Shown here in pieces: positions 1-64,000 of a stretch of DNA of 64,000 nt. The notes beneath the pieces were generated by a model. That model saw nothing but the letters and a program-made list of their open reading frames with translations. It ran no database searches and was not told the DNA's origin. Position 1 is the stretch's first letter. Each line of letters opens with the position of its first letter. The stretch is from Sipunculus nudus (Eukaryota > Annelida > Sipuncula > Golfingiida > Sipunculidae), in the NCBI GenBank assembly GCA_026874595.1, contig CM049311.1, forward strand, positions 67,336,453 to 67,400,452, given 5' to 3'. The translations under genes and the position numbers were made by a program.

Positions 1-330
1 CAATATCCTGTGCCCGGAGCTGCTGAGATAACTAGCCCTCGCAACATCTCGGGCTGCACCCAAACTCCAACTATGTACCAGAAGTGGAGATCGTGATAAA
101 TGTTCAAAAGCAGATCCGGGGGGGGGGGGGAGGGGGGGGGGGGGAGTCCAGACCCCCCCCCCCCCCCCCCCTTTTCAGACGCCTTTTTAAAAAAGGTTTA
201 GGCCAATTTTTCCACCTTTGACCCCCCCCCCCCCCACCTCGCTAGACCTGGGGACCATTTTTTACGTTTTTTCATTTGTCCTCCTGGTTTGGAAACCTCC
301 TCCTCCCAAATCCTGGATCCGCCCCAATGT
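1..330. repeat. poly-G/poly-C element
   Basis: Runs of G (118-146) and C (153-171), then a second C run near 223-236. Flanks contain gcagatccgg and, near 313, the partly complementary tcctggatccgcc, so the unit looks like an inverted-repeat element with hypervariable G/C tracts. Family unknown. Confidence 0.5.
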
Positions 331-3300
331 TCATACGACACTGCAAACCCGCATTGTACTGACAACAATTAGCAATCTCAGTAGTTAAAACAGAAGAGAA
401 CTCAAGTAGATTAAGGTTACGACTAATATTTATTTAGATCATACCAGCACAACGTTTATTTACATCACAATCTCCACTAACTGCATCACCAGTTTAATAC
501 AGCGCCAAGCCAGTATACGATTGATATCAAGAGTATAGTCTAATGATAATTATATCACATCTGACACCGAGATTAGAGTAAGTCCATTATCAACCATTCC
601 TGAATGCTGAATCTCGCATAACACTAAAGACACTGCGGTTCATATCTACAATATTTTCTCATTCAAACAAGGTACATATCAAGGTATTGATTATTTAACT
701 GTCGAAACAATACAGCCGCTTGTATTATCAGAGTGCGAACTCTCCATGTTTTTTTTCTGAAGAATTTTACCATACATAATGCAAACACTGATATAATGCA
801 TGAAACCCCCACCAGAGGGCCCTAAGCACTTCCACCACGCAAATCTGGACAATGTAAACTTCAATATAGTTATTGCCGACTTGTCTCATTTTAAATCTTT
901 ATATCTTTTTTAATTATGCAGCACTTGACAGAATAGGGTGTTTAAAATGGCAAAACACAAAGCCATATGCAAGCATTACTGGTAACAAATAACGTGTTAA
1001 TCCAAACAGTAGCAGTAAACGGCAGAATTTAAAATTTATCGACCGATGAATGTGACCACATTAAAAATGTAGCACAGAGACCTCTGGTAGAGAAAATATA
1101 GGATAGTTTACCAAAATTCTAATGCAAAATATATAGTGAATCGGATATATGTTGCCAGGACAACACAGAAATGATTTCCAAGACACTGACTTACAAATGA
1201 GCAGTTATGCCGGCTTTCAGAAATGAAAAAAAGATAGTACTATTATAGACATTTGTTTATCAATTTTTTTTAAATGGATATTTTAAATGCTTTCTTTACA
1301 AATTATCCTACACTTAACAATTTTCTTGTAATCAATTTGTTTTCCATATCTGAGAGTACACTGTTGCAGAGAACAACCTGAAATTTACTTGGGACTTACA
1401 ACGTGTTGTAAGTTTGATCTATTTTCACATTATCACTATTTCCCAGAGACATGTTTCTCAATTAGTTGTGCGGCATGCATTTATTTAAATTACACATCTG
1501 CACACATTGGCTCTGCACCCTTTTCCAGTAATTGACTTATATGTGTATACTGTGTTTATACTGGTAAATTCACACTCTTTAATGTACAGAAAACAAGTGT
1601 AAACATTTGAGCTACCCTTATACACACATACACTTAGCACAAATTAACTAATTGACAATGTGACCCATATATATAATTTACTGCTTGTATCAACAGTTGA
1701 GCTGTTTTCATACATATCTAAAGACCGACGATATGCATACCATTTATCTTTTGAGGACACAACCTTTTACAATTTCAAGTATCTGTACCTGATTTGCCAT
1801 ATTATGCATGTGTACTGACCAGCCTCAATATCTAAACATTTCATGGGAAACCTATTTTGTTCACATTATAAATCAATCCAAATTATTGAAATATCCTTCA
1901 CTGAAATTTCTATTTTAAGGTTTAATGCTATTTCCTTGCCTAACTAACAAAATATATACAACATAAACAGTATTTAAATAACAAACTGAACATGTACAAT
2001 AATCCATAATAACACTTCAGATCCAACCTACTTTAAATACCTCTACAGTCCACATGGTGGAAAAATAATGAAGTGAAACAAATAGATACACAGAGCAACA
2101 ACTCCAATATATATATTTATATATATATATATATATATAAAAACCAATGAATATCGTGGCAGCAGAAATGATGGGCGGAGCCAGTTCTGTTAATCAGCCA
2201 AAGATACAGGCTGGTTCTTAGCTCCACTAATTAAAGCATGAAACAGACTTGTCTCCTGCTCATTTGTGACCATTTACTCATGCAATACTGTTGTACATAT
2301 CCAACATATGTTTGTTGTGCCGCTACTATTGTGGCTCCGTACTACCATCTCATGAACACTTTGTTTGGTTTTCAAATTTACTGAAATATCACTGTCATGC
2401 AATAAAGCTCATATGTTCAACATGGTTAAATAACTGGTGTTAAATCTGAGATGCTATACTGAGAGGAAATATACTGTGTTTTAATATTAAAAAAAAAAGA
2501 TGTTTGTAAATTATAAGGTAAACAACACCTTATATTGCTTCTGATATTCAGATCACTTTTTTCTTCCCTTGCATTTGGTTAACTAGTGGGTAAATATCCT
2601 GTCAAAGGTACAACATCTTTGAAGTTATTTCTGTCCACTATTATAAAGTCTAACTGACAAGTCCCCTGAATATGAATCCTGGCAAGACTGAAATGTAAAA
2701 ATCAGCCTTTTTCAAATAAGCAGAATGCAATTTTTGTTCAAGAACTAATTGGTTTCAGGACTTGCATACAGATGGAAGCACCAGTGGTGTCATATACCAT
2801 ATATAGTTTTAACCCATTTCTTGAATGTTATTATCAAATGGTCTGTTTGAAATTGAATATTATTATCAAATGATCTGCTAGAGACACTGAATAGTGCCGG
2901 TGCCAATTAACCAAGTTCCAGCAAACTGAGCAATCCACATAAATACTGCTGACAATAATTCATTTGATTATGCCCTGACCCAATGCAAATTTCATGACAA
3001 GTGTTCAGTGGCTAAATACAGGTTTATAGAGCAAATAAAAAACTTTTTGGCCAGCACATATGGAAAGAACAGTATTAACTATATATACAATATTACTTGT
3101 ACTGTTTTGATCATTTAATACATGACATATCATTCTGAATTTTACCCATGCATTCACATTATTATATAACCCATGATTTTATGATGTCATTTGTATACAG
3201 GTTAACATTAATGACAACACATGAATATTTATATTGCATGAAAATGACACTTATAGGTTATAAAACAATCTCAACTCTCGCCCACTATTTCTGAGTTTTA

Positions 3301-5524
3301 AACATACTGGTGATATTCATTACCGATCTCTTTACTGTACCTCGCAAACCATAGTTCACTGCACATGAGATAACCTGTGCTACGATACACACTGTATCAG
3401 ATCTAATACATTTAAAAATACAACAGACACTATACCATTAGTAGATGATTCTCTGTATCAGATCGTTAGGTCTACCATCGATATTTCATACCTTCTAAAA
3501 AACAGTGTTAGTTTCACTGTACAGTAGATAGGTTTCAATATACAGCAGACACTTTATAATGTCTTTCTCATTAACATTTTAGATCATGAGACATGCTGTA
3601 TGACTCACATGATAATATCAGAATATACAGATAATCTACGACTGTCAGAAATTTGATATCCCAACCATGTCTTAAGTGCTGTAATTCATCTATTAGATCT
3701 TATTTATGGACATATATACAAATCATACATTATGGTCCACATTTCATCATATACCAGTCAGACTGGTACATTTTATGAACATTATTCAGTTGTGTGTCAG
3801 ATCTTGGGCATCTCTCACTATCATATCTTTTGGATGAAGGAACAAAATCAAATGAAATCTTAAGTCTCAGCCACTGTACAACAGTTAGTACATCATAATT
3901 TGTGTACACTCTTTCACTGTACAATAATTACTCTCCCACATTATTCATACACACTCGTCTACTGTACAACAGTTACACTCCTAGATATCCTGTATAATCA
4001 TTCACTAAGTCAGATCTTAGGGCACAAGTCCATGTTCCAGAGTTTTTTTAGCATACATGGAAAATACAATCCCGTCATTTAGGATAACCAGTCCTTTGGA
4101 CAATTCAAACCTGACATTTTTGATTACATGTCTTTCACATATTAAAAAGAACCACAACTAATAAAGCAAGTTCTAAACATAATCTTGTTGAGTAATATCC
4201 ATTATATCATTATATTGTTTGACTACAATCTCCAGTCACTGTCAGATCCAAATTTTTCAAACCATACCTGTGCCCTATCATTTACTTTTCACATGTTTCA
4301 GACCATTATTGTAAATGAAGAGGCCCATGACTTTTCTTAATCCTGCCATATATAACTCAAAAGGATAGACGTTATGAGTCTGTGAAGACTTACAAAGTAA
4401 CAATCACTGTATAATATTCTTTCACAGACTGCAAACTTGAATTTCTTGAAATATAGAAATTTCCTAAGAAGACGACAATAGGAAACGGCACTTCCATTAT
4501 AAGTATCATGTTTTTTTTCAATATTACAACCAATCAAATGATACCACACAAATATTCCACTTAAAGGTACCAACTTCCCAGAAAATTGTCTTATTTTTAA
4601 CAATTTTAATTTAAGAACATTTTAATTCCAGTCTGTTGTTTGTACATTTACATGGGACAAGTTTTACTTAAAATAGTATGACAAAATGTGATCCACATCT
4701 GAGCTAAAGGAAATTCTGCCTGAACATAAATAAACACACTTCACGTAAACTCAGTATGGAGCATCGAAGGCTACATGACATGGCAGGTTAATGATATGTA
4801 CAATTTGTCAAGGTTCCATACATTAGGTTTTTTCTCACCCATGTCACCAGTTTGCCAATGTACCCAGGTCAGCAACAGATGGGCAGCCAAGATGGGCATC
4901 ACACTGGCAAGTCATATGATCTCTTCAGTTTCTATATGAACATAACAATCAAACCATAACTGTTCACTCTTTTCTTTGCTATATTTTTTTACTAGCTGTT
5001 TGGAAAAGTGGATACACTAATGACTCAGCAACTTTTATTCCCTCCCTTCAACACATGAGGTAACACCATAATCCTGTTACCTGCATTTGCCAAAACTACA
5101 TGACCAAAGTCACATGACTAAAGTCACCAGACCACTGACACACAGCTATGCATGTCAAATATAATGGCCTTAAAATTAAAACCAACTCCAATACATAAAT
5201 GTTAAATTTTCGAAGTTTTTGATAATCTTAATTATATGTTTTGTGAGACAATGTGAGACAATGCTGATGCAATTTAAACAATTTATGACAAATTATGCGC
5301 ATAAGTCAATTCAAACCAAATAATTTTTTGGGTCAACACTGACCAGATTCCAAGGACAAAGTTTTAAAGTGTATGACAAACTATCATAACTTGTTTACAT
5401 GATGCACAACAAGTGCTTCTGGCCTGCATATGGTGAGATTCTATACGTTAAATAATGTATGGCCACTTTCTGATGGATTCACTTCCAAGCAGTAAAATCC
5501 ATATATATATTATTTGTAAATGAG
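331..5524. other. AT-rich flank with no recognisable gene
   Basis: Downstream of the SLC6 stop. No exon-like segment, RNA gene or clear repeat seen apart from a short TA microsatellite near 2,106-2,140. It may hold distal 3' UTR or intergenic DNA. Confidence 0.5.
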
Positions 5525-5815
5525 ATTACCATTAGGGGGAGCCATGAGTCATGCAAAGTTTTCCATATTAACAAGTAGTACATATGACAGCTGACAGGTA
5601 GAGCCACCTCTGATGCAAGTATTTGTTTACATCAAGACATATAAGATGACTGCCATTAGAGGGAGCCACTTCTGGTGTAGAGATACCAATACATAAAGCA
5701 GAAGTGCCATGAAACCCACAAGAGAGAACCACTGCTAAAACACAGATTCCCATACATTAAGTAGAAGTACATGTGCCTGCTGAAAGGGGGAGCCACTACT
5801 AACACCAGCACTTGG
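5525..5815. repeat. degenerate tandem repeat, about 60-65 bp unit, about five copies
   Basis: Each unit carries a variant of (gg)gAGCCAC followed by a stretch ending in cca(a)tacattaa..agtag. Copies are at about 5,535, 5,600, 5,660, 5,725 and 5,790. The overlapping minus-strand open frame is a by-product. Confidence 0.55.
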
Positions 5816-6516
5816 GGTTAAGATCACTGGTCCAAGCTCAGGGAAGGTGGTAATACCTTACCATTTAAATTACTTTGTGCTTCAAATGTTAACAAACAGC
5901 TGAACACATACATATACTGCTGACACGGTGGTTAAGCTGTATATATCTACAGCTGATACTATATTTGATCATAATCTATTTGTATAGATCTACTTTTAAC
6001 ACTGTAAAGATCACCCTTGAGCATGTACTGTGCTTCATATTAACGAGGCTGAAATTTCACGATTTCTACATTTTGAAGGTTTTTCTAGGGTTTCATTTTT
6101 GTGATCGCATCAGAATTTATGAAATCTAACAACAACTGTATTTGCTTTATTATGAATTAAGAATAAATTCCACAATATCTCACTCATTTCCGTTATTGTC
6201 CTTGTTTCATAGTTGATGTTTTGACAATAATTACTGCATATTTGTATGAGCTGCTTCTGATCGCATCCACAGATTATGCTGTTGACTGACAAACCATCTT
6301 TCAAGAGATATAACTATTATGTTTGTTCTGATGCATCATACCCTCTTGTTCACCCCAGTTAACAGGGTATCTTATTTCTGAGGGATTCATATTCAAAATC
6401 ATTTCCTATTCGCAATTATCATGAAATTAAAAACCTCACGAATATAAAGGCACCACAGTATATATCTACAGCTGACACTGTATTGGATCATGATCTGTAC
6501 TGAGCACAACTGTTAA
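5816..6516. other. no feature recognised
   Basis: AT-rich sequence with a partial duplication of the phrase tatatctacagctgaca (about 5,940 and 6,460). No gene seen. Confidence 0.4.
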
Positions 6517-8164
6517 CTAGAATACGGGTAGTCGACAAGCGACTACGTGTATCCGCCAAAATCAGAGAAGGACGGGTGAAGTAAGGCATGGATTGAGTGG
6601 CAAGGGGATATAGAGTTACATGTGTTTAATATTAGAATGGATCTCTGCCACATAAACATGATTGTAGGTAGCGCCACCTGTTATTTGAAACTATCCAAGA
6701 TATATACACAAGCAAAATTTCATGTGGAAAAGTCAAACCACTGTAGAGATATGAGTGATTTTATCCCACAGCAGACAAACAGATGGACACTGTGCAAAAA
6801 TGGCTGCAGGTTGCGCCACCATTTTTGTGTATGTTTTAAAGCTATCCAAGGGCTACATTTGTGTAAAAAAAATTTTCTGATTGGTTGAATGAGTCCAGAG
6901 ATATAAGCATGGATGTCTACAGCATGAATGTGAATGTAGGTGGCAGCACCTGTCATAAAATCAAGAAAGCTATGCCGGATGTATAAGCATGCTGAATTTC
7001 AGGTAATTTGGTCAAACCACTGCAGGGATATGAGTGATTTCAACCAAAGGCAGACAAACAGATGGACGCTGTGTAAAAATGGCTGCAGGTGACGCCACAA
7101 TTTTTGTGAATGTTATAAAGCTATCCAAGGGCTACATTTGTGAAAATTTTTTTTCCTGATTGGTCAAACGGTTCCCGAGATATGAGTTAGGATGTCTGCA
7201 GCGTTAACGTGAATGTAGGTGATATGAGTGATTTCAACCAAAGGCAGACAAACAGATGGACGCTGTGTCAAAATGGCTGCAGGTGACGCCACGATTTTTG
7301 TGAATGTTATAAAGCTATCCAAGGGCTACATTTGTGTAAATTTTTTTTCCTGATTGGTCAAACGGTTCCCGAGATATGAGCTTGGATGTCTGCAGCGTTA
7401 ACGTGAATGTAGGTGGCGCCACCTGTCATAAAATCAAGAAAGCTATCTAGGATGTATACGCATGCCGAATTTTAGGTGAATTAGTCAAACCACTGCAGAG
7501 ATATGAGTGATTTTAACCCCAGGCAGATGAACAGATGGACACTGTGCAAACATGGTTCCAGGTGGCGCCTTCTTTTGTTGTGTATGTTATAAAGCTATCC
7601 CAGGGCTACATTTGTGTAAAAATTTTTTCCGGATCGGTCAAACGGTTCCCGAGATATATGGGTTTATGTGTGGAGCGTTAACGTGAATGTAGATGGCGCC
7701 ACCTGTCATAAAATCGAGAAAGCTATCTAGGATGTATACGTATGCTGAATTTTAGGTGAATTAATCAAACCACTGCAGAGATATGAGTGATTTTAACCCC
7801 ATGCAGATGAACAGATGGACACTGTGCAAAAATGGTTGCAGGTGGCGCCACATTTTGTTGTGTATGTTATAAAGCTATCCCAGGGCTACATTTGTGTAAA
7901 AATTTTTTCCGGATCGGTCAAACGGTTCCCGAGATATATGGGTTTATGTGTGGAAACAGACGCACAAACGGACGCTGGGCAGAGATGAAAGGTCAGAGGT
8001 CAAGGTCACTTGGTTAGGCACCAGTTCACATGTGACCCGATAATTTGTGTAAGTTTCGGAAAAATCTGTCCAGTAGTCTCAGAGGAGTTCTCCGGAAACG
8101 AACGCGGCGGCGGCGGAACCCGGTCAAAAACATAGTATCCGCAAAACTTCGTTTTGGCGGATAC
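6517..8164 (-). mobile_element. R2 Helentron-like non-autonomous element, copy 1
   Basis: On the minus strand it begins GTATCCGCCAAAACG (8,164 downward). Near the other end the inverse TTTTGGCGGATAC is followed by a hairpin GTAGTCG-CTTGT-CGACTAC and an 11-base tail ending CTAG (6,517). The interior holds about five tandem units of roughly 300 bp, each with a GGCGCCACC-type palindrome and the phrase aagctatccaagggctacattt. No transposase or Rep/helicase coding is present. Terminal inverted repeat plus 3' hairpin plus internal tandem repeats matches Helitron2/Helentron-derived elements. Confidence 0.75.
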
Positions 8165-8403
8165 AACAAAGCAGATAATCCTGAGCATATTCTGTGGACA
8201 CTGGCTGATGACAATATTTTACTCACTCATAGCACTGCAGAAACTGTGAACATGATATTTGCACAAATATACAGCTGGTTATAGATAGGCACAAATACAC
8301 ACCTAGGGATGCTTGTGAACTGCTCCAGCTGTTACTTTAGCTAATAACAGTTATATTTACAGTTAATACTGTCACTTATAATGATATGACTATACACTTC
8401 TCC

Positions 8404-8710
8404 TATTTGAAAAAATACATCACTGAAGCTTATTACATGTCTGAGACTAATTACATGTCTGAGGCTAATTACATGCCTAAGGCTTATTACATGTCTGAAG
8501 CTTATTACAAGACTAAAGCTTATTACATGTCTGAGGCTGATTACATCTCCAAGGCTATTTACATGTCTGAGGCTGAATAAATGTCCGAGGCTATTTACAT
8601 GTCTGAGGCTAATTACATGTCTAAGGCTAATTACATGTGTGAAGCTGCTAACATGTCCAAGGCTATGTATATGTCAGAAACTTATTACATGTCTGAGGCT
8701 TATTACATGT
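8404..8710. repeat. 18-bp minisatellite, about 16 copies
   Basis: Unit close to attacatgtctgaggcta. Because 18 is a multiple of three it stays open on the plus strand and reads as repeated YMSEAN/YMSEAY hexapeptides, but there is no splice or gene context. Confidence 0.85.
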
Positions 8711-11199
8711 AAGCACACTTGTATATTAATACTACAGCTTCTGCTGTACATATTTTCAGTTAATACTTTTACACATCATAATGCTTGCACGACTGATACA
8801 ACTGCATCTGTTGTAAGAATGTTTGGTTAATACAAAGAATATTCACTATTTTTTCAGTAATACATAGGCTTTATGTTGATACTCAGGCTTTTCACAAAAT
8901 ATACCAGCTTTTTGGTTTCAACTTTTCATACATAGGCTTAACACGACATGTATGTGGCCTTTTTGTTAATTTTGTTAATAATGTTGACACTGTGCTGTTC
9001 ACAATATTCATATTGTTTCTACACTATAAACGTAGTGAGTGAGGTGCTATTTTGTACATACTGTTGCAACTGATGCTTAACACAACACAATATCTACTCT
9101 TTTGTTCATTTTGATGTTCATTTTGACAGAGATTATCATCTCTTTTACCAATGCTAATGTTTACTTGCAGATAATCACTTCTTTAGATGTTAATTATACA
9201 TGAGGTACTTACAATGTAGCATACCAGATAATGTTATACCCATAAATGCTGATATTAAAAATTTCATGTCCAAGCATCTCTGTTGGTTTTAATGAGGTCT
9301 GTCACACAACTGCATACATATGATGCTGAACTGGGAGATTAGAATGAAGCATTGCATTTAGATGCTTAGGAAACAAATGCATCCATTCTGCTTGCTATGT
9401 GAGATTCTAACAAATAAGCTAACAATTCTGATATACAAGCACATTGTGTCTGCCAGTCTTCAAAAGTTAAAAATATTACTGAGACCATAATATCAATATG
9501 TGCAAATAAAAAAAAAACATAAAAATAAAAAACACGTAGAAATGTATTTAATTAATGAGCTGCTACTGGTATGAGCATGAGATTACCTGTGGCTTGGTAC
9601 ATTAAAGCCAGGCCAAAAAATGGAAGGAGTTTTAAGTGTTCCTATCCTGTGCTAGGTAACAGAGTTATTGACTTAATAAATGCATGACTCTCCTCTGCTC
9701 CACTAACATGTGTCCATCAGTTAAAGTGGATAACTTTCTCAAATGTTTATTAATACACATAATTTTGCAGAAAACTATACATGGGGAGAGACAACCTAAA
9801 ATAGCATTTAAATTTTTGTTTAAATCCCAAAATTGTATTTAATGTAAGTTCTTTACGGCCTGTTTGCAATTATCCCATAGACCAAATGGGTAGCCATCTT
9901 GGTTTCAGCTAGTTATGGTTTACTAGACATCTGACGAGCAGCTGTAACCTACTGCTAAATTTAAGTGATCAATAACTGTCATATATGGGGTTGAAATATT
10001 TGAACACAGACTTTCTCTGCAAATTCACTGGATTCCTTTAAATACAGATAAAGGTAGGTGTATTTTGTCTCCTTGCTTAGAGCATGTTCATGCCTCAAGC
10101 TTCTTTTACAAACATGTTTTTTTTTGCAATGGACTTTCCAGCTGGAAGTATATTCCTCCAATTGGGTGTGTTGGAACAATTATTTTTCAAATGGATAAGT
10201 AATACATAATGATATAAATATACAATATATCAGACACTAACCCATGAGGTATGTTAAAGAGTATCAGCCAACCAGCTTATTCATAGGTCAAACATAACTA
10301 AGTTTGTAACATTAAATTTTTAAACTAGATATTCATCAAATTATTTTAATGTCATTTTACATGCTTCATTTTTATTTTTTCTAGTTAAACCTCATTTAAA
10401 ACATGTCTTATATTTTAATATTTCATTTGATTTTTATTCAATTTCTTTAATTCTCGGTTAAATCTTGATTGTTGTCACCTGCCAGTATGAAAAACCATTA
10501 AACCAGAAAAAGTGGCAGTCTGAGGAGCCAGAACATAATTTTATAGTTTAAGTTCAGATTTCAATTTTTTTCTATTTTTTTTAAATACTATATGAGAAAT
10601 CCTGCTTTGACTGTTTGACTGCATTCATAAATATGAACATACACAGCAACAAATATCAATCATAAAACATATCCTAATAAACAAAAATATACACCAGCAA
10701 TAAAAAATAACCATTGTATTACTATATAAAAAGAAACATCCAAAATGGTAAATATACTAATAATATAAAGTAATATTTTAAATACAGTGCAGCTGTGCCT
10801 TCAAAGTTCTAGGCATGGAGGGATTATTACTAAGAAATGTATGCGACCAAAATATAAATGACCCATTGGTTATGACACTCAGTTGACCACCATGACCTGT
10901 GACATCATGGCCTAACATCCACACCTATTTGTGAAATATTTAAAGGAGCTGATAGCCAACTGTATTGAAATTTTGCAGGAAGACAGGAAAATGTCTTATA
11001 AAAGGGCATTATTTCAATTTTATGGAAAAAGTATAGCACATTGCCAGGTGATCCATACATAAAATAAATTTGAGCGATTGTGTTGGTTTAAATCAAATTG
11101 GACAACTATCTGTCATAAGCATTTTTAAAGGGCTTTTTTTGTGGCTTACAAGATATGTCATGGTGACCTATTTTAACTAGGACATGTCGAAATATTAAG
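8711..11199. other. AT-rich flank without recognised genes
   Basis: No exon-like sequence, RNA gene or clear mobile element seen. Confidence 0.4.
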
Positions 11200-11340
11200 A
11201 AAGAACTTTCTAGGTCTAGATTTGTGCCTACCAGCCAGCCAAAGGAAATGCTGGCCAGATGGACGTTGGCTGAACAGAAGGACCACGGACAAAGATGTAT
11301 CACTATATCTCACCAAGACTGAAAGTCAGCTGAGCCAAAA
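11200..11340 (-). repeat. diverged R1 5'-end fragment
   Basis: Contains gaaggaccacgg..., then ctatatctcaccaagactg and agtcagctgagccaaaa, a decayed match to the terminus of the R1 elements (tatagctcagatgactt...agtcagctgagctaaaa). Confidence 0.55.
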
Positions 11341-11367
11341 ACGCAAAATTAAAGTCGGCTGACAAGT

Positions 11368-11373
11368 TTTATT
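11368..11373 (-). promoter_or_regulatory. candidate polyadenylation signal for the SLC6 gene
   Basis: This is the first AATAAA I found on the minus strand below the stop codon, about 870 nt downstream. The region is AT-rich, so chance occurrence is quite possible, and the 3' UTR could run much further. Confidence 0.3.
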
Positions 11374-12239
11374 GCCTCACAGTTGATTGCTTAACTGCTG
11401 CTTTGCATTGCCTGGCTACAGGGTATTTTGTGTTCATCATGACTAAAAGTAATACCTCAATTCCCTATCAAAGTCATCTGGTCTTAATAAAATTATAGAA
11501 AGAAATACATTGAAAATGATAAATCCACAGGTATATCTGACCAAAAGTAGATTATTACACAGGCAGGATGTAGTCCATTATGAAATTGGATTACAGAGTG
11601 GAAAGGTTGGTTCAAACTCCACATTAGCATCAGAGGCAAAATAGTGAAATTCTCGATAAAACCCAACAGATGGCTCAATATCTTAACAACAGGTTATGAC
11701 TCCTTGATTTTTTTTATAGCCCCTTCCTTGTTAAAACTGATATCCATAAGGCTTAGTTACAGCATATCATTCCCATCACATGGGCACCATTATCCTAATT
11801 AAATAACCAGAGCCATCTACAGGCCATCAAACTAACCTTTAAAAATAAATAGTATGATTCACATTCTCATAAGCAGATTATTTTAAGCACCTGCTCAATG
11901 TAAACAAGATCGGTTAGAAATTATTTCAAACCTGATCGCTAGATGGCGCTGACAAACAACTGAGGTAGTACTGTCAATGATGACTACAGTGATTATTATG
12001 TACCTTACTGAATATAAAATTGTCTATTTGTATTGCCTAGCATTATGATATACATCACAATGATAACAACAGGTGAGCACAATCCCTCTTGAATGGAACA
12101 AATCAATACAATTACAGGAAACTGGACTCCCTGAGCTGTGGACCCGTGATGAATGTAAAAACCTACCAGTTGGCAATGGCCACCTGGTGTCTGCCCTGAA
12201 GGCATGCGGTTTTACATGGATTTGGTCCTAAATTGTTTT

Positions 12240-12371
12240 TCATATATGTGTAGCTTCTGACTTTGGACTAAGCTTGAGTGGAGCCAACGTATCCATCTCC
12301 ACTGCTTGTTGTTTGTGCTGTTGGAGTGCTGGTCCCCAATCGGCTGTTGGATGACTCAATTTCTTCAAGCG
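12240..12371 (-). CDS. SLC6 last coding exon: cytoplasmic C-tail and stop
   Basis: Coding part is 132 bp, phase 0, residues 484-526 followed by TGA at 12,242-12,240. It reads [20 protein letters not shown] and then a polar tail ending in EATHI. RLK..(x)P..DWGPAL is the usual SLC6 tail motif shared by GlyT1 and GATs, and it fixes the frame. The other open frame over this exon, rich in Ser and Thr, is a shadow. The terminal T-H-I fits a class I PDZ ligand (S/T-x-hydrophobic), as tails of several mammalian SLC6 carriers do. Acceptor is ttgtttaccacag. Confidence 0.93.
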   Translation of the reverse strand, partial: RLKKLSHPTADWGPALQQHKQQAVEMDTLAPLKLSPKSEATHI

Positions 12372-15300
12372 CTGTGGTAAACAATTGAAAATGTTTTTTA
12401 AAGAAATACAAAAAAACACAAAAGATCAGACGATACATGGTGAAAATGAGAGTATAAAGTACTCTGAAGTTACTGCCTCTCAGAAGACATACACCTGGCA
12501 TCCTAGCATTAAAATAGGAGTTTCAAGTATAAAATTAATTTCAAAGATAAATAAATATGAAGAAATGTAACCAGCTACATTCTACTTGTAGAAAAATTAT
12601 CCAAAATTAAATATATCCTTATTTGAATCATCTATTTCATGGTCATCCAATGACCATGTCAATCAATGTAAGCTGTATATATTTTACACATATATTTTAT
12701 CACTGTAAATGATGAGACAGTACTGTTATATGATTATTTCAGCACAACTTAATCTGTTCTATTCATTAACTATGCAAGTGATGAAGCTTCTCTTAACACA
12801 GTCAAGTGTATTCTTTTTTTATTTATTTCCATTTTGACACATCTTCACTGTTGTAATACTAGAGTGAACAGGGGTCTGTTGCAATAAGGAGATTTAAGTC
12901 ATGTTGATGACTTAAGTCCTGGGCTGTATGTAAGTCTCTTCAGTAACCGTTATAACGTCACAATTATTACAATGGTGTTTTGGGCCCTCTGTTGGGCTTA
13001 AGCCCGTTATAATGTTACTGCAACAGGTCCCTGCAGTTGCAGGGAACACAGTGAAACTAAGCCCCTTGTATGTACTGATATGCATGAACTGGCCAAGCAC
13101 CCATTAAAAATTTGGTTTGGAGTTAGGACATGATATAAAATACAGCAGAAAACTTTCTCCACTGGGCAAATCATAACGCAAACTTTTTTCCCTGATTGAG
13201 ACATTTTTTTTTTAATCCACAAGTTTTCCCGTCAAGAACAAGAGCACCCAAGGGTGCAAAATATGCCCATTGGATATGAACGGATCTTGCTGGGAATCAA
13301 TTTTGGCGAGATAATATATTGGTTAACATTTCAGCTGATTTTCACCTAAAGCCATCAAACTCCTTGTAAGTTATAATGCACTCTGCAACAACACAAATAA
13401 GTTTAGTGACGTTATACCTCATGATATTTGTGTGGATTTTGCCTAGAATCGAATATGGGCGAGAAAATCTTTTGGAAAGAAATTATGGTGAGTTTCATGA
13501 AAATCCATCAAAGCCCTGCCAGTTTATTGTGGTGATACTAAAGTTAACTGCCAGCACACTGATATACCATTAAACATCCCTTCTAACTAAGAAGGGAGTA
13601 TAAACAGGGAAACTTTTTCAAGGTTTGCCTGAGTTGAGAGTGGCTTTGTTCCCCAAGTGAGTCTTCTATACACAACTGAAATCAGATTTTATAAGCAAGA
13701 ATACTGTTGACAGAACTTTTGAAATTCAAAAGAAAGAACACTAAATAGCAAGAATTTTCAGTATCCATTACTCATTCAAAATTTTTCAATAAATTTTACG
13801 AACGTTTTAAGTATGCAAAAGTATTCTCTGACCACCCCTCTCATCCCTAAATTGCTCTGTTCTCAAGTTTTGTACACAGGTATTACTCACCTCCAAAAGA
13901 GGACCTTTTCCTGGGAAGGTGAGGACCTTATACAGTGCAACAGCAGGGATGGCTATGACGGATGACAGAGACATACCCCAGCCTAATGTGTCTGCCCACC
14001 ACGGGAAGTCTATTTTATTGTAGCTGGATGGTTTGAACTCCACCCAGATAAACACCATGATGAACTGAAAATAAAAATAACCACAGTTCAAAACCAATAA
14101 TGTGATTTTATTTGACATTAACTTCCTGGTTGTCCGTATAAAAAAAGTGTACGAGACAGTTCGGACCACTTTCATGGAGAACCAACTGTTAAAAAACAGC
14201 TGGTTTAATGATAGTCTTGTTATTAACAAAATCAATGTTGAAGTATTGAAAAATACGTAATTAAATATAATGATATACAGTGAAACCTCATTGTATCGAA
14301 GTCAACGGGACTGGTGAATTTACTTCAACACAACCAGAGTTCAAGACAACCGATGTTCATTATATTCACCTTCTTCAGAACAATTTTTATCGATAAATAC
14401 TGCACATGTATTGGGCTCATGTCATATAGCTCTCACAAATGTTTTCATGAAAGAATAACACAAATTTTATATAGTTTTTTTATTAATAATAAAAAAACAT
14501 AAAAAATAGGATTAGGTTAATCCAGAAAGTGAAATAAGAGCACATACATGTACGTGTTTAAAAGCACACAATTCAATAAATGATTGGCTCAGATCATTTT
14601 CAATTCAACATTATCCTAGACACATCAAAGGTAAGAATTGGGTAATGTTTGGTTTATCAATAACTTCTCTTAATGCTTTGTCGGCCAGAGAAGAAAGGCG
14701 TGTCCATGAGTGACTAATTGGCCAAACAAGTAAACCACAGACTTGGTATGTCAGCCATCGCGCTTGATGAGCAAGATCCTTGCCAGTATTAATTATGTAA
14801 CATCACGGCCATAGGTATGATTGTTGGACAGTGCACAACTGTTGTCCAAACATTAAAGCGGCATGACAATGAGTCGACAGAGCCATCGCGTTTGATGAGT
14901 GAGAGCCTGGATGGTATTAATTAATTATGACTGGTCATCACGGCCCAACATAATTGATGGGCCCTGCACAACTGTTATCCAATCATGACTTCGAGTTAAG
15001 CGATAGAAATATTAGCTGGGAACAAACAAAACACCTTGACACATCCGGTTTTTCAACACACCCGACTTTACACAAGTGGAGTTAAATTAATAAAGTTTTA
15101 ATTATTTTTTGCAGGGACCCAACCTTTGACTTTGACATATGCGGGTTTTCGACTTAACCGAGTTCAAAACAACAAGGTTTCACTGTATATGCTTTTCTTA
15201 TTCATGTTTACATTTGAGTCTGATATCAAACAAAAACCATGAAATTCCTAACAACAAGAAATGCTTTTAAACATATATCCATAAAATATTAAGTGAACAA

Positions 15301-18300
15301 CAGTTCATAAAAACAGTATTTTACACTGTGAGATAAAGATTTTAAAAGCTGCAGTTATCTATAAGGAGAATCAGAGACTATTTAGACTGACAATAGTTAC
15401 AAAGTGAATTACATATCCAAAATCAAAATATGAAATGGCTTCTATTGGTTCAAACAACACATAATATAATTACCAGTAACATAAGTGGACACAGGTATTT
15501 CCAAGTGATCAACCAGAACCATCCAATTGTGTAGTTGGTCATCTGTCTGATGTCTTTTCTCAGTCTGTCAAAACCTGGAAAAATATGACACCAGTTAACA
15601 CTTGTAAGGACCAGTCAGGACTAGTTAACCCATTATCTCATATGTGGTTATAATATGCCTTTCCCTTCAAGAGTCCATACAATTCTGTAGCTATTAATGT
15701 GTGACTGTTGATTATAATGCAGTACAGAAGAGAATTATAACACCATTCAGCATACTAAAATTTATCTAAATTTTCAAACAAAAGGGGCATAGCCTGGGGA
15801 GAGTCACGGGGGCAATGTTCCAATTAATGTATTATATTGATGATTGGTTGTTTTCTTTCATAACAGATTAAGCTGATTGCATTTTTGCATAACTGATCAC
15901 AAATGATTATGTATGCACATCCAAAGTCATACTATCCCAATAAATAGTTTTATTCTGTCAGAGATATAAGAAAGACAATACACAAAACTGGGAACAGCAT
16001 TAAAGTTAATCCTTGTGCAATGAATAAGTGTCAACAACCTGGCCATTACCATGACCTTTCAAAAAGCCTGATGTGCAAGTTAAGACTTAATTCATTCCGT
16101 CTATACTTTAATTATAATTCTATACACCATATTTCACGGTAATATAGATGTTACATAAAATAATAATAACTGATTACTGGTCTTTTTTATCTTTTAATCA
16201 TTGTATATGATTTTACAACCGATTCTTTCAACTAATTTATAAACCTTAAATAAATTATGTACAGGTGAGGCACAGGAATGACTAGAGTACTGACAGTAGT
16301 GATGATGGACTTATGATGGACGATGACAGTAATGTGGTCTTACCGTATATCCATGCCAGAGCCACAGACTCTGTCAGTGCGATAAACAAGACGGAGTATG
16401 TGGCAGCGTAGTTATCAAAGATCTGCAGCATGTACATTCCTCCCTGAAATCAGTAAATCGTTATAACCTGTGGTTGGCTTTGTAATTACAGTGTTTCGCA
16501 AGGGTTCAATTTTCGCTACCTCACAATACAATGGACCTATACACAGAGTAAAACTATTAATATTAAGTGAATTTATGAAATCAAATTTTATTTGCACTTA
16601 ATCTTATTAACAAAAAAATATGGTTTGTAAATGGTAAACGACAGGAAAGGCCCCATATCATTTTAAAATATTAATCTTTGAACATACACGATCTATTTTC
16701 ATTCATAATGTGATCCTTTTACTTTTCAAAATTGCCTTTCAATGATGGAACATCTTATTCTGAAAGGTTTAATTTCAGGGATAATTCCCCTTTCATGAAT
16801 ATCGTAAATTTGAAACCCTATTGAATAAAATGGTGACCATGTTATATTCTTCTTGTTCATTATAGTTAATTTAAGATGCAGGCTTCCTGGACTGTACATG
16901 AAGACATGCGCTACACTGATATAGTTCCAGTAATATGTGTATTATCTCAGACAACTCCAGGTAAGCCAGTACTTTCTCCTGCAATTCTAGGAGTGTTGCA
17001 AATTATTTAACTACATACTGATGATTGGTTTTCTTCATAACTTATTTGGTTTGCTGCACTTTCATGTGTTCAATTTGCATGCACATGGAAAAAAAAGTTA
17101 ATTTATTAAGAAAATTTCACTCTCTCAAAACTATAAAGAGGATGGACAGAAAATAAAAACCAGTGTTAAAACTAAAACCTTCAGCAGCAGACAAATGATT
17201 GAATCTTTGCAAGATTACCAACCAAATTTACTGCATTATGTAAGGTATACAGGTTATCACAGGTAGACATGTATTATGCGAGGTATACAGATTATCTCAG
17301 GAAGACATATATTATGTCAGGTGTACAGGTTATCCCAGGTAGACATGTTTTATGTCAGGTATACAGGTTATCTCAGGAAGACATATATTATGTCAGGTGT
17401 ACAGGTTATCTCAGGTAGACATGTCTTATGGCGGGTATACAGGTTATCTCAGGTGGACATGTATTATGTCAAGTATACAGGTTACTCAGGTAGACATGTC
17501 TAATTTCAGGTGTACAGGTTATCTCAGGAAGACATATATAATGAAAGGTATACAGGTTATCTCTGGTCGATGTCTTATTTCAGGTGTACAGGTTATCATA
17601 GGTAGACATGTCTTATGTCAGGTATACAGGTTATCTCAGGGGAACATGTATTATGTCAGGTATAGAGGTTATCTCAGGTAGCCATGTATAATGTAAGGTA
17701 CACAAGTTACCTCAGACCTGTATTGTGTAAAGTATACAGGTTATCTCAGGTAGACATGTCTTATGTCATGTATACAGTTAACATCACGTAGACTTACATT
17801 TGTACACAAAGACAGGCCCAGGATAAAGCTGATGAAACAAAGCGCCATCATCAGTAAGCTCGGGCGATAACCAGTACGGAACATGTTAGGAAAGCTATCC
17901 ATCAGTGTGGTATGGACAGTTGTCATGATCGCAAACTGAAATACAAAAATAACAATCTGTGAGGATCACCTGGTTGACATTGACAGGCCACAAAATGAAA
18001 CATAAAATGAGCTGGCGAGGTCTGTTGTTTACTCTCCCAGTATGGACAGTAATAAGATGGAAGAATAAGTATTCTTGATTGCAACAAGATGATTATACTA
18101 AGGAGCAGATAGTAGTGATGTCATCAATGTCAATATAAGAAATACACCTAACTGCTCATAACTATACATTGGTATGATACAGATTTTCATGAATATATCA
18201 CACCAGAACCAGGAAATAGACAGGTGGCATGGTTCTCTGGGCAGGAACACCAGGGTGCACACAGAGCACAAAATTGTAATCAGACCACTGAAAGCATGAC

Positions 18301-21300
18301 ATACCATTGTGCATCCAGCCCTAATTTTAAACATGCAACATCTGCTCTCTTTGTTATTGCACTGGGATACAAGCTCTCATAGGTCTAATCCTTGGCCTTT
18401 TACCTACAAAGCAGGTGTTGCATGTTTAAAATGCACAATGGTGTTCCTGCCCAGAGAACCTTTCCATACCAAGCAGCGGTTACACAAAAAGATTTCAACT
18501 GCAGTCTGTAACCACTACATGAGAAGCAAAGAACATGTATGATACACAAGTTTTCCAGCCATTAGACAGGTGATGTACAGAAAAACATGAAATTCTAAAA
18601 ATAAAGAGTAAATATAGGGTACAAATGAGTACATATTGTACAATTTACACATAAATCAGGCCTTTTAAACTGCTTTTTTTATGGTCAATCCTTGGACTTA
18701 CTATACTATTATAATAACTTTTGTGTTTTATTTTTTTTTCACCTCAGTTCAATGTTATTTTGATATGAATATAGGCACTTAGTCACTCTGAAAACAGAAG
18801 CCTGTAAAATCAATGGAAATTTGGAAAAAATTACTATCAACATATATAGGTATTTATAGATTAATATAGTATTTTGAAATTTCAAATTTTAAAATTCATC
18901 TTTCAGTTTCCCATATACTTCTGGAATAATCAATAATCCATCTGAAACAGTCCCTTCTGTTGGTTTTATCAGGGAGTGATTAGCCAGTTTTATGCCACAC
19001 AGGTGAATTTTTACGGAAGACGAGTTACCTTTAATACCTTACATGCCTTAGTTATATGGCCCTGAAAAACTACATAAAATTCAGGTATAAGTTGTTTTTT
19101 TTTGTTATTTTTTTTCAAATCAATCTTTCAAGATTTATCTTCATCAAAGATACTGTATAATGTGATAACTTGCTATATAGGTAAGGCAAATAAATTTTGA
19201 GACACATACCACACTGGTATTCTAACACGAAGAAACCAGGACTCATTGATTGTACATAGTTAAACCTTATCAGTGTCTCAGGGTTACCTGTGGAAGTGTT
19301 AAATAAGCTTTGCAGCGATTAAAACTATTAATATTTGTATTCCAAAAATGTTTATCCAGATATTTACAATTTCTATACACTTATTGTGTATGATGCAACA
19401 CTTCTGGAGGTTTGCATCATATCAACAAATGGCGACATCTTGTGTCAGATATTTGCATTAAAGGAACAAATGGAACCCTCTTCAGCTACCAGAGGGCACT
19501 GCAGACTTCTTTTCAAAATGAATCTATTTTGCGGCAAAGGGCAATCATCGTTACCTGTCATTGTATTAAGTTTCTATTAATTTCTAAATAAATCAAGGTT
19601 TAATCAAATATCTCTTTACTTTACAAAAAACAAGGGACCTATGGGTCACGACGCTCAGCTGTTATATATGATAAAAAAATATTATTTAGAAATGAGGCAC
19701 ATGCTGGTTTTGTGTGGTAATAAATATAAGCTGTATTATGAGTTGTTGTTGTTTAGCTTATGTATGATTTTGATAGTACCTTTGGAGACAGGGAAGAGGA
19801 TTTATTTCATTTATTTTATTAACAAATGGAGTACTACTGTCACACAGATTTTGACTTGGCCATATAACTTATAAGCAGAACATATAATATAAGAGTTTAA
19901 CTATTTATTAAAAAAATTACAAATATTGTCCCAAATATAATTTTTATTAAAAATAATAAGAGAATCATATGATTTTTTAAAATGAAATATATTTGATATG
20001 ATTATTAAAATAATATTAAAGAATATATTCATGAATGCATTCATGAATACATTTTGAAAGTATTTGCAGGAGTATTCATATACTTTCATTTTTACCTGAA
20101 TTCCCATTCTTTATGCAAGAAATTTTATAATGGAGTACATAATCATATTCGTTTTTAAATACAATTACAAAGTATTCGCACCATGTCTGGTATTTATTCA
20201 GTTTTCACCAAACAATGATGTTGAGAATCCAGAATATACAAAATTCACACATTTAAATAATGATCATAAGTACCTGGTTTTATGGCTTTTATTTATATTA
20301 AAAAATACCTGTAAAAAATTCATTTTGGACTAATTTCACATCAATGTACACACTAGACACAGTAGGAATCTAGATTAATATTATCAACTGCATCTTTGTC
20401 TATCATTAATTTCCTTCATATAATCCTTAATGATTAGTAATGAATAATATGATTTACTTCTTTATCATTAAAAATGAACTGAAAAATGCCATAGGTGACT
20501 GCATGGTGTTATTTGGAATATGTGACATTCTACCCATCGATACAAGATTCTTATATCATCAGTAACTGCAAGTTAATTTCCTGTTATTATAAACTAACAA
20601 ATTCGTTTTCTATTTTTCTTTAATTTGTTATTAAAAACCAATAAAAATTTATTAATTTATTGTTTATTGTTATGTTGTTAGTTAAAACTACTAGATGAGT
20701 TGGGTTGAACACCTGGATCAACTGTGGCTGGCCATCAGCTGCCTGGATTCTCCCCTCAAGCGTGCATAATTTGATGAAAGGTCTACAAGGTCAACATACA
20801 GGTGACTCAAGAGGGGCTGGAGAGAGCCAAAGTCTGACAGGGTCTCATGAAAAACATTAATAAAAGCTACAATATTTGGCAAATTTCTTTCAGCTTTCTA
20901 AACTAAAAAGCTGAAATCCTTATGTGTGCATGATATGAAAATTATATCAACAGTGCTCACGGGAAACAAACGTGCCATGGTCACAGTTGGGCAAAATTTA
21001 AGGTACTAATTTTATATTTATACTAATAACTTATAAAATTTGAAAAATTCAGAACTAATTTTGGGTATTCAATTGAATCTTGATTAAATAATGTTACATC
21101 CCTGACAAAAAAGATCTCTAGCTTCAGCAATGCCCTTGTTAAGGGAGTAAATATATTTCTTGATTTTTTACAAAGTGCATTATGTTTGGGCCCATAACTT
21201 AAAAAAAATACACAATACTGACATCATTTCTGGCATGTGCATAGTGAATGTATAGAAAAATATGTATATTATATATGATCAAAGTCAGATCAGTGGTTTT

Positions 21301-24300
21301 GATATTAGGCAGTCTTAAAGTGTAACATTGGGTTTTTAATGGAAAAATGAAGTTTTTCATTGATATCTCGAAGGAATTAAGTCCTAGTGACCAAATTCTT
21401 GGCATGAAAGGGGATTTTGGAGAAATCTAACTGTATGCCAAATTTAAGGAACTTAGAGCTGAAGCTCGGGAGCTGAGCTCTAGCAAACTGCATAACACTA
21501 GCAATATGTGACATGGTGCTTGAAAACTTGAATAAAATCTACAGTTTTTGATGAACTGGTTTCAAATTTTTGGTGTTAATAGTTGAAATGCTAACAAAAA
21601 CATGCTGTGAAAATTAAATCCACAGCAGTTACAGCAAAAAAACGTGCCATGGTCAAAGTTGGGCAAAATTTAAGGTACCAATTTTTTATTTTTGCTAATA
21701 TTTTTAAAAATTTAAAAGATTTTGATCTAATTTTGGGTATACAATTTAATTTTGATTAATAAAAGTAATATTACTGGAAAAAAAGTGCTTAGCTTTAACA
21801 AGTTTTGTGTTAAGTGATAAAATTTCTTTCCTGATTATTTAAAAAATGCATTATGTTTGGGCCCATAACTTTTTTAAATTAAATAATACAGACCTAATTT
21901 CTGGCATGTACATAGGAATTATATAGAGGATTATTTATAGGAAATATGAGGAAAAACAGATGAGTGGTTTTGACAGTAGGCAGTCCTAAAGTGTGAAAAT
22001 AGGTTTTTAATAAAAAATTAGGGTTTTTCCTTAATTTCTCAAAGGAATGAAGTCGCAAAGACCCAGTTTTTGGCTTGGTAGGAGATCTTGGGGACATCTA
22101 ACATTATGCTGAATTTTGGATTCCTAGGTCTTACGGTTTCAAAACGTGCCACATCTACGGACGGACGGACGGACAGACGGACGGACGACGGACAATGGAC
22201 CACGACTATAGCTCAGATGACTTATAGTCAGCTGAGCTAAAAATCAATATAAAATATTTGTATCAGAAACTGATGACTATGTAACCTTCATTTAAATGGC
22301 ACAACAGTAATTAGTGTTGTAACAATGCCTCAATGAATCAATATACTGAATTGCAAGCCCTGAATTAAATTGTAATTGATCATTAACCTCTAAATTGATT
22401 CATTTTGATTATTATATTTTTTGCATTTACAATCCCAAAGTCCTTGGTTACCTCTCAAATCTGAAATAGTAGTTCACGGTGATGAAGTTCTTTACCATGT
22501 ATATACCCTTAATCTACTTTAAATGTTCCCTGGTGGACCATTCCACTTGCATAGAAATATATGGCAGTGATAAACAGAGAGACAGCTACATTTTTTCTTT
22601 AATTTACAGAAATTCACCGCCATCAATTTTGTTAAAACTGCTTTTATTTTATAAAAGGTCTGAAATTTACTACTTCAGTAAGAATTTAATTGAGATTTAA
22701 ATCTTAGGTGAATAATTGATAATTTAATAGATTTTAAAGGCCCTCAAAATTCACACGCCTAAAAGTAACTTCAATAATAATAATTATTTTTAAAAAATAT
22801 TACTGCATATAATTTCTGTATATAAACTAATGATAATGAATATACTGAGATTATTATTATTATTATTATTATTATTATAAGAAGAAAAAGAAAGCATAAG
22901 ATAACAAATATCATGAATCAGGAGAAGATATGAGATCACACATTACTTCACCAAAAAAAATAATAATTTCTGCAGTGATCTGAATGACTTAATGATAATA
23001 CATATACTGAAGATGATTATCATAAAAAAAAATATCAATGACATGCAGTGTCTAGTTTTTTAACTTTTCAAGCATTTTTTAAACGTTTTACATACCTGTG
23101 TCCCAAGGCCCAAAGTGATCAACATGAGGAAGAACAAGATAGCCCAGAGCGGGGAGGCAGGCAGGCGAGTTACCACCTCAGGGTATACAATAAACGCCAG
23201 GCCAGGACCTGAAAACATACAAATAGTTCCCATTGACACTTCTCCTACCAACAGTAGTTTTAGAGGTTTCAAATATCTTTTGCTTTGTTTTTATAATATT
23301 TTATCTTTTCTAGGTATTTTTTTAAATACTTATACTAACATTCACAATCCATTCTACCGTAGGAGGATACACAAAGGAATCACCCGGTCTGAACGTCTAC
23401 CTCATGTAATGTTTCACTGATTGAACAACAGATGGCTCTGATATGCAAAAGTGGTATTACCATAAATAATGATGAAGACTTATTTTGAATATCTCAACAT
23501 TAAGTACTCGTAGATGGGAGGTGATTACAGCCATATGGACAAACATCAAATCTTCCATACCTTCCCCCACCACTGCTTCGACTGGCTGTTTCAGCTCTGC
23601 TGCCATGTATCCGATGATTGCGAATATAACAAAACCAGCGAATACTGAGGTGATACAATCCCCAATACACACAATGTAGGTATCTCTGTAACAGAGAGAG
23701 AGAGTGTGCTATATCAGAAGTTTTAGACAATTATTATATAAGTAAAGTCTGAAGAAACCAAGGCATTAAATTCTTGGTAGCCTGGGGAAGGATAACAAAT
23801 GATATATTATTAGACAAAAAAAACAATAAAGGCAATAAATGCCAAGCCTCCTACTTTAATATATTCTTGAATAATATTGCTTCACCAAAGTAAACCTTTT
23901 ATTGAACAGATAAATACTTCTTAAAATATGTAAATGTTCAAAAATTGTGTAAAAACAGGTCATATTTCCCAATGTACTGTAATCATATGAGCTTTTTCAG
24001 GTCCAAGAGTGTCTGTTTAGTTCCTTAGCTGTATCTTATTATAAGTGTGTGATTATAAAATAAATATTTACACATGTATACATATGAAAAGGAAGTTGAC
24101 ACATATCATTTAAAATAATCCTTAAATCACTAAAAAATCTGTTATGAGAAATAATCAGAAAAAAAATTCTACAAATCATCATAAAATCATATAAACAGTG
24201 CCACAAATAATACATATAAAAGGTAATTTAAGCAAAGCTATTAGTGTCTAATTAGTGTCTAAGCAATAAACGGTTATAAAATTAAAAACCAATTCAGGTA

Positions 24301-27300
24301 AGGAATTTATGTAGTCTGCACCAAAGGTGATCAAATTAGGCGTTTGCTTTGAAATCATAAATGTTATAAGGAATACAAAAAATGTCTAAGGTTTAAAATA
24401 CACACACCACGTACCTAAGGCAGTTATTGGTAAATTTATTGTAGCTGGCGAGAGTAATAAGACCTCCCCAGCCTGGACACAGAGAGAAAAAGATTTGCAC
24501 AGTAGCATCTCCCCAAACCTGTATCAAATAAGGCAATGAAACAGATGTGTAAGACAACCCGGGAAATTAGAAATGGTAAAATAGGCAGTCAGTGTGCTAC
24601 CTGATAAAAACGGTAAAATATCCAGTAGAATAACAAGATCACATAAAGCCCGCAGCAACATGTGATGGAACTTTTAATGGTCATTGTCAAAGGATTTTAC
24701 AGTATTTTGTCCATGAAGAAATTCTCAAACTTTTATTCATCTGCATGGTTACTAAAAGGAAGTACCATACAAGTTACCTGGCCTCTTATTTATCCAGTAG
24801 GAATTTTTTATTTTCAAAATTTAAGCTTTTAATTTTAAATGCACTTCAGCACCTGGTAAATAATCAAATAGCCAAATTATTTTCATCAGTAATGGCATGC
24901 CAGAGCTTCTGTCTTAGCCAAAACTTCATAATTGAAAGTGCGTTTTAGCTTTTTTTCAAAATATTAAAGAAAAGGCAAAGTTACCTATTTACAACCAAAA
25001 AAAAATCATTTAAATAATATAATTTTACACTTGTATTGAAGTAACAAATGTATAATAACATGCTGAATTCAGCAAATTGGTCAAGTATGATGAAAAAATA
25101 ATTGAATACTTTAAATAACTGATGTTAAAGGATGTGTCCACTCTTTGACAAAAAAATAGAAATAAAGAAAGACAAAAAAATCATCAGACACATGCCGCTA
25201 GTCACTGAGAGAATAAACAATGGAAATATGGATGTCAAACAAATTCCACAAGTCAAAGTATCTATGATTGTGCTTAATTTTGTATATATCTGTTTGTTTC
25301 ATTTCAGAAAGCCATGCAGAAGATGCAAGGTATAATGAACACAATACCTTATATCCTCTGATAATGACCACTAAAATTATCACAGACAAAACAGAATGCT
25401 TGACAAAAAATAAAACACATGGTAAAACTTACCTTCAGAGACCTCAAAATACAGAGAAACCCCTCCTTATATACACCTCCATATTAAGGACACCGCTTTC
25501 TTACAGACACTTGAAATGGTCTCATGAAATAATACTATGAGAACTTCTTTGATATGGGCACTATTCCATGTGTGAAACAGGTCAAACCAGTGTCCATAAT
25601 TTGGAGGTTCTGATTGCATGCTTCTTAGTAAAACAGGACATGATCTACATTACATGTCATATATTTCTATTTATCTTACTTACCTTGAATTTATGCTGTT
25701 CTGCTACTGGATTATATGCCAATTTTCTACATATTCCCAGTGTTATGTTCTTAGAAAAGGACAACTTTCAATCACAAACTGTTTTCACTCTTGAATCATT
25801 TTTTTGCAAAAATGAAATTATTTCTGGTTTGAAAAATAAATTCAAATGTTCAAGCATTTCAAATTAGTCAATAGGAGAAATATGTTATTGAGACAGAAAA
25901 ACAATAATACAGATTAGTCAAAATTACAACAGAAAATCCATAAAGGCTGAAGTGGGAGAATTAGGAGACAGAATGTAAACCAATTTAAACCTGAAACCTA
26001 TTTCCTGCAGTTGAGCAAACAGCAAAAGACTGAACTGATTCTACTTCACTACCTGAACATGCAAAACCGCCACTTACATTTTCTGCATAATTATATTTTG
26101 CCAAATTTGTGTCAAGTCAGCTTTCTGTAGTTACATCTTGCCCTTACCAGAGATAAACATTTCTTGTGTAAAAGCTTCAAATGCACAGGGCACTTTGTTA
26201 ATCTCAAGTTGTCATTTAAGGGAACTTTCCATTTCCCAAACAGAAGACAAAACACATCTGTAAAATAATAGGTTTTTATAGAGGGAATAAATCAGTCCTT
26301 TTGTATTCTATTTGTATTATTCTACTGTTGTACTGCCTCAATACCGAGGATTTAAACAGGAACATTTATTAGCAACAAAGACGGCCACCAATACAGCCAG
26401 GGGATAAATCAAATCGAGTCTCTATCAACATGGAATCTGTACAGAGCTTCTAAAGTGGGCAATTCATATCCTTGGATGATATGGCATGACTGTCCAAGGA
26501 AACACTAAACTATGCCTGTCAGGACCAATATTTACACAACCAGCACCTGGCCATTAGGTCCACTTCTTTTATGCTCGTAATAATTGCAATTTATAATCCA
26601 TTTGATCTTAATGTCATTTATCAACAAAAAACCAGGGGCCTGAATAATATGGTGATACCACTGGATTACAACTGCGTATACTGATGACATTCTATGACCA
26701 GTCTAATCAGTGTCATACACAGAAGTCCGGCAGGTCCAAAACTCCAACTAAACGGAGAGCATGGCTCAGTACACCTGAAGTGAGCAGAATGATTTTCCTT
26801 TAATTTTGTGACTTAAATGAATCACAAAACTCCATGGGTTCCTTGGAACTGAGATGCCAACACTGAAATTTCAAGAACTTGAAATTTAAATATTAATATT
26901 GAAATTCTGAAAGTTTCCAGGTTTTCAAAGATTCATGGATATTTGGTTTTTAAAGTTTTCATCAGATTTACACTGTGTTTAGCATCTGTGAACTTGCTAT
27001 CTTGTGCCCCTAACTTTGGAATGATGGATATTGGTCTGGCAATGTCTGTTTGTGTGTATGTAACATATCCAGATAGTAATTTTCCAAATATTATCTGATT
27101 TAGTTTAAATTTTGTGCAATTGTTTCCTTTTGTTAATATATGGATGGGATTACCTTATGACCATCTGTGATCCAAAATCCTCATTCCATTGGTTTCCAGG
27201 TGGTAGCTTGCCTATATTTATCAGATTCCATTCAAATTAATTAAAATTTCTTCTTCCAGATTACTGATTATCTGTTTTTCCTTCATAGGTATTCTGCATT

Positions 27301-30300
27301 ATACTGGTTCATGTATTATACTTAAAGGGACCCAAGCTGGGGATCCAAGATTCCATGAATTCACTTTAACTTTTAAGTTTGGGCATCATGAAAATCTAAA
27401 TATCAAAGTTTATGCCAATATCGTAATAATTTCTCAGCAAAACTTAACTGCAGAAAATGCAAGCTGGTATTAAAATACTAAGACATGCATACAGACTTAC
27501 CTGAGGCAGTTGTTGTGGAATTTATTGTAGGAGGAAAGGGTGATAAGTCCACCCCAGCCCGGGGCCAGAGAGAAGAAAATCTGTACCGCAGCGTCACCCC
27601 ACACCTACAGAACAACACGGCGTGTGCCGAAGCTATGGTCAACAACACATATACTAGCAATCAAACAGCTGGCTGGCCGGACAATTTCTGTTACTTATTT
27701 TTATCGCTGGACAGATTCTAATCCCCCAGTCCTTATGATTACTATATGATTAGATTACTATAATTTTTTAAATAATAATACAATATTTTTTCATTTTTTT
27801 GTTAATTCTCACCTAGAGCAAGGAGGTTACCAAAGACAATAGAAACTCTCATCAACTGCCATTGGCACGAAGACAAACATCAACAGATTTCTTGAAAAGG
27901 TATGAGCCAATATTTTCTCACAGACTTAACATTTACCACTGATGATCGTTTTGGACAATCTAAACCTGCAGTACTAAATGATGACTAATCTTAAGGTACG
28001 AAATGACTGATTATGGCAGGTCTCTGAAGGCAACAAACTGTTTATTTTTTACAACAGCCAGCTGTCTGCATGTGATCTATGAGAGAAATTAGGTCATTTT
28101 ACACCAGGAAGGCAGTACTTAAAACAAAACCACAGAAAACGATGCCGCGAGCTTGGCAATCACGGTGAACGTAGAATATGATGCTGTGAGCGTGGATGAG
28201 TGACAGGTGATATAAGAATGCTGTAGTCTATTTCCATAAGACTGGTGATACACATAACACATATATAATTAAACAACATCCACAAATTTATTTTCTTATA
28301 TATATATCTATGCCATGGCATAAAATAAATTAAAAGATATATCAGCAATTAAACAAGGTTAAAAAGCATATGATCTTTCATCTGCAACCATTCAAGGGCC
28401 ACCAATCCGGATTTTTTTTCTTCAAAATTATCTTTGCCAAACACACACTACATTTACAGATATATAGAAAAATAGTTAAACAAAATAATTACATAAATTA
28501 TATAACAAAACCATTGAACAATTTCTTGGGTTTTTTCTACATAAATTATTATATAGTCACGATCTATTCTAGGACTGCAGCCACATGATTTTCCCATCTG
28601 GATTGATGTTTCAATCTCCCAATCAACCTCTTAGTAAATTTGTAATTAACATTTTAAATACTACATTTAACAGGTATACCGATGAGATATCCTCAGAACC
28701 ATTCTTTCAATTCTATCACATACACATAATCATCTCATGTATTTAAGTAACATTTTCGACTTTTAATGAACATTAATGCTCATCACAGATGGAAACTAAA
28801 TGTTTTGATTTTAAGACATAAACTTGAAAATTAACTGCAGAATGTTATGAGAAATACCTTGGCTGTGGCAAGCTTTTCCCATTTAGGAGTCAAGTAATAC
28901 AGGACTCCATCCAGGGAACCTGGGAGCGTCAGACCCCTGACCATCAAAATCAGGAGAACCAGGTACGGAAACGTGGCGGTGAAGTATACAGCCTGCAAAT
29001 AAAAAAAAAAAACAGCTTTAAAGAATTAATCAACATAACAGGAACAGATATACAGCAGGAACTGCAGGTCTTAAATATAGTACAGTGAAACAAACTTTTG
29101 TTTGTGTCTTGATTATGATGAAAATTCCTATTGCTGAACTCTTAACGAAAATTTTCCAGTCATGGAGTTGATTATCAAAAATAATCACAAATGAACCCTT
29201 GTATCAAAATCAGGTTTTGTGGAGGTATTTTTTTAGACTCCTTGATTTTAACCCCATACATCAAAACCTTCCATGTGGAGATTCATAAAATTTTTTCTTT
29301 TGTGATAAAAAAATTTGTATTTAATGAAAAATAATCTAATGCTAATAATGAAAGAACATTTCTCTCAATACTGAGCCCGAATATTATTATCATCAAACAA
29401 TGTAAATTTTCTGTCATGCGACATTCAGTATATTCAATCCTTTATTGAATATTCACCAAAGGTTTCCATGCATTGTGAACCTTTCTGGAGGATTTAATGC
29501 CAAGAATCATGTGCAGTTGAACCTGTCTAATGCGACCACCCAAGGGACTGGGCAAAGTGGTCGTAATAGACAGGAGGTCGTATTTGACAGGTTCTGAACA
29601 TTTAGGAACTGCACAAATCTAGCTGACTTGTATGACGGAAATATACATATTAGACCATCTTTATGACTTTAATTAAAAAAAATATTTGCAGAAGGGAACA
29701 ATCTTGGTGTTACATGAATTTTGTTACTGCACACAAATGTACATGTACTTAACTGTGTAATTTGATGTAATGCACTGAATAGTTCAAAGACAGAACACAG
29801 AGGCACAGATCAAAGACTGACTTTGGGGAACCTCCATTCATCTGGATTAATAGGTCATGTGAGCCAGTCACGTTGCCCGCCAGAGGCTCCAGGCCCAGGG
29901 TCCCAATAATAACCAGTCTGTGCTCCATACACGCCCACACCAGTAACACAAACAGAGAGCGGTATAAGTGATCACAACTTCACGCATGGTCAATCAACCG
30001 ACCGGTCAGCGCTGGTCAGTGAGTAGCACAAAGAGAACTCGCATTAGGCAGTTCAATTAATTAGTAATATGTCACTTTGGTCAGGAAAAACTGCCCGTAA
30101 TCCGTAATAGCCAGTTGGTCGTATTTCACAGGTTTTATCTATCGATAATATAACAGAATATTAAAAGGGACTGATATCTAATGGTCGTAATAACCAGGTG
30201 CCCGCATTTCACAGGTGGTCGTACAGACAGGTTGGACTGTATTGTAAACTGTGCACTAACCCTCCAGGAAGATTTGATGCCATGGATCATGTATTGTGAA

Positions 30301-31472
30301 CAGTGCATGTACCTTCAAAGCGGATTTAATGCCACAGATCATGTATTGTGACTGTGCACTCACCTTCACAGAGAATTTAATGCCATGGATCATGTCTTGT
30401 GAACTGGGCACTCACCTTCCCAGAGGATTTAATGCCATGGATCATGTATTGTGAACTGTGCTCTCACCTTCCTGGAGGATTTAATGCCACAGATCATGTA
30501 TTGTGAACTGTGCTCTCACCTTCCCGGAGGATTTAATGCCACAGATCATGTATTGTGAACTGTGCACTCACCTTCCCGGAAGATTTAATTCCACAGATCA
30601 TGTATTGTGAACTATGCACTAACCTTCCCAGAGGATTTAATGCCACTGTTCATGTATTGTGAACTGTGCTCTCACCTTCCTTGAGGATTTAATGCCATAG
30701 ATCATGTATTGTGAACTGTGCACTCACCTTCCAAGGGGATTTAATGCCACCGTTCATGTATTGTGAACTGTGCACTAACCTTCGGGGAAGATTTGATGAT
30801 ATGGATCATGTATTGTGAACTGTGCACTAACCTTCCCAGAGGATTTAATGCCATGGATCATGTATTGTGAACCATGCACTCACCTTCCCGGAGGATTTAA
30901 TGCCACGGATCATGTATTGTTAACTTTTCACTCACCTTCCCGGAGGATTTAATGCCACGGATCATGTATTGTTAACATTGCACTCACCTTCCCGGAGGAT
31001 TTAATGCCACGGATCATGCAGATGCAGACCAAAGTCCAAGCGAGGAGAAGACAAAGTGCCAACTGCCACCGCACTGGGCCCAAGTCATGGATACCCTCTG
31101 AGATGTTCAGCACATATCGACTAAAATTATAAAACATTTTTACAGAATGAATGAAAATAACAAACCAAAAAGAATATTATATGACATCAAAAGATATGAT
31201 GAGCTGAGATAAGATGAGATAAGAGGTGGATTGGATAAGATCTATGAGATGGGATAGGTCACATGGGAGAAGATAAAATGAAATGAGAAAGGATGGAATT
31301 AGATGAGAGAAGATAAGATGAGATGATATGGGATATGATATAAGATATAAGATGGGATAAACAGGATTATAAGACATGAGATGAGATCATATGAGATGAA
31401 ATACAAAATATTTAAGCAATTCTTCTATGGATTCTATTCTTCAGAATAAACCCATATATGGCCAAATATATA

Positions 31473-31547
<75 letters not shown>

Positions 31548-34500
31548 ATATAATGCATTGTTAATAAATCAATGGAATGGAATATAAAAGACAAAATACA
31601 TAAGGCTCATTTTTGGGTGTTATTTAGTGAATTGTTCAAAAGATCAAGTTTAAAATGTTTGTGGCAGAAATATCTAATGAATCTAAACATAAAGGTGTGA
31701 TTAATCTGATCCACTCAAAACAGCATTAAAAGGGTTACTGGTGAGTGACAAATGATATACAATGATTCTTAATTATAACTTGACAGAATGATCACATGAC
31801 CTACTGGAAGTACTCATCACTGGGGCTGACTCTCTTGGCAGCAGTCTCATTAACTAAGGCTGTCAGGTTTGCTGATGGGGATGTCAGATTGCCTATGTAG
31901 CCGTAGGTACTGTTGTCAGCTGAGCAGTCAGTGTAATTAGACAGGGAACAGTTCACAGTGCCGTTCTCAACTCCTCTCACCTTACAAGCTGTCAGGAATA
32001 TATATAAGACTTATGATCTAAAGATGGTTAATTTGGGATTCTGATAACAAACATCACCTATTACCAGTAATGCAAGATTTGTATTCATGTGACATCTATT
32101 ATATATAGTTGGTATGGCTTTAAACATGTAAACTTAAACATGTTTTTCAATATGTTTTATAGGACACCTCTAAGGCTTTTATATGGGAATGAAGTTAATT
32201 TTACTTTAAGAATGATCATATCATAAAGCTTTCTGAATTTAAATTTTTCTAAGCACAGGTTTATAAATAATTCTGACATAGGTATAGGTGCATTACATGG
32301 GGTTGAACTTCAGAGGGCTAATACAACAAGTGAACCCACATGCATATGCAGAAAAATATGGGTTCAGTGCTTGTGCAAAATGAATCCACTTTTGGTACTT
32401 TATCTCAATTATGTTGTGTAACACTTCCAGAAGAATAAGTCATGAAGTAACGCTTATATTTTACTGCAAATTTTTTTTTACTTATAAAATACTATTATAT
32501 ATTGATATTAATTATACAGGTATAAAGTAAAAGCGTATTAGGTGTTGATGCTGTTGAACCTACATTTATTTGTAAAAAAATGTGAATTAATTCACGTTCT
32601 AGCTGATCTATATATGTTTATGATGTATCAAACCTACATTTAGGTAAACATGTATCTGCCAGTGACGCTGAATATACATATCACGTCAAGAAAAAAAGGG
32701 TAAAGAATAAGATAATTTTTCTATATAATTTTCACAAATGATAATTTATATATAATTTAAGGTAAGGTGTAGTAGAAGCCTATTAGGCACTGAACCCACA
32801 TTTTTTAACAAGGGACCCATGGGTCACATCGCTCAGCTGAATTTTGGAAAATATTAGTAACTGCAAAATATTTTTATTTCTTATGGTTTTTCATGTATAT
32901 TACCATTTGAAAAGTTAAGAGAAAATGGCCCAGCTAAAACGAAACTCTGTTAATTATAGAATAATGGACATGAGCTAAAGCATATGGAATGTGTAATAAA
33001 TGAAACCTTTGGCCTGAAACCATTTAGTGATGCACCAAAGGAAAATATCGGTCTACAGAAACTTCAAAGTGTCATATATAAGTTCCATTTCATAAACAAA
33101 TAATGTGTGAAGGTAATAAAGTTTTCAAAAGTTAAATATATGGCCATATGAGTTAAAAATTAATCCCACAAAGTTTGACCAATATTCGTAATTTTAAAAC
33201 TACATTCAACAGTGTTATTCACACCTAGGCCCTGCCAACTTTAAGAGATATGAATGAAATGCTACCAAGTATTTATATCTTCTTACATCTTGTCAGTTAG
33301 CACTTACATTATGTCCTAATATTTTATCACATTTGAATATTAGGATTAAATTCCTGATCATTTTTTTCTTTACAAAAATCAAAATTGTCCAAGTCTCAAT
33401 AAAAAGAATTTATTTAAAATTTAAATTATAAGATTTGTCTTGTTTATTAGTCCTGTGTATTGAAGGGATGGGTGGGGGAGGGGTCTCTGTTGTTACTGCT
33501 CGTCGCTGAAAAAATGTGAAATTATAAGATTAGTCTTATTTATAGTACAGGTCTGTCAACAGAATGGGGGGGGGGGGGGGGAAGAAAGGCTCCCTGTGGT
33601 ATTAACTGCAAGCAGCCTAATCAAGCTCAACAAGAGAGAGGGCTTGCCCAAGTGATGGCATTGCATAATAAGAGCCTGGGGAGCATAGAGAGTTGCACTG
33701 AATGACCTACAGTGACCAAAGTGGACTGCTGGACAATGTAAGGGAATACAACAAGAGCCTCAAAAAAAATTCAATAACTAGCCTGATTTTGCAGCATTTA
33801 TTTTCAAATTTCAGATTTAAACAGATTAAATCCTTATGTGTACATGCTGTGAAAATTAAATCCACAGTACTTACAGTTTATTTCACTTTCAAGGGAATAA
33901 TGTATTTAAGTTTATATATAAGCCTATTTTTTTTAACATATCCACTTTTTCCATTAATAGGTTTTATCTCATTCATTTTTTTTATTTACAAGTTTTATAA
34001 ATTTATAATAAAAAAAACTGAAAATATAAGTTAAAATATTACAATTCTAAGTTGCAATCATTATATACCCAGAGTGTAGCTCCTACTGGGTCATATTATG
34101 CATACACATATGTTTTATTATTTTTAAATCACAAATGTTTAAACTGAATTTAAAAGAAAATAATGCCACAACATGGCATCTACAATATTATTCCTTGAAT
34201 CACTGTTAAAAAGTTTTGCACATTGGAGTTTTCAGTACATGCTTAATTTTATTCACCGAAATTTAATAAAAGATTCAGTAAATTTGATAAAATAAGTCAA
34301 TTTCACACCTGGTGAAGTTTTTACTCTTCTGAAGTAAGATATTACTTATCTGATGAACATCCGCACTTTCGTAGCCATACACCACTTTGCGGACACAATT
34401 AAATGTTCACTTATACAAAATCTAAAATGTAGCATAGCCAATAATAAAATAAAATACAGAAAATTATAACATTCATCTAGTTAATGCACCAATGGGGGGG

Positions 34501-37500
34501 GGGGGTTCAGGGCAGAAGGAAAGCCTGCTAGTAGTGGCCAAGAGTCAAAGCAAGCTGCCTGGGCTGGGTTACATAATGCAAGTGAAGGCTGTAATACTAG
34601 GTGGGCTAGATGTAAACAACACAAGAATGGTGTATGAAAACTTGAATAAAAGCTACTCTTTTCAATCTATTCCTTTGAAATTTCAGATTTTAAAAGATTA
34701 AATCCTTATATATATATGCTGTGAAAATTAAAACAACAGTGCTTACAGGGAAAAAATGTGCCGTTGTCAAATTTGGACAAAATTTAAGGTATTGATTTTT
34801 CATTTATGCTAATAACTTGAAAAATTTGCGAAATTCAGATCTAATTTTGGGTAAACAATTGAATCTTGATTAAATAAAGTTATATTCCTGAAACAAAGTC
34901 TCCAGCTTCAGCAATTCTCATGTTAGGTGAGTAAATATATTTCCTGATTTTTTAAAAATTGCATTATATTTGGGCCCATAAATTCAAAATAATACCCAAA
35001 ACTGACCTAATTTTTGGTATGTTCATAGAAAATGTATGGAAGAGTATGAATACTAAATATGATCAAAAACAGATCAGTGGTTTTGATATTAGGCAGCCTA
35101 GAAGTGTAACAATGGCTTTTTTATGGAAAACGGAGGTTTTTCCTAAATATCTCGAAGGATCAAAGTCCTAATGACCCAATTTTCGGTATGGTAGGAGATT
35201 TTGGGGACATCTAATGGTATGCAAAATTTTGGATTCATAGGTCCAACGGTTTTAAAACGTGCCCTGTTAACGGACAGACGGCCAGACGGACAGAGGACCA
35301 CGACTATAGCTCAGATGACTTACCGTAAAATCTGTGAAATTTCGTACAGAAAAAAATATTTAAATATGTGGAAGTCCGAAATTTAACAGTCGATTTCAGC
35401 AGTTTTAAAACTATGGTTTTGACAAGTTAAGATGCCTCGTCGGCAGTGGGCGATAATAGGAGCCTCAAGTATTCACTCGCCGATTTTGCATTCATCCGTG
35501 TGAACCATGGAGTTTCATGAAAAAAAAAACATTATATTCTATTCTTGTGTTGTTTATTTTATATTTTAAATCAGTTTCGAAAAGGAATATGAAAAGTATT
35601 TCTGGGGGATTTAATCCTGTCATGAAGCTCGACACCCGTACACAGTACATGCTTGCGTGACATCCGGGGCTTTGCCCAGGGAGATCATTTTTCAGGTGGC
35701 TTACGCATGGATATCCCCACTACTGGTGCACAAAAAGCTAGAGGTCTTTAGATCACTTTAGAAAGAGTTATTCGATCCTGATTATCCAATTTCACATATC
35801 CAACCACCGTTAAACTTCATGAATGTCTGCCAGCGCTTTGATATACCGTTCGATCTTGTGTGACTTGTTTGTTGGGTAATACGGAGCACCGGTACTCGAA
35901 ACTGAGTCGTTCTGGTGTGACATTCAAGATATTTATTGTAAATGTTTTAATGGAAATTAGCATTAATTTTCAAACTGATTAACATTGGAATTACATACAC
36001 CGGAGCGCTGAAACCAATTTGAACCTGGCTTACACACGGAAATCCCCCATTACGGTGCACGTAAAGCTAGTGGTCTTGAGATCATTTACGGAGTTAATCC
36101 TGATTATCCAATTTCCAACCTCCGTCAAACTTCATGAACATCTGTCAGTTATTCATGGCGTGTCGCTCGCATCCTGGACAATTAAGCAACTCACATTCGA
36201 GATATTTTAAGTTTTTTTTATAGTCGCTGAAACAAAATCTTAGTATTAGAATTACATTCTATATAATGTAGATATAATTCATATTAATTATCCATAGCAT
36301 AGCATTCACATTGATCGGACCGGAAGCTTTTTCAAAACCAGATAACAGGGTGAGGTTACTTCAGTGTTACATTCACGGCAGTCTGCTAACGTCAAATATG
36401 GCGTAACAGACCATCGGCAGTTCTAAATTTAACATGTCATTTTAATAATTATGGTTACTGAAGAGAGACCGTGTACGAAATTCATCGAGGTATGAAATTT
36501 CACAGATTTTACGGTATAGTCAGCTGAGCTAAAAACCAAAATGTTGGCTCGGTTGCTGTTTTAGCCCCCCCTGAAGTTCAGCTCCGTATAATGCACCTAT
36601 ACCCTGACATCAGGGCCTGTAGTTAAAAGAAATGTAAACCTGAGGTTTCAATTTTTTGCCTTTAAGAAGATGAGACAGGGATCAAAGCAGTGGGACCATC
36701 AGCTCCCCAGTCAAATGGCTTAAAAGGGCCTAATCCAATATCTGATGTCTATTAACTTAAACCTGTTATAATAATAGGTAAGAAAACACTGACCCAACAG
36801 CACATAGGCTGTTTTTGTTGTTTATATCCATGTGCTTATAACACGGGGGGGGGGGGGGGGGGGCCACTAAAATAATCCAAAAACATCTTACAAGAACATC
36901 TGGTGGCAAGTCAGACACAACAGGCATTTTGCAACTAGCACCTTTCTTCAAACAACCACCAATTAAGTTCCATGGTTTTTCAATTTGTCAACATTGCAAC
37001 TGACAGCATGGATATAAACAAGCTCATACATCTGTCAGAGAGGTGTTATAAGAACTTTTCTAAACAGGAATTACTTAGAATTCATTAGTATGTACATCTG
37101 GTAAGCAAGAAATCCCATAAATTATGTAGAGCAGGTAAGTCAATAGCTGGCTTTAAGCACTAGGCTCAAACCACCCCTCATGTTGTATACTGCCTGGATC
37201 CTCTAAGGACACGATACTATAACATGGAGCATCTTATTACAATAACATGTATTGAACAGGTGTTACAATATTTACAAACAACTACCCTCATTTATTGAAT
37301 GTGTTCCATGGCTTATACAGTATTTATAAGCTGATATATAGTTGAGTGTCATTTATCTGTAAACTTCGGGGACAAACTTTTTGTCTGGATAAATGTTTGT
37401 TTGGATAAGCGAATTTGCCTGTTACTGCACCGGGAATCACTGTGACAACTGCTGAGTTCAGAACGTTATCAGATACTGCCAAAAATACCAGTATTACCAT

Positions 37501-40500
37501 CTAAATTAATGGAGCTTACCAATTATAAATGTTGGACAATATATCTTGAAGTATTTTTGATCGATTGATCTTTAATTAAACATTTAGAAAAAATCAAAAT
37601 TATTATGGGTGGATAGTGATGCCCTGGAATCAAGCGTTATCGTAAGGCCATCCTTAAAAAGTTCTGTGTTGGGGCTAACCCGGCCGGTCGTGATTTTTGG
37701 CTGCGGCTGGAATTTTTTTTTGACATATCTGCAAATTAATATTTTTATATGATCTGCCGCAAGCACCTAGGCCCTTAAAAATCTGCCTTCATGTGCTAGA
37801 AAAACAGTCCTTCTATTACATTTTTAGATGCACTTAATTTCCATAATGAAAGGTATTACCCAACGTAGCCGATCATTTAATTTGAGCCCTAACAATTAGT
37901 CAGGTTGTGCCTATATATATACACGTGGAACGATCGCTACACTCGTGCGCGAGAGTAGAACAACTGCCGGGAAACCGCCATCAAATTTCGTTATTCTGGC
38001 GAAACAGGCTGAAAAAAAATATTGAGCAATTATAAATGGTTCTTATTTGATTTCAAACAAAGCGGAAGCTTACTGCTGTCGCATTAACTGATTAAATGAA
38101 AGTTCTCTCGACATTCATACTGTCAACTGACCAATGTTGGCATTTAAACCATGTGACACGTTGATTTGCATAAACACGTGCCTGGCCCACACAAACGTTC
38201 TTGTGATTGGCGGAGCGGTCACGCGTCATAGCCAGAGAGCCAATAAGAGGTCCGTAGTAAAAGTTCACCCCATATGACTTCATTCATCACTATTTTGGCG
38301 GGAAAATGTTCACTGACATCGTGTCGCTTACGCTGGTTATAATTTTTCAGCAACACTCACGGTGGCACCGTGAGTAGGCCTATATCAAGCAAATGAAGCG
38401 GGCCTATTTAATGGAATCTGCAACTGACGATGTGTAACGCACGATCTCCACAAATTAGATGTTTGGTATTACAAGAATTGCGTGATTTCGTCAGTTCTGT
38501 GGCGATCATGACAGGGTTTTGCAAGGTGTCTGACGCATCGTTTCTACCGGCCACAGCTGATCAGAACAGGCATAACATATAAGCGACTATATTTTTTTTT
38601 GGATGTGTTTCTTTTTAACTGCCTTTGTAAATTTATTTCATTTTATTAATAGCTTTTATAATAAACAAATATTTCCTGACCGTACGGCATTTCTTGTTTA
38701 GACATAGACGAGATAGAGATCAATATTGCTCGCTCAGTCAGAAAAATACTAGAATATCAGCAAAAGCTGACAAAAGCCCTCAGCCAAAAGAGCAGTATTT
38801 ATGGGTGGTAACAGTAATAAGTATTCATGTAATATTTGTTCTCACATGGATGTATATCTGTACATATCTTTTGTTCAAGTTGTGAATTAGAACTAGAGAG
38901 GTATGAACTTTGTAAGTCTGGCCCAAGTCTTTGTGAGTCATGCAGCACTTTCGAGATCATCAAGGCCAATGACCATTCCATATTCCAAAACAATCCATCC
39001 AGTGGTTCCTTAGAAATTAGCTCATAAGTTTTTTTCTATTATAAGCTCTGTGACCTTGGGTCATCCATCTTGGAACTTGACCGAGATTTTGTTGATATGT
39101 ATCAGCACCAAAGAAATGAAATTTCTGTGTTGGAATACTTCTGGAGGTATCCTCCTCACATGGTAAATGTTAACACACGCCTGTTATTTTCTATAATTCG
39201 CTCTAAAAAGTCGAAAAATAAGTCAAGGTCACCCATCATCGAACTTGACCAAGATTTTGTTTGTATAAACATCAACACCGAAGAAATAAAATTCCTAATC
39301 AGGGTACCGACATCCAATATATGGTTTCATCTTTCAAAAAGTACAGTTTTACATATATTTATATAAACATTTTATATATTCTACTACCTTATTAGGCATT
39401 GACTATTACTAAAGAGTTCATTTATAACCGTCCTTCTTAATTATACCTCTTCACTTGCAAAGGAAATCTCAAACTGCACTCATTCCTACAATTCTGGCAC
39501 TCGCATACAACACAAAATAAAATTGTCTGCAAATTCATGTGAGATCCAGAACAAGGCTTACAGGCCTAATGCGAACCTGTGCAATGGGATATACATCAGT
39601 TATAATGCTTCCATGATAACATGCTTGACCATTATTGGAAAAGTACTTGATAACTTTTCAAATACGTGAATGTTTGACATGTAGATGTTCAAAGCATGTA
39701 CTAAAACATTTTAAACCCAATTACAGGATTTTAAGCCTGTAATAAAACACAAAATCTGTTCAGAGATACCTTGTTGTGCATGTTTCAATGGTACCGAGGC
39801 AAGGAATGAATGGAGTACGGGTATGTTATTTGACATAAACCTCGCATATGCTAATATCCGGTAAAAAAAGGTGTAGTAAACTCCAGATCCTCCTTTAAAA
39901 AAAAATATTTTTTTCCTCCCTACCTGATGACTTTTTTTGGACCAATGTTAGCCCCAACACAGAAATTTTTAAGGATGGCCTAACATCATGTCTCTAGTGG
40001 CTGCCATGATGACTGTATTGAGCTGCAATGACCTAGAAAGTGCTGCCTTCTTTCGGCAAATAGATTAATAATGGCAACCTTTTGAACATTTACTGTATTT
40101 TTATTGAAATTCCTGGTGAGAAGACTGGGAGAATGCAGAAGTAAACAAGTTTAAATACACAATTTATTTCAAATTAATGAAACAAAAAATAAATAATCAT
40201 TCTTTTACTTTATGTTTTAACTTGCTGTAAAATCTGAGACTAAAACTAGAATACGGGTAGTCGACAAGCGACTACATGTATCCGCAAAAATCAGAGTATG
40301 ACGGGTTAAGTGAGGCATGGATTGAGTGGCAAGGGGAAATAGAGTTACATGTGTTACATATTAGAATGGATGTCTGCCACATAAACATGATTTTAGGTGG
40401 CACCATCTGTTATTTGAATGAGAAACTATCCAAGATGTATACACATGCAAAATTTCAGGTTGAAAAGTCAAACCACTGCAATGATGAGTGATTTTATCCC

Positions 40501-43500
40501 ACAGCAGACAAACAGATGGACGCTGTGCAAAAATGGCTGCAGGTGCGCCACCATTTTTAGCTCAGCTGACTATAAGTCATCTGAGCTATAGTCGTGATCC
40601 ATTGTCCGTCGTCCGTCCGTCCGTCTGTCTGGATGTCCATCCGTAAGACTGGCACGTTTCAACACCGTTGGACCTACGAATCTGAAATTCAGCATACAGT
40701 TAGATGTCCCCAAAATCTCCTACCATGCCGAAAATTGGATCAATAGGACTTCGAGATATTAAGGAAAAACCTGACATTTTGTCCAACTTTGGCACTGTTG
40801 ATTTACTTTTCACAGCATATATACATAAGGATTTAATCTTTTAAAATCTGAAATTTCAAAGAAATTGATTGGAAAGAATAGCTTTTATTCACGTTTTCAT
40901 ACACCATGTCAAGTGTTGTTTACATCTAGCCCACCTCGTAGTACAGCCTTCACTTGCATTATGTAACCCACCCTAGGCTGCTTGCCTTAGCTCAGCTTGG
41001 CCACTACCAGCAGGCTTCCCCTCCGCCCTGCACTCCCCCCCCCCACCCCAGATGGTGCATAAACTAGATGAATGTTATTATTTTCTGTATTGATTCATTC
41101 TTATTCTAGGCTATGCTACATTTTAGATTTTGTATTGTACCACCAGGGTTACAATGATTAAAGTGTACATTTAATTGTGTCCACAAAGTGGTGTATTGCT
41201 ATGAAAGTGTGGATGTTCATCAGATAAGTAATTCCTTACTTCAGAAGAGTAAAAACTTCACCAGGTGTGAAATTGACTATTAATTCCAGTAATTAATTAA
41301 AACTGGGATAGTAATTAGCACAATGATATTGTTTGTCCCTCATTCAACCAACAGTGTGTATACTTTATTTGAAAAGATGTTTTATTTTGTCAAATTTACT
41401 TTTATTTTATTTTGGTGAATAAAATTAAGCATGTCCTGAAAACTCCAATATGCAAAACTTTTTAATAGTGATTCAAGGAATATTCTTGTAGATGCCATGT
41501 TGTGGCATTATTTTCTTTTAAAATCAGTTAAAACATTTATGATTTAAAAATAATAAAATATATGTATATGCATAATATGACCCAATGTTTTTTACTCTGT
41601 ATATATAATGATTGCAACTTTTGCAACAATTCTAATATTTTAACTTATATTTTCAGGTTTTTTAATTAAAAATTTATAAACCTGTAAATAAAAAAATGAT
41701 ACAGATAAAAACTTCTTAATGGAAAAAGTGGATCTGCTTAAAAAAATAGGATTATATATAAACTTAAATGCATTATTCCCTGGAAAGTGAAATAAAGGTA
41801 TTATTCCATTCTGTCCACTTGTTTGTCCATCTGTAAATTTTCATATGCATCACAGTATCTCAAAAACTACTGTTTTTCTTCATGACAGTCTTGTCAGAGT
41901 ATTAGTTTGCAATCATATATTTAGAACTTTACTATAACCAAGTAGGAGGGCCCCTTTCCTCTTAGCTTTTTATATTCTTATATAAATGAAAATCATTACA
42001 ATAGATTATTTCTACATCCACCTTTGTGCTGCCCTCACTTTTCCCTTCTCCGAACCCCATCCCAAAGTCAGCCTCAGTTAGCAAGAAAAAGATGAATCAG
42101 ATATATTCATACTTTAATATTTTGTATAACTATTCGTCCATAGGTACCTATGTACATGCAAGAAATTATGTCAATATTGTGTAATATGTAGACATAGTGG
42201 GCATCACAATAATGTACCTTGTCAAGACTAAAGAGATATTGTGTCATACAGTCACAAATTCATAAATCACTTCATCAGCATAGTTAATCATATCTGTCAA
42301 ATTGAAAGCTTGCAGACTACCATACACTTTAGATCCTTCAACAAATAGCCTTATCATCATTCTACTACTGCTTATTACTGCTGTCATTGCATTCATTTTT
42401 GCTCAAATATATCACAATTTTCAACCGCTCATAAATAAATAAGCAATAAACCACTATATTTTACTCTATTAATCCATCAGTCAGGTAATTTCATTTATCA
42501 TTACTCACATATTACATTACATTCCTTTATAATAGCCCAACATGTCCATGATATTCATAAGCTTTATCGACTCGATATAGTATCACAGTGGAGAAACATT
42601 TATAGTCCAATCACGATCAGCTGAGCGCCGTGACCCATGGGTCCCTTGTTTTGTATGTTATAAAGCTATCCAAGGGCTACATTTGTGAAATTTTTTTTCC
42701 TGATTGGTTGAATGAGTCCGGAGATATAAGCATGGATGTCTACAGCATGAAAGTGAAAGTAGGTGGCGCCACCTGTCATAAAATCAAGAATGCTATGCGG
42801 GATGTATAAGCATGCCAAATTTCAGGTAATTTGGTCAAAGCACTGCAGAGATATGAGTGATTTTAACCCAAGGCAGACAAACAGATGGATGCTGTGCAAA
42901 AATGGCTGCAGGTGGCGCCACCATTTTTGTGTATGTTATAATGCTATCCAAGGGCTACATTTGTGTAAATTTTTTTTCCTGATTGGTCGAAAGGTTCCTG
43001 AGATATGGGCTTGGATGTCTGCAGCGTGAATGTGAATGTAGGTTGCGCCACCTGTCATGAAATCAAGAAAGCTATCTAGGATGTATATGCATGCCAAATT
43101 TCAAGTGAATTCATCAAATCACTGCAGAGATATGAGTGATTTTAACCCAGGGCAGATGAACAGATGGACACTGTGCAAAAAGTGCTGCAGGTGGTGCCAC
43201 CATTTTTTGTGTATGTTATAAAGCTATCCAAGGGCTACATTTGTACAAAATTTTTTTCCTGATCAGTCAACGCTTCCCGAGATGTGGGTTTATGTGTGGA
43301 AACAGACACACAAACGGAAGCTGGGCAGAGAGGAAAGGTCAGAGGTCAAGGCCAACTGGTTAGGCACCAGTTCACATGTGACCCGATAACTGGTGTAAGT
43401 TAGTCTCAGAGGAGTTCTCGGGAAACAAACGCGGCAGCAGTGGCGGCGGAACCCGGTCAAAAACATAGTATATGTAAAGCTTCATTTTGGCGGATACAAT

Positions 43501-46500
43501 AATTTATGACTACATTATCTGAAGCCATGTTGCTATTGTTACACGACTCTTGGAACAAAGATCAAAGTGATCCTTTAAAGACACCCTAATCAAAGCTAGG
43601 CAGAGGACTACACAGACTGGCTGAGCTTTTCACACCTAAAACCTGCAGTTAGGTGCTCAGTAGAGGTCTGGTGTAATATTTTGTTTGTACAGGCTAATTA
43701 CCCCAGCCTTGGCATTATGATTAAAGCAAGCAGAGGACATCATGGAGGGACATCATAGGGCGTGATTTTTCACACCTACTGCCTGCACTCAGGTGCACTA
43801 ATTAGTTGGCAATATGTATCACTAATGATCTGCCTACATTTGAAGGGAATTAGATGATATTTTATACCTTTTTTCTTGAATTTAGTACATTTTCAGTTAA
43901 ACGGTCAAATTTTTTATTCTCATTTTTTTTCAGATGAAAAATTTTACAGATAAACAGTCTTTGGAAGAATGACACTCTACTGTATATTAATATCAGACTA
44001 GCATTACCTGTTTTACCTGCATCATGAGTGCAACTTTTACTTTCACTGTTCCTGTCGATCTTAACTGTACCTTAATCTTTTTTTACCCCTGTAATTTAGA
44101 GTAAACTGGTGAATTTTGATCATACCTTTAAAAAACTAGATGTGTCGGAACGACACGAATGCCCCCGCCTTGGGCAAATTAGAAACATTTGTAAAATTTG
44201 GAAAATTTTTAAGTTAAGGAGGTGTCGTATGGTCAAAAGTAGGTCAACAAGGGCAAAATGCAAACTCGATTTGTAACAGGTCATTATCAAGCAACACACC
44301 AAAAATCATGCCAGGATATGCAGGCATTGTGAAAAAAAGTCCATACATGTGCATTTTCCATAAAAATTTCTGTCTTTCATGAAATTTTCTATGTTTAGGA
44401 GCCGTAAAACAATCAAAAGTAGGTCAACCGGGATGAAACGCAAACTCGATCTGTAACTGTCATTATCTGCCAACACAAAAAAAATAAGGGTGGTATCTGC
44501 AGGCATTGAGGAAAAAAAGTCAGTACATATGCATTTGTTATGAAAATTTATATTTTTCATGAAACTTTCTATGTTCAGGAGCAGTCAAATGGTAAAAAGA
44601 AGGTCAACTGAGACAAAACAAGAACTCGATCTGTAACTGGTCATTATCTGCCTACACACCAAAAATCAGGCCCGTATCTGCAGGCACTGCGAAAAAAAGT
44701 CCATACATGTGCACCTTTTTATGAAATTTTCTATGTTAGAGCACCGTCAAACGGTCAAAAATAGGTCAACTGGGACAAAACGTGAACTTGATCTGTAACT
44801 GGTCTATATCTGCCCACACACCAAAAATCAGGCCAATATCTGCAGGTATTGTGAAGAAAAGTCTGTACAAGTGTATTTGTCATGAAAAAATATATTTTAC
44901 ATGAAATCTTCTATGTTCAGGAGCTGTAAAACAGTCAAAAGTAGGTCAACCGGGACGAAATGCGAACTCCATCTGTAACTGGTCAATATCTGCCGACACA
45001 CCAAAAATGAGGCCAATATCTGCAGGCACTGCGAAAAAAAGTCTGTACATGTGGATTTGTCATGAAATTTCATATTTTTCATGAAATTTTTTTAAGTTCA
45101 GGAGGCGTAAAACGGTCAAAAGTAGGTCAACTGGGACAAAACGCGAACTCTATCTGTAACTGGTCTATATCTGCCCACACACCAAAAATCAGGCCAATAT
45201 CTGCAGGCACTGTGAAAAAAAGTCCGTACATGTGTATTTGTCATGAAATTTCATATTTTTCATGAAATTTTCTATGTTCAGGAGCGGTAAAACGGTCAAA
45301 AGTAGATCAACCAGGACGAAACGCGAACTCGATCTGTTACTGGTCTATATCTGCCCACACACCAAAAATCAGGCCAATATCTGAAGGCATTGCGAAAAAA
45401 AGTCCGTACATGTGTATCTGTCATGAATATTTCTATTTTTCATGAAATTTTCTAAGTTTAGGAGCCGTAAAACGGTCAAAAATAGGTCAACCGGGACGAA
45501 ACGCGAACTCGATCTGTAACTGGTCTATATCTGCCCACACACCAAAAATCAGGCCAATATCTGCAGGCATTGCGAAAAAAGCCCGTACAACTGTTTGATT
45601 TCGGAAGGACGGACATGGGTAATACTATATGCCCCGGCCACTTTGTGGCGGGGGCATAAAAACTCGCGATTGCAAAAGTGCTTGAATAAATAGACTGGTT
45701 CACAAACATAATTTAAAAGTAAAATTCAAACCCAAGTTCCATATTATGGTATTTTGACAAGCTTACCTGGAGGCAATAAAAGGTGACTAAAGCACTGTAC
45801 TTGATAGGTCATTCAATAGTTAAGGAATACCTACAGCCAACATGAGGTCATTCTAGTGCTAAACTTGATAGGGTCAGCAATTAATGTCAGCAGATCAATA
45901 AATACTTTACCCATCAGTCTGACCACCACTTTGGTGATGAAAGTTAACAAGAGCAACGGAAATTAGCTTCAGGGAACAGACACTGCCAGATCCATAGATC
46001 TCAAGCCAGGCGTACATATAACACTACCTTGTGAAATGTCAGAAATACATTTGCGATACAATGAAAACCTATATATAATGCTGACTCAGCATAATGTGTA
46101 CACAGAACTACCCAATGTTTTCATAGGTAGTAATGCAGACACAAAAAATAAAACATGTTCTAAATTTTCTTAACTTAATGCACACAGATCAGAGAGGTTA
46201 AATAGGGGGTTGCCATCATGAAGTTCTAATGTGCACCCAATATAATATCATATACACATAACATGTCTGTGTTACATCTGTAGAAGTGATTGCAGATAAC
46301 AAGACAGTTTAAAGAGGTTAACAGGCGGACAGAACCATGCAACAGTCTTACTGTCACCTGCACTCTTCAGACACAGAAGGATGATACTAATATTACTGCA
46401 CCACTAACCCTTAGAATTGAGGTATGACACAAAGATGAAACATTACATAGATCTTTGACCATTTCCAGAAATTTATTACTCGTTTGTCATTAAAACACAC

Positions 46501-46668
46501 ACACACCAATTATTAACTACATACCATCAGTATTCCAGGGGTTATTGCAGCCAGCCCAAGGTAAGTGTGAGGTGAACGAGGCAAACAGGTAGAAGAAGGT
46601 CCAGGCAATGATGACATTGTAGTATATACTGACCAGGAAGGACACTGTGAACATGCCCCAGCCTATAC
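12240..46668 (-). CDS. SLC6: SLC6 family Na+-coupled transporter, glycine-transporter-like, 3' part of gene (12 coding exons plus one alternative)
   Basis: Joining the exons listed separately gives an open frame of about 526 residues, numbered here from the first complete codon at 46,666. It runs from TM3 to the stop codon. Seen: the TM6 motif [14 protein letters not shown], [14 protein letters not shown] in EL4, GLGTQF in TM8, and DWGPAL in the C-tail. All introns are GT-AG with compatible phases (1,2,0,0,2,1,0,0,1,0,0 in order). Family knowledge: SLC6 proteins have 12 TM helices and co-transport amino acids or neurotransmitters with Na+ and usually Cl- at the plasma membrane. The GLGTQ motif and the LLxRLK...DWGPAL tail resemble GlyT1 rather than monoamine or GABA carriers. 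Substrate is not proven: glycine or another small amino acid is likely. TM1-TM2 and the start codon are not in the window, so the gene is partial. No frameshift or stop interrupts it. Confidence 0.95.
12372..13890 (-). other. last SLC6 intron
   Basis: Intron between the TM12 exon and the C-tail exon, phase 0. Apart from the repeat fragment from 13,236 it shows nothing recognisable. Confidence 0.85.
13236..13575 (-). repeat. fragment of another hairpin-ended repeat family
   Basis: On the minus strand the end reads GCACCCTTGGGTGC followed by TCTTGTTC. This hairpin plus CTTGTT terminus resembles the R1 3' end. The other end was not identified. Confidence 0.45.
13891..14064 (-). CDS. SLC6 exon: EL6 and TM12
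   Basis: Exon of 174 bp (58 codons, phase 0), residues 426-483. It begins [20 protein letters not shown] (end of TM11 and EL6), then [20 protein letters not shown] and [18 protein letters not shown]. The family pattern is YP.W...LGW.....S...IP. PLLE leads into the cytoplasmic tail; GlyT1 has a closely similar TLLQRLK. Acceptor is attttcag and donor gtgagt. Confidence 0.95.
14278..15185. mobile_element. non-autonomous TIR element, TA target duplication
   Basis: Ends CAGTGAAACCT...AGGTTTCACTG, flanked by TA at 14,276-14,277 and 15,186-15,187, length 908 bp. It lies in the intron between the TM11 and TM12 exons. The interior has two imperfect direct copies of about 140 bp (catcgcg.ttgatgag...catcacggcc...gcacaactgtt). 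The TIR and TA duplication suggest the Tc1/mariner-pogo group. No transposase is encoded. Confidence 0.75.
15474..15574 (-). CDS. SLC6 exon: IL5 and TM11
   Basis: Exon of 101 bp, phase 1 to phase 0, residues 392-425. It reads [20 protein letters not shown] then [14 protein letters not shown]. The pattern YG...(F/D)R...DI..M.G......W...W....P is the standard SLC6 loop between TM10 and TM11. Acceptor is catatttttccag and donor gtaatt. Confidence 0.95.
16344..16443 (-). CDS. SLC6 exon: TM10
   Basis: Exon of 100 bp, phase 0 to phase 1, residues 359-392. It reads [20 protein letters not shown] then [14 protein letters not shown]. The GG(I/M)Y..Q..D.YAA..S motif and the TM10 Glu (E383, SERT Glu493/494 region) are diagnostic of the family. 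The exon ends at the cytoplasmic YG(F)DR motif, completed by the next exon. Acceptor is cgatttactgatttcag and donor gtaaga. Confidence 0.96.
16444..17231 (-). other. intron sequence without recognised features
   Basis: Part of the intron between the TM9 and TM10 exons, before the 38-bp array. Nothing recognised. Confidence 0.6.
17232..17792. repeat. 38-bp minisatellite abutting a splice donor, about 15 copies
   Basis: Plus-strand unit is close to aggtatacaggttatctc + aggtagacatgtattatgtc. The last, diverged copy runs to within about six bases of the TM8-TM9 exon donor at 17,797. The open plus-strand frames over it are repeat artefacts. Confidence 0.9.
17798..17935 (-). CDS. SLC6 exon: end of TM8 and TM9
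   Basis: Exon of 138 bp (46 codons, phase 0), residues 313-358. It reads [20 protein letters not shown] then [23 protein letters not shown] and CTN. TM9 is about residues 337-355. The Glu normally found in this TM8 segment (LETL in GlyT1, VEGF in GAT, LEGV in SERT) is replaced by Thr317. The residues A314-I315-M316 read the same as the LeuT stretch AIM. Donor is gtaagt. A 38-bp minisatellite starts about six bases into the following intron. Confidence 0.94.
17936..19629 (-). other. intron sequence without recognised features
   Basis: Between the TM8-TM9 exon and R1 copy A. A short inverted duplication is visible: gttctctgggcaggaacacc (18,233) against ggtgttcctgcccagagaac (18,440), with more matching text on the inner sides, so the two arms could form a stem. 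Confidence 0.5.
19630..22243 (-). mobile_element. R1 Helentron-like element, copy A
   Basis: Minus-strand 5' end is TTTTTAGCTCAGCTGACT and the 3' end is CAGCTGAGC..., then the palindrome GACC(C/T)ATGGGTC-type hairpin and CCTTGTT. It contains a GGAC-rich microsatellite near the 5' end (22,158-22,190) and two ~680-bp direct copies of a segment that includes gtttgggcccataactt. No long open frame. Confidence 0.75.
22244..23095 (-). other. intron sequence with a TTA microsatellite
   Basis: AT-rich intron between the two TM8 exons. A (TTA)n run lies at 22,851-22,879. Otherwise nothing seen. Confidence 0.6.
23096..23208 (-). CDS. SLC6 exon: EL4 and first half of TM8
   Basis: Exon of 113 bp, phase 1 to phase 0, residues 275-312. 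It encodes [17 protein letters not shown], the strongly conserved EL4 helix-turn-helix, then [21 protein letters not shown]. In TM8, G310 stands where SERT and GAT have the Na2-site Asp (SERT Asp437). GlyT1 also has Gly (GLGTQF), which is one reason for the GlyT1-like label. T311 aligns with SERT Ser438. Acceptor is gtatgttttcag and donor gtatgt. Confidence 0.96.
23561..23685 (-). CDS. SLC6 exon: TM7
   Basis: Exon of 125 bp, phase 2 to phase 1, residues 233-275. It reads [20 protein letters not shown] then [12 protein letters not shown] and the EL4 start [11 protein letters not shown]. It aligns without gaps to SERT (QDALVTSVVNCMTS...). Ser246 matches SERT Ser372, part of the chloride site. 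Where most Cl--dependent members have Asn (SERT Asn368, LeuT Asn286) this protein has Asp242. Insect nutrient amino acid transporters also carry Asp there, from memory. This may reduce or change chloride dependence. Acceptor is ctctgttacag and donor gtatgg. Confidence 0.95.
24415..24518 (-). CDS. SLC6 alternative TM6 exon, version b (pocket Cys212)
   Basis: Second TM6 exon, 3 kb downstream of version a, with the same length (104 bp) and phases (0 to 2). It reads [34 protein letters not shown]. By direct comparison, 26 of 104 bases and 21 codons differ from version a, yet only four residues change: A204T, A212C, S222A and H228T. Silent changes dominate, which argues that both copies are under protein-level selection rather than one being a relic. 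Acceptor is ttgatacag and donor gtacgt, both intact. Ser210, Gln206 and the GWGGL bend are preserved. Both versions join the next exon as AG|A, giving Arg233. Confidence 0.95.
24519..27500 (-). other. intron between the two alternative TM6 exons
   Basis: About 3 kb. I looked for a third TM6 copy (FFSL.PGWGG or SYNKF on the minus strand) and saw none. No mobile element ends recognised. Confidence 0.6.
27501..27604 (-). CDS. SLC6 alternative TM6 exon, version a (pocket Ala212)
   Basis: First of two 104-bp exons for TM6, phase 0 to phase 2, residues 199-233. It reads [35 protein letters not shown]206 and S210 align with SERT Gln332 and Ser336 (chloride site), F209 with SERT Phe335 and LeuT Phe253, and W215 with LeuT Phe259. 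Ala212 is at the LeuT Ser256 / GlyT1 Gly305 / GlyT2 Ser481 position, which is known to set glycine versus sarcosine acceptance in the glycine transporters. Acceptor is gttctgtag and donor gtaagt. Since 104 is not a multiple of three, skipping both copies or joining both shifts the frame, so one copy per mRNA is required. Confidence 0.95.
27605..28857 (-). other. intron upstream of alternative exon a
   Basis: AT-rich, no recognised repeats or coding sequence. Confidence 0.5.
28858..28992 (-). CDS. SLC6 exon: TM5 and EL3
   Basis: Exon of 135 bp (45 codons, phase 0 to 0), residues 154-198. [20 protein letters not shown] is a standard SLC6 TM5, where the usual family text is [20 protein letters not shown]. 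It is followed by [21 protein letters not shown], the EL3 region before TM6. Acceptor is tatttgcag and donor gtattt. It splices in phase 0 to either of the two alternative TM6 exons, each of which starts with GTG/GTT TGG to give AK-VWGD. Confidence 0.96.
29471..29512 (-). repeat. isolated copy of the 52-bp splice-donor repeat
   Basis: Reads ttgtgaacctttctggagga then tttaatgccaagaatcatg, a diverged unit of the 30.2-31.0 kb array. It is cut off from the array by the TIR element that follows. Confidence 0.75.
29514..30239. mobile_element. non-autonomous TIR element inserted in the 52-bp array
   Basis: Left end CAGTTGAACCTGTCT..GCGACCACC, right end GGTGGTCGTA.AGACAGGTTGGACTG, imperfect inverted repeats. 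The interior contains further copies of ggtcgta(at)...caggt. Both flanks are parts of one 52-bp unit. About 726 bp, no transposase. Confidence 0.65.
30253..30987 (-). repeat. 52-bp minisatellite made of an exon end plus its splice donor, about 14 copies
   Basis: Each unit repeats the end of the TM4 exon (CATGATCCGTGGCATTAAAT...AAG) with its donor (gtgagtg) and about 20 intronic bases. Copies start at roughly 52-base steps from 30,253 to 30,928; the authentic exon end is the next step. Nine copies keep AAG|GTGAG, and most others read AAG|GTTAG. See findings. Confidence 0.95.
30988..31120 (-). CDS. SLC6 exon: end of EL2 and TM4
   Basis: Exon of 133 bp, phase 2 to phase 0, residues 109-153. It carries [10 protein letters not shown] then [17 protein letters not shown], a very typical SLC6 TM4 start, and ends in the cytoplasmic IRGIKSSGK that family members share (VKSTGK-like). 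N114 gives another possible sequon. The authentic donor is AAG|gtgagtg. The last ~30 coding bases and this donor are the seed of a 52-bp tandem array that fills the following intron. Reading through the donor gives a stop after 12 codons, inside the first array copy. Confidence 0.96.
31180..31410. repeat. degenerate GATRA pentanucleotide tract
   Basis: Mixed agatgagataagatgag-type units on the plus strand in the intron between the EL2 and TM4 exons. Confidence 0.8.
31475..31544. repeat. (AT)n microsatellite, about 35 units
   Basis: Uninterrupted alternating AT. The open frame reading IYIYIY on the minus strand is not a gene. Confidence 0.97.
31805..31988 (-). CDS. SLC6 exon: large extracellular loop 2
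   Basis: Exon of 184 bp, phase 1 to phase 2, residues 48-109. It is separated from the TM3 exon by a 14.5 kb intron full of transposons. It encodes almost all of EL2, the loop that is long and glycosylated in neurotransmitter transporters. C49 pairs with C40. Seven N-glycosylation sequons can be read: N56, N60, N65, N73, N81, N88 and N94. C61 and C69 are extra cysteines that may form a second loop disulphide. The exon ends with SPSDEYF, matching the family pattern xxEFFxxxVL that leads into TM4. Acceptor is cctgacag and donor gtaggt. The loop sequence itself is not conserved enough to name a subtype. Confidence 0.93.
31989..32806 (-). other. intron sequence, nothing recognised
   Basis: Start of the 14.5 kb intron between the EL2 and TM3 exons. 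Confidence 0.5.
32807..36535 (-). mobile_element. R1 Helentron-like element, copy D, interrupted
   Basis: 3' end hairpin at aacaagggacccatgggtca (32,807) and 5' end agtcagctgagctaaaaacc (36,535). It has lower similarity to copies A-C, two poly-G tracts (about 33,566 and 34,494), and a 1.2 kb insertion near its 5' end. Confidence 0.75.
35323..36514. mobile_element. TIR element nested in R1 copy D, TA duplication
   Basis: Perfect ends CCGTAAAATCTGTGAAATTT and its reverse complement, flanked by TA on both sides (35,321-35,322 and 36,515-36,516). Removing the element and one TA restores gatgacttatagtcagctg, as in R1 copies A-C. The interior has two imperfect direct repeats of about 330 bp. Length 1,192 bp, no transposase. 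Confidence 0.88.
36536..37645. other. intron sequence with a poly-G tract
   Basis: G run at 36,844-36,862. No coding sequence or element ends identified. Confidence 0.5.
37646..39980. mobile_element. Harbinger-like TIR element, TAA duplication
   Basis: Ends GGCCATCCTTAAAAA(g/t)TTCT with the matching inverse at 39,946-39,980, about 34 of 35 bases inverted, flanked by TAA at 37,643-37,645 and 39,981-39,983. Three-base TWA duplications are typical of PIF/Harbinger. The interior is a patchwork with no recognisable transposase, including two imperfect copies of ggtcaNccatc.t.gaacttgaccNagattttgtt (about 39,058 and 39,226). Confidence 0.7.
39551..39730 (-). repeat. R5 repeat copy inside the Harbinger-like element
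   Basis: Shares acaggcctaatgcgaacctg and following text with 60,419-60,570. On the minus strand the end can fold as AGGCCTGTAGGCCT followed by TGTT (clearer at 60,419), another hairpin-type 3' end. Confidence 0.5.
40246..43498 (-). mobile_element. R2 Helentron-like element, copy 2, interrupted by R1 copy E
   Basis: Same ends as copy 1: CTAG terminus and GTAGTCG hairpin at 40,246, and ttttggcggatac at 43,497. It has four internal ~300-bp units. R1 copy E sits inside one unit. Confidence 0.78.
40554..42650 (+). mobile_element. R1 Helentron-like element, copy E, nested in R2 copy 2
   Basis: Plus orientation: starts tttttagctcagctgactat and ends cagctgagcgccgtgaccca then tgggtcccttgtt. Flanks join to the R2 unit phrase gccaccatttttgtgtatg, with no obvious target duplication. 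Confidence 0.78.
43499..44135. other. intron sequence with an imperfect direct repeat
   Basis: Two related blocks near 43,590 and 43,725 share aatcaaagc..gcagaggac...ttcacaccta...cctgca.t.aggtgc. Function unknown. Confidence 0.4.
44136..45657 (-). mobile_element. R3 Helentron-like element with eight ~180-bp tandem units
   Basis: Minus-strand 5' end TATGCCCCCGCC and, near the 3' end, GGCGGGGGCATTC followed by hairpin GTGTCG-TTC-CGACAC and ATCTAG (44,136). Units repeat gtaggtcaaccgggac...ctgtaactggtc...caccaaaaatcaggcc at about 44,240, 44,420, 44,600, 44,762, 44,941, 45,121, 45,301 and 45,481. Confidence 0.8.
45658..46524 (-). other. intron sequence after the TM3 exon
   Basis: No repeats or coding sequence recognised. 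Confidence 0.5.
46525..46668 (-). CDS. SLC6 exon: TM3 and start of EL2
   Basis: First exon of the gene visible in the window, 144 bp, acceptor phase 1 and donor phase 1. It encodes residues 1-47 plus the first base of codon 48. TM3 is about residues 4-28 and contains [10 protein letters not shown]. The second Tyr (Y16) aligns with SERT Tyr176 and LeuT Tyr108, which touch the substrate. C40 starts the conserved EL2 disulphide (C-x8-C, completed by C49 in the next exon) in the [12 protein letters not shown] motif typical of SLC6. The acceptor (ttatttccag) is good and the donor is gtatgt. The bases at the acceptor are tandemly duplicated into the upstream intron (see the repeat at 46,650-46,860). 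Confidence 0.95.
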
Positions 46669-46860
46669 CTGGAAATAAACATGTACAGACTTAACATTTA
46701 AACTTCATAATCATCCCCAACTAATACCCAAAAATAAACATGTACAGACTTAACATTCAAACTTCATAATCATCCCCAACTAATACCCAAAAATAAACAT
46801 GTACAGACTTAACATTCAAACTTCATAATCATCCCAAACTAATACTCAAAAATAAACATG
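46650..46860 (-). repeat. 59-bp tandem repeat spanning the TM3 exon acceptor, 3-4 copies
   Basis: The phrase aaataaacatgtacagactt recurs every 59 bases (t of aaat at 46,676, 46,735, 46,794, 46,853). The unit end catccccaactaataccc matches the exon border catgccccagcctatacc, so exon bases and the acceptor are part of the duplicated segment. In the copies the acceptor ccag has become tggg. Confidence 0.85.
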
Positions 46861-47910
46861 AACTGAATTAAAAATTATGAAATCAAATTCATTTCAAATC
46901 CTGTCAATACCTGAAAACAAGTACAACACACTAAAGCATCAGGTCAAAACAGGGTCCTAATCAGACTGGATGTATTATACAGTATACCTGGTCAATGTGA
47001 AAATCAGTAGGACATCCCAGTGGCCTTGAACTTTGACCTTGTGAACTCAAAGTCATCAGGAAACCTTCTAGATTGGTCAGTGAATGATGCAAAAAAAGAT
47101 GGAAGTTTTGGGATGTAAACAGACTGAAAACGTGTTAACAACCTTTTTTCTAAATGTGGGTCCGGTGACCTTGACCTTTGAATCTCAAAATCAATATTTT
47201 ACTTTCTCTGTCAGTAGCTGTGGTGTATGTAAAATAAGGATTATTTTTTAGCTAAAATGCATTCAATTGAAAGCATGCAAGAATTTCATAGATTCTGTAT
47301 ATGGGTCTCTTAATTATTCAGAAATCCTGGCCTGTAGTGAAGAAAAAGCATTGAGATTCCATTGAGATTTTACAGTTTTGCCTGTAAGGCTCCAGTAGAC
47401 ATTCATTTGCAAAATAAGGCATGATATAATTGATATCTGCCTGCTGCAAACTGCACTGTTAATACATATATAATACAACTGATGGTGATGTCATTCAACT
47501 GTTGTCACAAAACTCCTCTGTGCAAAAACCTGTGAATGTCTGTTTTTAGTCTTGAAGTCACATGATGCCAAGGATACTGTTATCCTTAGGTGGGAAAGTT
47601 CCATATTTTCCCTTATATGCTTATAAATTTGACATACTTATAATTTTTTGTAAAGGGTCTATCACAGTGCAATCTTTCAAAAATTTAGGTCATTTGATAT
47701 AAACTCCATCCATGAAAACCCATCCTGGACAAACTAGGCCAAAGTCCCACAGACCTGTCCAAACACAATAATGGTTAATGTGATATTTAATCCAATAAAC
47801 CATGTTGATTTAGAACTAAAACCTAAAGAACATTCATGAAAAAAAATTGTTAATATCGTTTGCATTTTCTCTTTGTGGATATTTTAGGCATGTGGGCTTA
47901 ATTTTGTAGT
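46861..47910. other. upstream intron sequence, nothing recognised
   Basis: No TM1-TM2 exon and no element ends seen. Confidence 0.5.
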
Positions 47911-50551
47911 AACAAGGGACCTATGGGTCACGGCGCTCAGCTGTTATATATGATAAAAAATATGATTTAGATATGATTCACGTGCTGGTTTTGTGTGGTT
48001 ATAAATATAAGCTGTATTATAAGTTGTTGTTGTTTAGCTTATGTATGATTTTGATAGTATCTTTGGAGACAGGGAAGAGGATTGATTTCATTTATTTTAT
48101 TAACAAATGGAGTACTATTGTCACACAGATTTTGACTTGGCCATATAACTTATAAGCAGAACATATAATATAAGAGTTTAACTATTAATTAAATAATTTT
48201 GCAAATATTGTCCCAAATATAATTTTTATTAAAAATAATAAGAGAATCTTATGATTTTTTTAAATGAAATATAACTGAAATGATTATTAAAATAATATTA
48301 AAGAATATATTCATGAATGCATTCATGAATACATTTTGAAAGTATTTGCACTGGTATTCATATACTTTCATTTTTACCTGAATTCCCGTTCTTTATGCAA
48401 GAAATTTTATAATGGAGTACATATTCATATTCGTATTTAAATACAACTGCAAATTAATCGCACCATGTCAGGTATTTATTCAGATTTCACCAAACAATGA
48501 TGTTGAGAATCAAGAATATACAAAATTAATACATTTAAATAATGATCATAAGTACCTGGTTTTATGGCTTTTATTTATATTTAAAAAAATAATGTAATAT
48601 ATTCATTTTGGACTAATTTCACATCAATGTACACACTAGACACAGTAGGAATCTAGATTAATATTATCAACTGCATCTTTGTCTATCATTAATTTCCTTC
48701 ATATGATCCCCAATCATTAGTAATGAATAATATGATTTACTTTTTTATCATTAAAATTGAACTGAAAAATACCATAGGTGACTGCATGGTGTTATTTGGA
48801 ATACATGACATTCTATTCATCGATACAAGATTCTTATATCATCAGTAACTGCAAGTTAATTTCCTGTTATTATAAACTAACAAATCCTTTTCTATTTTTC
48901 TTTAATTTGTTATTAAAAACCAACACAAATTTATTAATTTATTGTTTATTGTTATGTTGTTGGTTAAAACTACTAGATGAGTTGGGTTGGACACCTGGAT
49001 CAACTGTGGCTGGCCATTATATAATAAGCTGCCTGGAGCCCCAGTTTATGCCTCCCACCAAGCATGCATAATTTGCTGAAAGTTCAACAAAGTCAACATA
49101 CAGGTGACTCAAGAGGGGCTGGAGAGGGCCAAAGTCTGACATGGTCTCATAGAAACATTAACAAAAGCTACAATTTTTGGCCAATTTCTTTCAGCTTTCT
49201 AAACTAAAAAGCTGAAATCCTTGTGTGCATGACATGAAAATTATATCAACAGTGCTCACAGGAAACAAACGTGCCATGGTCAAAGTTGAGCAAAATATAA
49301 GGTACTAATTTTATATTTATACTAATAACTTATAAAATCTGAAAAATTCAGAACTAATTTTGGGTATTCAATTGAATCTTGATTAAATATTGTTACATCC
49401 CTGACAAAAAAATCTCTAGCTTCAGCAATCTCCTTGTTAAGGGAGTAAATTATTTCTTGATTTTTTACAAAGTGCATTATGTTTGCGCCCGTAACTTAAA
49501 ACAGTTACGCAATACTGACATCATATCTGGCATGTGCATAGAGAATGTATAGAAAAATAGGTATATTATATATGATTAAAGTCAGATCAGTTGTTTTGAT
49601 ATTAGGCAGTCTTGAAGTGTAACAATGGGTTTTTAATGGAAAAATGAAGTTTTTCATTAATATCTCGAAGGTATTAAGTCCTAGTGACCAAATTCTTGGC
49701 ATGGTAGGGGATTTTGGAGACATCTAATTGTATGCCAAATTTTAGGAACTGAGAGCTGAAGCTGGGGAGCTGAGCTCTTGCAAACTGCATAACACTAACT
49801 TGATGTAAACAATATGTTACATGGTGTTTGAAAACTTGAATAAAATCTACAGTTTTTGATCAACTGGTTTCAAATTTTTGGTGTTAACAGACAAAATGCT
49901 AACAAAAACATGCTGTGAAAATTAAATCCACAGTACTTACAGGAAAAAAACGTGCCATGGTCAAAGTTGGGCTAAATTTAAGGTACCAATTTTTTATTTT
50001 TGTTGATATTTTAAAAAAATTTAAAAGATTTTGATCTAATTTTGGGTATACAATTTAATTTTGATTAATTAAAGTTATATTACTGGAAAAAAAGTCCATA
50101 GCTTTAACATGTTTTGTGTTAAGTGATCAAATATCTTTCCCGATTTTTTACAAAATGCATTATGTTTGGGCTCATAACTTTTTTAAATTATATAATACAG
50201 ACATAACTTCTGGCATGTACATAGGAACTATATAGAGGAATATTTATGGTAAATATGAGGAAAAACAGTTGAGTCGTTTTGATATTAGGCAGTCCTGAAG
50301 TGTGAAAATAGGTTTTTAATAAAAAATTGAGGTTTTTCCTTAATTTCTCAAAGGAACGAAGTCGCAAAGACCCAGTTTTCGGCTTGGTAGGAGATCTTGG
50401 GGACATCTAACATTGTGCCGAATTTTGGATTCCTAGGTCTTACGGTTTCAAAACGTGCCACATCTACGGACGGACGGACCGACAGACGGACGGACGACGG
50501 ACAATGGACCACGACTATAGCTCAGATGACTTATAGTCAGCTGAGCTAAAA
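47911..50551 (-). mobile_element. R1 Helentron-like element, copy B
   Basis: Ends and layout match copy A almost throughout, including the duplicated ~680-bp segment and the GGAC tract (50,466-50,498). High similarity to A and C suggests recent spread. Confidence 0.8.
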
Positions 50552-51021
50552 ATTGCAACCAGGAGCAGTGGTTCAAAGCTGAATATGCGCGACATGGGTT
50601 AGGGTCACGTTTCCATGGACAGGACAGGGTGTACTAGATTTTACCCGGTGTGGAGCAGACAAAGCTGTGAGGGCTGCAAGGCTGTAACTTAGTAAAAGCA
50701 AACACCATGGTTTCATAAGTTTATTAGGTTCAGCCAGCTGTCAAATCTGGACCTGTGTATCCTCAGTGACCTGTGAATAGGGCCTTCACTTAAGGTCAGT
50801 AAAGCAGGTATTGAATATCCATAAATACACTGTCTGTCAGAGACAGATGGTTATAACAATCAGCTCTTGGTCATTTATAAATAGATATTTATCAAAATCA
50901 CAAGAGGACCATCCCTAAATACCCAGAATTGGCCATCCTTAGTTCTAACCCATACTTAGTCTGGGTGGGTTAGGGTAAATGACCGTTAGGGGACCCTTTT
51001 GACCTCATATTGACTTCCAAA

Positions 51022-52205
51022 CTAGTGGGCTACCCTAGATCCCCTTTTATACGCCATAGACATAAGGAGACACTTAAATTTGAATATCTGGACTTTTTTC
51101 TTAACTTGCTGTGCCGCCATATACAAGTGGTTGATCTGAAATGGTCTGTGAGAAGACCACTCACTGGGACACAGCATTCCGGTCTACATACTGTAATGGA
51201 TAAGCAATTTGGCAAACTCTAATAATTTAACTATATATTTCTTGGAACTGCAGTTGCCATAGTATCCCCAGACAATTAACCCCCCCCCCCCTTTAAGAAT
51301 AGGTCCACCATCTTCAGCAACAATTAATATCAGACCACACTCATAGAAAAGGTCACTTTCAGAGAAAAAGTTCATGACCCAAAATTTCAATATACATCAT
51401 CCCCTAACCTATGTCTATGTATATCCATAATATGAAAGAAATCTGTCCATTAGTTTTTTAATTATAATGCTCACAGTACTGTTAGGTGGCAATGATGGGG
51501 GTATAGGCATGAAAACAAGTAAAAGAATAACAGGTGGCGCCACCAGTTTCTGGTACATGACAATACTATCCAAGATCTTCGGTCAAGTTGATTTTTGGAC
51601 CAATCCATGCATCCCTTATTGAGATATTAATGATTTTGTGTGATTTTCACCATATATGGCAATATTCAAGATCAAGGCCACTCTCATAGGAAAGGTCATG
51701 ACCCCAATTTAAATTAACATCATCCTATAACCCATATCTATGTATATGCATAATATAAAAGTAATCTGTCCATTAGTTTTTGACTTAAATGCTCACAGTA
51801 CTGTCAAGTGGCAATTTTTGGGGGTATTAAAAGGCACGAAAACAAGTAAAGAATTATAGGTGGCGCCACCAGTTTCTGGAAGATGACAACCCTATCCATG
51901 ATCTTTGATCAACTTGATTTCGGGATCATTCCATGCAAGATTTCTTGAGATATTTAAGAATTTGTGTGATTTTCCAAAAAAATTGGACTATTCAAGGTCA
52001 AGGACACTCTCCTAGTAATGGGCATGACCTCATTTTAAGAGATGTCATCCTCTCACCCCTATCTATACATAAACCAAGTTTGGTAAAGATCCATGAAATA
52101 TTTTTTGAGTTATCACGCCAACAAGATTTATATGTGGCGGTGGCGGCGGCAGCGGCAAGATTAGTATGAAAACATAGTATCCTCCAACTTTGTCTGGGGA
52201 TACAA
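51022..52205 (-). mobile_element. R4 Helentron-like element
   Basis: Minus-strand 5' end GTATCCCCAGACAAAG (52,205 downward). Near the 3' end GGGGATC is followed by a short GGGTAGCCC fold and ACTAG (51,022). The interior has two ~330-bp units with aggtggcgccaccagtttct (51,531 and 51,858). Related in style, and partly in sequence, to R2. Confidence 0.6.
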
Positions 52206-52395
52206 TTAATGATTAGCCTAATACCTTAATGATAAGCCTAATGTCTTAATGATAAGCCTAATATCTTAATGATAATCCAAATATCATAATAATAAGCCTA
52301 ATATCTAAATGATAAGTTTAATATGTTAATGATAATCAAAATATCATAATAATATGCCTATTATCTTAATGATTAGCCTAATGCCTTTATGACAA
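52206..52395. repeat. 20-bp tandem repeat, about nine copies
   Basis: Unit close to aatgataagcctaatatctt, starting right at the R4 terminus. Confidence 0.85.
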
Positions 52396-55300
52396 AGATA
52401 TACCATAACAACGCTCCAACCAGGCTCTTGATGAAATATAGAGATTTTATAAAAGGACTCAAGGACTATATAAATATAGAAAATTTAGGAATTTAAATAT
52501 ATAAGAGTTTCCTCTGTGTGATTGTGGTTTACACTGTAACTCATGACCATCTATTCTCAAAGTGGCTTCTAAAGGCCTGCTCAATTGGTTTGATGGCTGT
52601 ACTTGTATGACAGCATCACTTACATGTACAGTACTACAAAAGAGCTGGATGTTTTCAATAACAGGTCTACATTACAATGATCAATTAGTGATAACATTTA
52701 CAAGTAACACAATTGCGCAATGATAAAAAAGGTTACAATATATAGGTGAACTGGGTCTGAATGCTGTAAAATACAGGAAATTATACAAGATAGTATGAGA
52801 CAATTTTTCATTAGAAAATATAGGAAATATAGGGGTCAGTAGGACCCCTGCTATCAAGACAACCCTAATTCTTTATAATGACAGACTATGATTATGATAA
52901 ATAGTTTGAATACTTCTGACTCAATACACAGAAAACCTGTATTTCAGAGGGCTAATTCAAAACTTATTCTTGTCACACAGATATTCCAGGAATTCCCCTT
53001 ACTCTGGAGTGTGGCAACAAACAGCAGATGAACCAGAGACCGTAACAGGATTTTACTGTAACGTATTGTCAGTCCTAACTTGATTTAAGGATAGGACAAA
53101 GCCGCGCGAGAAACTCTCAAAATCCTGTTAGCTTGTAACTGATGGCAGAACTGCCTGGGTTCATCAATAATGACCCATTATATCTGCTGCTTCATGTGAT
53201 CGGTACTGCAGAGTGGTGAGGAGAGGGACTCCCATTGTTTCAGTGGGCTGACAGTGTGGGGGTGCAGCTGCTGTGGACGGCATTCATAACACCCGCCCCC
53301 ACATGGATTAAAAACTGTATACGTCAATATGAATAACCATTTGTGAGTGCTACTAGGCTTCTAACGATCATTAAATAAACATCTCCACCAAAGGCCTCCC
53401 ACATTTGAAAGCTTGCCACCTAGTGGGTACTCACAATGAACTACATGAAACACTTTTAAAATTCTCTTGATTTATATACTGATAAGGCTGCTATATGAGA
53501 TGGTTTCATGCAAATGTACTTAACAACTGGTGACCATTTTTTTGTAAACAATGACCTTGACCCTATTCATATAAATAGCAGCAGTGGCCTTTGACCCAAT
53601 AAGCTAAACTAAATACTTATTAATATGTAAAGGCTCAAATATTGGACATGCTCACTGTGGTTTTAAAGATAATTCTTATAACAGGCTAACATGGGTAGTC
53701 ATTTAAATTATCTTCATGTCACTGGGATAGCTTCTCCTTGGTGGAGGTATGGGCTCTCCTGAGCGCTCTCTAGTTTATAATGTGTTATCATGCCAGGTGT
53801 GAAGGCATTAAAGCTGCTGGCTGCATCAGGGATTTACCTGTCCTGAGTGGTGCTGGTATACATAATGCAAAACAGTTGGAAATAGGGTTGTAACAAATAT
53901 TCAAACTGGGGAGAGTCTGCGGCCTATGCTAGAAATCCGGGCATAAATATCTGCTTATATAATATCGCCAATTGATAAAACTGCTGAGACACTTTATTCA
54001 AGCTAAAATACTTACAGAAATAGCAAAGAATAAATATAAATTTCTCTTACTAGACTGAACTTTATCCAATATTCAGTATTCATTAATTAGCTGTGTCCTC
54101 ATTGGTACTGGGTAAAAAGGATTGTTCTTTAATGTTCACAACAATCACTCAGCAAAATTCAAGGACTTCTCCAAGACTTTCAAGGTTCAGTTGTAGAACT
54201 GAAGGGAACTGAAATAGGGACACTTGTTGTCCTACTAAACTATAGGACTCAACAGAAAGAGACCAATTTACAAGGATTTTAAAGGCCTTGTATTTATTTT
54301 AAATTAAAGTGCTTTCAGGGTTTCTGAAGGACCCATACATACTCTGATCATTATGCGAGGGGCTATGGAGAGTCACAATGCAGACAGACTGTAGTTGCAC
54401 CTCTGCCAGGTGGTGAGAGGTGTCAAAACTTCAGTTTGTCTGTCAGTAGATTTATGATAAAAGCACTGAACAGAAATTAATTTGTTCAAATTTTATGGAG
54501 AGTTAAGATACTATCCAAGGAACAATTCATTACATTTTAGAGGAAAATTGATTTACCATAAAAATTTTTTAATTCAGAGGGTTCAATCCTATTAGGTCAT
54601 ACTGTTATTATAATACGGCTATTAATAGGTGTTAGTTTGTGCTCTATTCTGGAAGAGGCCTGGGATAGGGTTGGTGAACCAACACAGTTGTGTACCCATT
54701 ATAGTATTATGTGTCTCCTGGCAAGGATTTGATGTCTCTGACAACATATTGTTTAACCTAAAACGAGTGAGGTGTTAAAAATTAAATACAGATATGTAAA
54801 TGAGTACAACTGCAGTATGACCAATTTACAAAAATATGAAAACACTTCTCTGCCTTAGAGAAGGAGTCAAACATTATAACACTAGTGACTAGTCTAGCAT
54901 ACCAGCACCATCTTGAAGTAATTTTACTGCATCCACTGAAGGAATTTCTCATTTTGTTATTGAATATTAATGTAATAATACACAGCCTTTACTGCAAATG
55001 GCATTACAGGAAACCACAGGTCTCAGATATGTCTAAGGTCATTCCCCACTCTCTCTCACCATTTTAGCAAGCCAAGGCCCCTTTCAGGAGAGGATTATAC
55101 AAACAGCGTTATAACTCAAACATGGCGTTAGAGACTAAACCATCCACTGCCTCTACTTCCGGTCACTTAGCACAACCTCTGCTCGATCCTCACTCGGTAC
55201 TTGTGTTGATAATTTAATTAATCTGCCCACAAATATCCCACTGAAGGTCCTGAAGCCAGACAAAGTTATTTGTGGCGTATTGATGACCCTGTTAGGGGAT

Positions 55301-57865
55301 ATGGCTCAGATGCAAGCAAAGACTATTTGATGGTGCCCCAAATCCCATCCCAGTCTCAGGCAACGCATCAAACCTATTATCGATTTTCTCTTGCGTCATA
55401 AATTTGTTCTGGCATTCTGCTACTCCAAAGACAAAAAGGGGGGGGGGGGGGGTTCTAGCATGATGGTAATGAGATATGGGAAAAAAATCTGGTCAAGACC
55501 GGTTAAACCCAGTCAGCACTGGTTCTCTCCTACATGAAATCAAAACAGGAGACAGACTGGAGACTGGATGCTACTGTACACTCCCATAGCTATAAACTGT
55601 GATACAGATCCATAGATATCCTACATCACATGGGTGAAGATGCACTAAGTAACTAAACTATACTAACATTATATGATAAAACACTCATTTTCCTTCCCAA
55701 GGATTATTTTATTATTCCAAAAAAAAATGCAATATATTTTTCATTTTCTTTTAATGTGCTCTTAATCTATAAAGGTGGACAAAATGACTGAAATGAAGGC
55801 AGGCTGATACATACAGGAAATATATAATATGCTATATGCAATTCAAACACATAAACACCACAACAAACAGCTATGTGACTGATACTGCAGTAACACTTTT
55901 ACCACTCCCATCATGATTATGACATGACTGAAGTGGTGGGGAAAGCCAGAGCAAGATCTGTACTATTTAGATTAGGTATGCACAATACTGGTCACTGATA
56001 ACATTACTCCATATTAACATGTCGGAGAATAATATGTTTAAAATAAGTATGTCCTGATTCTAAATGTACTATATGTATATTAACATTTTTTTCATATTAA
56101 TAACAATGATTTTATATTTTTTTCTGATATCTGAAATTAGGGCTGGAGGTTTGTTGAAACTCTGGGACTAAGGCTGTTGTTAATTTTTGTTATCAGCTTT
56201 GTGGCACGCACACAGGGAGAAAACATGCATTTCTCTTTTTTTATGTGAACACATTTTTTCCTTAAAAAAGAAAGTAGACATATACCGCCTACATCCACCA
56301 GGTGTGTGCTACACAATGAACAGAAGGAAATATATCAATGCAATTCCAGGAATGTATATTAAATTCCATGGTGGCATCAAAGGGCAGCTCTGTGGGCCAG
56401 AATAAAAAAGACCACTAACACTAAGTCAATGACACACTGCTGACCAGAATAAACAAAATGCCTCACAATGGCAAAGAATATCTGAATAAAAATGCATTTT
56501 GGTGACCTAGGATATCCCCTTTAATTTTAAATGAATTAATCCTTGGGTGATACCTAACATTCCACAAATAATCAACGAAAATATGTTAACAACTTTTTGA
56601 GTAAAACTGTTGATAGGCAAATTAACCAAACGACCATCCAACTAAGTAACCAACAAACCAACAATGATGACAACATTATACCTCTGCCATGCATTCTTTA
56701 CAATGTTTCAAAAATACAAACAAGGACTAGACATTGATATTGTTCTCACTGACAGCCAACATATAAATGCCATCCTAAATCCCTATGGATGGAGGGTTGT
56801 GACATGTTCAGGGTTAATGACAAGTGAATGACTGAAACAGACACACAGTTAACAACTCTACCATTTAGCAGCCTAAAGACACATCATACATACCAGTGAA
56901 AATAAAAAAACTGGGAAGTCAAAGCTAAGGGTATTAAAAAAGGGGGAAATAATTATAACCCAACACTAGCAACAGCATAGCTATAAAAACACTTAATTCA
57001 TGATGCTATATACAGCCTTACTCTTAAATCACCATCTGAGGTTCATGCTCAGTTTCTCATAACTAAGTCATTCAAAAATCCTTTTTTTTAATCAATAGAT
57101 ATTTATGCATTGTTAAATAAAATGCAACTACCTCCACTGCTACATTATTAATTCTTTTAAATTTCATCAAATTTTGATATTTCTCTGATATTTCATATAA
57201 AATTCATATTAATGTTATTTCCATACAGCAAATGTTAGGGTATGATGTAATACATGATAAAATTTAGCTACTGTGTGTCAATACTCGGCTGTCCATACTG
57301 ATAGGATATGAGGTATTTTAGGTGAAACATATGACACATGTTATATATTATATATACCTGATTAATGATTTACTATATATGATACAGGATATGATATATA
57401 AAAGATATGAGAAGTCATATTGTATTGGGCATTAAATATAATTTGATATAATACAGTGTTTTTCCTTTTAAAAAATTAATACTGTTGATTTGCCTTTTTT
57501 TCAGAGCTTTATTTGTTCTTGTAGCTGATGAGCACAAACAATTAAGCATACAATCATACTGATATTATCTGAAGAAATATATTTCAGTACTATCAGAAAG
57601 ACATGGACACAAAGACATTGCCAGACAATATTACAATTAATATTGAGAAGGGGTACCAAGTGTCAACAGCCTGATCATAATCCTGAACCTTCAGTATAAC
57701 CATAAATTATATTATTTTATGTTATGAGTGTCCATTTCAAAACTGGGAATAAAGAAGGAGTGTGTATGTTCTCTCATTGTTTTGTTTTAAATAACATGGT
57801 AAAGGTGGTGATATAAGCAATCATTCATCAGTCATTTTTTTCAATCATTGCTCAAGATGAATGAA
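52396..57865. other. long unannotated stretch of the first visible intron
   Basis: AT-rich, with a poly-G tract near 55,438. I searched the minus strand for SLC6 TM1 (GNVWRFPY) and TM2 and found none. No other gene recognised. Confidence 0.5.
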
Positions 57866-59098
57866 AAACAAGTGACCCATGGGTCATGATGCTCAGCTGA
57901 CTGGGAAGAGATTCGCAAAAGGAAATTTTATCATCTGAATGGTAGTATATAGCCAATCAACTGAAACATCAAACAGATTAATCAACAGGCCAAGATTGTG
58001 TCTGTATTTATATATCTCAAAAAAAGAGAAAAAATGTGAAAACTTTAAAAAAATACAGGTGGCTCCATCAGTCAGCAGAAACTAATAAAAACACATGGTC
58101 AATATCCATGCAAAGAATCATGGTGATCTCTGCATTAATTGTTTAGATACTTCATCTTTTGTATCAAATGTTCCATTATTCTGAGGGATACTTCTGAGTC
58201 CTATAGCTTGAAGGATATGGGTAACAGAGACCTAATTTCAGGTTTCCACAGAAACTTTTAATGGGTCTCCTTGCAAGACAAGAATGAAGATTCTAGGTCC
58301 AGTCTTAACGATTTGTGCCCTGTTAACAGATGTTCACATTTTTAAAAGTTTCAAAAATAGAGAAAACAATTCGTAAAAAATCGAAAAATACAGGTGGCAC
58401 CACCAGTCTGCAGAAACTGATGAACATTTCATGATCACTATGTATGCCAAAAAGCATGACCATCAGTGATGTAGTTAGTGAGATACTGAAGTTCTTGTAT
58501 GAAATTTTTTACTATTCTGGGAGGGGGGGTATTTTGGGGCCCCATAGCTCAAAGGATATGGGTAACAGAGACCTAATTTCTGGTTTCCATGGAGACTTTT
58601 CATTGGTCTCTCAGTGTTTCAAGAATTAAGATTCCAGGTCCAATCTTTACGATTTGTGCCCTGTTAATATGATGTTCACATTTTTTAAGGTCTCAAAAAT
58701 AGAGAAAAAATTTGTAAAAAATTGGAAAATACAGATGGCACCACCAGTCTGCAGGAACTTATGAAACATCCCATGATCAATATGTATGCCAAAAATCATG
58801 ACCATCAGTGATGTAGTTAATGAGATGTGAAGTTTTTGTATGAAATTTTTTACTATTCTTGGGGGGGGGGGGGGTACTTTGGGACCCACTAGCTCCAAGG
58901 ATATGGGTAACAGAAACCTAATTTTTGGTTTCCAAGGAGATTTTATATGGACTTCTCAGAATGTCAAGTTTCAAGATTCTAGGCCAAGCGGTTGCGATTT
59001 GTGCCTGGTTAACAGACAGAAGCCGGACGGACAGACGGACGATGGACAAAGAGTGATCTCTATAGCTCAGATGACTTGCAGTCAGCTGAGCTAAAAAA
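57866..59098 (-). mobile_element. R1-ended element with different interior, copy F
   Basis: Termini are R1 type (acaagtgacccatgggtcat at 57,868; cagctgagctaaaa at 59,083). The interior is three ~330-bp units with caggtggcaccaccagtctg (about 58,056, 58,390, 58,730) and poly-G runs, unlike copies A-C. Confidence 0.7.
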
Positions 59099-59149
59099 AC
59101 ACTTCTAAAACTACTATTATGAAGTATTAGATGCTGAAATAAAACACAC

Positions 59150-59185
59150 AGAAACATAATATAATATAATATAATATAATATATA
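59150..59185. repeat. (AATAT)n microsatellite
   Basis: Reads aatataatataatataatat on the plus strand. Confidence 0.85.
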
Positions 59186-60418
59186 ATATTTAAATATAGT
59201 GCATACCATACTTTACAGAGCTCTGTGACTAAAAATGACTTTGCGGGTTCATAGTAGGTATTTCCCATATTACAACATCTTAATTTATTAACTTTGGTAC
59301 AATGGTTCCATAGTGCAACCACACAAGCTTACAGGCTCAGTCAATCTTTTTCACCTGTTTTACATATTGGTTTAGTTCTGTGAGTTTATAAATACAATCC
59401 AAGTATATCTGACAATAGCAAGAACACATGGCCAAAATTATGATACTGCAAATGCACTATGACAGACACAGTTATAATCACGGAAGGATGAAGTGCTGGT
59501 CATGAATCACAACTAAAATACACGTTTCACTAATGGGAACCTTCAATGTTTAAAGATCCAGTTCCCCTGGTTGAGTAATGATTTGTATATAAACAGGTCA
59601 TCAGCCACAATGGTCATTCAGAAGTGTCTACCTTTCATAAACTCATATACTGCCTGTCTAGTCAAAACACCTGCACTCAATCATCATTACACAGTTGAAC
59701 ACTCTGGGTATACATGTGCCCAGTCCTTCAACTGACCAGTGACCCTTCAGATTAGATTCAATGACCGTAGAATCAAACAGAGCTTGTAGTTTTCAACAGG
59801 GCACACTTTCTTGACCTGTTAACTCATTGTACTTACACAGAGTTCAATGGCAGGCTAAGTTTGATACCAGCATTTTTCCAAAATTTTAAATATTTTTCTT
59901 CCAATTTTGTCCAAATGTACAGGGAGATCCATAATTTCATGGCACACACTTATACACTGATAAAAGGAATGATGGCACACTTGTAGCAAATCTACATCTC
60001 ACAAATATGGTTGCAAAGACTTCTAGACTGACCTCTCATAGTGGCTTTTGAGTAGGCCGCAAAGAAACTTTGGGAAAGTTCTAGTCAATGAATGTTCTCT
60101 ACAAGGAAATTACCAGCTAAGCCTCCCAGAAGCATCTAGACCTCCAAAATCTTCTGTCAGCTAATCATAATAAACCGTAGTCCAGTAAGTTCTATCACTT
60201 GATACATAATCAGACCGATCTACTGATCAACACAACTGATGCTAAAAAGAAACACACATTATTAAATATTATTAACTACATTTCCCTGAATATATCTTAT
60301 TATTCTGAGGTTCTCATTTAACCTAACCTGACCTAGTAAATACGTTTGTGTCTAGCTGCTTGTGCTTACATCAAGAAATCACTGAGACCTAGTTTTTTAA
60401 GAAGAATAAAATTTTTAA
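59186..60418. other. intron sequence, nothing recognised
   Basis: No coding exon or mobile-element end identified. Confidence 0.4.
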
Positions 60419-60575
60419 ACAAGGCCTACAGGCCTAATGCGAACCTGTGCATTGGGAAATACACCAGGTGTAATGATTCAATGCTGGACCATTACTTTTC
60501 ATGTATATGAACAATGCAAGTACTAAACATTTTGAATAAGAAACAATTACACAAACATCACTGCTGAAATTCCGG
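60419..60575 (-). repeat. R5 repeat, second copy
   Basis: Starts acaaggcctacaggcctaat; similar to 39,551-39,730 through ctgga(c)cattatt. The palindromic AGGCCT pair forms a hairpin next to a TTGTT end on the minus strand. Confidence 0.5.
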
Positions 60576-60592
60576 CATGGGTGCACACAACA

Positions 60593-63500
60593 CAACAAGG
60601 GACCCACGGGTCACGGCGATCAGCTGTTATATTTGATAAAAAATATGATTTGGGAAAGAGGCACATGCTGGTTTTGTGTGGTAATAAATATAAGCTTTAT
60701 CATGAGTTGTAGGTGTTTAGCTTATGTATGATTTTGATAGTAACTTTGGAGACAGGGAAGAGGATTGAATTTATTTATTTTATTAACACATGGAGTGACC
60801 AGCTTCTGTGGCTCAGGGGTAGAGCGCAGGACTCAAAGCCGGGAGATCGTGGGTTCGAATCTCAGCCAAGGCGGTGAGGTTTTTCACGGTCGGCCCCCAC
60901 CCAGGGTGAGCGCTGTGCAGGCTTAATGGGAAGGCTGTGCCCTACAGCCGTGTATCACTCACATACGAGTGCGTCTTTGGGGGGGGTTCCTCGGTGTTAT
61001 GACCCAGTAAAGGGGATGATTACACACCCAGGACCCGCAGGTGCGGTAGACACCGGGCCTGGGTGACACCAGGATATAAAAATGATAGGAAGCGAGTGCT
61101 ACCGCCCTGTCAAGTAGTCCCAAACCGAAATGGAAACTCTGCAGATGTACATACTTAGTTAAGAATTAGTTAAGTCAGCATTAAAAAATGGAGGCAGTTA
61201 CCTCCACCAAAAAAAAAAAATTAAAAAAAAAAAAAAACCCACATGGAGTGCTATTGTCACAAAGATTTTGACTTGGCCATATAACTTATAAGCAGCAGAT
61301 ATAATAAAAGTTTAACTATTTATTAAAATTTAATAACAAATATTGTGCCAATATAATTTTATTAAAAAAAAATAATAAGAAAATCATATGATTTTTTAAA
61401 ATAAAATATAACTGAAATGATTATTGAAATAATATTATAGAATATATTCATGAATGCATTCATGAATACATTTTGAAAGTATCTGCACTGGTATTCAAAT
61501 ACTTTCATTTTTACCTGAATTCCCATTCTTATGCAATAAAATTTTTTATATGCAGTACATATTCATATTCGTATTCAAATACATTTGCAAAGCATTCGCA
61601 CCATGTCTAGTATTTGTTCAGTTTTAGCCAGACAATGATGTTGAGAATATACAAAATTCACAAATTTAAATAATGATCATAAGTACCTGGTTTTATGGCT
61701 TTTATTTATATTAAAAAAAATAAATGTAATATATTCACTTTGGAGTACTTTCACATCAATCTACACACTAGACACAGTAGGAACTTAGATTAATATTATC
61801 AACTGCATCTTTGTCTATCATTAATTTCCTTCATATGATCCCTTATGATTAGTAATGAATAATATGATTTAATTTTTTTATCATTAAAATTTAACTGAAA
61901 AATACCATAGGTGACTGCATGGTGTTATTTGGAATAACATTGACATTGACAATCTATCCACCCATACAAGATTCTTACATCATCAGTAACTGCAAGTTAA
62001 CTATGTTACTCATCAACTAACAAATTCCTTTTCTATTAATTTTTATTTAATTTGTTATAAACAAAACCAATACAAAATTATTAATTGATTGTTTATTGTT
62101 ATGTTGTTTTTCAAAACAACTACTAGATGAGTTGGGTTGGACACCTGGATCAACTGTGGCTGGGCATTAGCTGCCTGGCTGCCCCAGTGTATGCTTCACT
62201 CAAGCATGCATAATCTGATGAAAGGTCAACAAGGTCAACATACAGGTGACTGAAAGGGGCTTGATTGAGCCTGGGTCTGACATGGTCTCATAAAAACATT
62301 AATAAAAGCTACAATATTTGGCCAATTTCTTTCAGCTTTCTAAACTACAAAGATGAAATCCTTATGTGTGCATGATATGAAAATTATATAAACAGAGCTC
62401 ACACGAAACAAAAGTGAAATGGTCAAAGTTGGGCAAAATTTAAGGTACTAATTTTATATTTATACTAATAACTTATAAAATTTTAAAAACTCAGAACTAA
62501 TTTTGGGTATTCAATTGAATCTTGATTAAATAATGTTACATCCCTGACAAAAAATCTCTTCAGCAAGCCCCTTGTTAAGGGAGTAAATATATTTCTTGAT
62601 TTTTTAAAAAGTGCATTATGTTTGGGCCCATAACTTAAAACATTTACGCAATACTGACATCATTTCTGGCATGTGCACAGAGAATGTATAGAAATCATGT
62701 ATATTATGATTAAAGTCAGATCAGTGATTTTGATATTAGGCAGTATTGAAGTGTAACAATGGGTTTTTAATTGAAAAATGAAGTTTTTCATTAATATCTC
62801 AAAGGTATTAAGTCCTAGTGACCAAATTCTTGGCATGAAAGGGGATTTTGGAGACATCTAATTGTATGCCAAATTTTACAAACTGAGAGCTTAAGCTGGG
62901 GAGCTGAGCTCTTGCAAACTGCATAACACTAGCCTGATGTAAACAATATGTTACATGGTGCTTGAAAACTTGAATAAAATCTACAGTTTTTGATCAACTG
63001 GTTTCAAATTTTTGGTGTTAACAGACAAAATGCTAACAAAAACATGCTGAGAAAATTAAATCCACAGTACTTACAGGAAAAAACGTGCCATGGTCAAAGT
63101 AAGGCAAAATTTAAGGTACCAATTTTTTATTTTTGTTAATATTTTAAAAAAATTAAAGGATTTTGATCTAATTTTGGGTATACAATTTAATTTTGATTTA
63201 TTAAAGTTATATTACTTGAAAAAAGTCCATAGCTTTAACAGTTATCAAATATCTTTCCTGATTTTTTACAAAATGCATTATGTTCTGGCCCATAACTTTC
63301 TTAAATTATATAATACAGACATAATTTCAGGCATGTACATAGGAACTATATAGAGGAATATTTATAGTAAATATGAGGAAAAACAGATGAGTGGTTTTGA
63401 TATTAGGCAGCCCTGAAGTGTGAAAATAGGTTTTTAATAAAAAATTGAGGTTTTTCCTTAATTTCTCAAAGGAACAAAGTCGCAAAGACCCATTTTTCGG

Positions 63501-63664
63501 CTTGGTAGGAGATCTTGGGGACATCTAACACTATGCCGAATTTATGGTTCCTAGGTCTTACGGTTTCAAAACGTGCCACATCTACGGATGGACGGATGGA
63601 CGGACAGACGACGGACAATGGACCACGACTATAGCTCAGTTGACTTATAGTCAGCTGAGCTAAT
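60593..63664 (-). mobile_element. R1 Helentron-like element, copy C, carrying a SINE
   Basis: Same order of segments as copies A and B, with 3' hairpin at acaagggacccacgggtcac and 5' end at agtcagctgagctaa. It is interrupted by a SINE at 60,798-61,239. Confidence 0.8.
60798..61239 (+). mobile_element. tRNA-derived SINE with 11-bp target duplication
   Basis: A tRNA-like head carries A box TGGCTCAGGGGTAGAGC and B box GGTTCGAATCTC. The loop ctCAAag would give anticodon CAA, but the anticodon stem is poorly paired, so this is not a functional tRNA gene. A body of about 300 bp and an A-rich tail follow. Flanked by cacatggagtg at 60,787-60,797 and 61,240-61,250. R1 copies A and B show the empty site. 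Confidence 0.9.
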
Positions 63665-64000
63665 GATTGTAGCTGGCACCACCAGTCTTGTATACAACAA
63701 AGTTATCAAAGATATATACATATGCCTAATTTCAGACTGATATATTAAAACCCTCCTGAGAAATAAGCAGGGACACACACTGTGCAAAAATTATTGTAGG
63801 TGGCACCACCAGTCTTGTATACGACAAAGCTATTCCATATGAATAAATATGCCCAATTTCAGGCTTATATATCAAATTCCTCTGTAGAAATAAGCAGGCA
63901 CATACACTTTGCAAAACTCACTGTAGGTGGCGACACCTGTCTTGTGAACGAGAAAGCCATCAAAGACACATAGACAGGTCAAAATATCAGGCCAATACAT
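63665..64000. repeat. partial R2/R4-like units running off the window
   Basis: Three copies of ggtggcaccaccagtcttgt-type phrases at about 63,670, 63,800 and 63,925, period about 130 bases. No terminus seen. Confidence 0.6.

Follow-up and report, generated by a model that had tools for sequence, protein, structure and literature searches.

SLC6 transporters are a classic case of single pocket residues setting substrate choice. In the accessible portion of the work on SIT1 (SLC6A20), Gly253 of TM6 packs on the substrate, and the G253S replacement raises the relative transport of Leu and Ala; one Gly/Ser difference in TM6 is given, in an account available in part, as the reason why a ligand is active on GlyT1 but not on GlyT2. 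Mutually exclusive exons are known from other solute carriers, namely from the exon 4 variants of SLC12A1 (NKCC2), as given in the available part of PMC9741552, and from SLC25A3 and SLC39A14, which are named in the accessible part of PMC5740500 and belong to unrelated carrier families, away from any SLC6 substrate site. No mutually exclusive exons of an SLC6 gene were found described in the limited open-access literature searched, which agrees with the preliminary description of this locus, whose author knew of no SLC6 gene with such a splice switch.

The gene considered here belongs to Sipunculus nudus, a sipunculan and not the mollusc that the preliminary description implied. It is an SLC6 gene that probably has a duplicated, mutually exclusive TM6 exon, both copies of which would be used to make products that differ at one pocket residue. 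The analyzed window is a stretch of 64,000 nucleotides; the TM1 and TM2 exons lie just past its end, and the remaining modelled exons are listed below, where the switch site denotes exon position 14 of either TM6 copy.

46525..46668, minus strand: TM3 exon, 144 bp
31805..31988, minus strand: extracellular loop 2 exon, 184 bp
30988..31120, minus strand: TM4 exon, 133 bp, with the first unit of a minisatellite at the donor end
28858..28992, minus strand: TM5 exon, 135 bp, ending in phase 0, the upstream partner common to A and B
27501..27604, minus strand: TM6 exon A, 104 bp, 34 codons plus R, with Ala at the switch site and the borders TGTAG/GTG...CTCAG/GTAAGT
24415..24518, minus strand: TM6 exon B, 104 bp, 34 codons plus R, with Cys at the switch site and the borders TACAG/GTT...CTTAG/GTACGT
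23561..23685, minus strand: TM7 exon, 125 bp, starting in phase 2, the downstream partner common to A and B
23096..23208, minus strand: TM8 exon, 113 bp
17798..17935, minus strand: TM9 exon, 138 bp
16344..16443, minus strand: TM10 exon, 100 bp
15474..15574, minus strand: TM11 exon, 101 bp
13891..14064, minus strand: TM12 exon, 174 bp, the last exon modelled

The gene model is N-terminally incomplete and spans the TM1 to TM12 exons. With exon B it scores 687 bits against the Pfam SNF profile (PF00209, positions 3-522 of 524), so that the 12-helix core is covered, and its TM1 exon reads SYAVGLGNVWRFPY, in agreement with the SLC6 TM1 signature GNVWRFP. The best solved relative of the isoform A model is human GlyT2 (625 bits), followed by chains named only "Transporter" (614), GlyT1 (579), a proline transporter (564), and the next at 543 bits; no NCBIfam family was matched. 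Human GlyT2 and GlyT1 (SLC6A5 and SLC6A9) resemble the worm gene along its whole length, align with its TM6 without gaps, and share with it the Trp located three residues after the switch site. The proteins differ between TM8 and TM9, where the worm gene has LGLGTQFAIMTT and GlyT2 has LGLDTMFATIET, and at the switch site itself, where the Ser or Gly of the glycine transporter subgroup is replaced by Ala in A and Cys in B. By its nearest solved members, the gene can be classed as a glycine-transporter-like SLC6 gene, and it may carry glycine.

Exons A and B both lie between the single TM5 exon and the single TM7 exon of this gene. They are neighbouring homologous exons of equal length (104 bp) that start in phase 0 and end in phase 2, with intact splice sites. 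In spliced models that run from TM1 through TM12, the frame is open across 609 codons with A only or with B only, whereas inclusion of both leads to a stop at codon 425 and omission of both to a stop at codon 376. Since both or neither shifts the frame and meets a stop codon, only A or B can yield a full transporter. Thus the coordinates, minus strand, phases and GT-AG borders of the preliminary description, its junction positions 28858 and 23685, and its claim that both or neither would break the frame are all borne out. In a protein search of the worm's own genome with exon B as the query, B and A were recovered with E-values of 4.3e-19 and 1.2e-15, TM6 matches far beyond chance, and no third TM6 copy was seen within the window or the N-terminal stretch of the gene. 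These sequences are best read as a genuine pair of mutually exclusive exons, an event of a known kind: splicing would join TM5 to either A or B, and then to TM7. Paired exons are likewise found in SLC12A1; there, in another family, ion affinity is changed and both function and expression are reported, whereas the worm pair would change an amino-acid site.

The two exons differ in four of the 34 whole codons (6 A/T, 14 A/C, 24 S/A and 30 H/T), the number given earlier, and the split 35th codon encodes Arg in both. The switch site aligns with Gly in GlyT1 and Ser in GlyT2, and we take it to be the position of LeuT Ser256; sarcosine is presumably the ligand in the comparison of GlyT1 with GlyT2. 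The preliminary description had named the exchange Ala212 versus Cys212. The Ala/Cys difference at the GlyT1 Gly/GlyT2 Ser position holds, but the number counts in-window exons only (198.7 codons before TM6); in the N-terminally incomplete model it falls on residue 338. Its equivalent in SIT1 is Gly253, judged by the distance of that residue from Phe250, Ser251 and Phe256 and not by an alignment made here; in the accessible part of that study, Gly253 controls the preference for secondary versus primary amines. In that part of the study Gly253 is a fixed residue with no exon switch, unlike the paired exons of the worm gene. Together with the partly available GlyT1 versus GlyT2 account, SIT1 backs the earlier statement that this position governs the type of amine accepted. 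No papers on S481G were found in the open-access literature, and the available part of PMC5809530 holds nothing on GlyT.

A change in substrate choice between A and B is plausible, but Ala/Cys is a different pair from the tested Gly/Ser. Among SLC6 relatives, Gly at this site goes with acceptance of secondary amines and Ser with a preference for primary amines; isoform A might then be more permissive and isoform B more primary-amine-selective. It is quite possible, however, that A and B are a true alternative pair with the same substrate choice, and that what their four differences adjust is turnover, ion coupling, trafficking or the site of expression. Three of the four changes fall outside the listed pocket sites, which were selected from LeuT numbering, and one of four changes would fall on any of the four sites with P 0.41 and on the switch site with P 0.12. 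The pocket change is therefore compatible with chance and is not statistically remarkable. Moreover, across 45 paralogous TM6 exons the switch site ranks 9th in variability among the 34 positions, being occupied by 17 S, 16 G, 7 A, 1 C and 4 others. (These 45 exons are the 60 TM6 matches besides A and B, minus 15: two minisatellite fragments, eight matches on unplaced contigs, three C16 copies, C9:66181980, and the truncated L045.) Against an unchanged substrate choice stand the amine-type effect reported for this site in the accessible accounts of SIT1 and GlyT1/2 and the departure of both A and B from the Ser/Gly state of seven picked GlyT-like paralogues (4 S, 3 G); outside these seven, L027 and L035, which have the same Trp, carry Asn and Ile. 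Of the earlier proposal that the gene makes two transporters with different pockets, what stands is a frame-exclusive, strongly diverged and protein-conserved pair with Ala/Cys at a pocket site, and what does not is the weight of the pocket match, which at 41% is compatible with chance.

If the pair is used as proposed, the splice-swapped pocket helix would amount to an experiment of nature in which a protein exists in two states and is otherwise unchanged, and amino-acid symporters would join NKCC2, SLC25A3 and SLC39A14 among the carriers reported to have mutually exclusive exons. More tentatively, this could be the first SLC6 gene with a splice-switched substrate subsite, whose Ala form would admit small amino acids that are N-substituted or bulkier and whose Cys form would favour glycine-like primary amines; the worm, which burrows and tolerates anoxia, would choose between them according to tissue or physiological state. 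Strombine and alanopine were considered as substrates and dropped; in the available part of PMC12202636, S. nudus is mentioned only in a reference.

The history of the two copies bears on whether both are used. Of the 104 bases, 26 are not shared between A and B, 18 of these being third positions, and the Nei-Gojobori (NG86) proportions, pS 0.77 and pN 0.10, indicate that both copies have long been kept as protein. In 20,000 simulation runs, 13 unconstrained changes in one copy gave four or fewer residue changes with P 0.002, compared with P 0.04 for 10 changes and P 0.18 for eight. It is unlikely, then, that one of the copies survives as a relic which splicing has ceased to include, or has recently died: the silent sites are saturated with only four residue changes, there is no stop, all four splice sites are intact, and long-term neutrality is improbable by the simulation, although up to about eight neutral changes would fit, the donor and acceptor of B are weaker than those of A, and a recent loss of one copy may be compatible with the data. 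Given the same phase and length, and protein kept while silent sites became saturated, the most likely reading is that each copy serves as an alternative exon.

The 150-bp flanks of A and B are no more alike than shuffles, and at the DNA level A is about as different from B (78/104 identical bases) as from paralogues (82/104 for L005, 81/104 for L001, 80/104 for L004, and 74/104 each for L002 and L003), so the copies are read as old. By protein, A and B are closest to each other (30/34). Both fall near GlyT-like paralogues in protein and DNA trees of TM6, and in neither tree, each built on 34 codons with weak nodes, are they sisters: A pairs with L003 in the protein tree (support 0.31) and groups with L005, L002, L001 and L029 before B in the DNA tree (support 0.17 to 0.75). 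The second copy is presumed to come from a tandem duplication and may instead be derived from another SLC6 gene.

It is very improbable that the second copy acts chiefly to switch on unproductive splicing, with double-exon and no-exon joins as targets of nonsense-mediated decay that set dosage: both wrong joins do run into a premature stop with several modelled exons still to come, but a poison exon would have no need of a conserved protein sequence, and both A and B have kept theirs. For the mutually exclusive pair, decay of this kind would serve to remove the wrong joins.

Among the SLC6 genes found in the S. nudus genome, only this one is read as having two whole TM6 exons; the TM5-TM7 introns were scanned fully in seven paralogues (L001-L007), and elsewhere the candidate lists are lower bounds in which a diverged copy could be missed. 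When TM5, TM6 and TM7 matches were ordered by position, consecutive TM6 matches occurred at four places, including this locus on C6. On C17, the two extra matches are 13-codon minisatellite fragments. Two runs on C9 are each read as two genes: in one, the first match (66181980) shares a 103-codon frame with TM5 and the second (66157141, L038), 25 kb on, has no acceptor ahead of it; in the other, 40 kb separate the matches (66096261 and 66055708, L032 and L018), and neither is preceded by an acceptor. No retrocopy revealing which exon is used was seen in the genome, the next best TM5 match being 73% identical.

The choice between A and B is probably regulated by RNA-binding factors acting on weak acceptors. 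The donor of A ranks at the 100th percentile among 55 training donors and that of B at the 36th, and the acceptors rank at the 22nd and 12th percentiles, respectively, among 49; by its donor, A would be the stronger exon and B the more regulated one. Eight motif classes were looked for, and the candidates include two close to the donors:

27484..27489, minus strand: candidate TGCATG motif, its first base being the 12th of the intron that follows exon A
24401..24406, minus strand: candidate TGTGTG repeat, its first base being the 9th of the intron that follows exon B

TGCATG, which we take to be an RBFOX-type motif, occurs three times in the 2,982-nt intron between A and B and in neither of the two flanking introns, and TGTGTG, presumably a CELF-type UG repeat, occurs once in the 729-nt intron after exon B. 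With 2,982 nt separating the two copies, exclusion by a too-short intron does not apply, and a mix of U2 and U12 introns was rejected, as no minor-type intron was recognized by eye against the U12 consensus (donors GTATTT, GTAAGT and GTACGT). Docking and selector pairing was not evident within S. nudus alone: the longest perfect duplexes between introns were 13, 11 and 11 bp (P 0.18, 0.53 and 0.81 in 500 shuffles). The 13-bp duplex pairs the first intron with the middle one, and the best scored duplex between these two introns (37.5) comes close to the maximum of 38.0 reached in 40 shuffles (mean 32.0).

In Sipunculus nudus, a sipunculan and not a mollusc as the preliminary description had implied, a glycine-transporter-like SLC6 gene carries two copies of the exon encoding TM6. 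The gene model spans the TM1 exon to the TM12 exon and comprises 13 coding positions on the minus strand plus the second TM6 copy; AG/GT borders are present at 14 of 14 exons, and the TM1 and TM2 exons lie 3.7-4.5 kb past the window end. The product of isoform B, carrying only exon B, matches Pfam SNF with 687 bits, and human GlyT2 is the best solved relative of the isoform A product (625 bits). The two TM6 exons (window positions) are:

27604-27501, minus strand, TM6 exon A, 104 bp, phase 0 to phase 2
24518-24415, minus strand, TM6 exon B, 104 bp, phase 0 to phase 2

The equal lengths and phases, the intact GT-AG borders, the four changed residues and the frame break on inclusion of both or neither copy, all claimed earlier, were recovered. 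In spliced models, 609 codons stay open with either copy alone, while joining both leads to a stop at codon 425 and skipping both to a stop at codon 376. The exon pair is real, old, protein-conserved and frame-exclusive, and its sequence makes it very probable that exons A and B are spliced as alternatives.

Of the 104 bases, 26 differ between the copies, and 18 of these lie at third codon positions (NG86: pS 0.77, saturated; pN 0.10). Their DNA identity (78/104) is about that between A and its paralogues (74-82/104), which indicates that the copies are old. The A and B proteins are each other's nearest (30 of 34 residues identical); the exons are not sisters in either tree (34 codons each), and similarity of their 150-bp flanks on either side does not exceed that of shuffles. 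Tandem duplication would be the simplest reading of the origin. An early death of one copy is opposed by the scarcity of residue changes, since four or fewer would be expected with P 0.002 had one copy taken 13 changes without constraint, and with P 0.04 for 10; with 8 such changes P rises to 0.18, so that a recent death may fit.

In the assembly searched (1,426,538,692 bases), where the window is C6:67336453-67400452, there were at least 47 matches to the TM5 query, at least 62 to TM6 (at least 53 with exon B as query) and at least 53 to TM7, forming at least 41 clean TM5-TM6-TM7 sets, plus incomplete ones, when ordered by position. Four runs among the matches listed contain more than one TM6 match and, as we read them, the A/B locus is the sole pair of whole TM6 exons within one gene. 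The acceptor AG is at a shared position in 41 of 47 TM6 exons and the donor GT in all 47 (A and B included); hence the pair doubles the ordinary TM6 exon of the family. SLC6 genes cluster on contig C16 at 59.75-60.10 Mb and 35.24-35.35 Mb. Five copies lie at 59.88-60.01 Mb, four with equal TM5 match score, and the one of the four whose sequence was read (locus L024) has Cys at the TM6 pocket position where A and B differ. Small unplaced contigs (C61, C62, C72, C82, C83, C89, C102, C122, C131 and C133) carry SLC6-like reading frames of 169-505 aa, which are probably bacterial cobiont or contaminant DNA.

The earlier claim that no SLC6 gene with such a splice switch had been described holds within the search listings and main-text passages of open-access papers, where no SLC6 gene with mutually exclusive exons was found. 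Precedents in other carriers are NKCC2 exon 4 (PMC9741552) and SLC25A3 and SLC39A14 (PMC5740500).

With 2,982 nt, the middle intron, between A and B, exceeds the length at which steric exclusion would operate, and the donors of the exon-pair introns are ordinary. Scored with matrices built from 49 acceptors and 55 donors, the donors of A (CAG|GTAAGT) and B are at the 100th and 36th percentiles, and the acceptors at the 22nd and 12th. Given the reading frame, both the double-copy and no-copy joins would be likely decay targets. Two candidate motifs, from two of the eight motif classes looked for, lie near the donors; they are of RBFOX and CELF type, respectively:

TGCATG, from base 12 of the intron downstream of exon A
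TGTGTG, from base 9 of the intron downstream of exon B

Pairing between the first and middle introns is suggestive at most: the longest perfect intron-intron duplex has 13 bp (P 0.18), and the best scored duplex reaches 37.5, with 40 shuffles giving a mean of 32.0 and a maximum of 38.0.

Exon position 14, Ala in A and Cys in B, aligns without gaps to Gly in human GlyT1 (SLGCAWGG) and Ser in GlyT2 (SLSAAWGG), as first described. We take it to be LeuT Ser256, GlyT1 Gly305 and GlyT2 Ser481; the GlyT1 glycine is at chain position 319, presumably through a numbering offset. The site had also been said to decide acceptance of N-methylated glycine, and sarcosine is probably the ligand at issue in the Concise Guide. 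The relevant entry bears out the residue part: one glycine of TM6, replaced by serine in GlyT2, is credited for a ligand acting on GlyT1 and not GlyT2 (PMC6844579). In SIT1, the residue equivalent to exon position 14 by spacing is Gly253, which packs against the ring of the substrate. Ser occupies this place in nearly all other SLC6 carriers of amino acids and, in three structures, forms a hydrogen bond to the primary amine; the G253S change increases the relative transport of Leu and Ala (PMC11217458). These passages compare Gly and Ser, whereas the exon pair has Ala and Cys. In 45 other TM6 exons from the genome, the residue is S in 17, G in 16 and A in 7, while L, C, N, V and I occur once each. 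A strong pocket-switch reading is disfavored by the rank of the site as the 9th most variable of 34 positions and by the chance that one of four random changes falls on one of four pocket sites (P 0.41). A change of substrate choice between the isoforms is possible, though less likely than not; by side-chain analogy, one might guess that the A form is permissive and the B form primary-amine-selective.

Elsewhere in the protein, human GlyT2 has LGLDTMFATIETIVTS in TM8-TM9, and its Asp and Glu are missing from both isoforms (exons 23096-23208 and 17798-17935), so sodium coupling may be altered. The TM4 region contains a minisatellite with a 52-bp unit in about 15 copies (window 30238-31018). The unit joins the end of the TM4 exon to the beginning of the following intron, GTGAGT donor included; the real TM4 donor starts the row of donor-like copies. 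A paralogue on another contig (L001, C17) has a 70-bp minisatellite of 14 copies (L001 3125-4102), its unit comprising an intron end with the AG acceptor and about the first 13 codons of that paralogue's TM6 exon. Thus in two paralogues a minisatellite has grown out of an exon border, a donor in one and an acceptor in the other.
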